A DNA stretch of 61,201 nt from a virus. Below the pieces are notes generated by a model, which was not told the DNA's origin, searched no databases, and worked only from the letters and a program-made list of their open reading frames with translations. The stretch spans positions 1 to 61,201 of the IMG/VR virus record IMGVR_UViG_3300042691_020681. One strand, 5' to 3'. Shown here piece after piece: positions 1-61,201 of this stretch. Both the position numbers and the translations under genes were made by a program. The number at the start of each line of letters is the position of its first letter. Positions within the stretch are counted from its first letter, which is position 1.

Positions 1-14
1 AATTCGCTCGCTTA

Positions 15-737
15 GTGGGGGGCATGATGCAGACCCCTCACCCGCAATCACCGGATCTTCCGATGGCTGCAGATCCCAGACTGGATTTAACCCCATATCT
101 GTATCGAACCTTAGAGGCCTTACAAAAGGAGATGAGTTATGCAGGACGCTACCGTCCAATCGATCCCACAGACGAGCCAACCGTCGCCCGCAGCGGTAGC
201 TCCCAGCAGCTACGTGGTGGCAGCACCCCAGGCGCCCTCGGCTCCAGTGGCTTATCAGGTGGGTACCAGCTACCCCCAAGCAGTGCCCCAGGCGAGCCCC
301 AGCTACCAATCCGCCCCGTCTCAGTACGTCCCCCAATCCCCCTCGGCCCCGACGGCGGAATCAACCTCGAATCCGTGGGAATCGGCGTTCAACAAGGTGG
401 TGAACCTGCTGAGCGCACCAGTTCAATCCCCGTTCCAGGCTCCACAGTCGGCTCCGACGACCTATACCCCGGCCAACTTCGGGTCGATCAGCCCCCAAGC
501 TACGCCACAATCGGCTCCGCCGACCTCATATCCCAGCCAGGCATACTCGCCCAGCTCTTCCCAAACCTCCTCGACTCCATCCTTGGAGGCGATCGCGGAT
601 TACGTGGGAATGAGCCAGGAGTCCCGCCAGGTGATGGACGCGTTCGGGATCGAAGCTCCGGCAATCCTGAACAACTACGCTCTCCAGCTGGAAACAATGC
701 TGGACAGCGCCGTCGCGTGGGGAAACCGCGCAAGTGA
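15..737 (+). CDS. overlapping open frame, possibly the 3' part of an upstream gene
   Basis: This frame is open from base 3 and runs to 737, most of it inside the scaffold-like gene that starts at 139. The first 40 or so residues look like ordinary protein (a Leu/Tyr-rich stretch before an EALQKEM motif). From about residue 60 it becomes a Pro/Gly/Ser-rich sequence that could simply be the +1 shadow of the Pro/Ser/Gln-rich scaffold frame. The start could be GTG 15, ATG 24 or further upstream outside the window. It may be the C-terminus of an upstream head gene, a true overlapping gene, or chance. Low confidence. Confidence 0.25.
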   Translation: MGGMMQTPHPQSPDLPMAADPRLDLTPYLYRTLEALQKEMSYAGRYRPIDPTDEPTVARSGSSQQLRGGSTPGALGSSGLSGGYQLPPSSAPGEPQLPIRPVSVRPPIPLGPDGGINLESVGIGVQQGGEPAERTSSIPVPGSTVGSDDLYPGQLRVDQPPSYATIGSADLISQPGILAQLFPNLLDSILGGDRGLRGNEPGVPPGDGRVRDRSSGNPEQLRSPAGNNAGQRRRVGKPRK

Positions 738-1101
738 CACCATCAAGAACTACGCCGAGTTCGCTGTCAACGAGCACCAAGAGAACCTCGCTTACAACGA
801 AATCCTGACCAACCCCGATGTGCTCAGCGATTACACGCTGAAGTTCTTCGGTCCCGAAGGTCCCTATCCCGTCTACGAAAGCGAGGCCCAATTGGAAACC
901 CCTGGTTATCCCACCCAGCAAATTCAGCACCCTGAACTGGGTCAAATGCCTGCCCCTCCTGCCGCCGCTGCTCCTCAGCAACCCGGCAACTTCTGGGGTG
1001 ATTTCAACGAAATGATGGCTCGTGATCCTCAGAATGCCTGGCGCGTTCTGAACCAGGCCCAGCCTCAAGTCGTCGCAAACAAATTGTTTGTGATGGAGTG
1101 A
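139..1101 (+). CDS. scaffold-like / capsid assembly protein
   Basis: A 320-residue protein immediately upstream of the major capsid candidate. An AAGGAG ribosome site lies 7-8 bases before ATG 139, which fixes the start. Residues 1-150 are a low-complexity Pro/Ser/Gln/Ala linker. Residues 150-260 are mixed and probably helical, followed by a Pro/Ala stretch and a short conserved-looking C-terminus. Position, disorder and a compact C-terminal tail are typical of phage scaffolding proteins, but no family motif is recognised, so the role is inferred from context. It could also be a head-decoration or portal-adjacent protein. Confidence 0.6.
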   Translation: MQDATVQSIPQTSQPSPAAVAPSSYVVAAPQAPSAPVAYQVGTSYPQAVPQASPSYQSAPSQYVPQSPSAPTAESTSNPWESAFNKVVNLLSAPVQSPFQAPQSAPTTYTPANFGSISPQATPQSAPPTSYPSQAYSPSSSQTSSTPSLEAIADYVGMSQESRQVMDAFGIEAPAILNNYALQLETMLDSAVAWGNRASDTIKNYAEFAVNEHQENLAYNEILTNPDVLSDYTLKFFGPEGPYPVYESEAQLETPGYPTQQIQHPELGQMPAPPAAAAPQQPGNFWGDFNEMMARDPQNAWRVLNQAQPQVVANKLFVME

Positions 1102-1107
1102 TAGTTG

Positions 1108-1132
1108 GTCGGTAATTGAATAAATTACCGAC
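1108..1132 (+). terminator. perfect 10-bp stem-loop between scaffold and capsid genes
   Basis: GTCGGTAATT and AATTACCGAC pair perfectly around a GAATA loop, 7 bases after the scaffold stop codon. There is no clear T-run behind it (TGCTAAAATTTG follows), so it is either a weak terminator or an mRNA 3'-end/processing hairpin that would let the capsid message be made at a different level. Confidence 0.5.
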
Positions 1133-1153
1133 TGCTAAAATTTGTGTTAGATA

Positions 1154-1169
1154 AGACATATAAATGTCT
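1154..1169 (+). promoter_or_regulatory. capsid leader inverted repeat with TATAAAT core
   Basis: AGACAT and ATGTCT flank ATAA, and the loop carries TATAAAT (1159-1165), similar to T4-type late promoter cores. It lies about 55 bases before the capsid start. It could be a late promoter or a leader stem-loop; the sequence alone does not decide. Confidence 0.35.
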
Positions 1170-1221
1170 GAATCTTTCACCCGATAAACTACCTTCCTGA
1201 GATTCTGGAGGATAACAAAAA

Positions 1222-2385
1222 GTGTTCATTGATAACGACTTTCCAAAGATTCTGGGTGCGGAACTTTACCGTCCCCATCCTGCGTACATCGCAGAAATGG
1301 CTGTTGAGCCTGTGGTCGTTCACGACTTCACTCGTCAGCCTGGTCAAACCGTCCAGTTAGACCGCTATAAGTTCTGGGGTACCCCTGGTACCAAGGACAG
1401 CCGTGAGCGCGTGTCCGACCAGACCATCGGTACGGCCAACAGCCGGAACATCACCAAGGAGAAAGTCCTGGTGGTGCTCAAGGAATACACCGGCCCTGCC
1501 GATCCGGGTGACCCGACCCAGCCCAGCACCTTCAAGATTGCTCGCGAGACTCTGATCACCGCTCAGCGTCTGCTGCTGGACACCGGGAACCTTAACATGT
1601 TCCACCAGTCCATCGGTTCGCTGACCCTGCTGGACGACTATCGCCGTTGGCGCGACCGCGTGTTCATTGATGAACTCGCCAAAGCCGAAGCCAATGGTCC
1701 TGCTTCCAGCACCCAGGGTGGCTACTACTTCCCTGGTGGCAAGACCAAGAACTCTTCTGGTCAGATCACCTACAGCTCTGCTGAGTACACCGCTGATGTG
1801 CAGCAGTTCTCGGTGCGTACCGACCTGCTGACCGTGGTCAAGGATCTGCGTAAGCGCAACGTGCCGACCTTCTCTGATGGTCTGTATCGCTGCATCTGCG
1901 ATCCCACCTTCATGATGCACCTGCGTCGTGATCCTGACTTCCGTGAGATTGCTCGCTACAGCGGCAACCCTGGCCAAGGCATGTACATGGGCAACCCCAT
2001 GATGCCTAACAACGCCAGCTTCTACATGGGTCCCCAGGCTGGTCAGGGCTACTTCCTGGCTGGTGAGCCCGTGATGCCGACCGGCGTTCAGTTCGAAGGC
2101 GTGAAGTTCTTCGAGTCCACTAACTTCCCCACCAAGAACATTGCAGCTTCCTTCACCGGTGCTGCCCCTTATGCCAACCAAGAGGTTGCTCAGGGTTACT
2201 TCTTCGGTCCTCAGGCCGTGGGCGTGGGCATCGGTGGCCCGAATGCTCAAGTGCTGATCAACAACAACGACGACTTCAGCCGTTTCATCATCCTCATCTG
2301 GCAACTGTACGCCGGCTTCGAAATCCTGAACAAGGACTTCGTGACCACCGCTTACAGCTTCGTGTCTGATGACGGTAGCGTCTGA
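1222..2385 (+). CDS. major capsid protein (probable)
   Basis: A 387-residue protein starting at GTG 1222 with CTGGAGGA 10 bases upstream. It has no low-complexity segments and no signal peptide. It follows a scaffold-like gene and precedes another virion gene, the classical head-gene order. The sequence resembles HK97-fold capsid proteins of the N4-gp56 type: an N-terminal segment leading to a DRYKFW region, a long central helix rich in Arg, and a segment around residues 220-260 where a Cys-x-x-Asp-Pro motif precedes helix LRRD. Codon use strongly favours C in the third position, as expected of the most highly expressed gene. The family assignment is inference; the role rests on position, size and composition. 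Confidence 0.7.
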   Translation: MFIDNDFPKILGAELYRPHPAYIAEMAVEPVVVHDFTRQPGQTVQLDRYKFWGTPGTKDSRERVSDQTIGTANSRNITKEKVLVVLKEYTGPADPGDPTQPSTFKIARETLITAQRLLLDTGNLNMFHQSIGSLTLLDDYRRWRDRVFIDELAKAEANGPASSTQGGYYFPGGKTKNSSGQITYSSAEYTADVQQFSVRTDLLTVVKDLRKRNVPTFSDGLYRCICDPTFMMHLRRDPDFREIARYSGNPGQGMYMGNPMMPNNASFYMGPQAGQGYFLAGEPVMPTGVQFEGVKFFESTNFPTKNIAASFTGAAPYANQEVAQGYFFGPQAVGVGIGGPNAQVLINNNDDFSRFIILIWQLYAGFEILNKDFVTTAYSFVSDDGSV

Positions 2386-2419
2386 TATCAATAACAGTTA
2401 AACCTTAAGGAAAAGATAA

Positions 2420-3208
2420 ATGACCTATCTTTCGTCCAAAAAGATCTACCCAGGTAACTGGGCAGAGCCTCTGAACGGCTGGTACAAGAACATCGATACC
2501 ACCGATGACGGTACCAACAACGCTTCCAAGGGCGGCCCCACTTCGGTGCTGGCCATCCCTGGCTACCGCTACTTCCAGCAGCGTGGTTATGTGGCTGTTA
2601 CCGCCGTCTCTGGCGCTGCAGTTGCTTCCGGTAGTGTGATCGTTCCTTCGCCTTACCGCCAGGACGACACCCGCCCCGACATCACCGGCATGGTGATCTC
2701 TGGTAGCGCCACCCTCCCTTCCTATGTGTACCGCGCCACTGTTTCCGTGGCTTCCGGTTGGGGTGACGGTCGTGTGGCTTCCGGTATCTATGCTGCTACC
2801 GGTAACGTGCTGACCTTTGGTCCTGGCCTGACCTCCACCGGCACCGCTGGTGAGGCTGTGGCTCAAGCCAACCTGACCTCCACCACCTCTGGTTCCCAGC
2901 CTGGCGAAATCTTCTTCGCCGGTGGTACCGCCGCCTACAGCGCTCAGCCTTTCCTGACCGCCACTGGTGCTGCTGGTGTGGGCGTGAGCAACGTTTACAA
3001 GCAGATCACTGGCGCCACCACCTACACCGTGCAGGCTCGTGAGTCGCAAACCGCTACCTCCACTTCTGGTGGTTGGTATATCTCCAGCGCTGATGCCAGC
3101 GCCGGTAAGAGCGGCTACTTCGTGGTTGAAGTGTGCTACATCCAGCCGGATGAAGCCGCTGGCTACGAGGACATTGACGGCTACCTCCTGGGCCGCACTG
3201 TCAGCTGA
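2420..3208 (+). CDS. virion structural protein, capsid-adjacent
   Basis: A 262-residue protein 34 bases after the capsid gene, with an AAGGAAAAG ribosome site before ATG 2420. It is rich in Gly, Ala, Ser, Thr and Val, with alternating beta-type patterns and few charged residues, and has a conserved-looking end (EVCYIQPDEAAGYEDIDGYL). It shares the capsid gene's biased codon choice, which suggests high expression. Likely a head-decoration or head-stabilising protein. I do not recognise a named family. Confidence 0.6.
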   Translation: MTYLSSKKIYPGNWAEPLNGWYKNIDTTDDGTNNASKGGPTSVLAIPGYRYFQQRGYVAVTAVSGAAVASGSVIVPSPYRQDDTRPDITGMVISGSATLPSYVYRATVSVASGWGDGRVASGIYAATGNVLTFGPGLTSTGTAGEAVAQANLTSTTSGSQPGEIFFAGGTAAYSAQPFLTATGAAGVGVSNVYKQITGATTYTVQARESQTATSTSGGWYISSADASAGKSGYFVVEVCYIQPDEAAGYEDIDGYLLGRTVS

Positions 3209-3220
3209 TTGAGTTAAACT

Positions 3221-3243
3221 AGGACCAGATAACTTCTGGTCCT
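3221..3243 (+). promoter_or_regulatory. 9-bp stem-loop ending one base before a start codon
   Basis: AGGACCAGA and TCTGGTCCT pair perfectly around TAACT, and the next base is the A of ATG 3244. A TAAACT -10-like hexamer sits directly before it (3215-3220). No separate Shine-Dalgarno is visible. It is either the 5' end stem of a transcript or a translation-control element. Confidence 0.55.
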
Positions 3244-3672
3244 ATGTCTACCACTGCTGCCATGCTTTATCAGCACAGAAAAACAGGTGCAAGGGTAAAG
3301 ATCGTTAGCGAGTGGGATAACGGCGATTGGTTCATGGTCGAAGACCAAGACGGTCGCCTTTATACCGCTTACAAAAACGAACTTTCTCCTGATGAAGAGG
3401 CAACGAAGAAGGTAAAAACTCTTCAGATTAAGGACAAGGCTGCACAAGAAGAACCCCGTGCTTTTCCTCCCGACACGCGGTTGAACATTAATGGGGCCAC
3501 TGCCCAAATGATCGCTGATCATATCAAGGGTATTGGCCTTAAAACTGCCCGAGAAATTAAAGACCTTCAGATGTCCTTATCGGGTGAGAGGTTCAACAAC
3601 TTAGAGCAGCTCAGGCAGATCAAGCGCGTTGACTGGGATGCAGTTTTGGCGGCTGATTTAATCCGCGTATAA
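3244..3672 (+). CDS. helix-hairpin-helix protein with SH3-like N-terminus
   Basis: A 142-residue protein. Residues 14-48 alternate beta-type residues like a small SH3/Tudor barrel (VKIV, WFMVED). Residues 80-142 form a helix-hairpin-helix unit of the ComEA/RuvA type, with the hairpin KGIGLKTA at 95-102. HhH domains bind DNA backbones without sequence specificity. Between head genes it may bind packaged DNA or act in head completion. The start is fixed by the hairpin that ends at 3243. A strong terminator follows at 3692, so it closes the head operon. Confidence 0.65.
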   Translation: MSTTAAMLYQHRKTGARVKIVSEWDNGDWFMVEDQDGRLYTAYKNELSPDEEATKKVKTLQIKDKAAQEEPRAFPPDTRLNINGATAQMIADHIKGIGLKTAREIKDLQMSLSGERFNNLEQLRQIKRVDWDAVLAADLIRV

Positions 3673-3691
3673 CTCATCTACTCACCTTTTG

Positions 3692-3715
3692 CCCCTGGGA
3701 AACCAGGGGTTTTTT
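3692..3715 (+). terminator. Rho-independent terminator
   Basis: CCCCTGG and CCAGGGG pair around a GAAA tetraloop and are followed by six T residues. This is a textbook intrinsic terminator 20 bases after the HhH gene stop, ending the head-gene transcript. Confidence 0.9.
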
Positions 3716-3740
3716 AGTTTTAAAATAAAAAGAAAAAGAT

Positions 3741-4493
3741 ATGGCAGGGACAGCTTTATTCCTAGGTAATGTTGGTGCCACTGGAGGTACGTCCACTGGC
3801 CCCCATGCCCATTGGGAAGTGATGAAAGATGGGAAGCGTTTCCCGTTATCGAAGGCGCGTAAAGATATTGGCCAGTTTCTTCAGTTCCGTTTACCAGGGC
3901 AACAAACCTGGCAGCAGTTGTACAGCCCAGAATCCCAGGGCTTTCGGTTAAATCCCGCTGCAACAATTACCAGTCCTATGGGAGCACGGACTGCACCATC
4001 CCCTGGGGCATCAACTAATCACTTAGGTGAAGATTACGGTTTTCCAAAAGGTACTGCCTTGCGTTTTCTTGGGCAAGGATCTGTCTCTACTCATTCTGGT
4101 CAAGGCGCTGCGGGTAATGTTTCTGTTTTACGTACAGGTCCGTACGAGCTGCAGACGTTTCACTTAGATTCGCTGCCCCAGGCTGCAACAACACGCAAAA
4201 GCGATGCTGTAACCACTGCGAGTACGGGAGCAACCCCAGAAGCCTGGGCACAAGCATACGTGCAGAATCAGATTGAAAATCAAACGCAACAAGGCAAACT
4301 CATTGATGCGTTAATTAACGTGATTGGCGAGAAAGAAAAGCCAAAATCATTGATGGAACAGATGAAGGAAGGTTTGATCGGTAATGCACTGCAGCAAGCG
4401 TTAACACCCAAGAACTTCCTTTCTCAGTTCACTGGTTCTGATCCGTATCTTCAGGGTCAACAGTACGCCACCAGCCAATTCTTTGGGCTGTGA
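3741..4493 (+). CDS. M23-type zinc peptidase in circularly permuted order, virion-associated
   Basis: A 250-residue protein. M23 (LytM-type) endopeptidases cut peptide cross-links in peptidoglycan and normally carry H-x3-D first and H-x-H last. Here the end of the fold comes first: residues 10-27 match the STGPHAHWEV end motif (H22, H24). Residues 80-146 then match the start and middle of the fold: H94-LGE-D98, a GTALRF turn, and FHLDSL (H141). All expected zinc and catalytic positions are present but in permuted order. The C-terminal tail (about 195-250) resembles that of the lysozyme at 6425, suggesting a shared virion anchor. It follows a terminator, so it probably has its own promoter; no clear ribosome site is seen before ATG 3741. 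Confidence 0.7.
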   Translation: MAGTALFLGNVGATGGTSTGPHAHWEVMKDGKRFPLSKARKDIGQFLQFRLPGQQTWQQLYSPESQGFRLNPAATITSPMGARTAPSPGASTNHLGEDYGFPKGTALRFLGQGSVSTHSGQGAAGNVSVLRTGPYELQTFHLDSLPQAATTRKSDAVTTASTGATPEAWAQAYVQNQIENQTQQGKLIDALINVIGEKEKPKSLMEQMKEGLIGNALQQALTPKNFLSQFTGSDPYLQGQQYATSQFFGL

Positions 4494-4508
4494 TTGATTT
4501 TCTAGAAC

Positions 4509-4514
4509 TATAAT
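4509..4514 (+). promoter_or_regulatory. TATAAT -10-like element
   Basis: A perfect TATAAT lies in the gap after the M23 gene, 23 bases before GTG 4537. No good -35 hexamer is seen at 17 bases, so it would depend on an activator or an extended context. It is one of a series of TATAAT boxes at gene-group boundaries in this window. Confidence 0.45.
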
Positions 4515-4536
4515 TAGTTGATGCTGGAAGGTAGAA

Positions 4537-4998
4537 GTGCAGTTATCTGACTTTGATAAGAGTAGGGTCAGGTATCACCTGGGCTATTTCACAGTTACTG
4601 TGCCAGCGGGCGATTACGCCCGTCTGGAAGAGGCCATGAATACCGTCCCGGATTCGTACTTCTACGACAAGATCGTTATCCAAATCGGTCGTTGTGATAC
4701 AGCAGAAAAGAAAACCGAAGTAGCAACTTCTCCTTCCACACGGTTGGAAAGCATTGCTGGTGACGTGGATCGTACGATTCGCTCCAGTAATGCCAAAGAA
4801 GCGCTGAAGGTTTGGAATGAGGTTTACCTCTACGAAACCGATCGTTTGGCCAATATTCTTTACGTACCTAACTACAAAGATCCGTTCCAAGCTCGTTATC
4901 GTTATGAACGATCAGGTGCGGAATTTATTCAGGCTTTACCTGGCCCAGCTGATACTGCAGTGGGTTCTCGTATTTATCTTCATGAGGTTTGGCGCTAA
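4537..4998 (+). CDS. conserved-looking virion protein, unknown role
   Basis: A 153-residue protein starting at GTG 4537, with GGAAGGTAG upstream. It has a compact mixed alpha/beta composition, a TVTVPAGDYARLEEAM helix start, and a C-terminal segment with many Tyr and Arg ending in LHEVWR. Its stop overlaps the next ATG by one base (TAATG), so the two are translationally coupled. The location between virion hydrolases suggests a head-tail connector or neck component, but no motif proves this. Confidence 0.55.
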   Translation: MQLSDFDKSRVRYHLGYFTVTVPAGDYARLEEAMNTVPDSYFYDKIVIQIGRCDTAEKKTEVATSPSTRLESIAGDVDRTIRSSNAKEALKVWNEVYLYETDRLANILYVPNYKDPFQARYRYERSGAEFIQALPGPADTAVGSRIYLHEVWR

Positions 4999-6428
4999 TG
5001 GGTAATACATTCCTGCAAATGTTTATGCGTGGTGGCCCAGCAGCTCTGCGGGCTGTCCAGGGTTTTGGCGCTAAAGCTGCACCGAAAGCTGTCAGGCAGG
5101 TTGCCGATACTGTCACTAATCCACAGACGTATCGCGCCCTAGCAGCAAAAGCAGAGAACGTTCTCCAGCGTGGATTACCTGCTCCGTTTGCCGGTCCTAA
5201 CTTTGGCAATATTCCTACTCGTTTTACTGGTCTGATTAGTGACGTTGCTGAGATGCCAGCAGGCATACAACGTACTGTTCAAACGGGGATGGTGAATCGT
5301 GCCATTCAAGAAAGTGCGGGTGCTGTTCCACAACTCGCTCGTGGTGTACAACAGTACGCTACTGGCGCCCTCCGCGCTCCTGTTATTGGCGATGCCATTC
5401 GTACCGGTCAAGCGATAGTTACTAATCCACTGCAGACCGCAATTCAAACAGGTGGTCAATTTGCTAGGAATCCAGCCTTGCGGCGTGATTTTCTGCGCCA
5501 GTTTGGCGGCACCTCTGAAAAGGCAGCTCGTGCTTTGGCGGGTGGTGGCGGCATTAACTTTGGCCAGGTTGGAAGCCTGATGCAGAATCTGGGAACTAGC
5601 GCTGCTCCCTACTTCAAACCGTCATCTGCTTTTTCTCGCATTCCCGTCTTGGGCGCAATGCCAGGATGGGCTCAATCCATTGTCGCTCCGACTTCAGTAG
5701 CAGGTTCTATTGTTGCTTTGACACAGTTAGAAGGATCTTCTCCTCAGTCAGAAGATCCGTTTGATCGCTGGCAGCAGTTGGGATATTCTTCAAAAAATGA
5801 CATGATGCAGCGGGTTTCTCGGCAAGCACAGCTGGAGAACGCAGACCGTGCACAAGGCAAAGAAAAATTTGGCCCAGATGCTCCTTATGTAGTTGGTGGA
5901 ATCGCTTATAGTCCAATTACGGGTAGGGCTTTAAATCCGCCTACAAACGCATTTAACCCTCCTCAACTTGGTGGTGGCTCTCCGCCCCCACCTCCTGCTC
6001 CTACACTGCCGCCACCTCCGGGTCAAAGCAGTGCCGGGGCACAAGCCGGACAACAGACTCCCATCACCTCAGACGTTCCCGTTGGTGGTTCGTTTGCAGG
6101 TGGACCTACCTATCGCGGGGCTGGGGTGTCTACTGGGGCCGGTGTTCCCGCTCTAAGACAAAATGTTCAAAACCGCGCACTCACTCAAGAAGTACTTAAT
6201 GCTGCTCAGCAGTACGCTGCTCCTGCAGGTGTCTCCCTTCCTTCCTTCTATGCGGGCCAGCAGCAACTGGGTAGGAGCATGGAACAGACTGGAGAGCTAC
6301 AGCGTCAGCTGAACGAACTTGGTGGTGCTACGGGGATGACACCGGAAGCCCTGATGAAATGGGCTCAGGCAAATCCGGGTCTTGCTTACCGCGAACTACA
6401 GCGCCTACAGAGGAGAAACGTCCAATGA
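4998..6428 (+). CDS. large Ala/Gly/Pro-rich virion protein, possible internal/ejection protein
   Basis: A 476-residue protein. ATG 4998 overlaps the preceding stop by one base and is preferred to TTG 4989. The first 250 residues are Ala-, Gln- and Arg-rich amphipathic helix-like stretches (many GxxA spacings), followed by a Pro-rich linker around residues 325-350 and a Gln-rich helical end. There are no enzyme motifs. It overlaps the lysozyme gene at an ATGA, so both are made together. Such composition beside a lysozyme fits an internal virion or DNA-ejection protein, but this is inference. Confidence 0.5.
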   Translation: MGNTFLQMFMRGGPAALRAVQGFGAKAAPKAVRQVADTVTNPQTYRALAAKAENVLQRGLPAPFAGPNFGNIPTRFTGLISDVAEMPAGIQRTVQTGMVNRAIQESAGAVPQLARGVQQYATGALRAPVIGDAIRTGQAIVTNPLQTAIQTGGQFARNPALRRDFLRQFGGTSEKAARALAGGGGINFGQVGSLMQNLGTSAAPYFKPSSAFSRIPVLGAMPGWAQSIVAPTSVAGSIVALTQLEGSSPQSEDPFDRWQQLGYSSKNDMMQRVSRQAQLENADRAQGKEKFGPDAPYVVGGIAYSPITGRALNPPTNAFNPPQLGGGSPPPPPAPTLPPPPGQSSAGAQAGQQTPITSDVPVGGSFAGGPTYRGAGVSTGAGVPALRQNVQNRALTQEVLNAAQQYAAPAGVSLPSFYAGQQQLGRSMEQTGELQRQLNELGGATGMTPEALMKWAQANPGLAYRELQRLQRRNVQ

Positions 6429-7114
6429 ATGAGCGCCAGTTCTTAGAAAAGTTTCGTCAAACCCCTGAAGGTCAACGCCTCCTGAAAACCATCCGGTTTG
6501 CAGAAGGTACCGCTGGACCCAAGGGATACCAAACCATGTTTGGTGGCGGCACTTTTTCGGATCTGAGCCGTCATCCAGATCGTGTCATCCGCAGTGGCGG
6601 CTATGCCAGCGCTGCGGCAGGTGCCTATCAGTTCCTCCCTGGAACATGGCAAAGCCAAGCATCTCGCCTTGGTCTGAAAGGGTTCGGTCCAGCTGAACAG
6701 GACATCGCTGCCCTGGCACTGGCCCGCAACCGCCTGATGGATCTTGGGGGACTTGAGACCGTTCGCAAGGAAGGTTTAAGCCAACGTGTGGCTGCTGCTT
6801 TGGCTCCTGAATGGGCATCGTTCCCAACGGAATCCGGACGCAGTTATTACGGCCAACCCGTTAAATCACTTGCTGCTCTGCAGAAGTATTACGGGTCAGC
6901 GCCTGGAGTTACTGCTCCTCAAGCAGTGGCTGCTGCTACAGCTGCTCCACAGATTTCTACAGAGGCATTGACAACTGCTTTACGTAAGCGGAAAGCAACT
7001 TCTCTCCTAGATACTGTGAAAGCAGGGTTGATGGAAGGTTTGATGCAGCAAGCATTAACTGTTCCCAACATGTTTGGCAATCTGGGCTTTAGTCCTTTCG
7101 GAGGTCTTCAATAA
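6425..7114 (+). CDS. lambda R-type lysozyme/transglycosylase domain protein, virion-associated
   Basis: A 229-residue protein; ATG 6425 overlaps the previous stop (ATGA) and has GAGGAG upstream. Residues 20-130 match the lambda endolysin R / GH104 fold: catalytic-type Glu27 in RFAEGT, GYQTMFGG, and the AAAGAYQFLPGTW core with a following QDIAALAL helix. The enzyme cleaves the glycan strand of peptidoglycan. Its place in the structural operon, not by a holin, suggests it is carried in the virion for entry. The last 30 residues (SLLDTVKAGL...QQALT) resemble the tail of the M23 protein at 3741. Confidence 0.8.
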   Translation: MNERQFLEKFRQTPEGQRLLKTIRFAEGTAGPKGYQTMFGGGTFSDLSRHPDRVIRSGGYASAAAGAYQFLPGTWQSQASRLGLKGFGPAEQDIAALALARNRLMDLGGLETVRKEGLSQRVAAALAPEWASFPTESGRSYYGQPVKSLAALQKYYGSAPGVTAPQAVAAATAAPQISTEALTTALRKRKATSLLDTVKAGLMEGLMQQALTVPNMFGNLGFSPFGGLQ

Positions 7115-7356
7115 TGGCGTACGCTGATTATTCCGATAAGTACAGCCCTGGCGAGTACTACCGTGCTGTGTATGGAAAGAATCGTTTTCTTTTTACACCC
7201 AACACGGAAACCACCATGGACAGTGAATCCTTTCAGAGGTTTCTCAATCTTCAACGGGATCCTGAAAGTTTATTTACGCAAACTGTCAAATATCCAAAAG
7301 GATTCACTGACTACATGTCTTTCATGACCGAATTCGGTTTAACTCCAAGGGCATAA
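7114..7356 (+). CDS. small virion-operon protein, unknown
   Basis: An 80-residue protein whose ATG overlaps the lysozyme stop (TAATG). It is rich in Tyr, Phe, Asp and Arg with no low-complexity or membrane segment. Coupling to the lysozyme gene suggests a structural or adaptor role. I do not recognise a family. Confidence 0.6.
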   Translation: MAYADYSDKYSPGEYYRAVYGKNRFLFTPNTETTMDSESFQRFLNLQRDPESLFTQTVKYPKGFTDYMSFMTEFGLTPRA

Positions 7357-7364
7357 CAGTCCTT

Positions 7365-7370
7365 TATAAT
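7365..7370 (+). promoter_or_regulatory. TATAAT -10-like element
   Basis: A perfect TATAAT lies 24 bases before GTG 7394, with an A/G-rich ribosome region (GAAAAAAGG) between. No strong -35 is visible. The spacing is nearly the same as for the boxes at 4509 and 25133. Confidence 0.45.
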
Positions 7371-7393
7371 GAGAAAAAAGGTAAAGCAAAGAC

Positions 7394-8173
7394 GTGGCAA
7401 GTACTTCTACGAATAAGCAGCCGCTCCTGGTTGACCGCCCATTGTTTGATTCCGTGCGTGTCACGACTCAGACGGTGGGTAGTCAAGCAGGTAATACGAT
7501 CTTCGTTCAGGGTGGCCAAGCTCCTTCCATCCTGGTGGACATGGATGCCGCCCTGGAAGAAGACAATAACAACGGCGGCGTGGTTGATTCAATCACCATT
7601 GTTCGTAATGATTACTACCGCGACGCCGATTACGTTGTTTCTAGCGGCACGTCTGGAACCGTAATCTCCTTGACCAGCGGTCAGGTTGTTCTCATCTTCA
7701 ATACTGGTGTTCTCACGACACCAGCTGCCAGTGGCTTTGGTTACTACACCTATACCGGTGCCACCACGCTGACTGGCGTTAATACTAGCCTTGTTTACTC
7801 TGGCGGCACCACTAGCGGTTTTAGCTACAACGGTGTCAGCTACGGCTATCAGCCAGAAGTAACTTTTGTCTTCTATCACACCCGTGGCACGACCACTCCG
7901 ATTCCTGCATCAGGTGATTACAAAGTTCTTTTTGCCAAGCAAGTACCGGCTAACACCCAGCGTGTTGATTGTTCGGATGTGATGCCGCAACTGGCTGCTC
8001 CTACCGTGGCAGCAGGCGACACGCTTGATCTATCTAACGGTGTTCCGCTGCGCAACCGTGGTGTGTACCTGGAGCGTGGGGATCGTATTTACGTTGGTGT
8101 GTTTGCAGACGGGCCTAACGTTTCTGGTTACACTCCTGGCGCCCATATCTACGCACAAGGCGGCTTCTTCTAA
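7394..8173 (+). CDS. virion structural protein (beta-rich)
   Basis: A 259-residue protein starting at GTG 7394. Residues 60-160 are Gly/Ser/Thr/Val-rich with alternating beta patterns, and the C-terminus has a jelly-roll-like pattern (GVYLERGDRIYVGVF). Codon bias is like the capsid genes. It sits three bases before the next gene. Likely a tail or neck structural component; no named family recognised. Confidence 0.55.
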   Translation: MASTSTNKQPLLVDRPLFDSVRVTTQTVGSQAGNTIFVQGGQAPSILVDMDAALEEDNNNGGVVDSITIVRNDYYRDADYVVSSGTSGTVISLTSGQVVLIFNTGVLTTPAASGFGYYTYTGATTLTGVNTSLVYSGGTTSGFSYNGVSYGYQPEVTFVFYHTRGTTTPIPASGDYKVLFAKQVPANTQRVDCSDVMPQLAAPTVAAGDTLDLSNGVPLRNRGVYLERGDRIYVGVFADGPNVSGYTPGAHIYAQGGFF

Positions 8174-8176
8174 ACC

Positions 8177-9739
8177 ATGGCCAAAAAGAGTGGAAGCTCT
8201 TTTGGGAACTTCAATCGGGCTGAGGTATTTGATCCTCGGCCTGTAAAACCAATCACAACCGAGTTCTCAAAAGGTTCGGTTCCTGATTCAATTTATGCTG
8301 TCAACCGCGAGTCGGCATGGTCACGCTGGCGTCGTGGTTACGAGATTGCAACAGCTTGTTTCTACGACAACTCATACGATTATCCTTTTACTTACCAGGT
8401 GCCCGTGCCATCTGGCACGCCCACAACCAGTGGTAATGTCCCGACTATTCCTGGTGTTTTCAAAGGATTCCCGACAAAGAATAAAGAATTTGGCATGCAC
8501 TGGGCTGGCGTGCGTGTGGCTGGCAGCCTACGGTTTGACAATGTTCGCGATAGCACTGGGGTGCGTGCTTCTATTGCTTCTGTCACTGAAGACGATAGTT
8601 TCTGGTACGTTAAATTGACAGGAAGTTGGAGTGTTAGCAACCCGCTCCCACCTCCGCTATACGTTGCTATCCCAGGTGTGCCAGGTGGATTGAAAGCAAT
8701 TAATGGCGAGATCCTGGAAGATCGCATTATTACTCCTGGTGGCGTACCAATCAACAGAGATACGATTGATCCAACAACACAGAAACGATATGGATACGTG
8801 TCTGCTGTTTTAGCAGATACAGATCCTTTCAATGGCATTCTCAAGATCCGTAAGGCAGGTTCTGTAGAAGCAACTCCAGACCGTGCTTTGGTGACACCTG
8901 CAACCAGGCCACCTAACGTTGGCCGCTTTTTGATGACCGGCACACGTTACTGCTGTTCTTGTCAGGATTTCAACCGACGTGATTATGGCTTTATGAGTTC
9001 GTTGAATAAAGTTTCCGACTCATTGAAAACCAAGTTTCCACGTACCAACGTGGCGACATTGAAGCCAGGTCGCTACGAGGTAATGACACTACGTGGTCAG
9101 GTGGATAACAACGCTATGACCAGTGCCACGGAAAACCGTGACATGAGGATCATTTCACCAGCACCGCAATACAACGTTCCACCAACTGTTACGCCAACCG
9201 TATCAACAAAACCCGGAGCAGCACGGGACAACCCCGGCGTGTTTCGTGATTTTGGTGCGATGTATACACGAAACACTTCAGACCCATCCTTACCAGGATC
9301 TAGGGCAGAAGGGATGCCAGATTACGGTGATTACTCTGCTACAAATAATGTCATCACATCGTTGACAGACACCTGGACCCCATTGCTAGATGAGATGCGT
9401 TATTGCAAACACATCTACGCTATGAAATATGAGGAAGGTGTATTTCCACCAGAACCATCTGACTTCCCCGTAGGCATTGAAAGTATGGTGGCATGGGAGC
9501 AAAAACTTGTAGATGAGACAGAAAGTGATCAAGTTGAAGCGCGTGCCGCAAATCTTCAACGAAGGTCCTTGTCCACCATGGACGTACCTCCCTATAACTG
9601 CCAGGCTCCCATGATGATGCCAATGATGCAGAAATTATTTAACGTTCCTTCTACGTTTGTAAGAATGGCTGGTTTTACGATGATTGATAAAAATGGGAAC
9701 AAGTACATTCCCGCTTCTGGTGAACGACCTGCTGTTTGA
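8177..9739 (+). CDS. large virion structural protein
   Basis: A 520-residue protein. It contains a Pro/Gly-rich N-terminal third and a Cys-rich motif near residues 258-261 (TRYCCSCQDF) that resembles the first half of a SWIM zinc knuckle but lacks the second CxH pair. The C-terminal 100 residues are acidic helices followed by a Met/Pro-rich segment. Adjacent genes are structural. Probably a tail or baseplate protein of a type shared by cyanophages; the function is not shown by the sequence. Confidence 0.55.
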   Translation: MAKKSGSSFGNFNRAEVFDPRPVKPITTEFSKGSVPDSIYAVNRESAWSRWRRGYEIATACFYDNSYDYPFTYQVPVPSGTPTTSGNVPTIPGVFKGFPTKNKEFGMHWAGVRVAGSLRFDNVRDSTGVRASIASVTEDDSFWYVKLTGSWSVSNPLPPPLYVAIPGVPGGLKAINGEILEDRIITPGGVPINRDTIDPTTQKRYGYVSAVLADTDPFNGILKIRKAGSVEATPDRALVTPATRPPNVGRFLMTGTRYCCSCQDFNRRDYGFMSSLNKVSDSLKTKFPRTNVATLKPGRYEVMTLRGQVDNNAMTSATENRDMRIISPAPQYNVPPTVTPTVSTKPGAARDNPGVFRDFGAMYTRNTSDPSLPGSRAEGMPDYGDYSATNNVITSLTDTWTPLLDEMRYCKHIYAMKYEEGVFPPEPSDFPVGIESMVAWEQKLVDETESDQVEARAANLQRRSLSTMDVPPYNCQAPMMMPMMQKLFNVPSTFVRMAGFTMIDKNGNKYIPASGERPAV

Positions 9740-9741
9740 TC

Positions 9742-9963
9742 ATGGCAAACTTTGGTGATGTTGTTGCATCAAACTTTATTTATTCACAGGAACAAATCGA
9801 TAGCCGTATCTACGGCGATAGCGAGATCTCATTTAGTGGTATCCCAACGGTCTACCACGCCGGCGATGTAGTACATCTGCCCTACGCCTCCGGTGAGACC
9901 TCGACCATGGAGGCGATTGGCCTGGCCTGGGCAGCGTTTGCCAGTGGAATCGGCCCGGAGTAA
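9742..9963 (+). CDS. small virion-operon protein, unknown
   Basis: A 73-residue protein whose ATG 9742 is two bases after the preceding stop; TTG 9736 is an alternative start. It is acidic, with a central SGIPTVYHAGD segment and an Ala-rich C-terminal helix. No family recognised; probably structural from context. Confidence 0.5.
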   Translation: MANFGDVVASNFIYSQEQIDSRIYGDSEISFSGIPTVYHAGDVVHLPYASGETSTMEAIGLAWAAFASGIGPE

Positions 9964-9976
9964 CATAATGTAAACT

Positions 9977-9998
9977 TATATTAGTCCCACAGGACTAA
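9977..9998 (+). promoter_or_regulatory. TATATT box running into a 7-bp stem-loop
   Basis: TATATT (9977-9982) overlaps TTAGTCC, which pairs perfectly with GGACTAA around CACA (9981-9998). It separates the virion operon from the recombinase-like gene and may be a promoter with a stem at the transcript's 5' end, or an operator. Confidence 0.35.
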
Positions 9999-10071
9999 TT
10001 AAGAAATCCTTTAGCCCTTGCGAGTTGGCACCACCGCTTCTTACGGTCGGGTTATCCAACTCATCTCAGCC

Positions 10072-10494
10072 ATGTCTCAAGCACCGCCTGTTGACCAGCG
10101 GATTGTGGATGAGTATTTCCAGCTGGCTTCTCAACGCAAAACAAAAGATGTCGCCTGGCTCTATGGAATGGTGGCGACCTATGGCCTCAAGCCCGATGAA
10201 CTCATCGGTTTTGATTGGGGTCCAGAAAACACCATCCATGTTCCCGGCAAAAAACGCATGATCCGCCCACTGCATCCACAGTGGGTTTTACTTTTTAACC
10301 TCAAAGAAAAACGGTCCTGCAAACTGCAAGACCGTTGGGACTCCATCTCCCGTTCTCTTTACGAAGCCATTGCCTACCAGGCAGTGCAGTACAACATCAC
10401 TGATCTGTTACTGGCGCATCGCATCCGCAAGAACTACTCTCGTTCCTTCAGGCAGCAACAGCTTTCTTCTCCTGCTTTTGCAGGTGCTTTCTGA
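10072..10494 (+). CDS. tyrosine-recombinase-like fragment
   Basis: A 140-residue protein (ATG 10072; an in-frame TTG 10018 would add 18 residues). The region around residues 35-75 (YGLKPDELIGFDW, then a positively charged strand and IRPLHPQW) matches the start of the integrase catalytic domain, where the first catalytic Arg and the R-x-V-P-L-H strand lie. A later segment, AHRIRKNYSRSF, loosely resembles the H-x-x-R box. The protein ends there, with no nucleophilic Tyr segment behind it, so it is probably truncated or repurposed. It lies tail to tail with an excisionase-like HTH gene. Medium-low confidence in the family. Confidence 0.45.
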   Translation: MSQAPPVDQRIVDEYFQLASQRKTKDVAWLYGMVATYGLKPDELIGFDWGPENTIHVPGKKRMIRPLHPQWVLLFNLKEKRSCKLQDRWDSISRSLYEAIAYQAVQYNITDLLLAHRIRKNYSRSFRQQQLSSPAFAGAF

Positions 10495-10666
10495 CTGCTG
10501 CTACATTCCAGCGATACCCGTCCCGTGAACGGGTCTCAGGGAAAGCTGCGAAGTGAGGACCGAGCTTCAGGGTGCCGTCATCACGGTACTTGAAGAGGGT
10601 CTCGCGGTCGATACCAAGGAGTTCTTCTGCTTGTTTGACAGAGACCCATCCGTTGGTTTTGGCCAT
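10448..10666 (-). CDS. excisionase-like helix-turn-helix DNA-binding protein
   Basis: A 72-residue basic protein. Residues 7-32 form a winged HTH of the MerR/excisionase type (WVSVKQAEELLG then RETLFKYRDDG), followed by a basic wing and a Lys-rich end. Such small proteins act as recombination directionality factors or repressors. It is convergent with, and overlaps by 47 bases, the recombinase-like gene. Its promoter region carries a palindrome (10693-10720), suggesting autoregulation. Confidence 0.65.
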   Translation of the reverse strand: MAKTNGWVSVKQAEELLGIDRETLFKYRDDGTLKLGPHFAAFPETRSRDGYRWNVAAVRKHLQKQEKKAVAA

Positions 10667-10692
10667 GGCGTAGAAAAAACGCGTACCTCAAT

Positions 10693-10720
10693 ACGGTATC
10701 GAGCTAGACAGGCTCGTCAA
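10693..10720 (-). promoter_or_regulatory. promoter with internal palindrome for the HTH gene
   Basis: Read on the minus strand, TTGACG (10720-10715) and TACCGT (10698-10693) are separated by 16 bases, 27 bases ahead of ATG 10666. CGAGC and GCTCG (10700-10704, 10712-10716), spaced by 7 bases, form a palindrome across the spacer, as an operator would. Confidence 0.45.
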
Positions 10721-10804
10721 GGTTCTTAACGGATATTTTCCGTTTCTGTTGTGGTTCTATACAAATGAGGCGAAATTAAAATAAGGTAACGGCAACTAAA
10801 GAGT

Positions 10805-11152
10805 ATGTTTGCAGACGAGCACGCGCCCCTCGCATTGCTGGTCGAAATCACTCCTAAGTTAGCAAAGAAACGTTTTAGAGAAGATATCTATAAAACCTGG
10901 GATTACAAATGCGCGTATTGCGAAGACGCAGCTACTAGCCTGGATCATATTGTTCCAAGGTTTAAGTCTGGCTCCAGCAGCAGGAATAACCTGGTTCCTG
11001 CCTGCCGGCGTTGCAATAGCAATAAAGCCAGCAGTGAAGTTGAATCCTGGTACTCACAGCAAGAATTCTTTACTCAGGCTAGGATGGAAAAAATTAAGTT
11101 CTGGATGGCCCAGGATCTTTTTGATCTGTTCAAGGACTTCATTGTTGCTTAA
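10805..11152 (+). CDS. HNH endonuclease
   Basis: A 115-residue protein with a complete HNH/zinc motif: CAYC (residues 37-40), the LDHIVPR core, the NLVPACRRCN loop and a following Lys-Ala. It has the compact form found in phages and mobile elements. It may be a free-standing homing nuclease or a packaging-associated HNH. It is separated from the recombinase/HTH pair by a 138-base gap with a possible TATACA box, and is followed by the large virion gene after 17 bases. Confidence 0.8.
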   Translation: MFADEHAPLALLVEITPKLAKKRFREDIYKTWDYKCAYCEDAATSLDHIVPRFKSGSSSRNNLVPACRRCNSNKASSEVESWYSQQEFFTQARMEKIKFWMAQDLFDLFKDFIVA

Positions 11153-11169
11153 TACCTTTGGTTTGATTG

Positions 11170-14100
11170 ATGGCGATCTCTACGCAGTACGGAACTAACC
11201 CTAATTTCTTCGGTCAAGAAGACTACAACGAAGCGATTAGGCAGGGCCATACTCCTGCGGAGATTCTGCAGTGGATGACTGCAAATACCGACAAGCTGCA
11301 GGGGCCTAACGTCCCTGGTGGCGGCGGTGTTTTTGATAACGTTCTTCGCTCTGTCATTGAAGAAGCAAATAATACACAGCCTGCTTCCACGGTTTACAGA
11401 AACTCTGGGATTAATCCCCAGATCATTCCTTTAGACATCACTGATCAGTATGATTTCACGCCTCGCCCCAGGGGTAGTGTTTCATACGCCAAGGATAAGA
11501 AAAGCTGGAACATAAACAAAGAAGCGACCGACTATAAAACGAACTATAGAACTGACTACTCTGCCAATAGACAGTCTGATTTTCCGACAGACGCCCGAAC
11601 CAATTATGTGCTTCCAGGCTTTTTGCCGACCAATCTTCCTACTGATCTCCCCACAACTTTAAGGACAGATTATCGAACAGATTACCCAACAGACACACAA
11701 AGAAAAGAAACATACAACGAGTTTGTTTGTTATATCAAAGTATTTGGTGCTTGTGTATATGGTGACAATGTAAAGAAAGAAAGATGGGTTAACGATAGCG
11801 AGCGTAACGCTGCAAACAGACAGTTAAACCAAACCAATGCCGCGTTAAATCAATCGAACGCGCAAACAAATACCAATAATGCCAATCAAAATACAGCTAA
11901 CTACAATCAAAATCTTCGCAATGAAAACGCTAACAGTCAGCTCCAAACTATTCGAGAAAAGTACACGGTTCTCAATACGGAGAACTCGAGGACAAATGCG
12001 GAAAACTACAGAATCAATGTTGAGAATCAAAAGTTAAACTACCAAGCTCAACAGTTAAATCAAAAACATCAAGAGTTAAATGACGAAAATTTAACTGTTA
12101 ATAGCAAGAACGAAGCTCTTAATAAGCTGTATGACAAAACAATTGCTCTTGCTTCCACCACTAAGGGAGGTGATTACGTTGCCCAACGTGATCAAATTAA
12201 ATATGATGATTTAATTGAAGCTGGCTTTAGCCCCAGTGAAGCAAAGGAGATTACCGATAATTTAAAAACAGAATTTAAACTCTTCTATCAAACGGAAAAA
12301 CTGCAGCCCTGGGATACTTCCTTGGGAGCAAAACCTCCCTACGGCACGTTTGATCCTGCGTATTACAAAGCACAAAATCCAACAGTTGTTGCTGCCTGGA
12401 ATCAAGCAGTTGCTAATGATGATCTTGATATTACTCAAAGGTACGGCGAAAATAATTTTTATTGGCAGCATTACACCACAACAGGCAAAAACCAGGGTCT
12501 CCGTGGCAACAAAGAAGAAGATATCGTTGCTGCCAACCGGTACACAGAAGCGGCCTTAACTGATAAGGAAATTCAGGACATTCGTGATCTACAGCTTGGT
12601 GTTAATTCCGACACAATTACTCAACGTCTGTTAAACATTCCGGAAGTCACTAATGAGTGGACCAAAGCTCGCCAGGGCGATCCCTACTGGACCAAGCTTG
12701 CCAAAGAGAAATATTTAGATCCCAACAAAGCAGAGGACTTTGCTGCGCTCTTCCGTTTATCGGAACGCCCAGAAGATAAACAGGTGGTGTTGACCTATAA
12801 CGTCAATGCTGGCACTGGCATCACTCAGCTTGAGGACGCTATCAACGAAGCAATCGGAGCTAAAGCTCAGGTTGACGTGAAAAAGTTTGCTGCTCTTAAC
12901 CAAACCATCTTGAAGGACACGATCCAACAGATGAAGAAGGTGAAGGCAGAACAGGAAATGATGAGTTTTTACCGTGGCTTCTCTGGTTTCTCAGAAGTCA
13001 TGGACATCAACAGAGAACTTGCTAACAGTCTGCTGGGGGATACGGGTGTTGGCGGCATCCTGTCCTACACCTCCGCTGGCAAGGCAGAAGAAGATCTGTT
13101 GGGCGCTCTGCAAAACGTCACTGGCATGCGCAGTAACGTTGCCTACAACTGGCAGCAGTGGTTTGACAGTGCCATCAAGGAGAAGTACGGCATTGATTAC
13201 TCAATGTTTGAACCCTTGGAAGAGAAGAAGGACATCATCACAGCATTTACCAGCACAACCAAGAAGCCTTTTGATGCCGCCACAGGGCAGTTCAATGCTG
13301 AGTTTTTAAAGTCGGCAGGATTTGACACGACTGAAAAACTGGTCACTTTCCTGGAGGGGCAAGGAGAAGAAGGTAAAACAATCCTTAACACCATTAAGGG
13401 TGATCCAGGTGACGGTGCGAAATCAATCCTGGTACCTATTCAGTCCCGACTTGAAGCTGATATTAAAACTTTAGATGAAACTAAAGAGCGCGGCCTTGCT
13501 GTTGCTTATCAGCTCGGTGATAAAACCGAGATGATGAATATTGAAGCTCAATTTGCTAGGAACTATATCGATGAATACCTGGTGCCAAGATTCAGTACAG
13601 CGCGTTCCATGGACGAGTTTGTGGAATACTTGGATGTCCGGCAAGAAGAGAAGAACCCGTTCCAAACGCAGGACACATATGACGCCATCAAGATGCTGGG
13701 CGAGCTGTACAGCAAGAAATATCTTGATGACATCAAACAACAAGGACCACGCTCATTTGATCCAAACTTCTACTTCAACCCAACGGGAGATGCTTCACGC
13801 GCTTCTGATTACGCCAAGCAGAAACAAACAGTAGAAGAGGATTGGGCTAAAGCAAAAGCAGGAGATCCCTACTGGACATCACAGGCCTATCGTTTTGGCA
13901 TTGATGTCAACAACAAGGCTGCTTTTGCACGTATGCATTTTGAGGTCAAAGGTCAAGGCCAAGGATACGACGCTGCTGATGACATCACCAATGCAAGCAA
14001 GATTAAGGACTACTTATATCAAACCGTCATCCCAGTGATGAAGGAAGAAGCCTTTAAATCTGATACGGTATTCGGTCAGTTCATCACACCAGAAGAGTTT

Positions 14101-14730
14101 GCTGACGAGATGTTGCGTGGCCTGGATCCAGCGCAAACACCAGATGCCTGGAAAGAATTGCTCCAGCGGTACGGTATTGCTGAGTTTGCCGGAACTATCG
14201 ATGAATTAAAACAATACATTGTTGAAACTTTGCGTACAGGTTCTGCCCAGGATATCCGAGAGCAGATCAAGTTCCTGAATGAGAAACGTCAGAAGCCCAC
14301 ACAAGAGATCCTTGGTGTTACGTACATTGATCGGCCTGAGGACTACAAAGATGAGATGGCAAAACCAACAACAGAGTTGTATGCCATCTTCCAAAAATCT
14401 GGATATCAAGGAACCGAAGATGAGTTCTACACCAACATGTTCCCTGACCTGGATCGTTCTGAACAAGTTCTTCTCACAAAGGCAGGTAGGGATGATGCAC
14501 TGAAAACATATGGCCTGGACCTGTCAGATCCATTTGCTTCTCTTGGTACCATCGAAAGTTTCTTCCCAGAAGATCAAAAAGAAGTTGATGAAGAAACAGC
14601 TAAAACTTCTGCGAAGGATTTCTATACAAGTTACTTTAAAATTGGAGAAGACGATGAGGAAGAACCGACCAAATCTAACGCTGGTCAAGCATTCCTTGGT
14701 GAGTTCACTTCCATGTTTAAAGGCCTCTGA
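11170..14730 (+). CDS. very large virion protein with Asn-rich heptad array
   Basis: A 1186-residue protein (ATG 11170; TTG 11167 is also in frame). In order: a globular start; residues 118-177 with repeated T-[DN]-Y/P-T-D units; residues 217-321 with about 15 seven-residue repeats of form xxLNxxN; then helical, acidic domains. Two related units contain [EQ]W.KA..GDPYWT (around residues 497 and 893), suggesting an internal duplication. The C-terminus is strongly acidic. Size and place suggest a tail-tube, tape-measure-like or long internal virion protein. No enzyme motif is seen and no family is recognised. Its stop overlaps the next ATG (TGATG). Confidence 0.65.
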   Translation: MAISTQYGTNPNFFGQEDYNEAIRQGHTPAEILQWMTANTDKLQGPNVPGGGGVFDNVLRSVIEEANNTQPASTVYRNSGINPQIIPLDITDQYDFTPRPRGSVSYAKDKKSWNINKEATDYKTNYRTDYSANRQSDFPTDARTNYVLPGFLPTNLPTDLPTTLRTDYRTDYPTDTQRKETYNEFVCYIKVFGACVYGDNVKKERWVNDSERNAANRQLNQTNAALNQSNAQTNTNNANQNTANYNQNLRNENANSQLQTIREKYTVLNTENSRTNAENYRINVENQKLNYQAQQLNQKHQELNDENLTVNSKNEALNKLYDKTIALASTTKGGDYVAQRDQIKYDDLIEAGFSPSEAKEITDNLKTEFKLFYQTEKLQPWDTSLGAKPPYGTFDPAYYKAQNPTVVAAWNQAVANDDLDITQRYGENNFYWQHYTTTGKNQGLRGNKEEDIVAANRYTEAALTDKEIQDIRDLQLGVNSDTITQRLLNIPEVTNEWTKARQGDPYWTKLAKEKYLDPNKAEDFAALFRLSERPEDKQVVLTYNVNAGTGITQLEDAINEAIGAKAQVDVKKFAALNQTILKDTIQQMKKVKAEQEMMSFYRGFSGFSEVMDINRELANSLLGDTGVGGILSYTSAGKAEEDLLGALQNVTGMRSNVAYNWQQWFDSAIKEKYGIDYSMFEPLEEKKDIITAFTSTTKKPFDAATGQFNAEFLKSAGFDTTEKLVTFLEGQGEEGKTILNTIKGDPGDGAKSILVPIQSRLEADIKTLDETKERGLAVAYQLGDKTEMMNIEAQFARNYIDEYLVPRFSTARSMDEFVEYLDVRQEEKNPFQTQDTYDAIKMLGELYSKKYLDDIKQQGPRSFDPNFYFNPTGDASRASDYAKQKQTVEEDWAKAKAGDPYWTSQAYRFGIDVNNKAAFARMHFEVKGQGQGYDAADDITNASKIKDYLYQTVIPVMKEEAFKSDTVFGQFITPEEFADEMLRGLDPAQTPDAWKELLQRYGIAEFAGTIDELKQYIVETLRTGSAQDIREQIKFLNEKRQKPTQEILGVTYIDRPEDYKDEMAKPTTELYAIFQKSGYQGTEDEFYTNMFPDLDRSEQVLLTKAGRDDALKTYGLDLSDPFASLGTIESFFPEDQKEVDEETAKTSAKDFYTSYFKIGEDDEEEPTKSNAGQAFLGEFTSMFKGL
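11818..12132 (+). repeat. heptad-coding repeat array (consensus xxLNxxN)
   Basis: This segment encodes about 15 consecutive seven-residue units, such as RQLNQTN, AALNQSN, TVLNTEN, QELNDEN and EALNKLY. The fourth position is almost always Asn and the seventh often Asn. Nucleotide copies are divergent, so the protein pattern, not recent DNA duplication, is what is conserved. Confidence 0.85.
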
Positions 14731-15029
14731 TGTCAGACAAACGAAGAAAAGCTGCAGCAGCGGCCAAGTTGGCAAAGGACAAAATGGCGTGCAACAAACC
14801 ACGCCGTACCCCTGGACACCCCACCAAATCACATGTGGTCAAAGCCTGCAAGGGAGGTGAGGAAAAAATCATCCGCTTCGGACAGCAGGGCGTAGAGGGT
14901 GCTGGTAAAAATCCCCAGACCGCTAAGGATAAAGCAAGGAAGAAGTCATATTACGCAAGGCACAACGCCCAAGATCCGAATCCGGACATCATGTCTGCCA
15001 GATACTGGTCGCACAAGGTAAAGTGGTGA
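14730..15029 (+). CDS. small basic conserved phage protein
   Basis: A 99-residue, Lys/Arg-rich protein coupled to the large virion gene (TGATG). It begins with an Ala/Lys helix, has CNKPRRTPGHPTKSH and IIRFGQQG motifs, and ends in a segment ending MSARYWSHKVKW. Very similar 'FGxxG...ARH...SAxYWxxKVKW' proteins are widespread in phages, usually annotated only as domains of unknown function. It may bind nucleic acid. Family recognised by pattern, function unknown. Confidence 0.75.
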   Translation: MSDKRRKAAAAAKLAKDKMACNKPRRTPGHPTKSHVVKACKGGEEKIIRFGQQGVEGAGKNPQTAKDKARKKSYYARHNAQDPNPDIMSARYWSHKVKW

Positions 15030-15047
15030 CGCCAACTCAACTCTGTC

Positions 15048-15173
15048 ATGGCAAAACCTAAGTCATCCTCATCCATCAAACTTGAGTCCAAGCCCAAGAA
15101 AACACGTCAAGGTCAAGGACAAAACAGTTTGCCTAATCACGGCCGTAAAAAAATGCGCGGTCAGGGTAAATAA
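15048..15173 (+). CDS. small Lys/Gln/Gly-rich basic protein
   Basis: A 41-residue protein starting at ATG 15048, full of Lys, Arg, Ser and Gly and ending KKMRGQGK. It lies 18 bases after the previous basic gene, and its stop codon is inside the loop of the following terminator. It may bind nucleic acids in the virion. No family identified. Confidence 0.6.
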   Translation: MAKPKSSSSIKLESKPKKTRQGQGQNSLPNHGRKKMRGQGK

Positions 15174-15186
15174 CACCCGCATTTTT
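15149..15186 (+). terminator. terminator enclosing a stop codon
   Basis: AAAAATGCG (15149-15157) pairs with CGCATTTTT (15178-15186), whose T-run would serve as the terminal U tract. The 20-base loop contains the TAA of the 41-residue gene. It ends the large virion transcript. Confidence 0.65.
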
Positions 15187-15197
15187 ATATGTGTAAT

Positions 15198-15222
15198 ATG
15201 GGAGTACTTGTTGTACTCCCAT
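15198..15222 (+). promoter_or_regulatory. 10-bp stem-loop overlapping the endolysin start codon
   Basis: ATGGGAGTAC pairs perfectly with GTACTCCCAT around TTGTT. The right arm ends inside ATG 15221 of the endolysin. A TAATAT -10-like box (15194-15199) runs into the stem. The hairpin would hide the start codon, so it may control lysis timing. Confidence 0.6.
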
Positions 15223-15874
15223 GTCCGATCTGCGGGAAGCTGTTGCTTTAATTCGCAAATATGAAGGCTTTAGCGAAAAAGCGTTCCCCGCTGATGACAC
15301 TGGGACTTATTCAATCGGTTACGGCACTCAATACTATCCTGATGGGTCTCCTGTTAAAGCAGGACAATGGTGCACCAAAGAAAAAGCACTTGAATACCTC
15401 ATCAAAGAAGTAAGGGCAATTCATGGCCTTCTGGCAGAATTAGATCTCCGCATTGATAATTCTGCTGAGCAAGCACTCATTTCCTTCATCCACTCGGTAG
15501 GCTGGAAGCCCTTCCTCTACAGCACCATCGTGGATTGCATCCAGCAGGATGACTGGGCTGGTGTCGCAGAGGAAATTACGCATTGGATTTTCGATGAGAA
15601 CCACAGGGTCATCGGTGGGTTAATTGATCGCCGTCGGGAAGAAGTGGAACTTCTGCTCCGTGAGATTGATGAAAACCCTTGGTGCTCAACTGAAGTGTTG
15701 ATGACTGCTTTCCGTAATTACACCGCAGCACCACATCAGGTACGTGCTATCCGCCAGCTGGAAGAAAGCATCAATCCATATGTGCTAGCGCAATTTGCTA
15801 ACGATTTCAAGGTAGATGAGGATCCTTGGAAACTGGACGACATCAAAGAAATAGAATCGTTATTCGCCAGCTAG
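15221..15874 (+). CDS. T4-type lysozyme (GH24 endolysin)
   Basis: A 217-residue protein. Residues 1-155 match phage GH24 muramidases: catalytic Glu15 in RKYEGF, an Asp at 25/26 and Thr36 in YSIGYGT form the Glu-Asp-Thr set, followed by the helical lobe with RRREEVELL. It hydrolyses the bond between MurNAc and GlcNAc in peptidoglycan. Residues 156-217 are an extra helical extension not usual in T4 lysozyme. There is no signal peptide, so it needs a holin for release. Translation may be restrained by the stem-loop over its start codon. Confidence 0.9.
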   Translation: MSDLREAVALIRKYEGFSEKAFPADDTGTYSIGYGTQYYPDGSPVKAGQWCTKEKALEYLIKEVRAIHGLLAELDLRIDNSAEQALISFIHSVGWKPFLYSTIVDCIQQDDWAGVAEEITHWIFDENHRVIGGLIDRRREEVELLLREIDENPWCSTEVLMTAFRNYTAAPHQVRAIRQLEESINPYVLAQFANDFKVDEDPWKLDDIKEIESLFAS

Positions 15875-15898
15875 CCTTAAAATAGTTTCATCGAAGCC

Positions 15899-16204
15899 AT
15901 GAAGAACGCAATGGAGAAATCAGTGGAACCACGGGAGTTCGAACTACCACTGGAACTCCAGTTCTCAATGCGCAAGGCTGAGATGGTCGCCCAGGAAATG
16001 ACCTGGGAAGAATTGTATTCCGCACTCCTTAACCTCTACCACCAGCGTTTGATGGAGTGGCAGGCGGTCAAGGAGATCTTGGAAGACGAAAACATCAAGC
16101 TGGATTTTGATGTTCCAACTGATCTAGAACTGCAAGAACTCGCCGCTGCCTGCGCGTTTTACGAAGACAGCGACGAAGATGACGACGAGCTTCAGCCGTT
16201 CTGA
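15899..16204 (+). CDS. NblA-like protein with acidic C-terminal extension
   Basis: A 101-residue protein. Residues 14-62 follow the NblA pattern closely: FELPLELQFSMR, then M-T-x-E, and an L-x-L-Y-x-Q-R helix followed by a Lys-x-Ile-Leu. NblA proteins (about 55-65 residues) bind phycobiliproteins and the Clp protease and trigger phycobilisome breakdown; freshwater cyanophages are known to carry nblA. This one is longer and ends in an acidic tail (YEDSDEDDDEL). ATG 15899 is used; ATG 15911 is possible. The resemblance is by eye; an unrelated cyanophage helical protein is the alternative. Confidence 0.5.
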   Translation: MKNAMEKSVEPREFELPLELQFSMRKAEMVAQEMTWEELYSALLNLYHQRLMEWQAVKEILEDENIKLDFDVPTDLELQELAAACAFYEDSDEDDDELQPF

Positions 16205-16716
16205 ATCTCATCCAAACCAATAAGGCGATCCAGGTACCACCGTGCCTTCTTCAGTGATTCTGTCCCGCCTTTATGGCGCTCACGCCAAATATATTTCATG
16301 CAATTTGCCTTGCAGTAACCACGAAATTCTTCGATGGTTAAGGCCGCCTCAATGGCTTCGATGCATTCAATGCCCCCATCGGTGTAATGCGATGGATGGT
16401 TTACGGTATCCTCCGCAATCGTGGGACGCTCCTGGATCGTAAATACCGGATTGTCCTTACTTGCCCAGGGAACAGGACACACTCCCCCTGGGCAATCACT
16501 AACGAACTCGTCGTCTTCTACCGGCGCAAACCACGCCTTTTCGCTGACAACTCCTTCTCCCCCTCTGGCACTGCTTCCAGTTCCATTACCAGAGTCCTTG
16601 GCTTCGGGCTGGCTCCCATTGCCACTCCCTCCTCGGCTGATGGAATGTAACCCGTCAGACCCGGACGACGACCCTCCGCCAATGACAAGTTCTGTCTCTC
16701 GTTCCCTTCTTGACAT
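16192..16716 (-). CDS. DUF3310-domain protein (SaV-like, putative nucleotide-kinase-related)
   Basis: A 174-residue protein. The last 75 residues carry the DUF3310 pattern: VNHPSHYTDGGIECIEAIEA, a YCKANCMKYIWRE helix, and a SLKKARWYLDRLI end. This domain is common in phages and sometimes labelled SaV-like nucleotide kinase; its activity is not established. Residues 1-60 are a Ser/Gly-rich low-complexity leader. Only ATG 16716 is available in frame, and it lies inside another open frame (16518-16865), so a frameshift joining the two is possible. Its 3' end overlaps the NblA-like gene by 13 bases. Confidence 0.75.
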   Translation of the reverse strand: MSRRERETELVIGGGSSSGSDGLHSISRGGSGNGSQPEAKDSGNGTGSSARGGEGVVSEKAWFAPVEDDEFVSDCPGGVCPVPWASKDNPVFTIQERPTIAEDTVNHPSHYTDGGIECIEAIEAALTIEEFRGYCKANCMKYIWRERHKGGTESLKKARWYLDRLIGLDEIQNG

Positions 16717-16865
16717 GCCGCTAGCCCACGGTTGTACATGTCATATAAGGGTACATCATTTTCTTCGTTATCGAGTGGTTGACCGAAGTCTTCTTCCGTA
16801 AGACAGCGGCATTTCACTTCGTCCTGTACAAACGCATCCAAAAACCCTGCTGCGTTGTGCATCAT
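16518..16865 (-). CDS. overlapping open frame upstream of DUF3310 gene
   Basis: A 115-residue frame starting ATGATG at 16865, just across a short divergent gap from the gene at 16902. The first 55 residues (acidic, with DAFVQDEVKCRCLTEEDFG) look protein-like; the last 60 overlap the DUF3310 frame. It may be a short gene or the true N-terminus of the DUF3310 protein joined by a frameshift around 16560-16700. Confidence 0.4.
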   Translation of the reverse strand: MMHNAAGFLDAFVQDEVKCRCLTEEDFGQPLDNEENDVPLYDMYNRGLAACQEGNERQNLSLAEGRRPGLTGYIPSAEEGVAMGASPKPRTLVMELEAVPEGEKELSAKRRGLRR

Positions 16866-16901
16866 ATTCAGTACTTGAGTTACTCCTCTTACAATGATAC
16901 T

Positions 16902-17282
16902 ATGCCAAGATTCTTTGACCCCACTTACGATCCCAGGCAGGACTCTGGTAGTTCTGGTTCGGAAGTAACGGACCTTAATCCGGAACGTAATTACGACACG
17001 GACTTACGTCGTATCCCGGAACAAGAACGTCCTGATGTTGAAGCGATTAACGACAATCAAGCACGTGTTAAACGCTTCATTACTGCAGCTAAGACCGCTA
17101 ATAAGTTCCGCCAGAAGGCATCCATTGACGAGCCCACCCTCCGTGGTGAAACACCCCGTTCAGAAGCTGTGATTGGTGGTGTAGAAGTCCCCAGTACTGG
17201 CGATGAGTACGGCACTGTTGGCAGCGTTGGTTATGCCAAGAAGCCACGCCCGCAATCGGGGACCTTCTACGGTTTCAGCTAG
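16902..17282 (+). CDS. unknown protein, probable virion component
   Basis: A 126-residue protein (ATG 16902) with a start near MPRFFDPTYDP, a charged, Asp/Arg-rich middle and a Gly/Pro-rich end. A TACAAT box lies seven bases before the ATG with TTGAGT further upstream, so the message may have almost no leader. It is convergent with the minus-strand gene that ends at 17279. No family recognised. Confidence 0.5.
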   Translation: MPRFFDPTYDPRQDSGSSGSEVTDLNPERNYDTDLRRIPEQERPDVEAINDNQARVKRFITAAKTANKFRQKASIDEPTLRGETPRSEAVIGGVEVPSTGDEYGTVGSVGYAKKPRPQSGTFYGFS

Positions 17283-17485
17283 CTCCAGGTCTGGCTTAGA
17301 TCCTCTAGATCCAAGGCGTCCTGCAGCTGGCCCAGCGTGTCCTGCAGTGCATTCAATACCCACTGCATGTTCTCAGAGCGGAATCGCCCCAGAGCAGAAG
17401 ACAGTTCCTGGTTCTCAAGAAACACAACTTGCTTTTCCAGGATTTCGAGGATGTCCATCCTCTGCTCAAGGTTTTCGCGATTCAT
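17279..17485 (-). CDS. small helical protein, unknown
   Basis: A 68-residue protein made almost entirely of Leu/Glu/Gln helices, likely a coiled coil (LEILEKQVVFLENQEL and LQDTLGQLQDALDL segments). It follows the dCTP deaminase gene by two bases and overlaps the convergent gene's stop by four. May be a small regulator or adaptor; no family known. Confidence 0.6.
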   Translation of the reverse strand: MNRENLEQRMDILEILEKQVVFLENQELSSALGRFRSENMQWVLNALQDTLGQLQDALDLEDLSQTWS

Positions 17486-17487
17486 GA

Positions 17488-18075
17488 TCAGGCCTTCGAG
17501 TAGACGACTTCTTGCGCCTGGTTCTGATACTTGCCCTTCCGGTCCTGGTACGACACCTCACAGGGAGTGCCACGCAGGAACAGCAGTTGGATGATGCCTT
17601 CGTTGGCGTAGATGCGGTTGAACTGACCGGTGGCGTTACTGATCTCCAGAGTCAGGTAACCCTCCCAGCCGGCCTCTGCCGGGGTGATGTTGGCAATGAT
17701 GCCGGAGCGTGCGTAACTGCTCTTGCCCATGGCAATCACGGTCACGTCCTGGGGCAGCTTGAGACGTTCTTCTGCCACTGCCAAGCAGTAGCCATAGGGC
17801 GGCAGCAGGAAGTACTGGCCCTTCTCGTCCTCCAGCAGCTCAGAATCCGACAGAATCTTGGGGTTGAAGTCCTTGGGATCCGATACGCCTTCCTGGATTC
17901 GACCGAAAATCAAGCATTGCTTAGGTGAAAGGCGGATGTCGTACCCATAGGAGCTAAGTCCATAGCTCAAGATACGGCGTCCACTTTCTTCATTCACGAG
18001 ATGATCGGTGAACGGTTCGATCATCCCTTGTTCCAGGGCAAAGTTCTTGATTTCGGCGTCGCAAAGGATTCCCAT
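17488..18075 (-). CDS. dcd: dCTP deaminase
   Basis: A 195-residue protein matching Dcd over its whole length: SYGYDIRLSPK near residue 43, a CLAVAEERLKLP strand, GKSSYARSGI, the AGWEGYLTLEISN catalytic strand with its conserved Glu, and a C-terminal QLLFLRG strand. Dcd converts dCTP to dUTP, feeding thymidylate synthesis; ThyX is encoded at 59.1 kb in the same window. Length is normal for the family. It is in a minus-strand run with the Dam-like gene and HTH protein. Confidence 0.9.
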   Translation of the reverse strand: MGILCDAEIKNFALEQGMIEPFTDHLVNEESGRRILSYGLSSYGYDIRLSPKQCLIFGRIQEGVSDPKDFNPKILSDSELLEDEKGQYFLLPPYGYCLAVAEERLKLPQDVTVIAMGKSSYARSGIIANITPAEAGWEGYLTLEISNATGQFNRIYANEGIIQLLFLRGTPCEVSYQDRKGKYQNQAQEVVYSKA

Positions 18076-18108
18076 AGATCCCAGTAATCGTCCTTAACTA
18101 TACCGAAT

Positions 18109-18696
18109 TCAGTAGATAACGCGTCCAAATTGCTCGTATGTATCGATGAATTTCATGGTCGCCGCACCGGAGTTGCCCTTTGGTTGTAAATACACCACAA
18201 ATGAGCTGCATGTCCTATGCTGCCCAAGTCCTTCGCTTGTGTTCTTGATCAGTGTTGGCACTGTCTTCAAGAAACAGATTGGGAAATCAAAGATCTTCTG
18301 CTCGTAACGGATCATGTCAGGGCAGTTGGTAAAGTAGATGGCCTGCTCTACCTCATCCGCTAACCACTTTTTGTACAGCTGACGGAACCACACAGCATGG
18401 GACGATACCAAGCTTGGTGATGAAGCCCTGGTAAGTTTCCATTTATCTAAACGTTTGTCAAAGTAGTAGCAACCGCTGGGCGGGAAGAGATACACACGCC
18501 CAAACCACTGCTGCATATTCAGGCCATCTTGTTGTGGACTGAAGAACTGATCGGCCTGCACAAATTCCTGCGCCACCCTGGAGCTAGCAGGATCTAGGTC
18601 AATACCGCTCATGACCAAATTGGCAGCCTGCACCAATTCAGTGGGTGTGATCAGCTCTAAATCTTCTTTGCGACCGGTGACCCGACGAATGGTCAT
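18109..18696 (-). CDS. Dam-like N6-adenine methyltransferase with altered catalytic motif
   Basis: A 195-residue protein. Residues 13-75 match the phage DNA N-6-adenine-methyltransferase family: ELITPTELV, then GIDLDPASS (32-39), DGLNMQQWFGRVY. Where the family has N-P-P-[YFW], this one has FPPS (71-74). That change should damage or alter the base-flipping catalytic step. The C-terminal half keeps the general fold pattern (YKKWLADEVEQAIYFTN). It overlaps the next upstream gene by four bases. It may be inactive, act on another target, or be a regulatory relic. Confidence 0.65.
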   Translation of the reverse strand: MTIRRVTGRKEDLELITPTELVQAANLVMSGIDLDPASSRVAQEFVQADQFFSPQQDGLNMQQWFGRVYLFPPSGCYYFDKRLDKWKLTRASSPSLVSSHAVWFRQLYKKWLADEVEQAIYFTNCPDMIRYEQKIFDFPICFLKTVPTLIKNTSEGLGQHRTCSSFVVYLQPKGNSGAATMKFIDTYEQFGRVIY

Positions 18697-19076
18697 GCGT
18701 CCACCACCTTGTTGTAATCAATTTCGATATAACGGATTCCTTCTTCGTCATTGATGACGTACCCAGCCTTCTCCTCTGGATCAATCTTCTGTGCTGCTTC
18801 CAGGATGCGACGGAAGGTTTCAACCAAATCATGGTTGTTATCCCGTTCAAACGCTTCTTTTGCGCTGTTTAGCTCCTCTAGCGTCATGTAAACCACCCCA
18901 CGCTCCTGCTTGGGCTGGAAGCACATCACACCAGGACCTTCCGCCTGCCAAAATCTGTAGTACATCTCACCCATGTCACCAAGAATGAAGTCAACCGTTT
19001 GGTTGAGCATCTTGGCTTTGGTCTCCGTCACATCACCGTCCAGTGCTGCATGAATCAATTTCTCGCGACGGTTCAT
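18693..19076 (-). CDS. unknown acidic protein
   Basis: A 127-residue acidic protein with helices and a beta end (GYVINDEEGIRYIEIDY). It overlaps the Dam-like gene by four bases and the preceding gene by 44. Its position in the Dcd/Dam/HTH operon suggests a role in nucleotide or DNA metabolism. No motif recognised. Confidence 0.6.
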   Translation of the reverse strand: MNRREKLIHAALDGDVTETKAKMLNQTVDFILGDMGEMYYRFWQAEGPGVMCFQPKQERGVVYMTLEELNSAKEAFERDNNHDLVETFRRILEAAQKIDPEEKAGYVINDEEGIRYIEIDYNKVVDA

Positions 19077-19533
19077 GTTCTATCAATCCTTGGCGTAGAA
19101 GCGATTCTAGAAGCTTAGGAAGTGGTTTGTAAATCACAACAAGCTTGCCGAGGTTGCCGCGTTTCTTTACAAGTTTTCCAGATTCGTCCCGTAGCTTGTC
19201 AAATTCGCCAGATCGGATAAGATATTCGGCCACGCAACGTAACCGCCGCTTCAGGGGCAGTTCTGCCTGGGGGAACTTCCCACAGATTGTGTCCGGTTCC
19301 ATATCAACGAAGGCCAGACGCAATCGATTGGCAAGCGTCATGCCGGAATTGGCGTCCTCTTCTTCGTAGTTGCGAACATTCTCTAAGTACCGCTGCAGGC
19401 ACTCATTATCGAACGAGCCGGAGGGTGGGAAGAAATCTTCCACCTGCTTGAACAGCGATACTGGCAACAGCTCAGCTGCGTTCTCAATCGTAATGACAGC
19501 CAGGTCCAGACCTTGGAAACGGTTTGAAATCAT
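19033..19533 (-). CDS. unknown protein
   Basis: A 166-residue protein, mixed charge, with a Pro/Phe motif (VEDFFPPSGSFDNECL) and a basic KLVKKRGNLGKLVVIYK segment near the end that may bind nucleic acid. It overlaps the HTH gene upstream by four bases. No family recognised. Confidence 0.55.
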   Translation of the reverse strand: MISNRFQGLDLAVITIENAAELLPVSLFKQVEDFFPPSGSFDNECLQRYLENVRNYEEEDANSGMTLANRLRLAFVDMEPDTICGKFPQAELPLKRRLRCVAEYLIRSGEFDKLRDESGKLVKKRGNLGKLVVIYKPLPKLLESLLRQGLIEHEPSREIDSCSTGR

Positions 19534-19937
19534 TCAAGTTTCTCCTGGGTGGACTTATACTTCTTGCCATAGAAGTCCTCAAGGGCAATGTCCTTATTTT
19601 TAGAGAAGGACATCACCAGGAAATTCCAAGGGATTCGGATCACGGCTTTACGGCCAGGATCTGGTGACACATTGACGTAATGAATGCCTTCAGTCCAACC
19701 CTTGGCTGCATCTTTCTTGCCGATGGCAATCCAGTTGCGAATGGTTTGATCGGATACTGCCAGTCGCCTGGCGCACTCCTCTGTTGAGATGTACTCATCA
19801 GCGAACGCCTGGGGGTTCATCTTATCTGTCTCCTCCGTCTGGTACCTGCTATGCCACATGGACGCCAGGATGTTACGGACGCCTTTCAGTTCGAACGCAA
19901 TATCTTCCAATCCCTTGCGAATTCCGAACGTGGCCAT
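19530..19937 (-). CDS. helix-turn-helix DNA-binding protein
   Basis: A 135-residue protein. Residues 49-73 form a MerR/excisionase-type HTH (YISTEECARRLAVSDQTIRN then W-I-x-I-G-K-K), followed by a wing-like region with IRIPWNFLV. It heads the minus-strand operon that includes Dcd and the Dam-like gene, divergent from the membrane protein at 19993, so it may regulate that intergenic region. Confidence 0.7.
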   Translation of the reverse strand: MATFGIRKGLEDIAFELKGVRNILASMWHSRYQTEETDKMNPQAFADEYISTEECARRLAVSDQTIRNWIAIGKKDAAKGWTEGIHYVNVSPDPGRKAVIRIPWNFLVMSFSKNKDIALEDFYGKKYKSTQEKLE

Positions 19938-19992
19938 CGTTTCAACTCTTTTGTTTAGATGCTAGTGTGTGGGAAAACCGTTTGCATTATCA

Positions 19993-20373
19993 ATGGAAGA
20001 GCAAATTACTTCCAGTATCCCTCCTCAAGTTCAACCTGAAGGGAATGTACCCATTCCTGGTGTGCTGACCCCTGAAGCTCTGGAGATGCTGAAGGCTCGG
20101 GCTCGGGAAGAAGCCATTCGTATGACGATTCTTCAGCAACAAATGGCACGTCCGGTACAAGAGGAGCAACCCATTGCTCAGCCAGTGGTTCCAGCCAGCC
20201 AGAAGATTGAGATTCCAACGCCGCAGCCTCAGTTTGTTTATTTGCGCCGCAACTTGACCGTTGCAGAACTGATTGTTGTATTTGCTATTGCTTGCGGTAT
20301 CGTGACCGGCGTTCAAGCAACCTGGAATTTTGTATCTAACTCCTTACCTCGGATTGAAATCAAGGCCCGGTAG
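19993..20373 (+). CDS. small membrane protein with Pro/Gln-rich N-terminus
   Basis: A 126-residue protein (ATG 19993). Residues 10-80 are Pro/Gln-rich and probably disordered; residues 89-108 are one hydrophobic helix (AELIVVFAIACGIVTGV), and the C-terminus is short and basic. It could be a virion-anchoring or inner-membrane protein; a holin role is possible but unsupported. It lies immediately before the tail-fibre group. Confidence 0.55.
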   Translation: MEEQITSSIPPQVQPEGNVPIPGVLTPEALEMLKARAREEAIRMTILQQQMARPVQEEQPIAQPVVPASQKIEIPTPQPQFVYLRRNLTVAELIVVFAIACGIVTGVQATWNFVSNSLPRIEIKAR

Positions 20374-20390
20374 GTTAAACACACTGCGAC

Positions 20391-20396
20391 TATAAT
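20391..20396 (+). promoter_or_regulatory. TATAAT -10-like element
   Basis: A perfect TATAAT is 31 bases before GTG 20427. The same spacing is found at 22158 before the next fibre gene, which supports function. No strong -35 is visible. Confidence 0.45.
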
Positions 20397-20426
20397 TCAT
20401 TTTATAGGGTTTGTGTGATTTAATAG

Positions 20427-22151
20427 GTGGCCAACAGACGGATATCCGAGTTACAGGAGATCGCCGGTCTTGACCTAGCGGATGGCGACCTATTGACGGT
20501 CGTTAAGGTCGCAGAGGTTGACCCTGCGATCAAAAACAAGAAACTAACAATATCTGGTACTCGTACATACCTTAATGTGTACTACCTCCCCCGCACTGGG
20601 GGTACAGTTAGCGGTTCCGTTACGGTCCAGAACGACCTAACGGTATCCGGTAATGCCAACCTGAACTCTCTGACGGTTACTGGCAGCATTGTTTTTGCCA
20701 ACCTGACGGTTCAAAACAATCTCACCGTCAGTGGCACCATCAGTGGTAACACAATCACTGGTGAAAGTATTGCCGCACCCCTGGTTACTTCAGCCAGTGG
20801 TCGTTTCACCGATGTCACTGGTGCTACAGCACGCTACACCTCTGGCACCTTCCAGACACTCAGTGGCAACTTCATCACTGGTGTGACGATCACCACCTTT
20901 ACAGGTGGTTTCTCGAACATCGTTTATTCCAATACTGTCAGCGGTGTCACAATCACCGGTACGACGGTCAACGCAAGCAGTGGCGTCTACACCACTCAGC
21001 TTTCTGGTGCTGCCATCACTGGTAATACCGTTAGCGCGACCACAGGTACGTTCCAAACCCTGGTCACGAGTGGTCAAACCATTGGCGGCAACGTCACCGT
21101 CAGTGGCACTCTGAATGTTTCTGGCATTGGCACCTTTGCTTCTGGTGTCAATGTCGCTGGCACTCTCAGTGGCACGACCGTTACTGGTACCAACGCTCAG
21201 TTTACCAACATCACCGGTTCCACCATTGTTGGTACCACCACGGTTTCTGGTGCAACTGTTACTGGTAACACGGGTAACTTCAGTAATCTCAACGCCATCA
21301 GCGGTGTCTTTAGCACCCAGCTTTCTGGCGCCACAATCACCGGCAATACCGGTAACTTCACGACAATCAACGCAATCACCGCCGTCTTTGAGACCGGGAT
21401 TGTTAAGCAAAACATTACGGTCACTGGCAACATTGCAACCAGTGGTACCCTCACCGTTGGTCAGACGGCAACAATTGCTTCTGGCTTAACCGTCACCAAC
21501 GGTACGATCTCTGGTGTTACCTTTACTGGTACCACTGGTCAATTCACCAACCTGGTAGGGATTGGTGGATCGTTCACCACACTAACCGGCACGACGGTTA
21601 CCGGTGGTACGGCCAACTTCAACAACGGTAATTTCACTGGCACCCTGAGTGGCGCCACAATTACCGGCAACGTCGGCAACTTCACCAACATCGTTGGTAT
21701 CGGTGGTTCGTTCACGACACTGACTGGTACCACCATTACCGGTGGCACGGGTCAGTTCACCAACATCACCGCGATTGGCGGCAACTTCACGACGCTGACC
21801 GGCACCACAGTTACGGGTGGTACTGCCAATTTCAATAACGGCAATTTCACTGGCACCCTCAGCGGTGCAACGGTGACTGGCCAGGTGGGTCAGTTCACCA
21901 GTATCACTGGTATCGGCGCTGGCTTCACAACTGTGACCGGTGGCACTGGCATCTTCACCACCAGTGTTTCTGGCACCACGATCACCGGTAATACGGTCCA
22001 AGGCACCTCTGGGATCTTCCAATACCTGAGCGGTGCGACGGTTACAGGTATCAGCGGCTCGTTCTTGAATCTGTTGGTCAGCGGTTCTCCAGTTGCATCG
22101 CAATCGTACGCAGATAACACTGCAATCGTATTTGCAATTGCTCTCGGATGA
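20427..22151 (+). CDS. repetitive tail fibre protein
   Basis: A 574-residue protein (GTG 20427). Residues 1-55 form the conserved cyanophage-type attachment start (RRISELQEIAGLDLADGD, NKKLTISGTRTYL). The rest is many imperfect repeats of the form TG-x-F-x-x-L/I-x-[GT]-x-[TS]-GATITGN, which should fold as a triple-stranded beta fibre. Two longer blocks (21561-21670 and 21773-21880) are almost identical as protein but differ at synonymous sites. No chaperone domain is at the end, unlike the fibres at 22568 and 47885. Confidence 0.8.
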   Translation: MANRRISELQEIAGLDLADGDLLTVVKVAEVDPAIKNKKLTISGTRTYLNVYYLPRTGGTVSGSVTVQNDLTVSGNANLNSLTVTGSIVFANLTVQNNLTVSGTISGNTITGESIAAPLVTSASGRFTDVTGATARYTSGTFQTLSGNFITGVTITTFTGGFSNIVYSNTVSGVTITGTTVNASSGVYTTQLSGAAITGNTVSATTGTFQTLVTSGQTIGGNVTVSGTLNVSGIGTFASGVNVAGTLSGTTVTGTNAQFTNITGSTIVGTTTVSGATVTGNTGNFSNLNAISGVFSTQLSGATITGNTGNFTTINAITAVFETGIVKQNITVTGNIATSGTLTVGQTATIASGLTVTNGTISGVTFTGTTGQFTNLVGIGGSFTTLTGTTVTGGTANFNNGNFTGTLSGATITGNVGNFTNIVGIGGSFTTLTGTTITGGTGQFTNITAIGGNFTTLTGTTVTGGTANFNNGNFTGTLSGATVTGQVGQFTSITGIGAGFTTVTGGTGIFTTSVSGTTITGNTVQGTSGIFQYLSGATVTGISGSFLNLLVSGSPVASQSYADNTAIVFAIALG

Positions 22152-22157
22152 TCCGCT

Positions 22158-22191
22158 TATAATTAATGAAACTGTGTAAGTACCTATAAAT
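22158..22191 (+). promoter_or_regulatory. TATAAT and TATAAATA elements
   Basis: TATAAT (22158-22163) lies 31 bases before ATG 22194, and TATAAATA (22184-22191) lies two bases before it. The latter matches a T4-type late core but would leave no leader, so the former is the likelier -10. Confidence 0.4.
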
Positions 22192-22193
22192 AC

Positions 22194-22565
22194 ATGGCCC
22201 GTTTTGTATCGGTCGTTAGGCAAAGTATTGCGAGCGGTTCTACCTCTCCGACGGTCATTATTTCTGGTACTTCCAACTCCAGTGGTGTACCAGCTAATAC
22301 CTATGGTGTGATCCTCAGCATCCTTGCTTCTAACACCACCGCCAACTCACAGAACGTCACTGTTCAACTCATCAAATCTGGCGGTACTCCCACAGGTTCT
22401 CTCATCACCTCTGGCACCGTACCCAACCAGTCTTCTCTTGAATTCATGACCGGTAATAAGGTCATCGTTCAATCGGAAGATGTGATCCGCGCTTATGCAG
22501 GAACCGGTAGCGCCGTTGACGTTACCATCTCCTACATGCTGAACCCTCAAGATAATACGATCTGA
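22194..22565 (+). CDS. small fibre-associated virion protein
   Basis: A 123-residue, Ser/Thr/Val/Gly-rich beta-type protein with almost no charged residues, between two fibre genes. It resembles a compact jelly-roll fibre component or cap. The next gene begins two bases after the stop. No named family recognised. Confidence 0.55.
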   Translation: MARFVSVVRQSIASGSTSPTVIISGTSNSSGVPANTYGVILSILASNTTANSQNVTVQLIKSGGTPTGSLITSGTVPNQSSLEFMTGNKVIVQSEDVIRAYAGTGSAVDVTISYMLNPQDNTI

Positions 22566-22567
22566 TC

Positions 22568-24361
22568 ATGCCTTACCTCGGCAATGTCCCCAGTTCCTTT
22601 AATGTTGGAACGGATAACATCAATAATGATGCTATTACCACTGCAAAGATTGCAGATGGTGCGATCCTCAATGCCGACGTAAATGCAGCCGCTGCAATTG
22701 CCGGCACAAAGATCAGTCCTGATTTTGGCAGTCAAAATATTCTTACTACTGGCACTACAACTGCTGCCAGTTTGATTCCTACCAGCAGTACAGCTCCAAC
22801 GAACGGGCTTTATTTACCTGCGGCAAACAGCGTAGCCATCAGCACTGGTGGGTCTGGCAGGTTATTCGTGGATGCGAATGGGAATGTTGGGGTTGGTACA
22901 AGTTCAATTTCTACTTTTGGCGGTTACACAACTCTTGAAATAAATAACGGGACAAACGGTGCAATCTTGGACCTGTCCCAAGCGGATGTAATGCGTGCGC
23001 GTTTTGTTGCTGTCAGTTCAAGCGCAACGATTGAAACCTCCGGATCTATTCCTTTCCTCCTAAGCCCTGGCGGGACAGAAAAACTCAGAGTGACCTCGGC
23101 AGGACTCGTAGGCATAGGGACTAGTTCGCCTAGCTCATTACTTCACGTCACAGGCGGTAGTGGTCAGCTTGTTGAGTTTGGTACTGGAAACTCTTTGCGT
23201 ATTGGTGGATTTGGAACCGGAAACTGCTATGTAAAAGGGAACGAGACCACTGTTTCTTTTGGTAACGTCAATGCAGGCAACACTGTATTTTTAACAGGAG
23301 ATACCGAACGCGTTCGCATCGATTCCTCAGGCCGCGTAGGGATTGGCACTACGAGCCCTAGCCTTCCTTTCCATCTCTACAATGCAAGTGCGGCTCTGGC
23401 TTATTTTGAAAGCACAAGCGCAAGTGGTCCGTATGTAATTTGGCGCTCTTCTGGGACAAGCATTGGTGACGTTGGCTCGGCTTTAGGCGTAAGTGGAGTT
23501 GGAAGTGCAACCGACTTTATGGTTGCATCTAGATCAGGTCCACTATTGCTTGGCTCGGGAAGCCAAGAACGCTGCAGGCTGGATACATCGGGACGCCTCC
23601 TAATTGGTACGTCTAGTGACATTAGCGGTGGTGAAACCAACCGAGTTATTCAGGGTGCGGCATCAACAGGCGCGTTTATCGCTCTGAGCAGAACCGATGC
23701 GACAATTACAAACAACGAGGTGCTGGCAGGCGTTGAATTTAGAGGCAACGGAAATCCCAGTGCCTCGATTTACGCTTGGGCTGATGCCGACCACGGAACG
23801 AATGACTACCCAGGGAGACTTGTGTTCTCCACTACGGCGGATGGGGCGAGTTCTCCGACGGAGCGGATGAGGATTCACAACGGCGGTTGTGTCAGTGTGG
23901 CTAATGGTCTTGTTATTGGCAGCTTAGGAGCAGTTACCAATTCACTAAATATTTCCGGAAGCGTAATTGCAAGTGGTGCCGGCAACTCCACCCTTAAATG
24001 GAACACATCAAGCGGTACAGTTACTTACGATACTTCGAGTCGGCTTGTAAAAAATCAAATTGTTAACTGCCCCTATGGAATCAGTGAAATTAAAAAACTG
24101 CAACCTCGCAAATACTTCCGCACCGATGACCAGCGGGAGGAAATTGGTTTCATTGCCGATGAGATGGTTCAGGTCATGCCTGAGTTTGTTCCTATTGGTC
24201 CAAAGTCAGTCATCACCAAGAATGAAGAAGACACTGAACAAATCCCTATTGGTGTTAATTACGAAAAGCTAACTGCTGTGCTGACGGCTGCACTGCAGGA
24301 AGCCATCGGTGAGATTGAAAAACTCAAGGCACGAGTTGTTGCACTTGAGTCAAAGCCGTAA
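22568..24361 (+). CDS. tail fibre with S74 intramolecular chaperone domain
   Basis: A 597-residue protein. Residues 1-60 form an adaptor start with AAAAIAGTKISPDFG. Residues 80-480 hold repeated beta units of the type LHVTGGSGQ / RVRIDSSGRVGIGTTSP. Residues 495-597 are a Peptidase_S74-type chaperone: TSSRLVKNQI holds the Ser/Lys catalytic pair, followed by IGFIADEMVQVMPEFV and a helical coiled end. S74 domains trimerise the fibre and cut themselves off. The dyad context differs from the usual S-D-x-R-L-K, as the Asp is replaced by Ser. Residues 100-180 closely match the paralogue at 26049. Confidence 0.85.
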   Translation: MPYLGNVPSSFNVGTDNINNDAITTAKIADGAILNADVNAAAAIAGTKISPDFGSQNILTTGTTTAASLIPTSSTAPTNGLYLPAANSVAISTGGSGRLFVDANGNVGVGTSSISTFGGYTTLEINNGTNGAILDLSQADVMRARFVAVSSSATIETSGSIPFLLSPGGTEKLRVTSAGLVGIGTSSPSSLLHVTGGSGQLVEFGTGNSLRIGGFGTGNCYVKGNETTVSFGNVNAGNTVFLTGDTERVRIDSSGRVGIGTTSPSLPFHLYNASAALAYFESTSASGPYVIWRSSGTSIGDVGSALGVSGVGSATDFMVASRSGPLLLGSGSQERCRLDTSGRLLIGTSSDISGGETNRVIQGAASTGAFIALSRTDATITNNEVLAGVEFRGNGNPSASIYAWADADHGTNDYPGRLVFSTTADGASSPTERMRIHNGGCVSVANGLVIGSLGAVTNSLNISGSVIASGAGNSTLKWNTSSGTVTYDTSSRLVKNQIVNCPYGISEIKKLQPRKYFRTDDQREEIGFIADEMVQVMPEFVPIGPKSVITKNEEDTEQIPIGVNYEKLTAVLTAALQEAIGEIEKLKARVVALESKP

Positions 24362-24433
24362 GTCCCCTTCACTAATAACTCCTGGTAAACTAAAGAAAAT
24401 GGAACGGCACTAGCAATGTTTATATCATGTGGG

Positions 24434-24474
24434 CAATAACTTATCAAACGCAATAACTTATCAAACGGTATAAT
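24434..24474 (+). promoter_or_regulatory. tandem 17-bp direct repeat ending in TATAAT
   Basis: CAATAACTTATCAAACG occurs twice without a gap (24434-24450, 24451-24467), and G-TATAAT follows (24469-24474). This is the arrangement of activator or repressor sites next to a -10 box. It lies in a 156-base gap before the gene at 24518 and holds no gene. Confidence 0.6.
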
Positions 24475-24517
24475 TAAAACGTAGGCCCAAACCCGTCTAA
24501 TCCGGAGGATTACCCTA

Positions 24518-24769
24518 ATGGCTTTCATTGAACGCGTTGAGCACAAGCTCGAAATTATTCCGCCCTGGTCCATTATTCAGTGCCGGGACGCAAACATCGT
24601 CGAAAAAGATGGTGTTGAAGTAGGTCGCTCCTACCACCGCAGCTGCTACTGCCCTGGTGATGACCTCACTGATGCATGCCAAGAAGTGAAAGATGTAGCT
24701 GGCGCTCTCTGGAATCAGCAGCTCATTGATGATTACAAGGCTTATATTGAAAATCAGGCGTTAAACTAA
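24518..24769 (+). CDS. small cyanophage-type protein next to fibres
   Basis: An 83-residue protein with a strong GGAGG ribosome site (13 bases upstream). It has a SYHRSCYCPGDDLTDACQEV centre and an aromatic C-terminal helix. Similar short proteins accompany cyanophage fibre genes; the role is unknown. Its promoter is preceded by a tandem repeat, so its expression may be regulated. Confidence 0.6.
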   Translation: MAFIERVEHKLEIIPPWSIIQCRDANIVEKDGVEVGRSYHRSCYCPGDDLTDACQEVKDVAGALWNQQLIDDYKAYIENQALN

Positions 24770-24784
24770 AAAAGGTTATCTACA

Positions 24785-25123
24785 ATGACCGTTACTGCTG
24801 AATGGCATATCGCCGCTCTTGAAACTGCTCCCTCTGAAGACGGGCTGACCGATGTCGTCAAAATCGGTCACTGGACTGCTACCGCCACTGAAGTAGACGG
24901 TGCCAACACCTATACCGCCAGCTGCTACGGATCTGTTGGTTTTGGTACCCCAGATCCTGATGCCTTCGTGGATTACCCCAACATCACCGAAGCAGAAGCT
25001 ATCGAATGGGTGAAGGAAACCCTTGGTACTGAGCAAGTGACTGCTATTGGCCAGAATCTCCTGGATCAAATTGAGAACCAGAAGAATCCTCCTATCGTGA
25101 CATTACCGCTTCCTTGGGCCTGA
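24785..25123 (+). CDS. small cyanophage-type virion protein
   Basis: A 112-residue, Thr/Ala/Trp-rich protein with an N-terminal beta domain (TAEWHIAALET, VVKIGHWTATATE) and a helical segment ending in a PPIVTLPLPW motif. The pattern is common to small cyanophage proteins of unknown function near fibre genes. ATG 24785 is 15 bases after the previous stop. Confidence 0.6.
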   Translation: MTVTAEWHIAALETAPSEDGLTDVVKIGHWTATATEVDGANTYTASCYGSVGFGTPDPDAFVDYPNITEAEAIEWVKETLGTEQVTAIGQNLLDQIENQKNPPIVTLPLPWA

Positions 25124-25132
25124 TCATTAATC

Positions 25133-25138
25133 TATAAT
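25133..25138 (+). promoter_or_regulatory. TATAAT -10-like element
   Basis: A perfect TATAAT lies 23 bases before ATG 25161, between two small fibre-region genes. Confidence 0.4.
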
Positions 25139-25160
25139 CGAACCAGTCTATTCATTGATC

Positions 25161-25337
25161 ATGGCCTCGATTCAAGAGAAGATTGATTCCCTCTACAAGG
25201 AACTGGAGGAAGTTGTGGAACAACACAACCAAGCCCTTCAGGTTCAGAATGCAGCCAAGGAGAAAGCAATTTCTCTTCAAGGTGCTATTAACGCACTGAA
25301 AGAACTGCAGGAAGAAGAAACTCCTGAGGCTGAATGA
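25161..25337 (+). CDS. small coiled-coil protein
   Basis: A 58-residue acidic protein made of one long helix with heptad-like Leu/Val/Ile positions (IDSLYKELEEVVEQ), ending in a Glu-rich tail. ATG 25161 is preferred to the in-frame TTG 25155. It may be a small fibre or chaperone protein; no family known. Confidence 0.6.
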   Translation: MASIQEKIDSLYKELEEVVEQHNQALQVQNAAKEKAISLQGAINALKELQEEETPEAE

Positions 25338-25371
25338 TTTAAAATAAAAAAAGCATGTAACGGGCTAGGCG

Positions 25372-26037
25372 TTGGCGTACATTGGACAACAACCGGTAGT
25401 TGGTCGTTACATTAAAATCGACCAAATTTCTGGTGGTTTTAATGGGACCGCCAGTGGTTTTACCCTGGCTGCTGGCGGACAAGGTGTTTTACCTGGTACC
25501 GCACGCAACTTAATGTTGTCCTTGGGTGGTGTCATCCAGGAACCAGAGGTTGATTTCACGGTCTCTGGTTCTGGCATCACCTTCACAACGCCGCCCGTTT
25601 CTGGTACTACCTTCTTCTGTGTCGTCTTTGGCGACATGCAGGCCATCGGTCAGCCCAGTGATGGCACCGTTATTCCTGCTTCTATTGCTGCCAGTGGGAT
25701 CTTCACATTCCCTGATAGCGTCAACGTCAACGGCTCTGGTTTCCTCAAAGTACCAGTTGGTACCAGTGCCCAGCGTCCATCACCAGGTGTAACCGGCTAC
25801 GTCCGCTACAACACCACCAATCTTCAATACGAAGGCTACGGTCAAGGCACCTGGAGTCAGCTCGGCGGTGGCGCCACTGGTTCAGGCGGTGACCGTGTTT
25901 TTATTGAAACCAATCAAACCGTCACAACCTCCTACACACTCAGTAGTGGGTACAACGCCATTACGGCAACACCGCTCACGGTGGCCTCTGGTGTCACGGT
26001 GACCGTGCCCTCTGGGGCTGCATGGGTTCTTGTTTGA
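25372..26037 (+). CDS. tail fibre / adhesion-type virion protein
   Basis: A 221-residue protein starting at TTG 25372 (LAYIGQQP read as M). The first 100 residues form an immunoglobulin- or jelly-roll-like beta domain with an FFCVVFGDMQAIGQ centre, seen in many cyanophage fibre proteins. Residues 125-165 (TSAQRPSPGVTGYVRYNTT ... GTWSQLGG) match a short module found at the end of many phage fibres. A TAAAAT box precedes it (25340-25345). Confidence 0.7.
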   Translation: MAYIGQQPVVGRYIKIDQISGGFNGTASGFTLAAGGQGVLPGTARNLMLSLGGVIQEPEVDFTVSGSGITFTTPPVSGTTFFCVVFGDMQAIGQPSDGTVIPASIAASGIFTFPDSVNVNGSGFLKVPVGTSAQRPSPGVTGYVRYNTTNLQYEGYGQGTWSQLGGGATGSGGDRVFIETNQTVTTSYTLSSGYNAITATPLTVASGVTVTVPSGAAWVLV

Positions 26038-26048
26038 GGTACTAAAAG

Positions 26049-26879
26049 ATGTCTATTACAATCAATGGTTCTACTGGTATCTCAGGTGTTGATGGAGATG
26101 CAACCACACCTGCAATCCGTGGTGCTGATAGTGATACCGGCATTAGTTTTGGTACTAATGAAGTAAAGATTAATACAAATGGAAGTGGAAGGGTAACAGT
26201 TGATGCGAATGGAAATGTTGGTATTGGTACAAGTTCAATTTCAACTTTTGGTGGTTATACAACGCTAGAAATAAACAACGGTACAAACGGAGCGATTCTT
26301 GATTTATCTCAAGGTGATGTGATGCGTGGCCGATTTGTGGCCGTGTCTTCAAGTGCAACCATTGAAACTTCAGGTTCTATACCAATTCTTTTCAGTCCAG
26401 GTGGTTCAGAACGTGCAAGAGTAACAACCAATGGTCTTACTTTTAACGGAGACACAGCTGCAGCTAATGCGTTAGATGATTATGAAGAAGGTACTTGGAC
26501 AGTTACTGTACTAGGAACTATTTCAAATCCAACGGTAAACATTGGTTATCAAATGAATCGCTACGTAAAAGTAGGAGGAGTGGTTCATTTTTATTCAAAT
26601 TTCCAAGGCACTATGAGTGGTGGATCCGGTGCTTTTTACATAGCAGGGTTACCATATACACCACAAAATACCAATTGGATGCCAGTTGCTTTGGCTTATA
26701 CAAATGTAAATGGAACTGCCGCGCCATGTGCCGCTATGGTTCAAGCAAATACACAAACTGTATATTTCTGGACAGCTAGTGGCGCCGATGCAAGAAGCAA
26801 TGTCAACACGCAAGTATCAATTGCGAATATTGGAACTTATTTTGATATTTACATTGGAGGTTCTTACATGACCTTCTGA
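26049..26879 (+). CDS. tail fibre paralogue (module-shuffled)
   Basis: A 276-residue protein. Residues 1-45 form an adaptor; residues 46-130 repeat the fibre unit (VDANGNVGIGTSSISTFGG...ILDLSQGDVMRG) also present in the S74 fibre at 22568. A joint with TFNGDTAAANALDDYEEGTW (about residues 133-155) follows, shared with the next two genes. Residues 156-276 are a unique beta domain, likely a receptor-binding tip. There is no S74 domain. Base composition is lower in G+C than the capsid genes, suggesting a different origin. Confidence 0.75.
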   Translation: MSITINGSTGISGVDGDATTPAIRGADSDTGISFGTNEVKINTNGSGRVTVDANGNVGIGTSSISTFGGYTTLEINNGTNGAILDLSQGDVMRGRFVAVSSSATIETSGSIPILFSPGGSERARVTTNGLTFNGDTAAANALDDYEEGTWTVTVLGTISNPTVNIGYQMNRYVKVGGVVHFYSNFQGTMSGGSGAFYIAGLPYTPQNTNWMPVALAYTNVNGTAAPCAAMVQANTQTVYFWTASGADARSNVNTQVSIANIGTYFDIYIGGSYMTF

Positions 26880-26883
26880 TGAA

Positions 26884-26905
26884 AGCCCGCAATGGCTTAA
26901 AACTA
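26884..26905 (+). repeat. 22-bp leader repeat, copy 1
   Basis: A 22-bp element starting AGCCCGCAATGG lies 55 bases before ATG 26939. An identical copy is at 27832-27853, also 55 bases before its gene. It can fold as a small AAGCC/GGCTT stem. Confidence 0.7.
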
Positions 26906-26938
26906 TGACTGCCATGTTTAACCGTTTATGATAAGCAC

Positions 26939-27826
26939 ATGAGCAAACTACGACTCACAGGAGATACTTCTGGTTACATTGAGATCCAGGCACCGGATGC
27001 TGCTGGGTCTAATACCCTTGTGCTTCCCACTAGCAATGGCAGTGCTAATCAGTTCTTGCGGAATGGCAGTACCGCTGGAACTCTTCAGTACTCTTCCGTT
27101 ATAGAAGATAGCAGTGGCAATATTGGCGTTGGTATTTCTACCCCAGCAGACGGATCTAAACTACACGTACAAGGAGGCGGTGGATTACTAGTAAGACGAA
27201 CTTCTGGCACTTCTATAGCAAGATTTGGGAACACCGGAAGCGCAACACCAAACATAACAATTTTTGGTTCATCCACTACAAACGAGCCATATATTGGTTG
27301 TAGTGGAGATGCTTTAACTTTTGGTACTAGTAATACAGAAAGGCTTCGTGTTCTCTCCGGTGGCGGTCTTACCTTTAATGGCGATACAGCTACGGCTAAT
27401 GCATTGGATGATTATGAACAAGGTACTTGGACTCCAGGTTTAACGTTTGGAGGTGGATCAACCGGCATTACTTATAGCGTACGAGAAGCATCATATGTCC
27501 GAGTAGGTAAATTTGTAACTTGTTATGGTTTGTTAGTTTTAACAAGCAACGGTAGCGTAACGGGAGGTGCAAGTTTAACGGGACTTCCTTTTACCGTAGG
27601 AAATAATTTACCAAACACAGGTTTAGAAGGTGGCGGCCTATTTACATATCAATTTGGGACTGGTGGTACTTTTTATGGGCCAATGACTATTTTGCCTCAA
27701 GAAACAACAACAACCGCAGCTATTTACAGAGCAGGCAATACATCTGGAGTTATGGCAGGAGCAGACGACACAAATATTGGCGATTCTTTTGATAGCAGAT
27801 TTACATTTACTTATATTTCTGTATAA
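26939..27826 (+). CDS. tail fibre paralogue (module-shuffled)
   Basis: A 295-residue protein with the adaptor KLRLTGDTSGYIEIQAPDAA at the start, one fibre unit, the shared joint (TFNGDTATANALDDYEQGTW around residue 150) and a unique Gly/Thr-rich beta tip. It is preceded by the 22-bp leader repeat and its stop overlaps a TATAAT box. It likely contributes a different receptor specificity. No chaperone domain is present. Confidence 0.75.
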   Translation: MSKLRLTGDTSGYIEIQAPDAAGSNTLVLPTSNGSANQFLRNGSTAGTLQYSSVIEDSSGNIGVGISTPADGSKLHVQGGGGLLVRRTSGTSIARFGNTGSATPNITIFGSSTTNEPYIGCSGDALTFGTSNTERLRVLSGGGLTFNGDTATANALDDYEQGTWTPGLTFGGGSTGITYSVREASYVRVGKFVTCYGLLVLTSNGSVTGGASLTGLPFTVGNNLPNTGLEGGGLFTYQFGTGGTFYGPMTILPQETTTTAAIYRAGNTSGVMAGADDTNIGDSFDSRFTFTYISV

Positions 27827-27831
27827 TAAAT

Positions 27832-27853
27832 AGCCCGCAATGGCTTAAAACTA
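27832..27853 (+). repeat. 22-bp leader repeat, copy 2
   Basis: An identical copy of the 22-bp element (see 26884), again 55 bases ahead of a fibre start codon (ATG 27887). Confidence 0.7.
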
Positions 27854-27886
27854 CGGCCTAATTACACCATTAGCTCGTAGTAGTCC

Positions 27887-28639
27887 ATGAGCACGCTGAA
27901 CGTAACAAACTTAAAGAACGAAGCAAGTGCCAGTAATAATGTCACGCTGGACTCGAATGGGCGCGTTGGTGTAGGTATTGCACCTAACACATCTCTTCAT
28001 GTAAAAGGAAATATAACTGTTGAGAATACAACAAATGCTCCTTTTATTAGTTTTGTTGAATCAGGGGATAACACAGATGAAAAAGCAAGAATTCAAATGG
28101 ATCAAATCAGCGGTACTGCTGGCCAGCTGATTTTCTACACAGAAAATGGAGGAACAATAGGAGAGCGTTTACGTATCCAGTCAGCAGGTGGTATTTCTTT
28201 TAATGGTGATACAGCTGCAGCTAATGCACTGGATGACTATGAAAAAGGAACTTGGACGCCTGCATTTGTTAATGCAACTTCTCCTTCTTATTCCTCTACT
28301 TATACCGATGGTTGGTATATCAAGATTGGGGATTTTGTTATGGCAGGAGGCGTTATAACAACAAATAGTTTTACAAATACTTCAGCTCAAATGCAAATTA
28401 CCCTACCTTTTCAAGTAGGCAACAACAACAGAGAATATGGCCCTGTTAATCTTTTTCCAGAATTTGGAAACAATTACAGTCCAGGTGAAATAATGGCACT
28501 TCTTGCTCCAGGGACAAGTCGTATGCAGTTTTATAAAATGAGTGCAAGTACGTCAGCTAACTATGTTGAATTCCAATATGTTGATGTTGAGGATGTTGGT
28601 TATCGAATTAGGTGGACCGCAGTTTACGGAACAGATTAA
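27887..28639 (+). CDS. tail fibre paralogue (module-shuffled)
   Basis: A 250-residue protein with a short adaptor (MSTLNVTNLKNEASASNN), one fibre unit (NGRVGVGIAPNTSLHVKGN), the shared joint (SFNGDTAAANALDDYEKGTW) and a unique C-terminal beta domain. It is the third of a set of paralogues with different tips, and the gene after it is a lysin two bases away. Confidence 0.75.
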   Translation: MSTLNVTNLKNEASASNNVTLDSNGRVGVGIAPNTSLHVKGNITVENTTNAPFISFVESGDNTDEKARIQMDQISGTAGQLIFYTENGGTIGERLRIQSAGGISFNGDTAAANALDDYEKGTWTPAFVNATSPSYSSTYTDGWYIKIGDFVMAGGVITTNSFTNTSAQMQITLPFQVGNNNREYGPVNLFPEFGNNYSPGEIMALLAPGTSRMQFYKMSASTSANYVEFQYVDVEDVGYRIRWTAVYGTD

Positions 28640-28641
28640 CA

Positions 28642-29763
28642 ATGACCATCAAACTTACTGACGCTGCTACATTTTTTAAACAGGAGAAGCATCAGATTGA
28701 TGCCTGGAACTGGTTGCAGTCTCAGCTAAGTACTGAAACGTTAGTTGAGTTTGGTAATAAGTACCGCACTAAACCTGTCGAGAAAGATGAATACGCAAAC
28801 ACCTGGGATGGTGTGTACGCAGCTGCCAAGAAAGCTGGTGCCAAATTCCCAGAATGTGTTGCAGCGCAATGGTTTTTAGAAAGTGCCCAGGGGAAACACA
28901 CTTCGTGCACTCATAACTACTTCGGTATCAAATCAAAAGATGGCGAAGGTTGTTACGTCACCACCAAGGAATTTATTGGCGGTAAAGAAGTAGAGATTAA
29001 GGATTGGTTTAAGAAGTTTGGCAGCCTGTACGAATGCGTTGATTACCTGGTTGGCAGGTGGTACAAAGATTTCAATGGATACAAAGGTGTTAACCGTGCA
29101 GCAACCAGGAATGAATGTGCTCAACTTCTGAAAGAAGAAGGTTACGCTACAGACCCCGGATATGTAACCAAATTAATTCAGATTATGGATCGGGAAGCAT
29201 CTGTTCCTGATCCAGCTACACCAGATATCATCAAGGAAAAGATCCTATCTGTACCCTACGAATACCAGCTTGATAACAAATCTGGTACTGGTTACCGCGA
29301 GTGTTTTTCTTCAACTTGCGCCATGATAGCCCGCTATTACGGCAAGGTCAAAAATGACGATGAGTACAACGCTATCCGTGCCAAGTACGGTGACACCACA
29401 AATAAAAACGCACAGCTCGCAGCACTCAAAGCCCTGGGACTAACGGCCAAATTCATCACCAATGGCAATGCTGCTCTCCTTGAAAACGAGATCCGTAATG
29501 GCAGGCCGGTAGCTGTTGGTTGGTTACATAAGGGAACCGTCAGTTACCCGACTGGTGGTGGCCACTGGACCTGCTGCATTGGATTTACGCCAACCAGTTT
29601 TGTGTTCAATGATCCAAACGGGGAGGCTGACATGATCAACGGTGGCTACGTCAGTAATAACGCCGCCAAAGGGAAAGGTGTACAGTACAGCCGGAAGAAT
29701 TGGTTACGCCGATGGGAGTGCGACGGAAGCAACACAGGATGGGCGATCCTGATCAACAAGTGA
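28642..29763 (+). CDS. bifunctional lysin: GH73-type glucosaminidase plus C39-like peptidase
   Basis: A 373-residue protein (ATG 28642). Residues 55-185 match the FlgJ/GH73 glucosaminidase domain: AAQWFLESAQGKHTS with Glu80, HNYFGIK, and an ECVDYLVGRWY helix. Residues 200-373 match C39-like cysteine peptidases: YRECFSSTCAMIARYYG with catalytic Cys221, His308 in GGGHW and Asp324 in FNDPNGE. Together these would cut both glycan and peptide bonds. It is the second lytic enzyme after the GH24 endolysin. No signal peptide is visible. It overlaps the gene at 29739. Confidence 0.8.
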   Translation: MTIKLTDAATFFKQEKHQIDAWNWLQSQLSTETLVEFGNKYRTKPVEKDEYANTWDGVYAAAKKAGAKFPECVAAQWFLESAQGKHTSCTHNYFGIKSKDGEGCYVTTKEFIGGKEVEIKDWFKKFGSLYECVDYLVGRWYKDFNGYKGVNRAATRNECAQLLKEEGYATDPGYVTKLIQIMDREASVPDPATPDIIKEKILSVPYEYQLDNKSGTGYRECFSSTCAMIARYYGKVKNDDEYNAIRAKYGDTTNKNAQLAALKALGLTAKFITNGNAALLENEIRNGRPVAVGWLHKGTVSYPTGGGHWTCCIGFTPTSFVFNDPNGEADMINGGYVSNNAAKGKGVQYSRKNWLRRWECDGSNTGWAILINK

Positions 29764-29921
29764 AAAAGTATAAAGAACCTTATATACGCGTCAATATCTG
29801 TTGGGAAGTAGGTGACGAAAGAAAATGCGTCACCCTAAATAAGAGTGACGCATATGCAACCCGTGAATGGGTAGAAAAACAAGGTGGATGTGTGTACTGG
29901 TTTCAGGCGTTGCCTGATTGA
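29739..29921 (+). CDS. small protein, unknown
   Basis: A 60-residue protein beginning ATG 29739 inside the lysin's end. It has IRVNICWEVGDERKCVTLNK and a CVYWFQALPD end. Overlap by 25 bases with the lysin indicates coupled expression. No family recognised. Confidence 0.55.
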   Translation: MGDPDQQVKKYKEPYIRVNICWEVGDERKCVTLNKSDAYATREWVEKQGGCVYWFQALPD

Positions 29922-30086
29922 TCAGCGTTGCTTGGCGCGACCAATCACCAGAGCACCAATCTCAATGATGCGGTAGAGCTTACGGACAACCTTGTCATCC
30001 TTAGGCGTTGGGGTCAGCGCAGTGATGGCAGAGCAGGCGGCATGAATAGCCAGAGCTACTTCCAAGTACTCATTCAGTTTGTGCAT
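29922..30086 (-). CDS. small helical protein, holin-like candidate
   Basis: A 54-residue protein with an Ala/Leu/Ile-rich start (NEYLEVALAIHAACSAIT), a TPTPKDD turn and a hydrophobic amphipathic end. An ACGGGAG ribosome site precedes ATG 30086. Similar small cyanophage proteins sit near lysins. It might be membrane-active (holin-like) but the hydrophobic stretch is marginal. Confidence 0.55.
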   Translation of the reverse strand: MHKLNEYLEVALAIHAACSAITALTPTPKDDKVVRKLYRIIEIGALVIGRAKQR

Positions 30087-30104
30087 GGGAATCTCCCGTT
30101 TCTT

Positions 30105-30605
30105 TTATTCTATGATCCTTGGTTTATAGATATAGAAAGATTTTGTACTGTGGTCAATATCACATAACAGTTCAGGATTATGGCGTTCAATCCACTTCAT
30201 CCAGATACGCATCTGCTTTTCTGCCTTGGCTGATTCGCAGTAAAACATAATCATGTCACCAGCTGGGATCTTCTCCAGCCAGACGTACACTTGACGCAAT
30301 GCAATAGCACTGGCCTGGGTACCACCAACACCAGTCAGCTGACGATCTAACTGCTGAACACGTTTCCTTTTAGTGCGGCGCACCAACCAATCGTTAATCT
30401 GTCGCCGGCTTTTGCCAGCGGCCAAACTGGCCATCCACACGTAACAGTTCCCAGTACGCAGCCATGGAATCAGCCTCGTCACAATGAGATGACCGTCTGC
30501 TGTTCTTGTGGTCGTCACCATTTTGTGACGGGTAATCCGTTTGCATTTCTTCTTTTTCTTCTTAAGTAATGAGGAAAATGTCTTTAGTTGTCGTAGATCC
30601 GACAC
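30105..30605 (-). CDS. basic protein, unknown
   Basis: A 166-residue Lys/Arg-rich protein (GTG 30605) with a Lys run near residue 16, a WLRTGNCYVWMASLAAGKSRR central motif and an RIWMKWIERH helix. It probably binds nucleic acid. No family recognised. It overlaps the 43-residue gene upstream by 22 bases. Confidence 0.55.
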   Translation of the reverse strand: MSDLRQLKTFSSLLKKKKKKCKRITRHKMVTTTRTADGHLIVTRLIPWLRTGNCYVWMASLAAGKSRRQINDWLVRRTKRKRVQQLDRQLTGVGGTQASAIALRQVYVWLEKIPAGDMIMFYCESAKAEKQMRIWMKWIERHNPELLCDIDHSTKSFYIYKPRIIE

Positions 30606-30715
30606 TGGATGGCACCAGGGTTTTCTTCACAATAGCGATTGAACTTTTCCGTCGGTGATGTGTAGATACACCGCTTAAAGAACTTGCAAACAAACCAGTT
30701 GTAAAAGCGCATCAT
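30584..30715 (-). CDS. 43-residue protein with NRYCEENP motif
   Basis: A 43-residue protein starting ATG 30715, which overlaps the stop of the virion-like gene (ATGA). It has a basic amphipathic start (FYNWFVCKFFKRC) and the end KFNRYCEENPGAIQCRIYD, a pattern seen in short cyanophage proteins. Role unknown. Confidence 0.6.
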   Translation of the reverse strand: MMRFYNWFVCKFFKRCIYTSPTEKFNRYCEENPGAIQCRIYDN

Positions 30716-31437
30716 GGTCGTGTTGCCAAAGGAACAAATACATCTGGAAACTTGTCATCCGGTGGATGCTCACGATTCCATGCCGCCTCCCATTCAGAAA
30801 GCGAATGCTCGTGTTCTTCAAAGCCAGTGAAGGTATCGGATAGATCGCACAGAATCAGGTCCGTACCATCTTCCAAAAGGAAGAACGAGAAGTCTTCCAA
30901 CAGAAGGAAGGGACTGATGTCGGCAACTTCAATAATGACGCCGAGTGAATAGTCCAGAGGTTCGTTGCGCGTGGATGAAACACACAACAGGTAGCTGCCA
31001 ACTTCCAGTGGGAAGTACAGGTCGTTACCGAGGTCAACGCGTTGGGGATTGAAGTTGTTGTAGAAGTTGGACTCAGCACCCATCACGTGACCAACGTATG
31101 GGTAATAAGTTTCCCCAGCGCCATTGACGCCAGAGATACTGTCAGCCTGGAAGATCATCCGACCCTGAATCGGGTTGTAATTCAAGTCATAGGCGGAGAC
31201 CTGAATGTAATTAGGACGCGGTCCTCCCTTGCGGGTAATGATCCAGGCTGGAGTTGTTAAGTTGATCTGGAACCAATGGTTCATGGTGCCACCACCATAA
31301 CCATTCAGCCCCACAACATATTCAGGGCCGAGTTTACCCGTCAGGTAACGCAACGAAGTCTGGTTGAAAGAACCAAGGACAAGCGGATTATTTTTTGTAC
31401 GCTGACGCTGAGTAACCTGACTTGAAACTCTAGCCAC
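30712..31437 (-). CDS. cyanophage-type virion protein
   Basis: A 241-residue protein (GTG 31435-31437). It carries motifs that I associate with a conserved cyanophage structural family: YVVGLNGYGGGTMNHWF, TTPAWIITRKGGPRPNYIQ, a PYVGHVMGAESNFYNNF stretch, and a LLLED/FFLLEDG end. It has no signal peptide or membrane helix. It is likely a virion accessory protein. Confidence 0.65.
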   Translation of the reverse strand: MARVSSQVTQRQRTKNNPLVLGSFNQTSLRYLTGKLGPEYVVGLNGYGGGTMNHWFQINLTTPAWIITRKGGPRPNYIQVSAYDLNYNPIQGRMIFQADSISGVNGAGETYYPYVGHVMGAESNFYNNFNPQRVDLGNDLYFPLEVGSYLLCVSSTRNEPLDYSLGVIIEVADISPFLLLEDFSFFLLEDGTDLILCDLSDTFTGFEEHEHSLSEWEAAWNREHPPDDKFPDVFVPLATRP

Positions 31438-31458
31438 TTCTATTTAACAATCCTTTAT

Positions 31459-32127
31459 TTATTCATTGTACTCTGGTCGATCTTTTACGTATTGAGGATT
31501 GGTGATGGCATTCTTATACTCACGTTCTATTACTTTTCTTATTCCGGTCTCACGTTGAGACTGACGGTTGTAAAGCATCAGCTTCTCCGCCTTGAACTCA
31601 ACTTCCAGGGGGCTGATGGTCTGGGGTGGATACATCCGGTTAAGGCTGGACACCATATGGAGTGGGTTGCCGCACCTTGGGTTGTTGCACAGACGGGTCA
31701 CCACCAACGCACCAACGTCACCCCAAGCGCACTGGTAGAGCGCCTTGTGGACATTGACGTTTTCAGACTTTTGCTTGCTGTAGTGCGAGCGATAGGACGG
31801 CAGGCACACTCTCTTGGGAGTACTGCCACCAGGGGATTCAATCTCCCAGCAGTCCTCAGGGAAGCCAATCGTTACCTTCTTCCACAGCTTGGCGTACTTG
31901 GCCTTGTAGTCACCTGTGATGTAGTTGATGTCAAACCCACAGACGTTGCTGAGGATTTTCTTGGCGCACTCATAGCACCAATGGTGGGTTGAGTCCCGGA
32001 TCACATGACCATGGAGGCATGGGTGACCGGTGTAGTAACCAAGGAGATTCAGTTGGGACTCACTGAGATTCTCAATGCACTGAACGTGGCGGAACTGAGG
32101 GTTGCCGCTGTCAAGAATGTTTGCCAT
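31459..32127 (-). CDS. HNH-like zinc protein, possible homing nuclease
   Basis: A 222-residue protein. It has CLHGHVIRDSTHHWCYEC, a Cys/His cluster near residues 37-54, and a later VNVHKALYQCAWGDVG ... TRLCNNPRCGNPLHM section resembling the HNH_3 core (H-R-x-x-Y ... C-x-N-P-x-C ... N-P-x-H). Such proteins are often free-standing homing endonucleases. The next gene is two bases away and has an HNH-like fragment too. Confidence 0.55.
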   Translation of the reverse strand: MANILDSGNPQFRHVQCIENLSESQLNLLGYYTGHPCLHGHVIRDSTHHWCYECAKKILSNVCGFDINYITGDYKAKYAKLWKKVTIGFPEDCWEIESPGGSTPKRVCLPSYRSHYSKQKSENVNVHKALYQCAWGDVGALVVTRLCNNPRCGNPLHMVSSLNRMYPPQTISPLEVEFKAEKLMLYNRQSQRETGIRKVIEREYKNAITNPQYVKDRPEYNE

Positions 32128-32128
32128 C

Positions 32129-32488
32129 TCAATACCAGTCCGATTTGCGACGATTGCGACGAATGCGTTGTTTAGGCGGCTTCCTTTGGTGGAGCGTCAA
32201 CTCACCAGGAATCTCATGTCGTGGCGCATCAGGTGCCCGCAACACATCTGAATTGCCAGGGTCCACACCAGTCCTGAGGTAGTACACGATTCGGTGGGCG
32301 TGGTACTTCTCCCCTCCCATTGCCACCACGTAGTACCGGCCTGAGTGGTCTAGGCGCCCCGCCATCTGCCCTTCTACATGGCGACCAGTGGTGTCAACCC
32401 ACTCCAAACCACTGGGGTACTCGTCAGACAGTCTCAACTTTTGTCTCATATGCCACAGAGGAGGCATGGGTTTGTACTGGCGTGGCAC
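32129..32488 (-). CDS. HNH-related fragment protein
   Basis: A 119-residue basic protein (GTG 32488 or ATG 32467). GRYYVVAMGGEKYHAHRIVY and YYLRTGVDPGN match the first part of HNH_3/AP2-type homing nucleases, but the remaining H-N-H half is replaced by a basic tail. It may be a truncated relative of the neighbour at 31459 or a DNA-binding protein. Confidence 0.5.
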   Translation of the reverse strand: MPRQYKPMPPLWHMRQKLRLSDEYPSGLEWVDTTGRHVEGQMAGRLDHSGRYYVVAMGGEKYHAHRIVYYLRTGVDPGNSDVLRAPDAPRHEIPGELTLHQRKPPKQRIRRNRRKSDWY

Positions 32489-32542
32489 CGGTGATGTGCA
32501 AAGTTTCAGACTCTACATTAACTTTTATCTTTGTATAGAGCA

Positions 32543-32610
32543 AATAACACTGTGGGATCTTTGTCATCTGTAACGGTCTCCCTAATGACACTGTGGCCTT
32601 TTTGTTATTT
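32543..32610. repeat. two imperfect 27-bp direct repeats in a gene-free gap
   Basis: Copies at 32543-32569 and 32584-32610 share ACACTGTGG and TTTGT cores (about 21 of 27 positions). They lie in the 287-base gap 32489-32775, which otherwise holds only the minus-strand terminator at 32714 and no supported gene. Confidence 0.45.
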
Positions 32611-32713
32611 ACGCCCTGCCAAGGGTAGAACCCCCCTTAAGTCCGCTTCTACGACACAGCACACGAGTCCCACCCTGAGACATCGTTCGTGCCTTCGTGC
32701 CGCACCAACGCAC

Positions 32714-32739
32714 AAAAAAGCCCCTGCCGTAGCAGAGGC
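32714..32739 (-). terminator. Rho-independent terminator (minus strand)
   Basis: On the minus strand GCCTCTGC pairs with GCAGGGGC (one wobble) around TACG, followed by TTTTTT. It lies 37 bases after the glycosyltransferase stop and ends that operon. Confidence 0.85.
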
Positions 32740-32775
32740 CTTTGGTTCCCCACAGGATCTTCGTCCCGACGTACG

Positions 32776-34032
32776 TTAGGCCGGAACCAGCTCCCGCTCA
32801 GCTTTCTTCCCCTTCTTCTTAGGTTTCACCAGCGCCTCCGGCTCCAGCACAGGGTTGAGCACCTCCTGGAACACACCACCGAATTGAGATGCGACCGTAT
32901 CCCAGTCGAACATCTCGTCAGTCGCCCGCAGGTAACAGAGTTCGGCGACGGCATCCAGTTTCTCGCGGTCCTCGTACAGTTCGTTCAGAAGTTCTGCGAG
33001 GTGTTCGGCGGAGGGGCAGGGCATCTCACGGGCAAAGTTGGTATCCACATCAATGTGGTCACAACGGATGAGCTTGCCGTAGCCCTCGAAGATCTCCTTG
33101 CAGGAGGTGTGATCCGGCACGATCTGAGCCACCCGACATGCCGCGTGCTCAAAGTTCACCAGACCCCAGCCTTCCCCTTTACAGGTATTGACGCCCACAT
33201 CAGCACACTGATAAATGGTCTCAAGCATCTCAACTGGGACCGATGGTGGGTTCTGAGTATTACCGGTCATGATGATGCGACCGTTGGGATCGAGGCCACG
33301 CTTGATCATCTCGCGCCCAAATACCTGCATCACATCCCACCCTTGGTCCTTCAGGCCCATATGTAGGTAGAGCATGGCATCAGGCTTATCGACCGCAAAG
33401 CGAGCGAAGGCATCAATCGTGATATCAATCCGTTTGCGGAATTGATTCCGGTTTGCATTCATCACGATGAACGCATCTTCCCTGAGGCCCAGCTTCTTAC
33501 GCGCCTCGACCTTATCGCCAGGCTTGAACTGACCTGCCGTTACACCGTGGGGAATCACCGTGATCGGCTTCTGGATACCGCCCTTAATGAATTCGTGCGC
33601 CCCAAATTCGGTGTACGAAACGACTGCATCCCAATCGTTGGCAGTATCAGCGAGGCAGCCAACCCAGTTGTAGGAGTCCATGGGCATGTAACCCACAAAC
33701 TTGAAGCCCAGGCTTTTGTGTAGATCAGCGATGCGGCGGTACTGCTCATTGATAATCCAGCAGTCATTGATCGTGAAGACAACGTCTGGCTTCTCGATCT
33801 CAACCACTTCCCGGATGCGGTCCTCACCAAAGGGTGCCTGCTGGAAGCGGTTGGATGCTGGGTAGATCTTGAAATGTTCTTGCATGGGATCTGGGTCGCC
33901 ATGCCAGTTGCAACCCAGGACCACGATTTCGTATTGATCTTTCAGACGTTCAATGACGTTATGGGTAACGCGTGCAAAACCAGTGGTGGCAATGATGTCA
34001 CCAACCCAGAGAAGCTTCGGTTTTTTAGTCAT
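32776..34032 (-). CDS. GT-B (GT4-like) glycosyltransferase
   Basis: A 418-residue protein (ATG 34032). The N-terminal part has LLWVGDIIATTGFARVT near the start; the C-terminal half has MNANRNQFRKRIDITIDAF and, near residue 285-300, KGEGWGLVNFEHAAC, the E-x7-E-type GT4 donor-site motif. A Lys-rich tail ends it. GT4 enzymes transfer sugars from nucleotide donors. It may alter host surface sugars or decorate phage components. A TATAGT -10-like box is on the minus strand 28-33 bases before the start. It is far from the sugar cluster at 38.9-42.4 kb. Confidence 0.85.
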   Translation of the reverse strand: MTKKPKLLWVGDIIATTGFARVTHNVIERLKDQYEIVVLGCNWHGDPDPMQEHFKIYPASNRFQQAPFGEDRIREVVEIEKPDVVFTINDCWIINEQYRRIADLHKSLGFKFVGYMPMDSYNWVGCLADTANDWDAVVSYTEFGAHEFIKGGIQKPITVIPHGVTAGQFKPGDKVEARKKLGLREDAFIVMNANRNQFRKRIDITIDAFARFAVDKPDAMLYLHMGLKDQGWDVMQVFGREMIKRGLDPNGRIIMTGNTQNPPSVPVEMLETIYQCADVGVNTCKGEGWGLVNFEHAACRVAQIVPDHTSCKEIFEGYGKLIRCDHIDVDTNFAREMPCPSAEHLAELLNELYEDREKLDAVAELCYLRATDEMFDWDTVASQFGGVFQEVLNPVLEPEALVKPKKKGKKAERELVPA

Positions 34033-34088
34033 CAAATCGGATTATTCTCGATTTACTATACACAAATCAATAACATAAATGCCAAACA

Positions 34089-34514
34089 CTAGGCATCTGC
34101 CAATGCTTGCATCCCGGTGTTGTTCTCGGCATATAGTTTATCCAACGCAGCAACTGCCCCCGCTTCGCCGGGGGTAATAGAACGTGTTAATTCTCGCTCC
34201 TCTGCAGTCTTGGCCTTGAGTTTGTACTTCAGAAACTCAGCTGCCTTATGCGTATTTGTGGTGTCCCCGCAGGTATAGAGATCGATAGCGGCATAACCCA
34301 TCTCCGGCCAAGTGTGGATGGAGGCATGGGATTCAGCCAGCAGTGCCAGTAGCGTCACGCCTTGCGGCTCAAACTTCTCACCAAAGATCCTGAGGATCGT
34401 GGCTTTGGACATGAGGAGGGCAGCTTCCAACCATTCCTCCAGCAGTTCGTAGTTATCCAAGGCATCTGGATCGCAATCGTACAGATCCAGGATCAGGTGA
34501 CGCCCATTAGACAT
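34089..34514 (-). CDS. speD: S-adenosylmethionine decarboxylase proenzyme
   Basis: A 141-residue protein matching bacterial SpeD. LLAESHASIHTWPE spans residues 58-71, with Glu61-Ser62 the self-cleavage site that makes the pyruvoyl group. LYTCGD has the catalytic Cys82. The enzyme makes decarboxylated SAM for spermidine synthesis. speD is a recurring cyanophage auxiliary gene, probably supporting polyamine supply for DNA condensation or photosystem stability. It overlaps the primase gene by eight bases and is co-transcribed with it. Confidence 0.9.
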   Translation of the reverse strand: MSNGRHLILDLYDCDPDALDNYELLEEWLEAALLMSKATILRIFGEKFEPQGVTLLALLAESHASIHTWPEMGYAAIDLYTCGDTTNTHKAAEFLKYKLKAKTAEERELTRSITPGEAGAVAALDKLYAENNTGMQALADA

Positions 34515-37146
34515 CTGTCATTTCAAGTTCATCCTCCATTGTCGCATCAGGATTCACTTCTAGTGACATCCCATAAAACTCCTTGTACTTCTCCTTATCG
34601 GAGGACACCTCAACAATGGATGGCCAACCTTCGTACTTCGGACTGGACTCCCGGACTGCTACGTTCACCATCCGCATACCCCTGGTATTACGCATGGGGT
34701 AGGCATTGATCTTGAGCTGATGCTTACACACATCAACAAAGAGCGGTTCAAAACGGTTCCTGGACATCACACCAACGTTGCACTGGCGGCAGAACTCGGC
34801 GTAACTGGCGTACAACCACTTGTCCTGATTGGCATAGATATGGGATGAACCCATCGGTGCATTCTTGGTGAAGCCAACAGCAGAGCTAACGCCTGGGTCA
34901 TAGATGATCTTGTGTTCCATCCAGTCCAGCAGTGGGTTGGAGCGGAGGTTCTGCATCTTCTCGTACTTCTGGAAGAACTTCACCTGCTTGGCGGTCTCCA
35001 TCAGATAGGTACGCATCTCCTCCTCGTTCATATCAAGGAGCCAGTTCACGAGTCCTGGCAGCAGAGGCGAGAAAACACCTTGCGGTTCACCTTTGGAATT
35101 GAACTTAATTAGTTCCTTCTGTTCGTTCGCCGAGCCCGTGAACGGACGATCAAACGGAATAGTGAGACGACGGCGAGCGAGACCAGAAGTGTAATCAGTG
35201 GACTGAATTGCTTCATTGGCCGTGATCATGACCATCCCATGGTATTGAAATGGATCAAGCGTTTCGCCTTGATACTTGCGTTCGCTACGGATCCAGTCAT
35301 TACCGGTGATGGCTTTCAGACGGGAGACGGAACCACCCCAACGGTCGGCATCCTGGAAAAGAAGAAGCTTTTTACCCATGTAGGCCGCTGCTTCAAAGCG
35401 GTTCTTCTCCATGTTCTCGAAGTCCGTGGAGTAGGTATTGCTCTTACCGACCAGTGCAACGGCGAGGTTGGCGTAGGTTGACTTACCCGATTTACCAGGA
35501 CCCACAATCTCAATGAACTTCTGGATCTCATAACGACCCAGGAGTGTGGCACGCAGCCATGCACGCAGCACCTGAGTACGTTCCCAGCTGTCATGCTGCG
35601 TATGCTTCAGCCACTTAACAATTTCTTCACAAGTAGCGGAAGGATCGTAGGCATATGGCATCTGCTGAACCATGTGCATCTCCTTGGAGAAGGGAAGCAG
35701 CTCTCTGGTCTCGACGTTCAGCACACCATTGGTGAAGAGCAGGAATTCCGAGCCGTCATACCAATCTTCAAAGGTCAGCATGGACTGCAGCTGAGTGAAG
35801 ACATCGTTCATCAGGTTGGTGCTGAAGCCATTGGGCAGGAAGTCACCCAGCAGTTGCAGCTTGTGGCGGATGTCACCCATGATTTCGATCTTGGTCAGCG
35901 GCGACCAGAGACCACGAGCCTCCCGCTGGTACATGAAGAACTGACCATGGGGTTGACTGAAGAGCAGATCCCCCTTATACAGATCGAGAATTACGTCAGC
36001 AACTACGTTCGATGAAGGGTTTCGTGTTCGTTGGTCTTTGCCTGACTTGTCTGCAGACACCTGCTTTGGCCGTGAACTCCACAGCGGTTGAGGAGCAGTG
36101 GGAACGTTGGTTTGCTCCAGTACTTCAGGTGCCATCTGTAGATCCTCTTCTAGTTCAGCCAATAAATTCGAAACGTGTTCTAATGTCGCATCATCAACAT
36201 TCATCGCACGGTGTTCCTGGGAAGGCTTCCAGCCATGCTCCTGGGCGATGTGAATAAGGGAGCCGACACCACGGCCACCACCTTTCGAGAAGGAACGCCA
36301 ACGCCTGTGGCACTCACCATCCCTGTACTTTTCGGATTGCTTGGACCATTCATCCCATTGCTCAAGCAGTGATTCATCCAACGAATGAAGTGACTGCCCG
36401 ATGGTGATCCAGATGTCGTAGTCATCCGCTGCTTCTGGCGGCAGAGCCCACATGGCTTCTGTCGCTAGTTTCATATCCCGCTCTAGGGATACCTCAGCGT
36501 TAATGGCAAAGCTAGGTCCAATGATGCGAGTGCGTTCTTTAGCAGGTGTTCCCTGCCTGACGTTCTTGTTGATAATGGCATTCAGCAACCAGTCCGGAAA
36601 TTCAGGCAGCTCAGTAACCCACTCAAAGCCCTGGCCTTCTGCGGTGTAGTAACCATCGGTCTCTGGATGCAGACCCATGAGCACACCCTGGTGCCGTTGC
36701 CAAAGGATCTCAAGCTTTTCTTTATCTACCTCAGCGTGCCAGGTGTACTTATTACGTACGAAGTGCTTGTGCTTCTCGCGATCCAGGCGGTAGAGCTTAC
36801 GTTCCCGACCTGGCTTACCACTCATGATGGTGAGGGTATCGGGCAGGGCCTGGTTGAAAGGAAGATCAGCGATGCCTTCAATGAGGGGATAAACGCTGGG
36901 GCCATCGACATCAACCCACACCAATCCATAGGGATGGTTGTAGACAGGGCCACCAAGGAGACCGATTGCTTTACAGCTACCGGAGACGATTTCTTCTTCT
37001 ATTTCCCGTACGCTGAACGGTTTGTTCTGCCACCCATTGACGTAAGGATCCTTCTTGGCACCCAGCGGCGTGAGGGGCCAATCCATGGGGATATAGCTGA
37101 GATTGATTTCCCCTGGCCGGAGTGCTTGCTGGCTGCGACTGGTCAT
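34507..37146 (-). CDS. primase-polymerase / SF3 helicase
   Basis: An 879-residue replication protein. Residues 15-200 resemble the bifunctional primase-polymerase domain, with a VWVDVDG motif (Asp79/Asp81). Residues 225-300 (WALPPEAADDYDIWITIGQSL) resemble the PriCT-2 region. Residues 370-780 are a D5_N/SF3 helicase: Walker A GPGKSGKST near residue 547, then FQDADRWGG and MITANEAI with a following ARRRLTIPF arginine-finger region. It makes primers and unwinds DNA at phage forks. The next upstream gene overlaps it by four bases. Confidence 0.85.
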   Translation of the reverse strand: MTSRSQQALRPGEINLSYIPMDWPLTPLGAKKDPYVNGWQNKPFSVREIEEEIVSGSCKAIGLLGGPVYNHPYGLVWVDVDGPSVYPLIEGIADLPFNQALPDTLTIMSGKPGRERKLYRLDREKHKHFVRNKYTWHAEVDKEKLEILWQRHQGVLMGLHPETDGYYTAEGQGFEWVTELPEFPDWLLNAIINKNVRQGTPAKERTRIIGPSFAINAEVSLERDMKLATEAMWALPPEAADDYDIWITIGQSLHSLDESLLEQWDEWSKQSEKYRDGECHRRWRSFSKGGGRGVGSLIHIAQEHGWKPSQEHRAMNVDDATLEHVSNLLAELEEDLQMAPEVLEQTNVPTAPQPLWSSRPKQVSADKSGKDQRTRNPSSNVVADVILDLYKGDLLFSQPHGQFFMYQREARGLWSPLTKIEIMGDIRHKLQLLGDFLPNGFSTNLMNDVFTQLQSMLTFEDWYDGSEFLLFTNGVLNVETRELLPFSKEMHMVQQMPYAYDPSATCEEIVKWLKHTQHDSWERTQVLRAWLRATLLGRYEIQKFIEIVGPGKSGKSTYANLAVALVGKSNTYSTDFENMEKNRFEAAAYMGKKLLLFQDADRWGGSVSRLKAITGNDWIRSERKYQGETLDPFQYHGMVMITANEAIQSTDYTSGLARRRLTIPFDRPFTGSANEQKELIKFNSKGEPQGVFSPLLPGLVNWLLDMNEEEMRTYLMETAKQVKFFQKYEKMQNLRSNPLLDWMEHKIIYDPGVSSAVGFTKNAPMGSSHIYANQDKWLYASYAEFCRQCNVGVMSRNRFEPLFVDVCKHQLKINAYPMRNTRGMRMVNVAVRESSPKYEGWPSIVEVSSDKEKYKEFYGMSLEVNPDATMEDELEMTDV

Positions 37147-37328
37147 GCGTGGCTATCTTCCTTGAGTTCTACTTTAAAGTTCCGATCAGGAAACGAAGCA
37201 TCCTTCACCAGTTGATACGCATGAAGATGCATCAGGGAGGGTAGATAAAAACAATCCCCGTCCACCGCACTGTCCATGCGGATCTGGAGAGTATTTATCC
37301 ACTCTCCCAGGGAAATGTAAATTTCCAT
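37143..37328 (-). CDS. small protein coupled to primase
   Basis: A 61-residue protein whose stop overlaps the primase start (ATGA). It is mixed in composition, with a Tyr/Leu-rich centre. No family recognised; coupling suggests a replication role. Confidence 0.55.
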   Translation of the reverse strand: MEIYISLGEWINTLQIRMDSAVDGDCFYLPSLMHLHAYQLVKDASFPDRNFKVELKEDSHA

Positions 37329-37399
37329 CTGGGGTGGAGCTGAGTGTTTTCTTATCCTACGGCGACCAATCCGTATGGACTCTTACGATTTTCCTGAAA

Positions 37400-37567
37400 T
37401 TATTTGGACTCTTTGGACTCATCTAAGACCATGTGTCCGTAGGCGTCTACCTCATCAAACTTTGTCAGCAAACGCTGATAAATATCAACAGACGACTCAC
37501 CGGTCTTCTGTGCGCAGGACATGGCGACATCCCAGGCAAGGCGACGCTGCCGCTCCTTTTTGTCCAC
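37400..37567 (-). CDS. small helical protein, unknown
   Basis: A 55-residue protein starting at GTG 37567, two bases after the exonuclease stop. It has a basic start (DKKERQRRLAWDVAM) and an acidic end. It is in the same operon as the RecB-like nuclease and primase. No family recognised. Confidence 0.5.
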   Translation of the reverse strand: MDKKERQRRLAWDVAMSCAQKTGESSVDIYQRLLTKFDEVDAYGHMVLDESKESK

Positions 37568-37569
37568 CG

Positions 37570-38424
37570 TCAGATCAGATCAGGATCATACATACCGCAG
37601 TTTTCAACCTGCGTGTAATACTCAGCAACAATCTTGTACCAGTCTTCATGCAGAACATCAAGGAAGCGCCTGGAGATCTTGAAGACCTGAGTGCGTACCG
37701 GAGTGGACACCAGGATTGCCGCCTGCTGCACCTTGATGCCTAACGTCTGTTGGATGGCAATGTCGTAGGCCGCAAGCTGCTTGCAGGTCTTCTTGAACTT
37801 CATGTGACCACCTAGGAGATCACGCCATTCCGGCGATCCCTTATCCAGGTCCTTAGGCCACTTGCGGCTATAGGGTTTAACGCTGGTCTTTAGGTCAGCC
37901 AGAGTGAGCTTGTTATTAGCCACAGCAATGATGTCGGGAGCACCAGCCCAACTTCTCCCTTCGTTATCGCAACCCCACACGCGAGCAACGTCATCAGCAC
38001 CGATAGTAAAGTTAAACTTTTCAAGAACAGGAGATTCCGCCCACAGAACCTCTTGAAATTGATCAAGGATCGAAGGCATGCCCGCCCAAAAGTCCTGATA
38101 GTCATCGGGGATTTCAGGTGATTTGTTCCCTTTAAGATACTGCTCCATGCCGTAGTGGATGGCAGTACCGCGCTCAGCAGCTGCCTCCTTAACACCTGGG
38201 TTAGCTTTTGACCACATTTCAAGCTTCCGCTTATTTGCTTCGGAAGCGGTTTCGCTGATGATTGTGGTTACGGACGGCGCAGGCCCAGTGGGTAACGGAG
38301 TTGTATAGTGACGTTTTCCGTTAAGCGTAATTCTGGCTGCGGTCTGATTAAGTGACCGCATGACTTCCGGTTGCTCATCCTTGGCGCGAATCCAAGGATC
38401 TGATGTATTGATTTTAGCAACCAT
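37570..38424 (-). CDS. RecB/Cas4-like PD-(D/E)XK exonuclease
   Basis: A 284-residue protein. The nuclease core is WAGAPDIIA with Asp164, then TLADLKTS with Asp177 and Lys179, preceded by an ERGTAIHYGMEQYL helix (residues 84-97) typical of the family. No Cys cluster for a 4Fe-4S site is evident. Such phage enzymes process DNA ends for recombination or degrade host DNA. It begins the minus-strand replication operon, divergent from the Hli group; TATACA is a possible -10. Confidence 0.8.
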   Translation of the reverse strand: MVAKINTSDPWIRAKDEQPEVMRSLNQTAARITLNGKRHYTTPLPTGPAPSVTTIISETASEANKRKLEMWSKANPGVKEAAAERGTAIHYGMEQYLKGNKSPEIPDDYQDFWAGMPSILDQFQEVLWAESPVLEKFNFTIGADDVARVWGCDNEGRSWAGAPDIIAVANNKLTLADLKTSVKPYSRKWPKDLDKGSPEWRDLLGGHMKFKKTCKQLAAYDIAIQQTLGIKVQQAAILVSTPVRTQVFKISRRFLDVLHEDWYKIVAEYYTQVENCGMYDPDLI

Positions 38425-38476
38425 TGAAGGTTTTGTATATTGTTCCTAAGCTATCGCATATGTCAACCAACTGCAG

Positions 38477-38581
38477 ATGAAGGATTTTGTGTATGCGATT
38501 GCCGCGATCCTCGGCGCTATCCTGGTAGTGGTAGGCATTGATGCCTACATCTTCTTTAGCGAAGTGGCCTCCCGTCAATGA
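38477..38581 (+). CDS. 34-residue single-pass membrane protein
   Basis: A 34-residue protein, one hydrophobic helix (VYAIAAILGAILVVVG) with a short charged end. Its stop overlaps the Hli start (ATGA), so it is co-translated with the Hli protein and may sit with it in the thylakoid membrane. No family recognised. Confidence 0.6.
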   Translation: MKDFVYAIAAILGAILVVVGIDAYIFFSEVASRQ

Positions 38582-38847
38582 ATAAGTTCCTGCTTGGCAT
38601 CCAGGGGTACGCCTCCTGCTTCGGTTGGATCTTTGTGGCGATCTTCAAGGTGATCCTGGAAGAATGCCCTGACTTAAAATTCTGGGAGAGACACAGTAAT
38701 TGGGACGATCACATTTGGTACGCCGAACGGGTGAACGGACGTATCGCAATGTTGGTCTTAAGTGTCTTATTGCTATACGAATTCACAACTCATACCAGTA
38801 TTTGGAGCCTGATCGATGGCATCAAATTTCACACGGTTCTACCTTGA
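38578..38847 (+). CDS. hli: high-light-inducible (Hli, chlorophyll-binding) protein
   Basis: An 89-residue membrane protein. Residues 50-62 (ERVNGRIAMLVLS) form the chlorophyll-a/b-binding helix signature E-x-x-N-G-R-x-A-M. Hli proteins dissipate excess light energy and protect photosystems; cyanophages often carry them to keep host photosynthesis going. Residues 5-27 give a second hydrophobic segment, so this is longer than the usual 40-70-residue, single-helix phage Hli. It is flanked by overlapping genes on both sides. Confidence 0.8.
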   Translation: MNKFLLGIQGYASCFGWIFVAIFKVILEECPDLKFWERHSNWDDHIWYAERVNGRIAMLVLSVLLLYEFTTHTSIWSLIDGIKFHTVLP

Positions 38848-38977
38848 TGTAGATGAGGACTGCAGGACCGGCTGCCTGAATGGCAAAGTGTTTGAAGATG
38901 TTGAAACAATAGATGCGGATGAGCTTGAACGACGTTTACAACAGGATGAAATCTCTTATATTCGGGTAGATCTGTAA
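38816..38977 (+). CDS. small acidic protein, unknown
   Basis: A 53-residue acidic protein (ATG 38816) starting 32 bases inside the Hli gene. It has a regular beta/helix pattern (FYLDVDEDCRTG, DADELERRLQ, ISYIRVDL). It ends seven bases before the double glycosyltransferase gene. No family recognised. Confidence 0.6.
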   Translation: MASNFTRFYLDVDEDCRTGCLNGKVFEDVETIDADELERRLQQDEISYIRVDL

Positions 38978-38984
38978 ACCATCC

Positions 38985-40529
38985 ATGGCCGGCAAGCGTA
39001 TTGCAGTGCTCACACTGTGGCGTGATAGTAGTGAGCACATTGGGCATGCGCTTGCTCAGTACGAATGGCTAGAGAACGAACTGATCCCCAAAGGGTACCG
39101 GTTCATCTACTCGTTCCTGGAGAATGATTCCACGGACATGACAGCTGGCATGCTGATGCGCTGGCTGGATGACCGCAAGGGATTCTTACTGAGTGAGAAG
39201 ACCGGCTCCCGCAAATGGGGCAGCGTCCAGTCCACTGAGCGCACCAAGTGGCTGGCACGTTATCGCAATGTATGCCTGAGTGTCCTGGACTTCTGGGCCT
39301 TTGATTACCTGTTGGTTGCCGACAGTGATGTCCACTACCGCCCGGATCTGATCGAACTGATGGTCGCGGAGCTGGAGTCGGACCCGACCATTGGCATGAT
39401 CACGCCCAATACGGTGCAGGATGTAACGGATGCCATTGGTGACACAGGGCTGCCGTCTTATTACGACAGCTGGGCACTCATCGACATGGATGGGAACCAA
39501 GGGATGACGTTCGCGGCTAATCCTTTTGTAGAGGACCATGACCGTCAGCTTTGGGAGGATGACTTCCCCATCGAGGTGAAGAGCGCCTTCGGTTCGATTG
39601 CCATGGTGCGTGGCTCAATCCTTGAGGAGCATGACATTGCATGGGATGGCGACAAGGGTTGTGAGCACTGGGCGTTCTGCCAGGGCATCCGTGATGCGGG
39701 CTATGCCGTGATGGTGGACCCCGAACTTCATGCCGAGATCAAACACAAGGAGCCCGTGGTACCCAACCCGGATGTTGTTGCGTTCCATAAGGACCGTTTG
39801 CGTCAGCACACGATCAATACGATCCATGGCGACGAGGCCTCTAAGGAATTCACCTTCACCTTTGGTATCTGCACTGGCTACGACAATGCCGAGCACCTGA
39901 TCAAGTGCGTGGACTCCATCCGCAAACAGGCCAAGGATATGGATGACTACCAGATCTTGGTCATCGGCCCAGAGCCACCGGAGGAAATCGTGGCGGAGCT
40001 GGATCACCCTGACATCGAGTTCATCGAGTTTGATGAATCAGTCCGTCCGCTGTGGATTACCAAGAAGAAAAACATCTTGGCGCAGAAGGCAGACTTCAAC
40101 AGGCTGTGCATCATGCACGACTACCTGTGGCTGACCCCTGATTGGGCTAAGAAGTTGTGGGAGTTTGAATGCTGGAATAGCTGGAATGTCCTTGCGTTCC
40201 CGCAACAACGCAGCGACGGCGGTAGGTTTTGGTACGACTGGAGTGGCTTCCGTGGCCCACGTGAGTTAGATGATCGCCAGTTCTATGACTACAAGGATTG
40301 GGATCACAATGATGAGGTGTACATCTCTGGCAATATCTTTTGCGTGCACCGTGGCCTGCTGTTAGATCACCCCTTTGATGAACGCCTGGGCCACATGCAG
40401 GAAGAAGACCTGGAGTGGACCCGCCGTGTTGCACCATATGTGCACTTCAAGTGTGCGTACAACTCCTTAGTGTGTCATCAGAAAGAACATCGCGACCAAC
40501 AGTATTTCCTAGAGGTTGATGCGAAATGA
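38985..40529 (+). CDS. double-domain glycosyltransferase (GT-A type)
   Basis: A 514-residue protein. The first domain (1-280) opens with an RIAVLTLWRDSSEHIGHAL strand and has DYLLVADSDVHYR near residues 107-119 (Asp-x-Asp metal site) and a later CEHWAFCQG. The second (about 290-514) is GT2-like: FTFGICTGYDN, NRLCIMHDY, and QEEDLEWTRRV near the end. Each domain probably transfers a sugar, so the protein may make a disaccharide on a surface or fibre glycan. It overlaps the HAD-nucleotidyltransferase gene by four bases. Confidence 0.75.
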   Translation: MAGKRIAVLTLWRDSSEHIGHALAQYEWLENELIPKGYRFIYSFLENDSTDMTAGMLMRWLDDRKGFLLSEKTGSRKWGSVQSTERTKWLARYRNVCLSVLDFWAFDYLLVADSDVHYRPDLIELMVAELESDPTIGMITPNTVQDVTDAIGDTGLPSYYDSWALIDMDGNQGMTFAANPFVEDHDRQLWEDDFPIEVKSAFGSIAMVRGSILEEHDIAWDGDKGCEHWAFCQGIRDAGYAVMVDPELHAEIKHKEPVVPNPDVVAFHKDRLRQHTINTIHGDEASKEFTFTFGICTGYDNAEHLIKCVDSIRKQAKDMDDYQILVIGPEPPEEIVAELDHPDIEFIEFDESVRPLWITKKKNILAQKADFNRLCIMHDYLWLTPDWAKKLWEFECWNSWNVLAFPQQRSDGGRFWYDWSGFRGPRELDDRQFYDYKDWDHNDEVYISGNIFCVHRGLLLDHPFDERLGHMQEEDLEWTRRVAPYVHFKCAYNSLVCHQKEHRDQQYFLEVDAK

Positions 40530-41896
40530 ATAAACTAATCTGTTTTGATCTTGATGGTGTTCTTGTCGATAGCAAGGACATTCACTTCCAGGCGCTCAAT
40601 GAAGCCCTGGCAGAGATCGACCCGAAGTATGTAATCAGCCGTGAGGAACACCTCCGCACGTATGACGGCTTACCTACCAGCGTGAAGCTGGAGATGCTGA
40701 CCAAGCACAAAGGTCTGCCGGTGGACAAGCATCAGGACGTATGGGACCTGAAGCAAAAGCTGACTACTGATTACTTCAATGAGTTTGAGATGGATACGCA
40801 GCTGATTGAGCTGTTGATCCAGATCAAGAGTGCAGGCATCAAGGTTGCAGTGGCATCCAACTGCATCCGTAAGTCAGTGCAGAATGCACTCTACTCCTTG
40901 CACCTATTCCCATTCATTGATTACTTCGTTAGTGCAGACGAGGTGTCACGCAAGAAGCCAGCCCCTGATCTGTATTGGCAGTGCATGATCCAGTGCAATG
41001 CGACACCATCGAATACGTTGGTATTCGAGGATTCCCACGTCGGCCAGCAAGCTGCGTTGGACTCTGGTGCCCATGTGATCTGCGTTAAGAATCGCCTGGA
41101 TCTGACTGCCGAAAAGATTCAGAAAGGTATTAACATCCTTACAGAAGAAGTGATTGTCAAGGCAAAGCCACACATGAATGACCTCAACGTACTGATCCCA
41201 ATGGCAGGCCGTGGGTCACGGTTTGCAGCAGCTGGCTATACGTTCCCCAAGCCGTTGATTGATGTGCGTGGCAAGCCCATGATCCAGTGGGTGGTTGAGA
41301 ATGTCGGCATCAAAGCAAACTATACGTTCATCGCCCAAGAAGAACACATCGAGAAGTACAGCCTGCCCAGCCTGCTGAACTTGATCTCCCCTGGTTCCAA
41401 TGTGGTTCCAGTTGATGGCGTAACTGAAGGTGCGGCATGCACAGCGATGTTGGCGCGTGAGCTGATCGATAACGACAAGCCCCTACTGATCCTTAACAGC
41501 GACCAGTACCTGGAGTGGGATCCGATCCACAGCCTGTACCAGCTGGAGAATACGGATGCTGATGGTGCGATCTTTACGTTCTATAGCACCCACCCGAAGT
41601 GGAGCTACGTCAAGCGTGCACCTGGCAGCAACAACATCGTTGAGGTTGCCGAGAAGAAACCCATCAGCCATGACGCTACCTGTGGTGTGTACTGGTGGCG
41701 CAAGGGCAGCGACTTTGTTAAGTATGTAGACCAAATGATTGCGGCGGATGACCGTACGCTTGGCGAGTTTTACATTTGTCCTGCATATAATTACGCCATC
41801 AAGGAAGGCAAAAAAATTTCTGCAGTCCCAGTTCGAGCTATGCACGGGCTTGGTACACCAGAAGACCTTGATGTATTCCTGAAAGAGTTTGCGTAA
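40526..41896 (+). CDS. HAD phosphatase fused to a sugar nucleotidyltransferase
   Basis: A 456-residue protein with two domains. Residues 1-205 are a HAD hydrolase: FDLDGVLVDS with Asp8 and Asp10, VASNCIRK, RKKPAPDLY and FEDSHVGQQAA. Residues 218-456 are a nucleotidyltransferase: LIPMAGRGSRFAAAGY, FPKPLIDVRGKPM, LILNSDQYLEW and HGLGTPEDLDVFL. The fusion could remove a phosphate and then build an NDP-sugar, feeding the neighbouring glycosyltransferase. Overlaps of four bases upstream and one base downstream show tight coupling. Confidence 0.85.
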   Translation: MNKLICFDLDGVLVDSKDIHFQALNEALAEIDPKYVISREEHLRTYDGLPTSVKLEMLTKHKGLPVDKHQDVWDLKQKLTTDYFNEFEMDTQLIELLIQIKSAGIKVAVASNCIRKSVQNALYSLHLFPFIDYFVSADEVSRKKPAPDLYWQCMIQCNATPSNTLVFEDSHVGQQAALDSGAHVICVKNRLDLTAEKIQKGINILTEEVIVKAKPHMNDLNVLIPMAGRGSRFAAAGYTFPKPLIDVRGKPMIQWVVENVGIKANYTFIAQEEHIEKYSLPSLLNLISPGSNVVPVDGVTEGAACTAMLARELIDNDKPLLILNSDQYLEWDPIHSLYQLENTDADGAIFTFYSTHPKWSYVKRAPGSNNIVEVAEKKPISHDATCGVYWWRKGSDFVKYVDQMIAADDRTLGEFYICPAYNYAIKEGKKISAVPVRAMHGLGTPEDLDVFLKEFA

Positions 41897-42390
41897 TGTC
41901 GTTCTTAAGTGCGATCTCCCACCGTGGCAACTTACGGGGAAGGAAGCCTGAACTAGAAAATACACCGGGGTATATCGATCAAGCTATAGATGAGTTGTAC
42001 GAGGTAGAGGTTGACATTCGGTTTGTTGAAGGATGCTTCTACCTAGGCCATGACAAGCCGGAACATTTTGTTGATCTGCATTGGATCAAGGAACGGAATG
42101 ATTATCTGATCTTCCATTGCAAGAACCTTCCTGCCTTGTACCTACTTAAGGACCAACATCACTGCTTCTGGCATGACACCGACACCTATACGCTCACCAG
42201 CAAGGGTAAGATCTGGACATATCCCAACTGTCATGCCGGCCCCGACTGCATCCTGGTGGACCTGGAGCCACCGACTGCAGAGAAGGTAAAGGAATGGAGG
42301 AGCAAGAATATTTATTCGATCTGTTCAGATTATGCAGATGTAATCTGTTCGGACTTTCCAACCAGTAAGATTGAGTTAACCCAACTTTGA
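41896..42390 (+). CDS. glycerophosphodiester-phosphodiesterase-like TIM-barrel protein
   Basis: A 164-residue protein. ISHRGNLRGR at the start, YEVEVDIRFV (Glu/Asp metal pair) and FYLGHDKPE follow the order of GDPD motifs (H-R-G, E-x-D, G-H-D). It is shorter than full enzymes (about 250 residues), so it may be a minimal barrel. It shares one base with the HAD-nucleotidyltransferase stop and belongs to the same sugar operon. Substrate unknown; a cell-envelope phosphodiester is possible. Confidence 0.65.
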   Translation: MSFLSAISHRGNLRGRKPELENTPGYIDQAIDELYEVEVDIRFVEGCFYLGHDKPEHFVDLHWIKERNDYLIFHCKNLPALYLLKDQHHCFWHDTDTYTLTSKGKIWTYPNCHAGPDCILVDLEPPTAEKVKEWRSKNIYSICSDYADVICSDFPTSKIELTQL

Positions 42391-42397
42391 TTTAGTT

Positions 42398-42598
42398 ATG
42401 GCACTGCCAGAATATGAGAATGCACTGAGCCAAGGTTACGAATTTCTCGATAACCATAATCAGTTGCTTCATAGTTTGAAGATTTCCAAACTCCATGCTG
42501 ATAATCGCACCTATACTGAGAGAACCCAAGGAATCGGAAATGGCCCTGTCGAATCAAGTGAAGGAGTCAGTGAAGCAGGCGACGGAAGCGTTGCGTGA
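42398..42598 (+). CDS. small protein, unknown
   Basis: A 66-residue frame (ATG 42398). The first 45 residues look protein-like (LPEYENALSQGYEFLDNHNQL); the last 20 overlap the next gene in another frame. No ribosome site is strong, and it could be a shadow. Low confidence. Confidence 0.4.
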   Translation: MALPEYENALSQGYEFLDNHNQLLHSLKISKLHADNRTYTERTQGIGNGPVESSEGVSEAGDGSVA

Positions 42599-42740
42599 TG
42601 CACTGGCATTTGCAGCTAGGGCCGAACATCCCATTACGATCAATATGATTGCAGAGATGTTAACCAGGCTTGAATCCCTGGAACACATGGATGAAATCAT
42701 GGAGCGCTTTGGTGGCCAAGCAGTCCGAAAGGAAGTTTAG
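42540..42740 (+). CDS. small helical protein
   Basis: A 66-residue protein (ATG 42540, AAGGAATCGG upstream). It is an Ala-rich helical protein with a KQATEALRDALAFAAR segment and an amphipathic end. No family recognised. Overlaps with both neighbours suggest compact expression. Confidence 0.6.
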   Translation: MALSNQVKESVKQATEALRDALAFAARAEHPITINMIAEMLTRLESLEHMDEIMERFGGQAVRKEV

Positions 42741-42894
42741 GATTCCGACCGAACAAGAACGGTTAGAAGAATACTTCTGGCAACTAGAGCGACTGATTCC
42801 TAATCCACCCAAGGATTGGGCTAAGTCTGCTCGTCCATGTAAGTGGGCTAAAATATTAGAAGAAAAGAAAAATAATCCTGATGGCCCAGGATGA
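42712..42894 (+). CDS. small basic protein, unknown
   Basis: A 60-residue protein starting at GTG 42712 (GGAG eight bases upstream). Rich in Lys, Glu, Arg and Trp, with an EQERLEEYFWQLERLI helix. It overlaps the preceding gene by 29 bases and the next by 14. No family recognised. Confidence 0.5.
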   Translation: MAKQSERKFRIPTEQERLEEYFWQLERLIPNPPKDWAKSARPCKWAKILEEKKNNPDGPG

Positions 42895-43165
42895 TAGCAA
42901 GTACACCAAACCAGAGTTACGCGAGAACATTAAAGATCGCGTGATGGCTGGCTCCAAAGGTGGTAAGCCTGGGCAGTGGTCTGCACGCAAGGCACAACTT
43001 GTGGCGCAGGAATACGAGAAAGAGGGAGGGGGATATAGGGGAGGTAAGGGAGAAAAGCAAAAGTCCCTGGAGAAGTGGGGTAAAGAGAAGTGGATGACGA
43101 AGGATGAATATGAAAAGCGTAGTAAAGCTAAAGCTGCTGCCAAGAAATATAAGGACTCTAAGTAA
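42881..43165 (+). CDS. small basic phage protein, first half of a split pair
   Basis: A 94-residue basic protein. GGKPGQWSARKAQLVAQEYEK and KSLEKWGKEKW are typical of a conserved phage DUF. The usual single protein continues with a segment that here is a separate gene at 43165. The stop overlaps that gene's ATG by one base. It may bind nucleic acid. Confidence 0.65.
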   Translation: MAQDDSKYTKPELRENIKDRVMAGSKGGKPGQWSARKAQLVAQEYEKEGGGYRGGKGEKQKSLEKWGKEKWMTKDEYEKRSKAKAAAKKYKDSK

Positions 43166-43371
43166 TGGCAGACAAAGCAATACAGAAGGGATATACCAAA
43201 CGGTACCTACCAGAGAGCGCCTGGGCCTCACTGTCTAAAGAGGAACGTCAGGAGACGGACCAAAAGAAACGCGCTGCCAGTCGCGAAGGTAAACAGTTTG
43301 TTGCGAACACAGATGCTGCCAAGAAAGCAGGCAGGGCAGCCCGTGCAGCCAAACGTTATAAGGATAGGTAA
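43165..43371 (+). CDS. small basic phage protein, second half of a split pair
   Basis: A 68-residue basic protein. YTKRYLPESAWASLSKEER and KQFVANTDAAKK match the C-terminal half of the same conserved phage DUF as the gene at 42881. Separate translation of the two halves is suggested by the TAATG overlap. Confidence 0.65.
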   Translation: MADKAIQKGYTKRYLPESAWASLSKEERQETDQKKRAASREGKQFVANTDAAKKAGRAARAAKRYKDR

Positions 43372-43378
43372 TCAAACT

Positions 43379-43384
43379 TATAAT
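43379..43384 (+). promoter_or_regulatory. TATAAT -10-like element
   Basis: A perfect TATAAT lies 23 bases before ATG 43407, with the same spacing as the boxes at 4509 and 25133. Confidence 0.45.
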
Positions 43385-43406
43385 CAAGGTTGATACCTAC
43401 ACGGTC

Positions 43407-43568
43407 ATGGCCCCAGAAAAAAAGTTTGTTCCCGGCAAGGGGATGGTTCCAGCTGGCAAGGCAGCCGGTGCCAAAAAGGAAGCAGTGCCACCAAAGAAAG
43501 CAGCAGCGGGTGCAAAACCCCCTGCCAAGGCACCTGCCAAAAAGCCTGTGCCTCCCAAGAAGAAGTGA
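43407..43568 (+). CDS. histone-H1-like Lys/Ala/Pro-rich protein
   Basis: A 53-residue protein almost wholly composed of Lys, Ala, Pro, Val and Gly, with a KKAAAGAKPPAKAPAKK core and a C-terminal VPPKKK. This composition is that of histone H1/Hc1-like tails that bind DNA. It may condense phage DNA or compete for nucleic acids. Its message has its own TATAAT box. Confidence 0.65.
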   Translation: MAPEKKFVPGKGMVPAGKAAGAKKEAVPPKKAAAGAKPPAKAPAKKPVPPKKK

Positions 43569-43637
43569 TTGATAGAATGTGATTGATAGAGGCCGGGTCA
43601 CTGCTTGCACACCCGGTCCATCAACTTCTAATTTGTT

Positions 43638-43658
43638 CCTAATTTGAAGTAAATTAGG
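43638..43658 (+). promoter_or_regulatory. 8-bp stem-loop upstream of gene at 43677
   Basis: CCTAATTT and AAATTAGG pair around GAAGT, 18 bases before ATG 43677. The gap also holds CCGGGT/ACCCGG (43593-43616) and a repeat of GTGATTGATAGA (43565-43576, 43579-43590). Confidence 0.5.
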
Positions 43659-43676
43659 AGTTCATTAGGACTTGCG

Positions 43677-44351
43677 ATGACAACCCTCGTTGCCAACGTA
43701 CCACCGGTCAAGGTGTGGGTGAGGCGTGAGTACCTGCGTGACCTGCGTGATGGCCATGGTGAGTACACCCCTGGCTACTGGGTGACGTGTAAATCATTGA
43801 CGGGTCGCGCCCTGTACTTCGAGACATACCTGACGGAGTACGGCGCACTGTATGACAAGCTGCCGATCAGTGCGTTCCTGGCATGGGATCCCAACTATCC
43901 GGAAAAACCAGAAAGTCCAACCCCAGACCTGGAGTTAACTGATCTGCAGTTCTGGAATGGATTTGATCACGGGCTTACGGTCATTGAAAAAAACTTGATC
44001 TTCAATATGGAATTTCAAGTCATGACACGTAGTGCCGGTGTAATGAAAGGCACATACTTATTTACGATTGACAATTATCATCCGCATAGAAACGAACCCG
44101 ACTTTTACTTTGCGGAGTTTCCTGATGAGCACAAATCCCATAACATTGTGGCTCTGGACAACGGTCAAATTGGTGCTTATCCCAATAACCGTTGCCGCAT
44201 GTGCGATCCATCACTGACCAATCACAACCTCAAGACCCCAGACTTCAAGGTATCCACCCGTTACTTTGATGTGGAACATGCACCCAAATGGGGTCGTCTT
44301 GGAGAACAGGATGATTACTTTTGGAAAACTCCAAATGAGACGGTAGAATAA
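43677..44351 (+). CDS. unknown cyanophage-type protein
   Basis: A 224-residue protein with no membrane segment. It has a beta-rich N-terminal half (VWVRREYLRDLRDG, YWVTCKSLTGRALYFETYL), an FWNGFDHGL centre, an AGVMKGTYLFTIDNYH strand, and a CRMCDPSL loop. I do not recognise a family. It precedes a structured RNA and a tRNA. Confidence 0.55.
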   Translation: MTTLVANVPPVKVWVRREYLRDLRDGHGEYTPGYWVTCKSLTGRALYFETYLTEYGALYDKLPISAFLAWDPNYPEKPESPTPDLELTDLQFWNGFDHGLTVIEKNLIFNMEFQVMTRSAGVMKGTYLFTIDNYHPHRNEPDFYFAEFPDEHKSHNIVALDNGQIGAYPNNRCRMCDPSLTNHNLKTPDFKVSTRYFDVEHAPKWGRLGEQDDYFWKTPNETVE

Positions 44352-44374
44352 CAAAGTTCCCCCTCTCTTTCCGA

Positions 44375-44423
44375 TGGGGCAGCCGGGGTACTCGCTAGGC
44401 AGATAGCCTAGAAGGAGGCCCCA
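44375..44423 (+). ncRNA. two-stem structured RNA element before tRNA-Pro
   Basis: An outer stem pairs TGGGGC (44375-44380) with GCCCCA (44418-44423). Inside it, CTAGGC (44395-44400) pairs with GCCTAG (44406-44411) around AGATA. The element lies three bases before the tRNA and includes an AAGGAGG sequence with no start codon behind it. It may be a tRNA leader, a processing signal, or an uncharacterised ncRNA. Confidence 0.45.
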
Positions 44424-44426
44424 CCT

Positions 44427-44500
44427 CGGGGATTAGCGCAGTTTGGTAGCGCATCTGCTTTGGGAGCAGAGGGCCGCAGGTTCAAATCCTGCATCTCCGA
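44427..44500 (+). tRNA. tRNA-Pro (anticodon UGG)
   Basis: A full cloverleaf: acceptor CGGGGAT pairs with ATCTCCG (one wobble), D stem GCGC/GCGC, anticodon stem TCTGC/GCAGA with loop TTTGGGA (anticodon TGG), and T stem GCAGG/CCTGC with loop TTCAAAT. Position 44500 is the discriminator A. CCA is not encoded. It would read CCA and wobble CCN Pro codons. Confidence 0.95.
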
Positions 44501-44549
44501 TTATCAGTAATCTCAATAAATCACGTTTATCAATAATCCTGATAAATTA
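44501..44549. repeat. two imperfect 23-bp repeats after tRNA
   Basis: TTATCAGTAATCTC... (44501-44523) and TTATCAATAATCCTG... (44527-44549) match at about three quarters of positions. AT-rich gap between the tRNA and the HNH gene; may be protein-binding sites or chance. Confidence 0.3.
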
Positions 44550-44575
44550 TATGTACGCGTGCACAAAAACTATAC

Positions 44576-44836
44576 GTGGCTTGGGCTGATGCCAAAAAAC
44601 GTATCGATAAGAATCGACAAAAGCTTCTGGAGTACAAGAAGACTTTGCAGTGCCAGAAGTGTGGGTTGGATGATCACCGCGTCCTTGAGTTCCACCACGT
44701 AGGTGATAAAGATAACAACATCTCAAGTATGGTGAACCACGGCTATGCCTGGAGCAGAGTAGAGCAGGAGATTGAGAAGTGCATCCCGCTCTGCTGCAAC
44801 TGCCACCGCCTCACCCATTACGAAGAGTCGCCTTAA
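44576..44836 (+). CDS. HNH endonuclease-like protein
   Basis: An 86-residue protein (GTG 44576). CQKCGLDDHRVLEFHHVGDK and CIPLCCNCHRLTHYEE give the H-H and C-x-x-C/C-x-N-C-H zinc positions of a short HNH. No clear ribosome site precedes it. The location next to a tRNA is typical of mobile nucleases. It is convergent with the ferritin-like gene. Confidence 0.7.
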   Translation: MAWADAKKRIDKNRQKLLEYKKTLQCQKCGLDDHRVLEFHHVGDKDNNISSMVNHGYAWSRVEQEIEKCIPLCCNCHRLTHYEESP

Positions 44837-45362
44837 CAAACCATGCTGCCTTGAAGGCCTGGCCACACAGCTCAGCCATGTAGTTCTGGATGTCAATGGC
44901 ACCGATCTTGGCAGCAATGGGCTCCAGTTTTTTGGTCTTCATGCCCAGCTCCTCCAGGTTTTTGTAGTACGTGGCGAGCTGATCGGTTCCCTTGTAGCTG
45001 GTAACGTGTTGGATACCAGGGCCAGCATCTGCCAGCCCCCTGGCGCACATGGGCATCAGGTAGTCCATGCTGCGGATAAACTCAGCCAACGTATCGAATT
45101 GAGTCTGATGCGCTTCGTACTGGTCTCCAAGGAAGCCGTGCACTCCGAGAAAGTTCGATCCCTCGTAGTTCAGGTGAATCAGATGGGCTTGTGTCTGAAG
45201 TTCCTTCAGGTAGGAGCAAAGGGAGATGCACTGCTGGATAAAAGCCCCAACATCACCATTCTTTGATTTACCAGGGGCTTTGGGTTTGTCCTGTGGTTGA
45301 GGAGCCGCTTGAGGTGCAGGGGCTTGAGCTTGCTGGGGCTGACCAGGACCGGGAGTATACAT
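44811..45362 (-). CDS. ferritin/Dps-like DUF protein
   Basis: A 183-residue protein with a Pro/Gln/Ala-rich N-terminal 35 residues. Residues 45-175 follow a Dps-like four-helix pattern: CSYLKELQTQAHLIHLNYEG, LGVHGFLGDQYEAHQTQFD, and LAEFIRSMDYLMPMC. The His/Asp/Glu spacing resembles the ferroxidase-type helices. It may be a miniferritin-like virion or DNA-protecting protein; the family is known only as a DUF in cyanophages. The start CAT is at 45360-45362. Confidence 0.6.
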   Translation of the reverse strand: MYTPGPGQPQQAQAPAPQAAPQPQDKPKAPGKSKNGDVGAFIQQCISLCSYLKELQTQAHLIHLNYEGSNFLGVHGFLGDQYEAHQTQFDTLAEFIRSMDYLMPMCARGLADAGPGIQHVTSYKGTDQLATYYKNLEELGMKTKKLEPIAAKIGAIDIQNYMAELCGQAFKAAWFVKATLRNG

Positions 45363-45388
45363 AACGTTAAATCGGTAGTTTTAGTTTA

Positions 45389-46711
45389 TCAGCGGCTAAC
45401 TTCTTCCCAGTCCATGGTGGCCAGGATGTCAGCACCTGCATCTTCACTGGCGGCAGTTAAGGTCAGCTCGTAAGGAGTACTGGTGAAACTATCCCGCTCC
45501 AGCTGAAACTTAAACAATGCTTCTTTAAGGATATCAATCACGGCAGCACCTTGGTTAGAACCATTGGTAAAGCCACTGGCAATACCACGGGCACCAGTAT
45601 CAGAGAAGCTAGTACCAGTGATGTTGTATTCAACAGCTGAGTCATCACCGCCAGATACCCAGGTACCACCTGTGGTTGTACCACCGGCAACAACCTTCCA
45701 GTTATAGGAAGCGTTGTTAGTAATACCCATGATGGATAGGGCAGTCAGAATAACAACAGCATCAAGGAAGGCCGACTTTAAACGAATAGAAATAACTGGA
45801 TAGAACGTAGATGCGTTTGTTAAATCGTAAGGAGTAGCAACAGGTGTGCCAACAGTAGATTGTGCCCCACGTAATTCGTAGCCACCCTCTGAGATAACGG
45901 TAGAACACACTTGTTTCATGGTGCTACTACTTGCAGTAGTACCAAGGTTTTCAATCTCATAACGCACAGGCAGTGATGCCGTGGTCATGTAGGTAGAAGA
46001 AATGAGGTTGGCATGGTGGAATGAATGGCAGTGCACCAGCTGACCATTCAATACAAAACCAGTACGTACGGTACCAAGGCCCAGCCATTCAACATCCATC
46101 CAATGGATTTGTGCTTTGGTGATATCTAATGTGAAACCAGATGGCCCATTGCCATCTAGTTTGTCAACATTCCAGTCCGCTTGTGCTACACGTGTTTCAG
46201 CAACGGTACCAGAAACAGAGTTACGTTCTACAAAGGTAGGCGAGCTGGTGCCACTAACCTCAACATAGATACCATTAGCAGTACCAAAGTATCCTGCACG
46301 CTGCCTGAGATTTGCTTTGCCAGATGCCATGACAAAGGTATTCATAACCTGCAGGGATTTCCCTGGCTGATATGGACAGACTTTTTTTGTTTCGCGATAA
46401 ACCTTTGCACCAGATACAGTGGTGACATTGAGGTTCATCAAGCCTTCGCCACTACTGAATACATAGGTACCACCAGTACCAGTGGAGGTTGCCCACTGTC
46501 CATTGTCGCGATAACGATGGCTCGAATCGAATAAGGTCAGCGGACTTGATGTACGAAGCCGACCAAAAGCATCACCAGCTACACCAGCAGCTTGCATATA
46601 AACAACATCACCTGAGGCGGTTGTTACCTCAAGGGGTTGTCCACTGCAGGTCTGAACTTTAATAACTTCGTATAAGTTACTGGGTTTATTCGGATCGCGA
46701 TATAAGGGCAT
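45389..46711 (-). CDS. large conserved virion protein
   Basis: A 440-residue protein. It has motifs such as AFGRLRTSSPLTLFDSSHRY, YQPGKSLQVMNTFVM, NLRQRAGYFGTANG and LPVRYEIENLG, which recur in cyanophage structural proteins. It is Gly/Ser/Thr-rich and beta-like, with no membrane helix. Location in a mixed minus-strand region suggests a late virion component such as a fibre or tail-associated protein. Confidence 0.7.
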   Translation of the reverse strand: MPLYRDPNKPSNLYEVIKVQTCSGQPLEVTTASGDVVYMQAAGVAGDAFGRLRTSSPLTLFDSSHRYRDNGQWATSTGTGGTYVFSSGEGLMNLNVTTVSGAKVYRETKKVCPYQPGKSLQVMNTFVMASGKANLRQRAGYFGTANGIYVEVSGTSSPTFVERNSVSGTVAETRVAQADWNVDKLDGNGPSGFTLDITKAQIHWMDVEWLGLGTVRTGFVLNGQLVHCHSFHHANLISSTYMTTASLPVRYEIENLGTTASSSTMKQVCSTVISEGGYELRGAQSTVGTPVATPYDLTNASTFYPVISIRLKSAFLDAVVILTALSIMGITNNASYNWKVVAGGTTTGGTWVSGGDDSAVEYNITGTSFSDTGARGIASGFTNGSNQGAAVIDILKEALFKFQLERDSFTSTPYELTLTAASEDAGADILATMDWEEVSR

Positions 46712-46728
46712 GAGCTGTATTCATATCT

Positions 46729-46935
46729 TTATTTATTATCCCACCCAGCAATTAAGTGACCGTAGTCCCGTGGTTCTGTAACGGGTACATCTGTTGTATG
46801 GCAGCAACCACAGGTTCCAAGGTGATAGGTAGCGTAGTGGGATGCGGGAGCTACAACATCTGCTTGGTACCAGGCACCCCAACGCGTACCACAGTCATCA
46901 CAGATCCAGGTCGGATACTTGGTTTTAGTTTTCAT
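46729..46935 (-). CDS. small zinc-ribbon protein
   Basis: A 68-residue protein with CDDC near residue 12 and CGCC near residue 42 (C-x-x-C ... C-x-C-C), typical of a compact zinc ribbon. It may bind nucleic acid or act as a transcription accessory. It ends 18 bases before the structural gene at 46711. Confidence 0.65.
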   Translation of the reverse strand: MKTKTKYPTWICDDCGTRWGAWYQADVVAPASHYATYHLGTCGCCHTTDVPVTEPRDYGHLIAGWDNK

Positions 46936-47278
46936 TTTTGTAACGCAGCAGATCCATCAGTTGCTTTGCCTTCTTGTATTCCTTGTCTGCATGGTTCATG
47001 TTGTCTACTGCTGCAGCGTAGAAACAACGATAGAGCTGAGCACCAGACAATTCACAGCTGTATTCAGCAATGGTGTCAGCAAAGCAAAGCGTTGCTTTCT
47101 TAATGGCTTCTGCTTCTATGGCAGATGACAGTTGCGCAGTGGCGTTAGTGGTGTCATGCAACTGTTCCCTGCTGTCTTTGGTGGTGTGAGGAGTATCCAT
47201 TTGAGCAACCGACTGGTGCTCACGATACCATTCCTGCCATGCTTTGACAGTTTCTACAGGTTCTTGAGTAGTGTCCAT
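46925..47278 (-). CDS. unknown helical protein
   Basis: A 117-residue protein starting at ATG 47278, three bases after a terminator-like hairpin. Thr/Gln/Ala-rich N-terminal half, then an amphipathic helix ending in a basic KKAKQLMDLLRYKNEN segment. No family recognised. It overlaps the zinc-ribbon gene by 11 bases. Confidence 0.55.
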   Translation of the reverse strand: MDTTQEPVETVKAWQEWYREHQSVAQMDTPHTTKDSREQLHDTTNATAQLSSAIEAEAIKKATLCFADTIAEYSCELSGAQLYRCFYAAAVDNMNHADKEYKKAKQLMDLLRYKNEN

Positions 47279-47281
47279 AGC

Positions 47282-47314
47282 AAAAAGAAAGGGCGCCCAC
47301 TGACGTGAACGCCC
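47282..47314 (-). terminator. terminator hairpin abutting a start codon
   Basis: On the minus strand GGGCGTTCAC pairs with GTGGGCGCCC (two G-T pairs) around GTCA, followed by TTTCTTTTT. It follows the gene at 47328 and lies three bases before ATG 47278. Confidence 0.7.
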
Positions 47315-47327
47315 CAAGTTTAGTTAA

Positions 47328-47636
47328 TTACGCAAGTACGAACTGTGCGCCTTCCAATTTTCCTTCGTTTAGATCCTTAATAAATTCAAGACGTTTGAAG
47401 TAATCGTCCCGACATTTAGGACCAGCCTCCCGAATACAGAAGTCCTGCCAGAGCCCAGTGTAGAGACCGTGCATGGGGTGGTCCTTGTACTGGCGGCCAG
47501 AGCACTCATACATGTGTTCCATGAAGTCAGCCTTCTGCTGCTCGGCTACCACACTCCAGTTACGGAGTTGCTCCTTGAGCCATGGGGTATCGAAGGCACC
47601 AGCGGTTTTGAGTTTCTTAGCGAGGTCGTCAGTCAT
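47328..47636 (-). CDS. unknown protein
   Basis: A 102-residue protein (ATG 47636; TTG 47645 also in frame). It has a helical pattern with WLKEQLRNWSVVAEQQK and a CREAG/Trp-rich middle (GLYTGLWQDFC). Followed by a terminator. No family recognised. Confidence 0.55.
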   Translation of the reverse strand: MTDDLAKKLKTAGAFDTPWLKEQLRNWSVVAEQQKADFMEHMYECSGRQYKDHPMHGLYTGLWQDFCIREAGPKCRDDYFKRLEFIKDLNEGKLEGAQFVLA

Positions 47637-47826
47637 TGGAATCAATTGCTGTGATGGAAGTATAGACGCCTACAACGTCAGGGCTGGCTTCAAACAGAAG
47701 GTTATCCAACTCATCTTGAAGGGCAGCAGCTACGTCTGTAGGTGTACGACCCGAGAAGGAATCGTAGTCAACTTCAAGATCAACCGCAAAGGATACGGTT
47801 AATTTAGGCACAGTAATGGGTTCCAT
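47629..47826 (-). CDS. small cyanophage-type protein
   Basis: A 65-residue protein. VSFAVDLEVDYDSFSGRT and a DVVGVYTSITAIDSND end give a pattern I associate with a short cyanophage protein family. It overlaps the next gene by eight bases, or by 17 if that gene starts at TTG 47645. Role unknown. Confidence 0.6.
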   Translation of the reverse strand: MEPITVPKLTVSFAVDLEVDYDSFSGRTPTDVAAALQDELDNLLFEASPDVVGVYTSITAIDSND

Positions 47827-47884
47827 CTCTGGAGCTAAAGACCAAAATACACTAGCAGTAATTGATAGAAATTAGTGAAGGGGA

Positions 47885-49663
47885 TTACGCGCTCTCAAAG
47901 GCGGTGACTTTGGCTTCCAGTTGCTCGATGCGGGTTTTTGATTCTTGAAGCGCTGCAACAAGCAAAGGAATTATTTCGGTATAACGAACTGAAAGGTATT
48001 CAGTGTTGTCATCCAAATCTGAAACATTTACAGGAGAAACTGCCTCTGGAACTACTTTTTGAACAGACTGTGCAGATAAACCAACCTGTGGAACATTATT
48101 TAAATCGCTTTTCCACGTGAATTTAATTGCTTCAAGACCTGCAACACTTTCAAGAGCATTAACAAAGCTTCCGGTAATATTTTTTAAACGGATATCAGAT
48201 ACGGATGACCAAGATGTAGCTCCATAAGTAAGCTGTACTCCTGTCCCTGCATTGTTGGTTATCGATAAAGAAGGTGATGTGCCAGTACCTAATGTGTAGT
48301 CAATGTACCTCCCGGATGCGTTTTGATATCTAAAGATATTGTTATAAGAAGCATGTGACTGCGTTATATATAGGCCAACACGTTGTCCGTTGTAGTTAAA
48401 CGATACCGCGTCAGTATCCCCTGCGCTGACAATTAGTTGGCCGGTAAGTGTTGTTACGCCACTGCTACTAATCCTCATCCGCTCCGTTGGAGAACTCGCC
48501 CCGTCGGCGGTAGTGCTAAACACTAAACGGCCGGGAACATCGCCCGTAGAAACGCTGCCATCACAAACAGCTTTAATAAGTGCAGCAGTCCTAAAGTTGC
48601 TTCCATCAGAAGCATTAAATATTAAGCTACCAATATCATTTCCATCTGCTAATGCTGTTTGAGTTCCAATAGTTCCACTCTTGCTTCTAGAAATAATAAT
48701 TTCAGTTCCGCCTTCAGTATTAAGCTGTGTTGCATCACTCCATTGTTGGAATTGAGCAGTAGCATTCCACTGGTTTCTAGCAATTAACAAAGCAGCTGTA
48801 TAACCTGCTGTACCTCCTACATAATCTGAATATGCTGTAGATGTCCCAATTAATAACCTACCATCACTGTCAAGGCGGGCGCGTTCGGTACCAGACGTAA
48901 AGAACATTAACGGACCATAAGACCCGCTTCCTAGATAAGTGGACTGAAGAGATACTCCATTAGATGGAGTTGTTGATGTGCCAGCAATAAAAACAGAGCC
49001 TGTTGCACCACCATCAATACGCAGATTTCCACCTCTGCCATGAATAAGTGTGTCAGGACTCGTAACGCCAATCCCTACTCGTCCTGAATCATCAATTCGC
49101 AGTCGCTCAGCGCCGTTCGTGAAAACCTGAAGCTTATCAGCGCCATCATGCTGAATCCGCGTCGAAGCAGAACCAAAGTCAATCCGAGCGGCACTTGCTG
49201 CTGTATCACCAACCTGAATGTTTCCGTTGACTTCTAATGCTTGCGCAGGGCTAGAAACCCCTATGCCTACGAGCCCTGCCGAGGTGATGCGCAGGCGTTC
49301 AGTCCCTGCAGTCTGCGCAAGAAGTGCGCCGGAAGAGTTATAGATACCAGTAGTGTAAGATCCGCTGCCGCTGAAAAAGATGCCGCCGTTATTACGAGTC
49401 ATAAAGTCATTGGCGGTATATATGTTTCCTGCTACATGTAACGGTTGCAACGGAGATGACTCATTAACACCAACACGACCACTTGCATCAATAAATAACC
49501 GTCCCGTACCACCAGTAGTCAACGCCAGTTGATCAGCACCTGGTGAATACAGACCAGTGTTTGGGTCCGAGGTAAAACTGAATGTTGGTGCAGATGCGCT
49601 ACCTAATGCACCAGTGATTGGTTGAACTAAATTATCAATAAGCTGGGCTTTAGTTTGCGACAT
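47885..49663 (-). CDS. tail fibre with S74 chaperone domain
   Basis: A 592-residue protein. Residues 1-45 form an adaptor (QTKAQLIDNLVQPITGAL). Residues 45-460 are beta units such as LFIDASGRVGVNESSPLQPL and SGRLLIGTSTAYS. The last 100 residues are an S74 chaperone with the canonical SDIRLKNITG, followed by VGLSAQSVQKVVPEAV and a coiled end. Self-cleavage after trimerisation is expected. It is on the opposite strand from the fibre at 22568 but shares the ADGASSPTERMRI segment. Confidence 0.85.
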   Translation of the reverse strand: MSQTKAQLIDNLVQPITGALGSASAPTFSFTSDPNTGLYSPGADQLALTTGGTGRLFIDASGRVGVNESSPLQPLHVAGNIYTANDFMTRNNGGIFFSGSGSYTTGIYNSSGALLAQTAGTERLRITSAGLVGIGVSSPAQALEVNGNIQVGDTAASAARIDFGSASTRIQHDGADKLQVFTNGAERLRIDDSGRVGIGVTSPDTLIHGRGGNLRIDGGATGSVFIAGTSTTPSNGVSLQSTYLGSGSYGPLMFFTSGTERARLDSDGRLLIGTSTAYSDYVGGTAGYTAALLIARNQWNATAQFQQWSDATQLNTEGGTEIIISRSKSGTIGTQTALADGNDIGSLIFNASDGSNFRTAALIKAVCDGSVSTGDVPGRLVFSTTADGASSPTERMRISSSGVTTLTGQLIVSAGDTDAVSFNYNGQRVGLYITQSHASYNNIFRYQNASGRYIDYTLGTGTSPSLSITNNAGTGVQLTYGATSWSSVSDIRLKNITGSFVNALESVAGLEAIKFTWKSDLNNVPQVGLSAQSVQKVVPEAVSPVNVSDLDDNTEYLSVRYTEIIPLLVAALQESKTRIEQLEAKVTAFESA

Positions 49664-49698
49664 CTCAGGGAACGTTTTCCAGTTCCTTCATTTTAATG

Positions 49699-49962
49699 TC
49701 AGTTGCCCAATAACCTTTCAAGCGAATGGGCCTGGTGCTGTTGGTAGTACCCAAGCCGTTCTTGAATCACATTGTAATAATTGATGGCGCCATCCACCAT
49801 TTCTTCTGCTGTCATTTGAGATGCCAGCTGTTCATTCGACAGCATTGCAGCAGTAAGGATGGTGACACCCCATTCTTGTTTGGAACCAACCAAAGCGGAA
49901 AGAGGAGTTCCATCTTGCGTGAACCCAGCAATCATCTTGTTCAGGACCGGATCGCCGCCCAT
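49699..49962 (-). CDS. unknown protein near fibre
   Basis: An 87-residue protein, Gln/Ala-rich and helical at the C-terminus (MVDGAINYYNVIQERLG). It lies 35 bases before the S74 fibre gene. No family recognised; may be a fibre-assembly helper. Confidence 0.5.
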   Translation of the reverse strand: MGGDPVLNKMIAGFTQDGTPLSALVGSKQEWGVTILTAAMLSNEQLASQMTAEEMVDGAINYYNVIQERLGYYQQHQAHSLERLLGN

Positions 49963-49997
49963 GGAACTCCTTCCGTATCTACTTATTGTATTGCTGT

Positions 49998-50291
49998 TTA
50001 TTTTTCAGCACGTGCCAGGTAATACCAATATGCACGAGCTGCATTCTGATGGAACCGCTTGCCTTGCAGCAGCTTGAGCTTCTTGTGCTCAAGGTCTTCC
50101 ACACGATTGGTTTGATAGGGAGGGATGTCCTCCCCGTCATACAGCATGGAAGTTTCCAGTTCATTCATCTGCAGTTGCAGATTGAAATCATCGACTGCAT
50201 GGTTGTGGCAGCTCATACGAATATGAGCATCCTCCAGGTCAGTCGGTGGCTCCAACTTCTGGTAGAACCCCTCCGAGATATTCGGATGCAT
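49998..50291 (-). CDS. unknown protein following Gp157-like gene
   Basis: A 97-residue protein. ATG 50291 gives overlap with the Gp157-like gene; ATG 50216 (GGAGGA upstream) gives a 72-residue form. HNHAVDDFNLQLQMNELE and HKKLKLLQGKRFHQNAARAYW are helical. No family recognised. Confidence 0.55.
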   Translation of the reverse strand: MHPNISEGFYQKLEPPTDLEDAHIRMSCHNHAVDDFNLQLQMNELETSMLYDGEDIPPYQTNRVEDLEHKKLKLLQGKRFHQNAARAYWYYLARAEK

Positions 50292-50952
50292 CCATGTCCA
50301 GTTCTGATCGAGAGATGATTCGTTTGGTTCGGACACTGTATTCCTGTACAACTTTGACTCCGTGAGGGATGGGCTGACCGGTTTTGTACGCGTTGCGGAT
50401 GGCATCTAAGTTTGGAATGATTTCAGTTTTGGTTTTAGGTTCGATCTTGGTGTCAAGAACGGTCCCGTCCATAGAACGTACCACGGTTTGCTTGGTTGTG
50501 GTGATCTCTTGTTCTATACAGAATTGCAGTCGCTCATCTGTATGCCAGTACTCCGGATCAGAAGAGATCTCAACGGTGAGATCTTTCTTCTTGACCAAGA
50601 CAAACTGATAGTTCCGACCAGTAATTTTGTTCTCGTCCTTAGGCAGTGCCCGCCTAAGCCAACTCAACAAACCCTTGAGACCCCGCAGTTGGGATTCGTG
50701 GTGACGCTTGGCCTGTGCCAGTAGCTCCCCTTCTTTCTTGATACGCTCCAGTGCTTCCTCATGGGCAGCCAACGCGTAATGAATACGATCCACTTTCTCA
50801 GACCGTAGCTTGGCGCAAGCTTCCAGCTCTGCTCGTGCCATGTCCTGGGATTCAGGAGTGAGGAGAGGAAGAGAGCGTTCCAGGGCACCATAGTGCTCGT
50901 ACAGCTGGAGGACATTGAGATCCTTCAGTTTAGTTTGAGTGATCTGAGTCAT
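50239..50952 (-). CDS. Siphovirus Gp157-like protein
   Basis: A 237-residue protein (ATG 50952). Residues 8-110 are helical and match the Gp157 pattern: LYEHYGALERSLPLLTPESQ, a KVDRIHYALAAHEEALERIK helix and EGELLAQAKRHHESQLRGLK. This family is thought to protect phage DNA or relate to Gam-like nuclease inhibition. The C-terminal half is unique. It follows a tiny membrane protein gene; the leader lacks a clear ribosome site. Confidence 0.65.
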   Translation of the reverse strand: MTQITQTKLKDLNVLQLYEHYGALERSLPLLTPESQDMARAELEACAKLRSEKVDRIHYALAAHEEALERIKKEGELLAQAKRHHESQLRGLKGLLSWLRRALPKDENKITGRNYQFVLVKKKDLTVEISSDPEYWHTDERLQFCIEQEITTTKQTVVRSMDGTVLDTKIEPKTKTEIIPNLDAIRNAYKTGQPIPHGVKVVQEYSVRTKRIISRSELDMDASEYLGGVLPEVGATD

Positions 50953-50954
50953 GA

Positions 50955-51074
50955 TCAAATGGTGTTGAAATGGGATTGAACTTTGTTGATTGTGTAGGCC
51001 AGCAGCGCTACGGCTGCTGTCCAAAGAAGATCTTTTAAGAAGGGAAGTACAGTTCCCATCAGAGCTTCAATCAT
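50955..51074 (-). CDS. 39-residue single-pass membrane protein
   Basis: A 39-residue protein (ATG 51074) with one hydrophobic segment (DLLWTAAVALLAYTI). It ends two bases before the Gp157-like start. Its leader carries the 27-bp repeated motif at 51099-51125. A holin-like or membrane-anchor role is possible but unproved. Confidence 0.55.
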   Translation of the reverse strand: MIEALMGTVLPFLKDLLWTAAVALLAYTINKVQSHFNTI

Positions 51075-51098
51075 GAGTTGTGATGTGTTGAGTTGGTA

Positions 51099-51125
51099 GG
51101 CAGTTTTACGTCATGCCTAGGACGG
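51099..51125 (-). promoter_or_regulatory. 27-bp repeated upstream motif, copy A
   Basis: On the plus strand this is GGCAGTTTTACGTCATG followed by CCTAGGACGG, matching the copy at 55282-55308 at 25 of 27 positions. It lies 24 bases before the start of the 39-residue gene. Confidence 0.6.
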
Positions 51126-51143
51126 CTTCACCTGCAAGCGGTG

Positions 51144-51359
51144 TCAGTCTACCGGCTCTGTCAAGTCGGTGTCAACGTAGCACTCAAGGGCCTGGTACAA
51201 CGCATCAATGATAAATTGCTTTTGGCCCTCTTCTCCCCAGCTTGTCCATTCAGCCAGGTCTGGATCGGTGTCATCCCATTCAATACGAATGGTGCAACCA
51301 CCATCCTCCTCATCAATCACTTCGATCTGTAGTTTGTTTACCCAGTTCGTGTTCGACAT
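51144..51359 (-). CDS. small acidic protein
   Basis: A 71-residue acidic protein with LQIEVIDEEDGGCTIRIEW and an alpha-helical end. It overlaps the next upstream gene by 47 bases. No family recognised; may be a small regulator or inhibitor. Confidence 0.55.
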   Translation of the reverse strand: MSNTNWVNKLQIEVIDEEDGGCTIRIEWDDTDPDLAEWTSWGEEGQKQFIIDALYQALECYVDTDLTEPVD

Positions 51360-51555
51360 GAGCTTTTAATACTTCCTCTGCATAGGATTCTGCATGCATC
51401 CTAAGTTCTGCACCTAGCTTTACAAGACCCCAGTGGGTATCTTGATCTAATTCAAGGTCATAACGCTCAGTTGTTTTGGACATCAGCTGTTGAGGATGGT
51501 AGTTGTCAAACAAAGCTAGGGCCTGATCAATGAGTTGTTCGGTATCTGGGGTCAT
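51313..51555 (-). CDS. unknown acidic protein
   Basis: An 80-residue protein (ATG 51555 overlaps the stop of the SWIM-like gene, ATGA). Helical with LFDNYHPQQLMSK and VKLGAELRMHAESYAEEVL. No family recognised. Confidence 0.55.
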   Translation of the reverse strand: MTPDTEQLIDQALALFDNYHPQQLMSKTTERYDLELDQDTHWGLVKLGAELRMHAESYAEEVLKAHVEHELGKQTTDRSD

Positions 51556-52499
51556 TGTTTCTTGACCGCAGCTTGTAGCTGAGGCAGTGCTGTACCAGGG
51601 AATGGTACGTAACCTGCCTCCAACATATTGAAGAACAAATCCCATGCATCCCTTTGGTTAAAGGTCTCCTTGGGTTTGTAAGTACGCCAGTGGGTAAGCG
51701 GTGCCTGTGCACCAGACTTGGTGTGTAGCAAAACAAAACGCCCATCACTGGTGGCATCAGACGGCGGTGCATACCACCAGGCCACGCACTTATCGGGTGT
51801 ACCACCAGGGCTTGCATTGCGTGCATCAGTGCGTTTGCACAGCAGCTCACGGTATTTGTGGAACCAGGTCAGGTGGATGCACCATGGCTTGAAGCCTTGG
51901 ATCTCCTGCTGGAATTCCGAAACATTAAGAAGCTGACGCTGAAAGGACCCACATGAGCAGTAAGGTTCAGTAGCGATGGCCTGAGCGCTTGAGGTTTCTT
52001 CCTCCAGGTCAGACTCCAAGTCCACGGTCCGATCCGCATACCGCAACCCGTCGGGCGCCACCAGATGTCCAAGATCCGTTTGGTCCGACTGCAGGAGAGC
52101 GGTGAGTTTGTTGGGATCTGATAGGTGTATAAAGCGGTCTGCCCAGTGAGCTTGTAGTTGTGCATTGGCTGTGATGTGTCCAAGTGCATGGAAATAATGC
52201 CAGCCCTTGAACATAATGTAGGCACCATTACGCCAGATGCTTGGCCCCCTGTAGTTAGGGCCAAGGTAGGAGAAGAAGTCCTTAAGACGATGGGTGTACT
52301 GCTGGAATGCAGATACAATCATCTGCCGGTTGTAAGTTTGCTCACTACCATCGCGACGAGCCACAAGGCAAAGATCATCTCGCAGATATATCCCGGCGAT
52401 GTCAGTGTCATCAAAATCTTGGAACGCACGACGGATGTTTGTCCGCGTGTAGATGCACGCCTGCGCCGAGTTAAGGTCCTGGACCGTTTGGGTTGACAT
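51552..52499 (-). CDS. unknown protein with SWIM-type zinc motif
   Basis: A 315-residue protein. Near residues 183-211 CSCGSF and CIHLTW give a C-x-C-xn-C-x-H pattern like a SWIM zinc finger, which binds DNA or proteins. The N-terminal half is mixed and the C-terminal half has many Trp and His. It starts at ATG 52499 with a leader rich in AACTCAA. Role unknown, perhaps in host-takeover or replication. Confidence 0.6.
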   Translation of the reverse strand: MSTQTVQDLNSAQACIYTRTNIRRAFQDFDDTDIAGIYLRDDLCLVARRDGSEQTYNRQMIVSAFQQYTHRLKDFFSYLGPNYRGPSIWRNGAYIMFKGWHYFHALGHITANAQLQAHWADRFIHLSDPNKLTALLQSDQTDLGHLVAPDGLRYADRTVDLESDLEEETSSAQAIATEPYCSCGSFQRQLLNVSEFQQEIQGFKPWCIHLTWFHKYRELLCKRTDARNASPGGTPDKCVAWWYAPPSDATSDGRFVLLHTKSGAQAPLTHWRTYKPKETFNQRDAWDLFFNMLEAGYVPFPGTALPQLQAAVKKQ

Positions 52500-52523
52500 G
52501 AGTTGGATTGAGTTGAGTTGGTA

Positions 52524-52730
52524 TTAGATGAAGAGGTCCGTATCCTGGTCCCCTTCTCCCTTGAGCTTACTAGACGTTTGGGCTTTGGCATAAGCACTTT
52601 TAGCAATCCGATAGGTTGCGTAGGCCAGTGCACCCCAAGCAACGGGGTTACCCACGACTGCAAGGATACCGGCACCTACTACACCAAAGGTACCGGCTGT
52701 AACAATTGCAGCTTTTTCTTTAGGTTTCAT
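52524..52730 (-). CDS. small membrane protein
   Basis: A 68-residue protein (ATG 52730). Residues 8-38 are hydrophobic (VTAGTFGVVGAGILAVVG then a second helix with ALAYATY), followed by a charged, Lys/Gln-rich end. Probably membrane-associated; a holin is possible but the topology is not clear. Confidence 0.55.
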   Translation of the reverse strand: MKPKEKAAIVTAGTFGVVGAGILAVVGNPVAWGALAYATYRIAKSAYAKAQTSSKLKGEGDQDTDLFI

Positions 52731-52772
52731 CTGTTTGACTAGAACTAGAATGAAGTGTTCGGTGGTGTACAA

Positions 52773-53030
52773 ATGGAAATTAAGTACGTCCCGCTTAATA
52801 AATTCCAGATCGAACCTTCAATGGAGGATAAGTTCTGGGAGGAAAAGATCAAGAGATCAATAGAAGAATGTAACTCGGTAAGTACCTTGAAAGAAATGGC
52901 GACCCTCTTAGCGAGGATCGCCACTCAACGTCAAGGTGTAATCCGTGGGTTAGTACAGGATATGTTCATCTTCAACAATGTTGCAGTTGAACAAGATGAC
53001 CTGACTAACCCAGACATCCCATCAAAGTGA
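52773..53030 (+). CDS. unknown plus-strand protein
   Basis: An 85-residue helical protein (ATG 52773) with KIKRSIEECNSVSTLKEMA and LVQDMFIFNNV. It is a plus-strand gene between minus-strand genes, and overlaps the end of the one downstream by nine bases. May act as an independent regulator; no family recognised. Confidence 0.5.
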   Translation: MEIKYVPLNKFQIEPSMEDKFWEEKIKRSIEECNSVSTLKEMATLLARIATQRQGVIRGLVQDMFIFNNVAVEQDDLTNPDIPSK

Positions 53031-54122
53031 ATCGTCTTCCCCAGTCATGGGGTCACGAGCAGGCAGTGCTTTCACATCCACAGGATCCGTGGTGCGGGAC
53101 ACTGGCAGGATCTCGACACCATCCTTGATGCCATAGGCACCACCCAACTTCTCAGCATCCTGCTTGGCATGGATGTTGATGTAGTCGTTAAACAGCTCCT
53201 GGAACTTCCAGGTTGATTCCCGATCTTCATCAGGGATGGACATACGGCTCAGCGATTCGATGGCATCTTCCTGAGTGCTGTAATCAGGGATGTCAAAAGA
53301 TTCGATTGCGCAGATCTCAACGTTGTTGGCTCCACGCATCTCATTGGCAAGTACCGGAGCAAATACGGTAGTGGCGTAGAACTTTTCATTGAAGCTCAGG
53401 GGTACTTCAGCATCCAGTGCTTTGCTCAGGCACTTGGACATTTCCTTCTCGTACATGCGTACCTTCTCAGATACGTCGGTGCCATTGAGACCCTTGAGGG
53501 TCAGCACCATCGGAATCTTGTGAGCACGCTTGTTGTCCTGGGTCAGGATGTACACCAGGTATTTGGTACGCACGCTGTAGCGGCGCTTGTACATTTCACC
53601 TTTGCTGTTAGCCAGATCTGATGCAACCTTGTCGTCATCGAACAGGGCTTTGACCTCAGGGTTCTCAAAGGTGCCGATGGTCTGGCGCATGCCGCTGGTT
53701 TCTTCCACCATCAGGGGAGAACGCAGCAGGATTTGAACGCGAGGCTCAGTGAAGTTAAGGCCTTCCTCAACGGAAGTGTTGGGTGCCATACCAAAGGTCT
53801 GCTTGTAGTTCCAAATGACAGAACCTTTGGCAAACTCATCTTCAGTTGCAGTCCAACCGCAGGTATCCAGATCGGACTTACGAACAAACCAACCACGGGT
53901 TTTGGATTTGTTCAACGGCTGAATGGTTACCAGATTCTGGTAGCCCGATACAAATTCTTTGGACTGGAACATCTTGAACGATTCCAGGCCACGGGTTGCC
54001 AGGGCAGAGGTCTTCTTCACGGTCATTTTGTTGGAGGTTTTCAGAGAAGGTGCAGAGGTGGTTTCGGATTCAAGTTGATCCATCCACTGATCAGTCATCA
54101 TGTCAAGCGGAGTTTGCGTCAT
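53022..54122 (-). CDS. cyanophage-type protein in the replication cluster, unknown role
   Basis: A 366-residue protein. ATG 54122 is preferred over ATG 54143 because it gives the same distance to the repeated motif (about 26 bases) as at the other two copies. It has a GWFVRKSDLDTCGWTA region, WNYKQTFG, and QILLRSPLMVEE near the middle. I do not know the function; it resembles a family of DUF-type cyanobacterial/cyanophage proteins, possibly ssDNA-related. It sits near SSB and the polymerase. Confidence 0.55.
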   Translation of the reverse strand: MTQTPLDMMTDQWMDQLESETTSAPSLKTSNKMTVKKTSALATRGLESFKMFQSKEFVSGYQNLVTIQPLNKSKTRGWFVRKSDLDTCGWTATEDEFAKGSVIWNYKQTFGMAPNTSVEEGLNFTEPRVQILLRSPLMVEETSGMRQTIGTFENPEVKALFDDDKVASDLANSKGEMYKRRYSVRTKYLVYILTQDNKRAHKIPMVLTLKGLNGTDVSEKVRMYEKEMSKCLSKALDAEVPLSFNEKFYATTVFAPVLANEMRGANNVEICAIESFDIPDYSTQEDAIESLSRMSIPDEDRESTWKFQELFNDYINIHAKQDAEKLGGAYGIKDGVEILPVSRTTDPVDVKALPARDPMTGEDDSL

Positions 54123-54148
54123 GGTGAGGTCTGAGTTGGGCATGGTGC

Positions 54149-54170
54149 TTTTAACGTCATCCCAGGACGG
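54149..54170 (-). promoter_or_regulatory. repeated upstream motif, copy C
   Basis: TTTTAACGTCAT and AGGACGG match copies at 51099 and 55282, with one base fewer between. It lies 26 bases before ATG 54122. Confidence 0.5.
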
Positions 54171-54456
54171 GCTCTGAGTCTAGATCCGGAGGGACCAAGG
54201 GCTCATTCTTCCGTTTCTTTTCTTGACAATCAAAGTATTCCTCAGCAATCTCTTGCATGCAGCTGTAGATCACATCATCGTAGTGACCACAGCCACGCAA
54301 GAAATCCACCATGTGACGAATAATGTTGTCAGCAAATACTTCTGTAAACGTTGCTAGGTTCTGGCTATTGCCGTCCTGGTGCAACAGATAGAAAGTATCG
54401 TGTGGAAGCTCGCAGTTAACCGGAAGGATGTACTCAAAAGCTTCTGGTTTATCCAT
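54157..54456 (-). CDS. unknown protein upstream of DUF gene
   Basis: A 99-residue acidic protein ending in LVPPDLDSEPVLG. It has Cys/Tyr-rich CGHYDDVIYSCMQEIAEEYFD. It shares one base with the SSB gene's stop. No family recognised. Confidence 0.55.
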   Translation of the reverse strand: MDKPEAFEYILPVNCELPHDTFYLLHQDGNSQNLATFTEVFADNIIRHMVDFLRGCGHYDDVIYSCMQEIAEEYFDCQEKKRKNEPLVPPDLDSEPVLG

Positions 54457-55259
54457 CAGAAGGGAGCCTCTTCCAGTTCAGGTGCTGCGCCGTACTGACC
54501 GGGCAGATCAGGCAGTCCTGTATTGACAGACCATGCATCCCCTTCGTCATCAGATTGACGCCCGCCCCAAAGGGGAGTGACATTGTCAGAGGACACCGTG
54601 GTGGATGGCTGGATGGGTTGCGGTGTTGCACCCGTTGATCCCTTAGGTGCCAAGGTCATAGACACCAGTTGGATCTTGGTCTGTGACTTCTTCTCACCGT
54701 TGGCATCCTTCCAGGCATCAGTCACTAGGCGTCCCTGGATCGTGAGGCCCACGCCTTTCTTGGTGAAGTTCACCAAAAGTTCAGCGTTGTTGAGTTTGTC
54801 TTCTGCTGTATTGATGGCATAAAAATTGAAGAGATCTGCCTGATTCCTACCTGTATTAACAGACAGGGTTTGATTGCAGATCATCAACCCACTTTCCGTA
54901 GTTTTAAACGCCCTGGCATCGTCCGTAGCAATGTCCTTAACGCAACGCCCGCCGAGGATGACGGTGTTAAGCATCGGGAACTGGTCATTGACCTGTACAA
55001 CAGTGCCGCCATGGAGCGAGTGTGTCCTGCTCTCAAGGTCGAAGCGAAGCTTGGCGCCGTGAACGTAGATGTAGTTTCCTTTACGGAGTCTGGAGAAACG
55101 CTCGGCGTTCTTTCCATAAATGTTGAGGTCCAGTTGAGTTGGTGCTTTGTTACCCACGGGTGGCAGCATGACGCTGCACCGCATGGCAGTTGAGTTTGCA
55201 GAGGTAAAAACCTCACGCGGATCTTCGGAAAGAAACGCGTACATGCATGCAAAGTTCAT
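54456..55259 (-). CDS. ssb: single-stranded DNA-binding protein with two OB-like folds
   Basis: A 267-residue protein, longer than typical SSB (about 150-180). Residues 1-92 and 95-205 each look like an OB fold: first RCSVMLPPVG / LDLNIYGKNAERFSRL, second LNTVILGGRCVKD / YAINTAED, then ELLVNFTKKGVGLTIQGRL. A disordered linker leads to an acidic tip, ELEEAPF, like the SSB C-terminal peptide that docks partners. It would coat ssDNA at phage forks. The leader has the repeated motif at 55282. Confidence 0.75.
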   Translation of the reverse strand: MNFACMYAFLSEDPREVFTSANSTAMRCSVMLPPVGNKAPTQLDLNIYGKNAERFSRLRKGNYIYVHGAKLRFDLESRTHSLHGGTVVQVNDQFPMLNTVILGGRCVKDIATDDARAFKTTESGLMICNQTLSVNTGRNQADLFNFYAINTAEDKLNNAELLVNFTKKGVGLTIQGRLVTDAWKDANGEKKSQTKIQLVSMTLAPKGSTGATPQPIQPSTTVSSDNVTPLWGGRQSDDEGDAWSVNTGLPDLPGQYGAAPELEEAPF

Positions 55260-55281
55260 GAGTTCGAGAAGTTAGGTGTAA

Positions 55282-55308
55282 GGCAGTTTAACGTCATACC
55301 TAGGACGG
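55282..55308 (-). promoter_or_regulatory. 27-bp repeated upstream motif, copy B
   Basis: The copy ahead of SSB: GGCAGTTTAACGTCATA then CCTAGGACGG. It is 22 bases before ATG 55259. Confidence 0.6.
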
Positions 55309-55325
55309 ATCATTAGTTGATCGAT

Positions 55326-55493
55326 CTATTGTGCAGGACGCAAGCACCTAGATACATCACCAGGTTGCGTTAACACTTGACCGCCGTTGGAAGCACATGC
55401 AGCTTCAATACGCTCATTAGCAGACTGAAGCAAAAACACATACCCGACCGTAATGGCAACAATAACAAGTACAGCAAGAAAATAATTGCGCAT
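55326..55493 (-). CDS. 55-residue membrane protein
   Basis: A 55-residue protein (ATG 55493). Residues 4-24 are hydrophobic (YFLAVLVIVAITVGYVFLL), and the rest is a short soluble end with two Cys. It lies between polymerase and SSB. It may be membrane-anchored; role unknown. Confidence 0.55.
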   Translation of the reverse strand: MRNYFLAVLVIVAITVGYVFLLQSANERIEAACASNGGQVLTQPGDVSRCLRPAQ

Positions 55494-55507
55494 GGTAGGA
55501 ATGTTGG

Positions 55508-57328
55508 CTAGTGCGTCTCCGCCCAGGTGTGACCAACCCTGGAGTCGCCCTCAATCTTACAGCGGAATCCAAAGAAGTCCTGTGCTTGTGGAAATGCACG
55601 CAAGGCTTGCTCCTGGATCGTGGCCGTTAGATCAGGTGGGCAGGACAGCTGGATCTCATCGTGAATCATGGCGTGTTGAATCCAATCTTTGCCATGCACT
55701 AAACCCATGGCATCAAGGTTGTTGTGAACATTAATCACCACTTGTTTCATGATGAGAGCCCCTGCTGCTTGAAGGAGGACATTTAATCCTTTGAATTCAG
55801 ATCGACAAAACAATGCACGTTGATCTAGGCCACGCAGATAACCACGGGATTGAATCGTCAATGACAGATTATTCTTCAGTGCACGCAATGCTGGTACACC
55901 ATTCATGAATCCATTTATTGCAGCACTTCCCATTTGACGTAGAACATCTGCATCTTTTTCATTCGGATCAATGATTGTTCCAGCTTTAGCTGCACCACAT
56001 CCATAGAGCATGCCGTAAAGCAAACGCTTGCTGATGTCTCTGGTTGCTACACCAAATTGTTCTTGGTTATAAGTATGGATATCAATGGAATCATCTGTTA
56101 CCAGACGGGCATACTCACCGTCATCCCAGATGGCCAGGTATCCAGCAAGGCAACGTAACTCAAGTGCCTTAGCGTCAACCCCAATAAGATTCCAACCATG
56201 AGGAGCGTGGAAAAGATTTCGGCATTCCTTTCCATAGGGGGAGTAAGACGCCGGGACCTGACCCATGTTGGGATTTCGGTGGGCCGCACGCCCGGTAATA
56301 CAACCATTAGTAACTAGATCACCATGAATACATAGGTCATCGTTGTTAACCAACTTGAGCCATGCGTTGTTGCCATCTGCAATCTGACCAAGACGTTTCT
56401 TGATCAGCATGTATTCAGCTAGGGGTTGTGCTTCGGGATAGGGCAGAGCCGCGAGTATATCGTCGTTAAGTATTGGATTTCCTTTGTCCGTTGTTTTTTC
56501 AGGCGACCATCCATACTTCTCTCGCAGTCGGCTTGCAATCTGGTCACGAGATCCCGGATTGAATTCCTCAAAGCGAACCTTCGTGAAGGGCTGACCTTTA
56601 ACATAGCCACGAGCTTTGTTGTTCACCTTAGGGATAAAGGTTTCTTCGTGCCGTATCGGCGGAAACAATTCCTTCAGGTGGACCTCAAGCTCCGCTTGCT
56701 TTGCTCTAAGGACATCCACAAGATCAAGGCATGCATCAATATCAAAAGGAAAGCCTGCTCGCACTTGTCGATTAATTGCCAGGGCAAAGTCATGTTCAAG
56801 TTTGAGCGCCGGTGCTGGGTAGTTCTGCTTGGTGATGAACTCCCAGAGTTTTGTAGTGACCTTAACGTCCTGGATGCAGTAGTCCAACATCTCCTGAGAA
56901 TATTCGGAGAAGTCCTTGAAGCTGATCTTATGATCGGCCAAGCGCCATCCCCAGGCCTTAAGAGAAGCGGATCCACGGTTCTTCGCTGGAACCTGCGGAT
57001 ATTGTTCACTGTCCAAATCCTCCAAAACTTCTTTGGGCCAAATCAATCTGGTGCAAATCAGTGTGTCGATGATGCATGATTTGGTGTCAAATGAATGCAG
57101 CTTTTGCAGAACCGGTACGTCGTAGAAGATTACATTGTGGCCAATGAGTACATCAGCGGTTGCCAGATGAGCAATAGCATCAGTAATGCGATCAGGCCCG
57201 TAAGCAAAAGTTTGTTGCTTGTTGATGTCATAGATGACAACACAGAAGATCTCTGTGGCCTGGTCGTATAAGCCATTGGTTTCAATGTCAAAGACCAGCC
57301 AGGATTCACTTGCGGAATCTGGCTTCAT
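55508..57328 (-). CDS. family A DNA polymerase with 3'-5' exonuclease
   Basis: A 606-residue T7-like DNA polymerase (ATG 57328; ATG 57367 would add 13 residues). Exonuclease motifs: FDIETNGLYD (ExoI), VLIGHNVIFYDVP (ExoII), YCIQDVKVTTKL (ExoIII). Polymerase motifs: LIGVDAKALELR (A), KRLLYGMLYG (B) and HAMIHDEIQL (C). All catalytic Asp residues are present. It is the replicative enzyme for this phage and overlaps the small gene upstream by 23 bases. Confidence 0.9.
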   Translation of the reverse strand: MKPDSASESWLVFDIETNGLYDQATEIFCVVIYDINKQQTFAYGPDRITDAIAHLATADVLIGHNVIFYDVPVLQKLHSFDTKSCIIDTLICTRLIWPKEVLEDLDSEQYPQVPAKNRGSASLKAWGWRLADHKISFKDFSEYSQEMLDYCIQDVKVTTKLWEFITKQNYPAPALKLEHDFALAINRQVRAGFPFDIDACLDLVDVLRAKQAELEVHLKELFPPIRHEETFIPKVNNKARGYVKGQPFTKVRFEEFNPGSRDQIASRLREKYGWSPEKTTDKGNPILNDDILAALPYPEAQPLAEYMLIKKRLGQIADGNNAWLKLVNNDDLCIHGDLVTNGCITGRAAHRNPNMGQVPASYSPYGKECRNLFHAPHGWNLIGVDAKALELRCLAGYLAIWDDGEYARLVTDDSIDIHTYNQEQFGVATRDISKRLLYGMLYGCGAAKAGTIIDPNEKDADVLRQMGSAAINGFMNGVPALRALKNNLSLTIQSRGYLRGLDQRALFCRSEFKGLNVLLQAAGALIMKQVVINVHNNLDAMGLVHGKDWIQHAMIHDEIQLSCPPDLTATIQEQALRAFPQAQDFFGFRCKIEGDSRVGHTWAETH

Positions 57329-57539
57329 CTTGAATTGAGAGTTCTTCACTGGCAAGGTTGTTGTCATTTTCGTTAATCCACGACAAGATTTGCTGAGCAC
57401 CAGCCCGGTAGGGATGTGAGTAAATCTTGTTTAGAGCTACTTCTGAATCTAACGGAATTAACTGAAACTCACTGGGTTGACGGCAAGCAGTAATGGCATA
57501 CGGCCTGCCGTCTTTCCACGTAGCAATAACGTAAGACAT
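57306..57539 (-). CDS. small protein upstream of polymerase
   Basis: A 77-residue protein (ATG 57539), mixed charge, with an AQQILSWINENDNNLA helix and VIATWKDGRPYAI start. Overlaps the polymerase start. No family recognised. Confidence 0.55.
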   Translation of the reverse strand: MSYVIATWKDGRPYAITACRQPSEFQLIPLDSEVALNKIYSHPYRAGAQQILSWINENDNNLASEELSIQDEARFRK

Positions 57540-57595
57540 GTAAGAGAAGTAAGACGGACAGATGATATCTGATCCGTCAATCCCTGCAAGCGTCT

Positions 57596-58366
57596 TCAGG
57601 ATTTATGAGGATTTGATTTGCCGTATCCCACAAATCCCCCTTCCTTCTTACGTTGAGCAATGGCTTGGCTGGCCTCTGACCCAGCACGCTGGCTGCCATG
57701 CACCAGGAGTGCAAACGGTTTGTTGCCTAGGCAGTGACTGTCGTCATGGTCAATCTCCAGTCCTTGCTCTGCTGCGTCTGCTTCTGTGTAAACCACATGA
57801 GCTACACGCTGGAAGACCTCAGGGTATTTGGGGATGAGGTAATCGAGTGTGCCACCAAAGGATGCGGTTAGATAGAAGTTAGATGGAATGGAATCACGCA
57901 GGTTGTACCACATGCCTAGTGATTTGGTGTAGGCGTAGAACTTTTGCTGGGGCCGCTCTTGGGCCACCATCATCCAAGCCTTCATGTAGTTTTCAGTCCA
58001 GAAGTCACCGGACTCATGGATGCGAACCAGCTTCTTAGGTGGGTGCATCAGCAGTGACATATCGATTAAGTCACGGATGAGCAACGCCTGGTTGCCATTC
58101 ATGTGAATGGTTTCTCGCAGCAAATCCCAGTTATGCCAACGAGCTTCCCGTACGTTGGGCCTGACCTCTGCCATGGCTGCAAAGCAACGGTAGTCATCGG
58201 TTGCTTCCACGCCTGTGTACTGAGGCAGGTCAGTGATGGCACCAGTGGTGCGATCAGCAAAGGTCTTGCAGACACCAGCGTGCGGGCAGGCATAGCCCGC
58301 TGGCAGCGAGAAGATCAAACGATTCTTGAGCTTACCGTTACCGGTAGAAAACTTGAGGAGTTTCAT
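57596..58366 (-). CDS. GP88-type phage protein
   Basis: A 256-residue protein with features of the phage gene-product-88 family: LLKFSTGNGKLKNRLIFSLP at the start, CPHAGVCKTFA, an VRIHESGDFWTENYMKAW segment, and FYAYTKSLGMW. The family is widespread in phages and plasmids; its function is unknown. It uses ATG 58366 after a leader rich in CAATTCAA. Confidence 0.75.
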   Translation of the reverse strand: MKLLKFSTGNGKLKNRLIFSLPAGYACPHAGVCKTFADRTTGAITDLPQYTGVEATDDYRCFAAMAEVRPNVREARWHNWDLLRETIHMNGNQALLIRDLIDMSLLMHPPKKLVRIHESGDFWTENYMKAWMMVAQERPQQKFYAYTKSLGMWYNLRDSIPSNFYLTASFGGTLDYLIPKYPEVFQRVAHVVYTEADAAEQGLEIDHDDSHCLGNKPFALLVHGSQRAGSEASQAIAQRKKEGGFVGYGKSNPHKS

Positions 58367-58447
58367 GAGCTGAATTGAATTGATTGATAAGCTGAGCTTA
58401 TGAGTAGTTTAGGGACGTGCTCAGGTCCATCTTCCCGTTCAGGAATA

Positions 58448-58750
58448 TTACTTGTTGTCCACGCGGATACATCCTTTGAACGGTTCTCTTGATACACGGA
58501 TCACAATCTGATCACCAGTATCAGGAACTTCTGATGGACCTTGATGCACCAGGATTTCCCAGATGCTGTGGTTAATCTTCATGATGGAATTACAGTAACG
58601 CATCATCATGGCTTCTTTGTCCTGCCCAGTTTTGTAGATCAGGATTTTCTTCTCAATTGCAATGGGTTCATCATCGTTGTCTTTGGCATAGGCAGCAATC
58701 CAATAGCTGGCGGAACGTTGTTGTTGTTTGGTAGAACCAAAACCTTTCAT
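58448..58750 (-). CDS. unknown protein
   Basis: A 100-residue protein (ATG 58750) with YWIAAYAKDNDDEPIAIEKK and a Met-rich helix (KEAMMMRYCNSIM). No family recognised. It precedes the GP88-type gene. Confidence 0.55.
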   Translation of the reverse strand: MKGFGSTKQQQRSASYWIAAYAKDNDDEPIAIEKKILIYKTGQDKEAMMMRYCNSIMKINHSIWEILVHQGPSEVPDTGDQIVIRVSREPFKGCIRVDNK

Positions 58751-58842
58751 CGAATGCAAATGAATTGAATGATGTGTTACTCACCGAACTACCGCATATA
58801 CATCAAGCGTCATATACTTTCCGTATCAATAGATACAGAACA

Positions 58843-58995
58843 ATGACCTTGACCTATCGGGGTTGTCGGTATGATCAGGCCGAGCAAGCCAAGGCGGACC
58901 GGGCCTGGTGGAACCTAGCCCATCGTCCGTGGCTGTGCTTGACGTATCGCAACGTCTGTTACTTCCCCTTTGTCACTGGAGGACAAATCAAATGA
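58843..58995 (+). CDS. DUF4278-type small protein
   Basis: A 50-residue protein. MTLTYRGCRYDQAEQAK and LTYRNVCYFP are two copies of the YRG-x-x-Y pattern of DUF4278, a cyanobacterial and cyanophage family of unknown role. Its stop overlaps the following ATG (ATGA). It is a plus-strand gene among minus-strand ones. Confidence 0.7.
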   Translation: MTLTYRGCRYDQAEQAKADRAWWNLAHRPWLCLTYRNVCYFPFVTGGQIK

Positions 58996-59111
58996 AGCAA
59001 GCACTGATTGTTTATCTGGTGAGCCAGAAGAAAAAGAAGGCACGCCGGGATACTGAATCCCAGCATGCCATTAAAGAATTAAAAAAACAGGCGGCCGTGA
59101 CCCTCGGCTAA
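58992..59111 (+). CDS. small basic protein
   Basis: A 39-residue protein, Lys-rich (SQKKKKARRDTESQ), coupled to the DUF4278 gene by ATGA. May bind nucleic acid. No family recognised. Confidence 0.55.
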   Translation: MKQALIVYLVSQKKKKARRDTESQHAIKELKKQAAVTLG

Positions 59112-59130
59112 CCATTCTTCCATGTCACCT

Positions 59131-59778
59131 TTAGGAAGTTGCTTCTCCTTGGAAAGCGGCTTCCCCGATAACAGGGAATTCTGTGCAGAAGATTCCTTTG
59201 ATGGCTTCTGCAATTTGTCTGTGTTCGAACTGGGTTCCTGGGTCACAACGAAGTTGGAGGTAATGGATCCATGAGCGGAGTGTACCGTTCATGTAAAGAC
59301 GGGTCTGTGTCGAAAGTGGCAGAATAGATCGAGCGCATTCCTTTGCAACACCTGTGCTGAGCATCTCTTTATACAGATGCTCGGCGTCTTCATACAGCTG
59401 GCTGATGCGACGGTAATAGCCGGCGATAACATCAGCAGATAGGTCATCGATACTGTTCTGACGATTCTTAAAATCTTGACGACGCAAATGAGGAATAACA
59501 GCTGAACCAAGCTCTGCTGTATCCGCATAGCGTTGACTAAATTCCTGGAACGAGAACGACCGATGCCTCAGGATTTGCGGTGAGATTGCACGGGTTGTTT
59601 CAATCTCAACGCACATGTTCCCCATTTCAAATGGGGACCAGTGCTTGTTGTTGATAAGATACTTAAGTAACCGTGGTGCAGTATCCATGTTGTCTTGATT
59701 TTTCGGGGCTGATACCCGAGCCATCTTGACAATCATTTCCTCTGCTTGAGGTGTAGACCAGATGAGTTGAACGTTCAT
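59131..59778 (-). CDS. thyX: flavin-dependent thymidylate synthase
   Basis: A 215-residue protein (ATG 59778 overlaps the upstream stop, ATGA). The ThyX signature RHRSFSFQEFSQRY spans residues 71-84, with later helices KECARSILPLSTQTRLY. It makes dTMP from dUMP using FAD and NADPH. Together with Dcd at 17.5 kb it supplies pyrimidines for phage DNA. Length and motif are normal. Confidence 0.9.
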   Translation of the reverse strand: MNVQLIWSTPQAEEMIVKMARVSAPKNQDNMDTAPRLLKYLINNKHWSPFEMGNMCVEIETTRAISPQILRHRSFSFQEFSQRYADTAELGSAVIPHLRRQDFKNRQNSIDDLSADVIAGYYRRISQLYEDAEHLYKEMLSTGVAKECARSILPLSTQTRLYMNGTLRSWIHYLQLRCDPGTQFEHRQIAEAIKGIFCTEFPVIGEAAFQGEATS

Positions 59779-59981
59779 AGACCGCAGTGCAGTAGGTAAT
59801 TCCATTGATTGCTGGGATCAGTGTATCTGACCACGTCGCAATTCTTGTATCTGTCTACAACCTTAAACTTTTCTATGGGTTCGCCATTGCTTTCAATGAT
59901 TGCATAGGTAAGGATCATGAATCCAAGGATTGCAACGGAAGTTACAACAGCTCGGATGATCATATCTGTGCGATGATCCAT
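59775..59981 (-). CDS. small single-pass membrane protein
   Basis: A 68-residue protein (ATG 59981, one base after the upstream stop). Residues 8-29 form a hydrophobic helix (IRAVVTSVAILGFMILTYAI), with a soluble Tyr/Asn-rich end. It overlaps thyX by four bases. Role unknown. Confidence 0.6.
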   Translation of the reverse strand: MDHRTDMIIRAVVTSVAILGFMILTYAIIESNGEPIEKFKVVDRYKNCDVVRYTDPSNQWNYLLHCGL

Positions 59982-59982
59982 G

Positions 59983-60282
59983 TCATTCACCAGGGACAAT
60001 GACTTCTTTGGTCAATTGATCTAGATATTCAACAGGACAGATACGCATCTGTGCGTGATCTGTTGGTGTCTTGAGATGATCCCATTGGATCAATAGGAAT
60101 TTGGTTTGTGCACCGCGTGCATTCACTTTGGTTTTGAATCCAACCACGGTGCCATACCGCTGGCTACGGTATTGAGCAATGCGTTCACGCACCTCAGCCC
60201 GCACTGTCATCAGTGCATGGGTCTTGGGACGTTCTGCAACACGATCACCAATGGCGTAGCTGAATTGTTTCTTTGTTGCCAT
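59983..60282 (-). CDS. SH3-like small protein
   Basis: A 99-residue protein (ATG 60282). SYAIGDRVAERPKTHAL, RYGTVVGFKTKVNARG and FLLIQWDHL give a barrel-like pattern of KOW/SH3 type, seen in short cyanophage proteins. Possible nucleic-acid or protein binding. Confidence 0.55.
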   Translation of the reverse strand: MATKKQFSYAIGDRVAERPKTHALMTVRAEVRERIAQYRSQRYGTVVGFKTKVNARGAQTKFLLIQWDHLKTPTDHAQMRICPVEYLDQLTKEVIVPGE

Positions 60283-60284
60283 GA

Positions 60285-60638
60285 TCAAATGGAGTGGTGA
60301 TTGCAATCAAATGATTCGTTGGTGTCATACTCAGGCAGATCAAAGGCGCAGTATTTACCTTTGATGTTGTGTTTACATCCAGGACATTTAGATTCCTGGA
60401 TCTCTGCCTTGAATGGTTGAGCACCTAGCAGTTTATAGAATTGAGATACAAGGAGTAAGTTCTGCTCAGCTTCTTTGTAGAAGTCAGCAGATACTTCATG
60501 TGTTGTAAAGCGGTAGTCACAGCATTCACATGCCTTACGGCGACGTGTACCATGGGCTGTTTTCCTGGATTCAATAACTCGAATACCAGGTTGTTTACAT
60601 TGTGGACATTCAGGAAGAAGCGTCTTCTGAAAGGCCAT
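60285..60638 (-). CDS. NrdR-type zinc-ribbon protein without ATP-cone
   Basis: A 117-residue protein. Residues 11-48 match the NrdR zinc ribbon closely: CPQC (11-14), VIESRKTAHGTRRRKACECC, RFTTHE. NrdR represses ribonucleotide reductase genes via an ATP-cone domain; here the ATP-cone is replaced by a second Cys/His cluster (CPGC ... CNHH). It may interfere with host NrdR targets or regulate phage genes. Confidence 0.65.
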   Translation of the reverse strand: MAFQKTLLPECPQCKQPGIRVIESRKTAHGTRRRKACECCDYRFTTHEVSADFYKEAEQNLLLVSQFYKLLGAQPFKAEIQESKCPGCKHNIKGKYCAFDLPEYDTNESFDCNHHSI

Positions 60639-61021
60639 TACTCCGGTTCGAATGATGAAGGTGAGCTATCAGTAATAGATTGTTCTTCCTGTTCACGCAT
60701 TGCTTTAGGACCAGGAAGTTTATCAAGCTGCAATGAATCAAGGATGTATAAAGCGGACTCTTCTCCTTTGATCCGCATGAGATCAGGAATGATCTCCATT
60801 GGATTCTGCAGGTAGTAATCCGTCAGATACATTTCGCACATGCGAAACATTGTTTCCATGGGCAGCTCATCCACGATGTTGGCCACAGCTGCGTCAAGCA
60901 CAGCGGGCCAAGTGTGACGTGGCACCATGTCAATAACCTTGAGCACTAGCTCCATGTCAACTGGATCAGGCTCAGCGGTTGGTTCTTGTTGTAGTTCCTC
61001 TTGTTCTGGGTTGAGTTTCAT
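60638..61021 (-). CDS. unknown acidic helical protein
   Basis: A 127-residue acidic protein. VLKVIDMVPRHTWPAVLDAA, ETMFRMCEMYLTDYYL and IIPDLMRIKGEES are helices. It starts directly at the base of the terminator at 61022. No family recognised. Confidence 0.55.
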   Translation of the reverse strand: MKLNPEQEELQQEPTAEPDPVDMELVLKVIDMVPRHTWPAVLDAAVANIVDELPMETMFRMCEMYLTDYYLQNPMEIIPDLMRIKGEESALYILDSLQLDKLPGPKAMREQEEQSITDSSPSSFEPE

Positions 61022-61051
61022 AAGAAAGAGCCCCCGCTTGTGGCAGGGGCT
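61022..61051 (-). terminator. terminator hairpin abutting a start codon
   Basis: On the minus strand AGCCCCTGC pairs with GCGGGGGCT (one G-T) around CACAA, followed by CTTTCTT. It sits immediately ahead of ATG 61021, like the hairpin at 47282. Confidence 0.7.
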
Positions 61052-61070
61052 TGAACATTCCGTATGAATA

Positions 61071-61201
61071 CTAGGCAGGTTGAGCGCTGGTGTCCACTAC
61101 CTGTTCGAGCAATCCTGCTTCCTTGAGGCGGTCCAGCATGCCGCACATGATGTTGGCATGGGCATGGGTCTGTTCCATGAACAGCTTGGCTCGGTCTGCG
61201 G
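61071..61201 (-). CDS. 3' end of a minus-strand gene cut by the window
   Basis: An open frame from the window edge ends at TAG (61071-61073). The visible part is helical with a His/Met-rich region (EQTHAHANIMCGMLDRLKEA). Its start and family are outside the window. Confidence 0.55.
   Translation of the reverse strand, partial: ADRAKLFMEQTHAHANIMCGMLDRLKEAGLLEQVVDTSAQPA

Follow-up and report, generated by a model that had tools for sequence, protein, structure and literature searches.

The gene at positions 3741-4493 (+ strand) of the window, as we call the whole stretch of viral DNA analysed here (61,201 nucleotides; IMG/VR record IMGVR_UViG_3300042691_020681), encodes a 250-residue protein that is a circularly permuted M23 peptidase, homologous in sequence to M23 along the entire domain. 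Few families of wall hydrolases are as common in bacteria and phages as M23, which is identified from two motifs that occur in a fixed order; here that order is reversed. The rearrangement looks like a genuine version of a known enzyme rather than a damaged gene, because the swap is common to dozens of related phage proteins, some of them from quite different phages. As a whole, the results are best explained by a virion-associated zinc peptidoglycan endopeptidase with the M23 fold, the permuted chain of which closes within a single polypeptide and has a probable single origin in phages, and we consider this reading likely to be correct.

Gene and motif order

The open reading frame begins with ATG at 3741 and ends with a stop codon at 4491-4493, and homologues were found for its product. 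The permuted M23 domain spans residues 1-146 (3741-4178), supported by an AlphaFold2 model of residues 1-150 with a 49-sequence alignment. It opens with a block (residues 8-33; 3762-3839) that is equivalent to the C-terminal end of a canonical M23 domain and carries the sequence STGPH22-A-H24-WEV, the H-x-H of which (H22-A-H24; 3804-3812) contains the putative catalytic histidine and third zinc ligand. A linker (residues 46-73; 3876-3959) bridges the canonical C- and N-termini and leads into a second block (residues 74-146; 3960-4178), equivalent to the canonical N-terminal part according to the 3slu match and the rotation scan described below. This block contains H94-L-G-E-D98 (H94-x3-D98; 4020-4034), the putative first two zinc ligands, followed by F-H141-L in the FHLDSL strand, where H141 (4161-4163) is the putative second active-site histidine at the position of LytM His260 (role according to PMC9662197). 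All of these features lie on the + strand.

The motifs described for M23 are H(x)nD, a further histidine about 30 residues before HxH, and then HxH itself (PMC9662197). In the window protein H(x)nD and HxH are both present, the canonical order of HxxxD before HxH is absent, and H141 precedes the HxH block only once the sequence is un-permuted. Because its motif order is reversed, the protein is classed among permuted variants rather than ordinary members. The first-pass annotation had placed HxH ahead of the other motifs, with every metal and catalytic position present, and both claims were borne out: H22, H24, H94, D98 and H141 are all found, and a search for homologues that share the order recovered about 55 IMG/VR loci as well as members of other phage groups. 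H22, G96, D98 and H141 are invariant in the alignment of 49 permuted sequences, and the position of H24 is occupied by His in nearly all window-type sequences and by Asp in the wider clade.

The reading frame is closed four codons 5' of the initiating Met, and a terminator-like hairpin (3691-3710, + strand; -16.8 kcal/mol, z -2.6) lies just 5' of the gene, one of a set of terminator-like matches whose count across the region is not above chance. Because of the closed frame and the hairpin, the N-terminus of the permuted protein is not the tail of a longer upstream M23. Nor do residues 10-30 belong to a separate truncated M23 copy, which had been named as an outcome that would undo the proposal: the start point is common to the window-type homologues, no M23-like sequence is present upstream and the two halves make up exactly one M23 domain.

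Sequence tests of circular permutation

Pfam PF01551 matches residues 8-33 at profile positions 69-93 (of 96) with an E value of 1.3e-5, just under the curated cut-off. Two family profiles (A1 and A3) compared with the PDB matched M23 structures in two pieces in swapped order. For 3slu (whole-sequence E values of 9e-15 with A1 and 4e-17 with A3) query residues 60-144 align with chain residues 213-296 and query residues 8-39 with chain residues 308-339, and the break of the permutation falls within a loop that in 3slu has 11 residues (between chain positions 296 and 308). The same swapped two-piece match was obtained for 6muk, 6u2a, 6ue4 and 2gu1.

For an un-permuting test, the first block of five native domains was moved to the end and each was rescored with PF01551. 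The four domains that Pfam recognizes then gave one collinear M23 match with a higher score; the fifth, from S-EIV1, is recognized by Pfam in neither the native nor the un-permuted order. The un-permuted window domain is collinear over PF01551 positions 2-93 of 96 and its score rises from 26.9 to 29.4 bits (cut-off 28.7), while that of the Moraxella domain rises from 26.2 to 31.9. A rotation scan was performed with a profile of twelve canonical M23 domains, which also served as controls, each left out of its own profile. Rotation raised the window score from 40.1 to 67.6 bits and increased the score of all 49 permuted sequences, and the optimal cut fell within or next to the linker; for L071 and L072 the gain was only about 1 bit and the best match was still partial. 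The canonical controls scored best unrotated or at most 7 residues from their own termini.

Distribution of the permuted form

Single-sequence and profile searches of IMG/VR led to 58 contigs being fetched, one of which (L046) holds a C-terminal fragment only. The HxH block stands right at the N-terminus in the roughly 55 loci that keep the order, and in the loci examined the reading frame closes shortly upstream of the homologues. The permutation is also common well outside the window phage, which goes beyond the earlier annotation. It occurs in S-EIV1, in the tape-measure proteins of Moraxella Mcat and Acinetobacter phages, in a large tape-measure-type protein of a Thermosynechococcus assembly and at the C-terminus of virion proteins of the T7-like cyanophages P60, S-CBP1 and DSL-LC07. 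A degenerate-pattern scan added 264 IMG/VR relatives of the tape-measure type, the motif order of which was not individually confirmed. Matches in Vibrio Yong, S-RIM44, Sf-CH3, ACG-2014f and L083-L089 have the canonical order wherever the HxH end is in reach (L089 ends before HxH). No cellular relative was found in genome contigs with family profile A2.

When the domains were un-permuted and placed in a tree, from which the T7-like members were left out, the 25 permuted rows all grouped on one side (support 87/88). This result is consistent with a single origin of the permutation, although it is neither proof nor decisive.

Two arrangements of the domain within larger genes were observed. The tape-measure gene of Moraxella phage Mcat18 (L067:2670-7057) consists of two overlapping frames split at the permuted M23 domain, and the matches in Mcat21 and Mcat22 likewise fall into two pieces, owing to either a frameshift or a break. 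In L096:2406-5375 a glucosaminidase domain (PF01832) is followed by a C-terminal permuted M23-like domain in one polypeptide.

Genomic context and proposed function

The window belongs to an S-EIV1-like cyanophage, with a major head protein that shares 87.6% identity with the S-EIV1 counterpart over the full length and a surrounding gene layout that looks similar to that of S-EIV1. The window also carries a ferredoxin-family auxiliary gene at 43677-44351 (phrog_3704, E value 2.5e-98). The M23 gene is found within the structural region, close to the gene of the major head protein, and a λ-type lysozyme gene at 6422-7114 (+ strand; PDB 1am7, E value 8e-11; PHROG endolysin, E value 1.3e-29) encodes its likely partner. 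The C-terminal helical tail of the M23 protein (residues 198-236; 4332-4448, + strand) resembles the C-terminal tail of this lysozyme (6986-7099, + strand), with an alignment score of 63; the mean after shuffling was 21.7, and no score as high as 63 arose in 2000 shuffles. The corresponding score in S-EIV1 is 54, and there the similar tail is kept on a lysozyme the head of which is of another family (PF18013). Among 19 phages the tails match better within genomes (47.7) than between genomes (35.9), with 0 of 10000 permutations as high, values that are not corrected for relatedness. The shared tail suggests a virion-docking tag.

The structural neighbourhood, the fusion of relatives to tape-measure and internal proteins, the tail shared with the lysozyme and the presence of separate endolysin-like genes favour a virion-associated wall-opening enzyme. 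A rival reading is an endolysin that acts in lysis at the end of infection and not on entry, to which we assign a minor but appreciable share of the probability. A free-standing small hydrolase would suit that role, and no signal peptide is apparent by eye; against it stand the position of the gene amid structural genes and close to that of the major head protein, two further endolysin-like genes of the window that lie away from the M23/lysozyme pair (15221-15874 and 28612-29763) and the occurrence of permuted relatives as parts of tape-measure and internal virion proteins.

For the favoured virion-associated endopeptidase, the chain would start immediately ahead of the HxH block and the domain would end just after the strand of the catalytic histidine, and a linker of roughly 30-40 residues would connect what are the two chain ends in canonical M23. 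Such a fold would close on itself and, by analogy with M23 chemistry, H24, H94 and D98 would bind zinc while H22 and H141 would activate water. The helical tail probably docks the M23 protein and the lysozyme in the virion, from where both enzymes would open the cyanobacterial wall during DNA entry. The permutation probably arose in a single event in phages, through tandem duplication with trimming at both ends, and the permuted form now occurs in several groups of virion proteins.

Putative metal site and H-x-D relatives

Most of the wider permuted group carries H-x-D in place of the M23 H-x-H, a feature that the earlier annotation had also overlooked. The HxxxD histidine of the T7-like members is displaced or missing. 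Asp at the third zinc-ligand position also occurs in L058:2007-2762, L060:3481-4242, L047 and L001. In the tree L058 and L060 fall inside the window's own H-x-H subfamily, and the change to H-x-D in this subfamily is thus regarded as a separate event. Gp33 of phage P60 (L110:1370-4372) has a permuted M23-like domain that lacks the His of HxxxD and is possibly non-catalytic.

These substitutions bear on whether the M23 fold has been kept in a structural or glycan-binding virion component that is not an enzyme. The prevalence of HxD, with loss of a ligand, in the wider group and the loss of the HxxxD histidine in P60 would fit such a role, and M23 folds that have degenerated and serve non-catalytic functions are known (PMC9662197). 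Every ligand and catalytic position is, however, retained in the window protein and in nearly all close relatives, and we regard a non-enzymatic role here as improbable.

More tentatively, one ancient permutation may have founded a virion-specific M23 branch in tailed phages, in which the third ligand changed between His and Asp, once separately in L058/L060, to give a His-Asp-Asp metal site; we hold this wider scenario to be somewhat doubtful. To our knowledge a His-Asp-Asp metal site is not known in M23, and the H-x-D branch poses a testable question of metal binding.

Predicted structure

AlphaFold2 predicts the full protein as a confident domain with an uncertain helical tail. Modelled as a monomer with 49 sequences, residues 1-150 form a single compact domain that contains both halves (pLDDT 92.7, pTM 0.87), in support of the earlier suggestion that the fold closes with its ends swapped. 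Closure is also supported by separately predicted permuted proteins, which match the model along its whole length in Foldseek. In a search of a viral library the four leading matches span the whole domain: an unnamed protein (probability 1.00), an internal virion protein of phage P60 (1.00), an S-TIM5 virion protein (0.99) and a tape-measure protein of an uncultured phage (0.92); among these four P60 alone is confirmed as permuted by sequence. A predicted phage Peptidase M23 matches one half (61 columns, 1.8 Å, probability 0.60). Foldseek searches of the PDB with both models returned no M23 structure, only spurious matches; an aligner that follows sequence order is expected to perform poorly on a permuted fold, but a PDB match to one half of the domain would have strengthened the case. 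A search for solved structures of cyanopodovirus internal proteins found none, and we know of no activity, virion proteomics or solved structure for any permuted member.

The site could instead be assembled between chains in a domain-swapped dimer or oligomer, in which one chain supplies HxH, a second supplies HxxxD and there is no closure within the chain. With some 30-40 residues, the linker is long enough to allow this arrangement, and AlphaFold2 was run on the monomer only; the compactness and confidence of the predicted monomer and the shorter linkers of the Moraxella and Acinetobacter proteins, in which the order is still kept, both speak against it, and we give it little credence. A chance fusion of a truncated M23 C-terminus to an N-terminal M23 half, or an assembly artefact, was rejected as extremely improbable, since the order is conserved across the IMG/VR contigs and in isolate genomes of other phages.

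Comparison with known systems

Permuted members match the Pfam model in separate pieces, often near or below the cut-off, and for this reason are easily missed or called hypothetical. The variant reveals which M23 loop tolerates cutting, offers natural templates for relocating termini and, in several phage groups, flags likely wall-penetrating enzymes within tape-measure and internal virion proteins. A permuted M23 or LytM was not found described in the open-licence literature, and an absence from this scope is no proof of novelty.

Canonical M23 enzymes (PF01551; LytM, lysostaphin, ShyA and 3slu) share HxxxD, the catalytic His and G-x-S-T-G-P-H-x-H with the window protein, with profile matches in both halves, but have the two blocks in the opposite order. 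The S-EIV1 protein annotated as 'peptidase M23 family' (AHV82231; KJ410740) has the same gene place and the same permuted order as the window protein; it differs in having HxD in place of HxH, in its linker and in the PF18013 head of its lysozyme partner. The Moraxella Mcat and Acinetobacter tape-measure proteins contain an internal permuted M23-like domain like that of the window, but within a protein of ∼1440-1480 residues and with HxD. Circular permutation is known in the NlpC/P60 superfamily, which includes wall-lytic members (PMC6403190, PMC3142127). Although their papain-like cysteine fold is unrelated to M23, the permuted NlpC/P60 proteins (YaeF/YiiX, LRAT-like; PMC3142127) provide a precedent for circular permutation of the catalytic domain in a superfamily with wall-lytic members.
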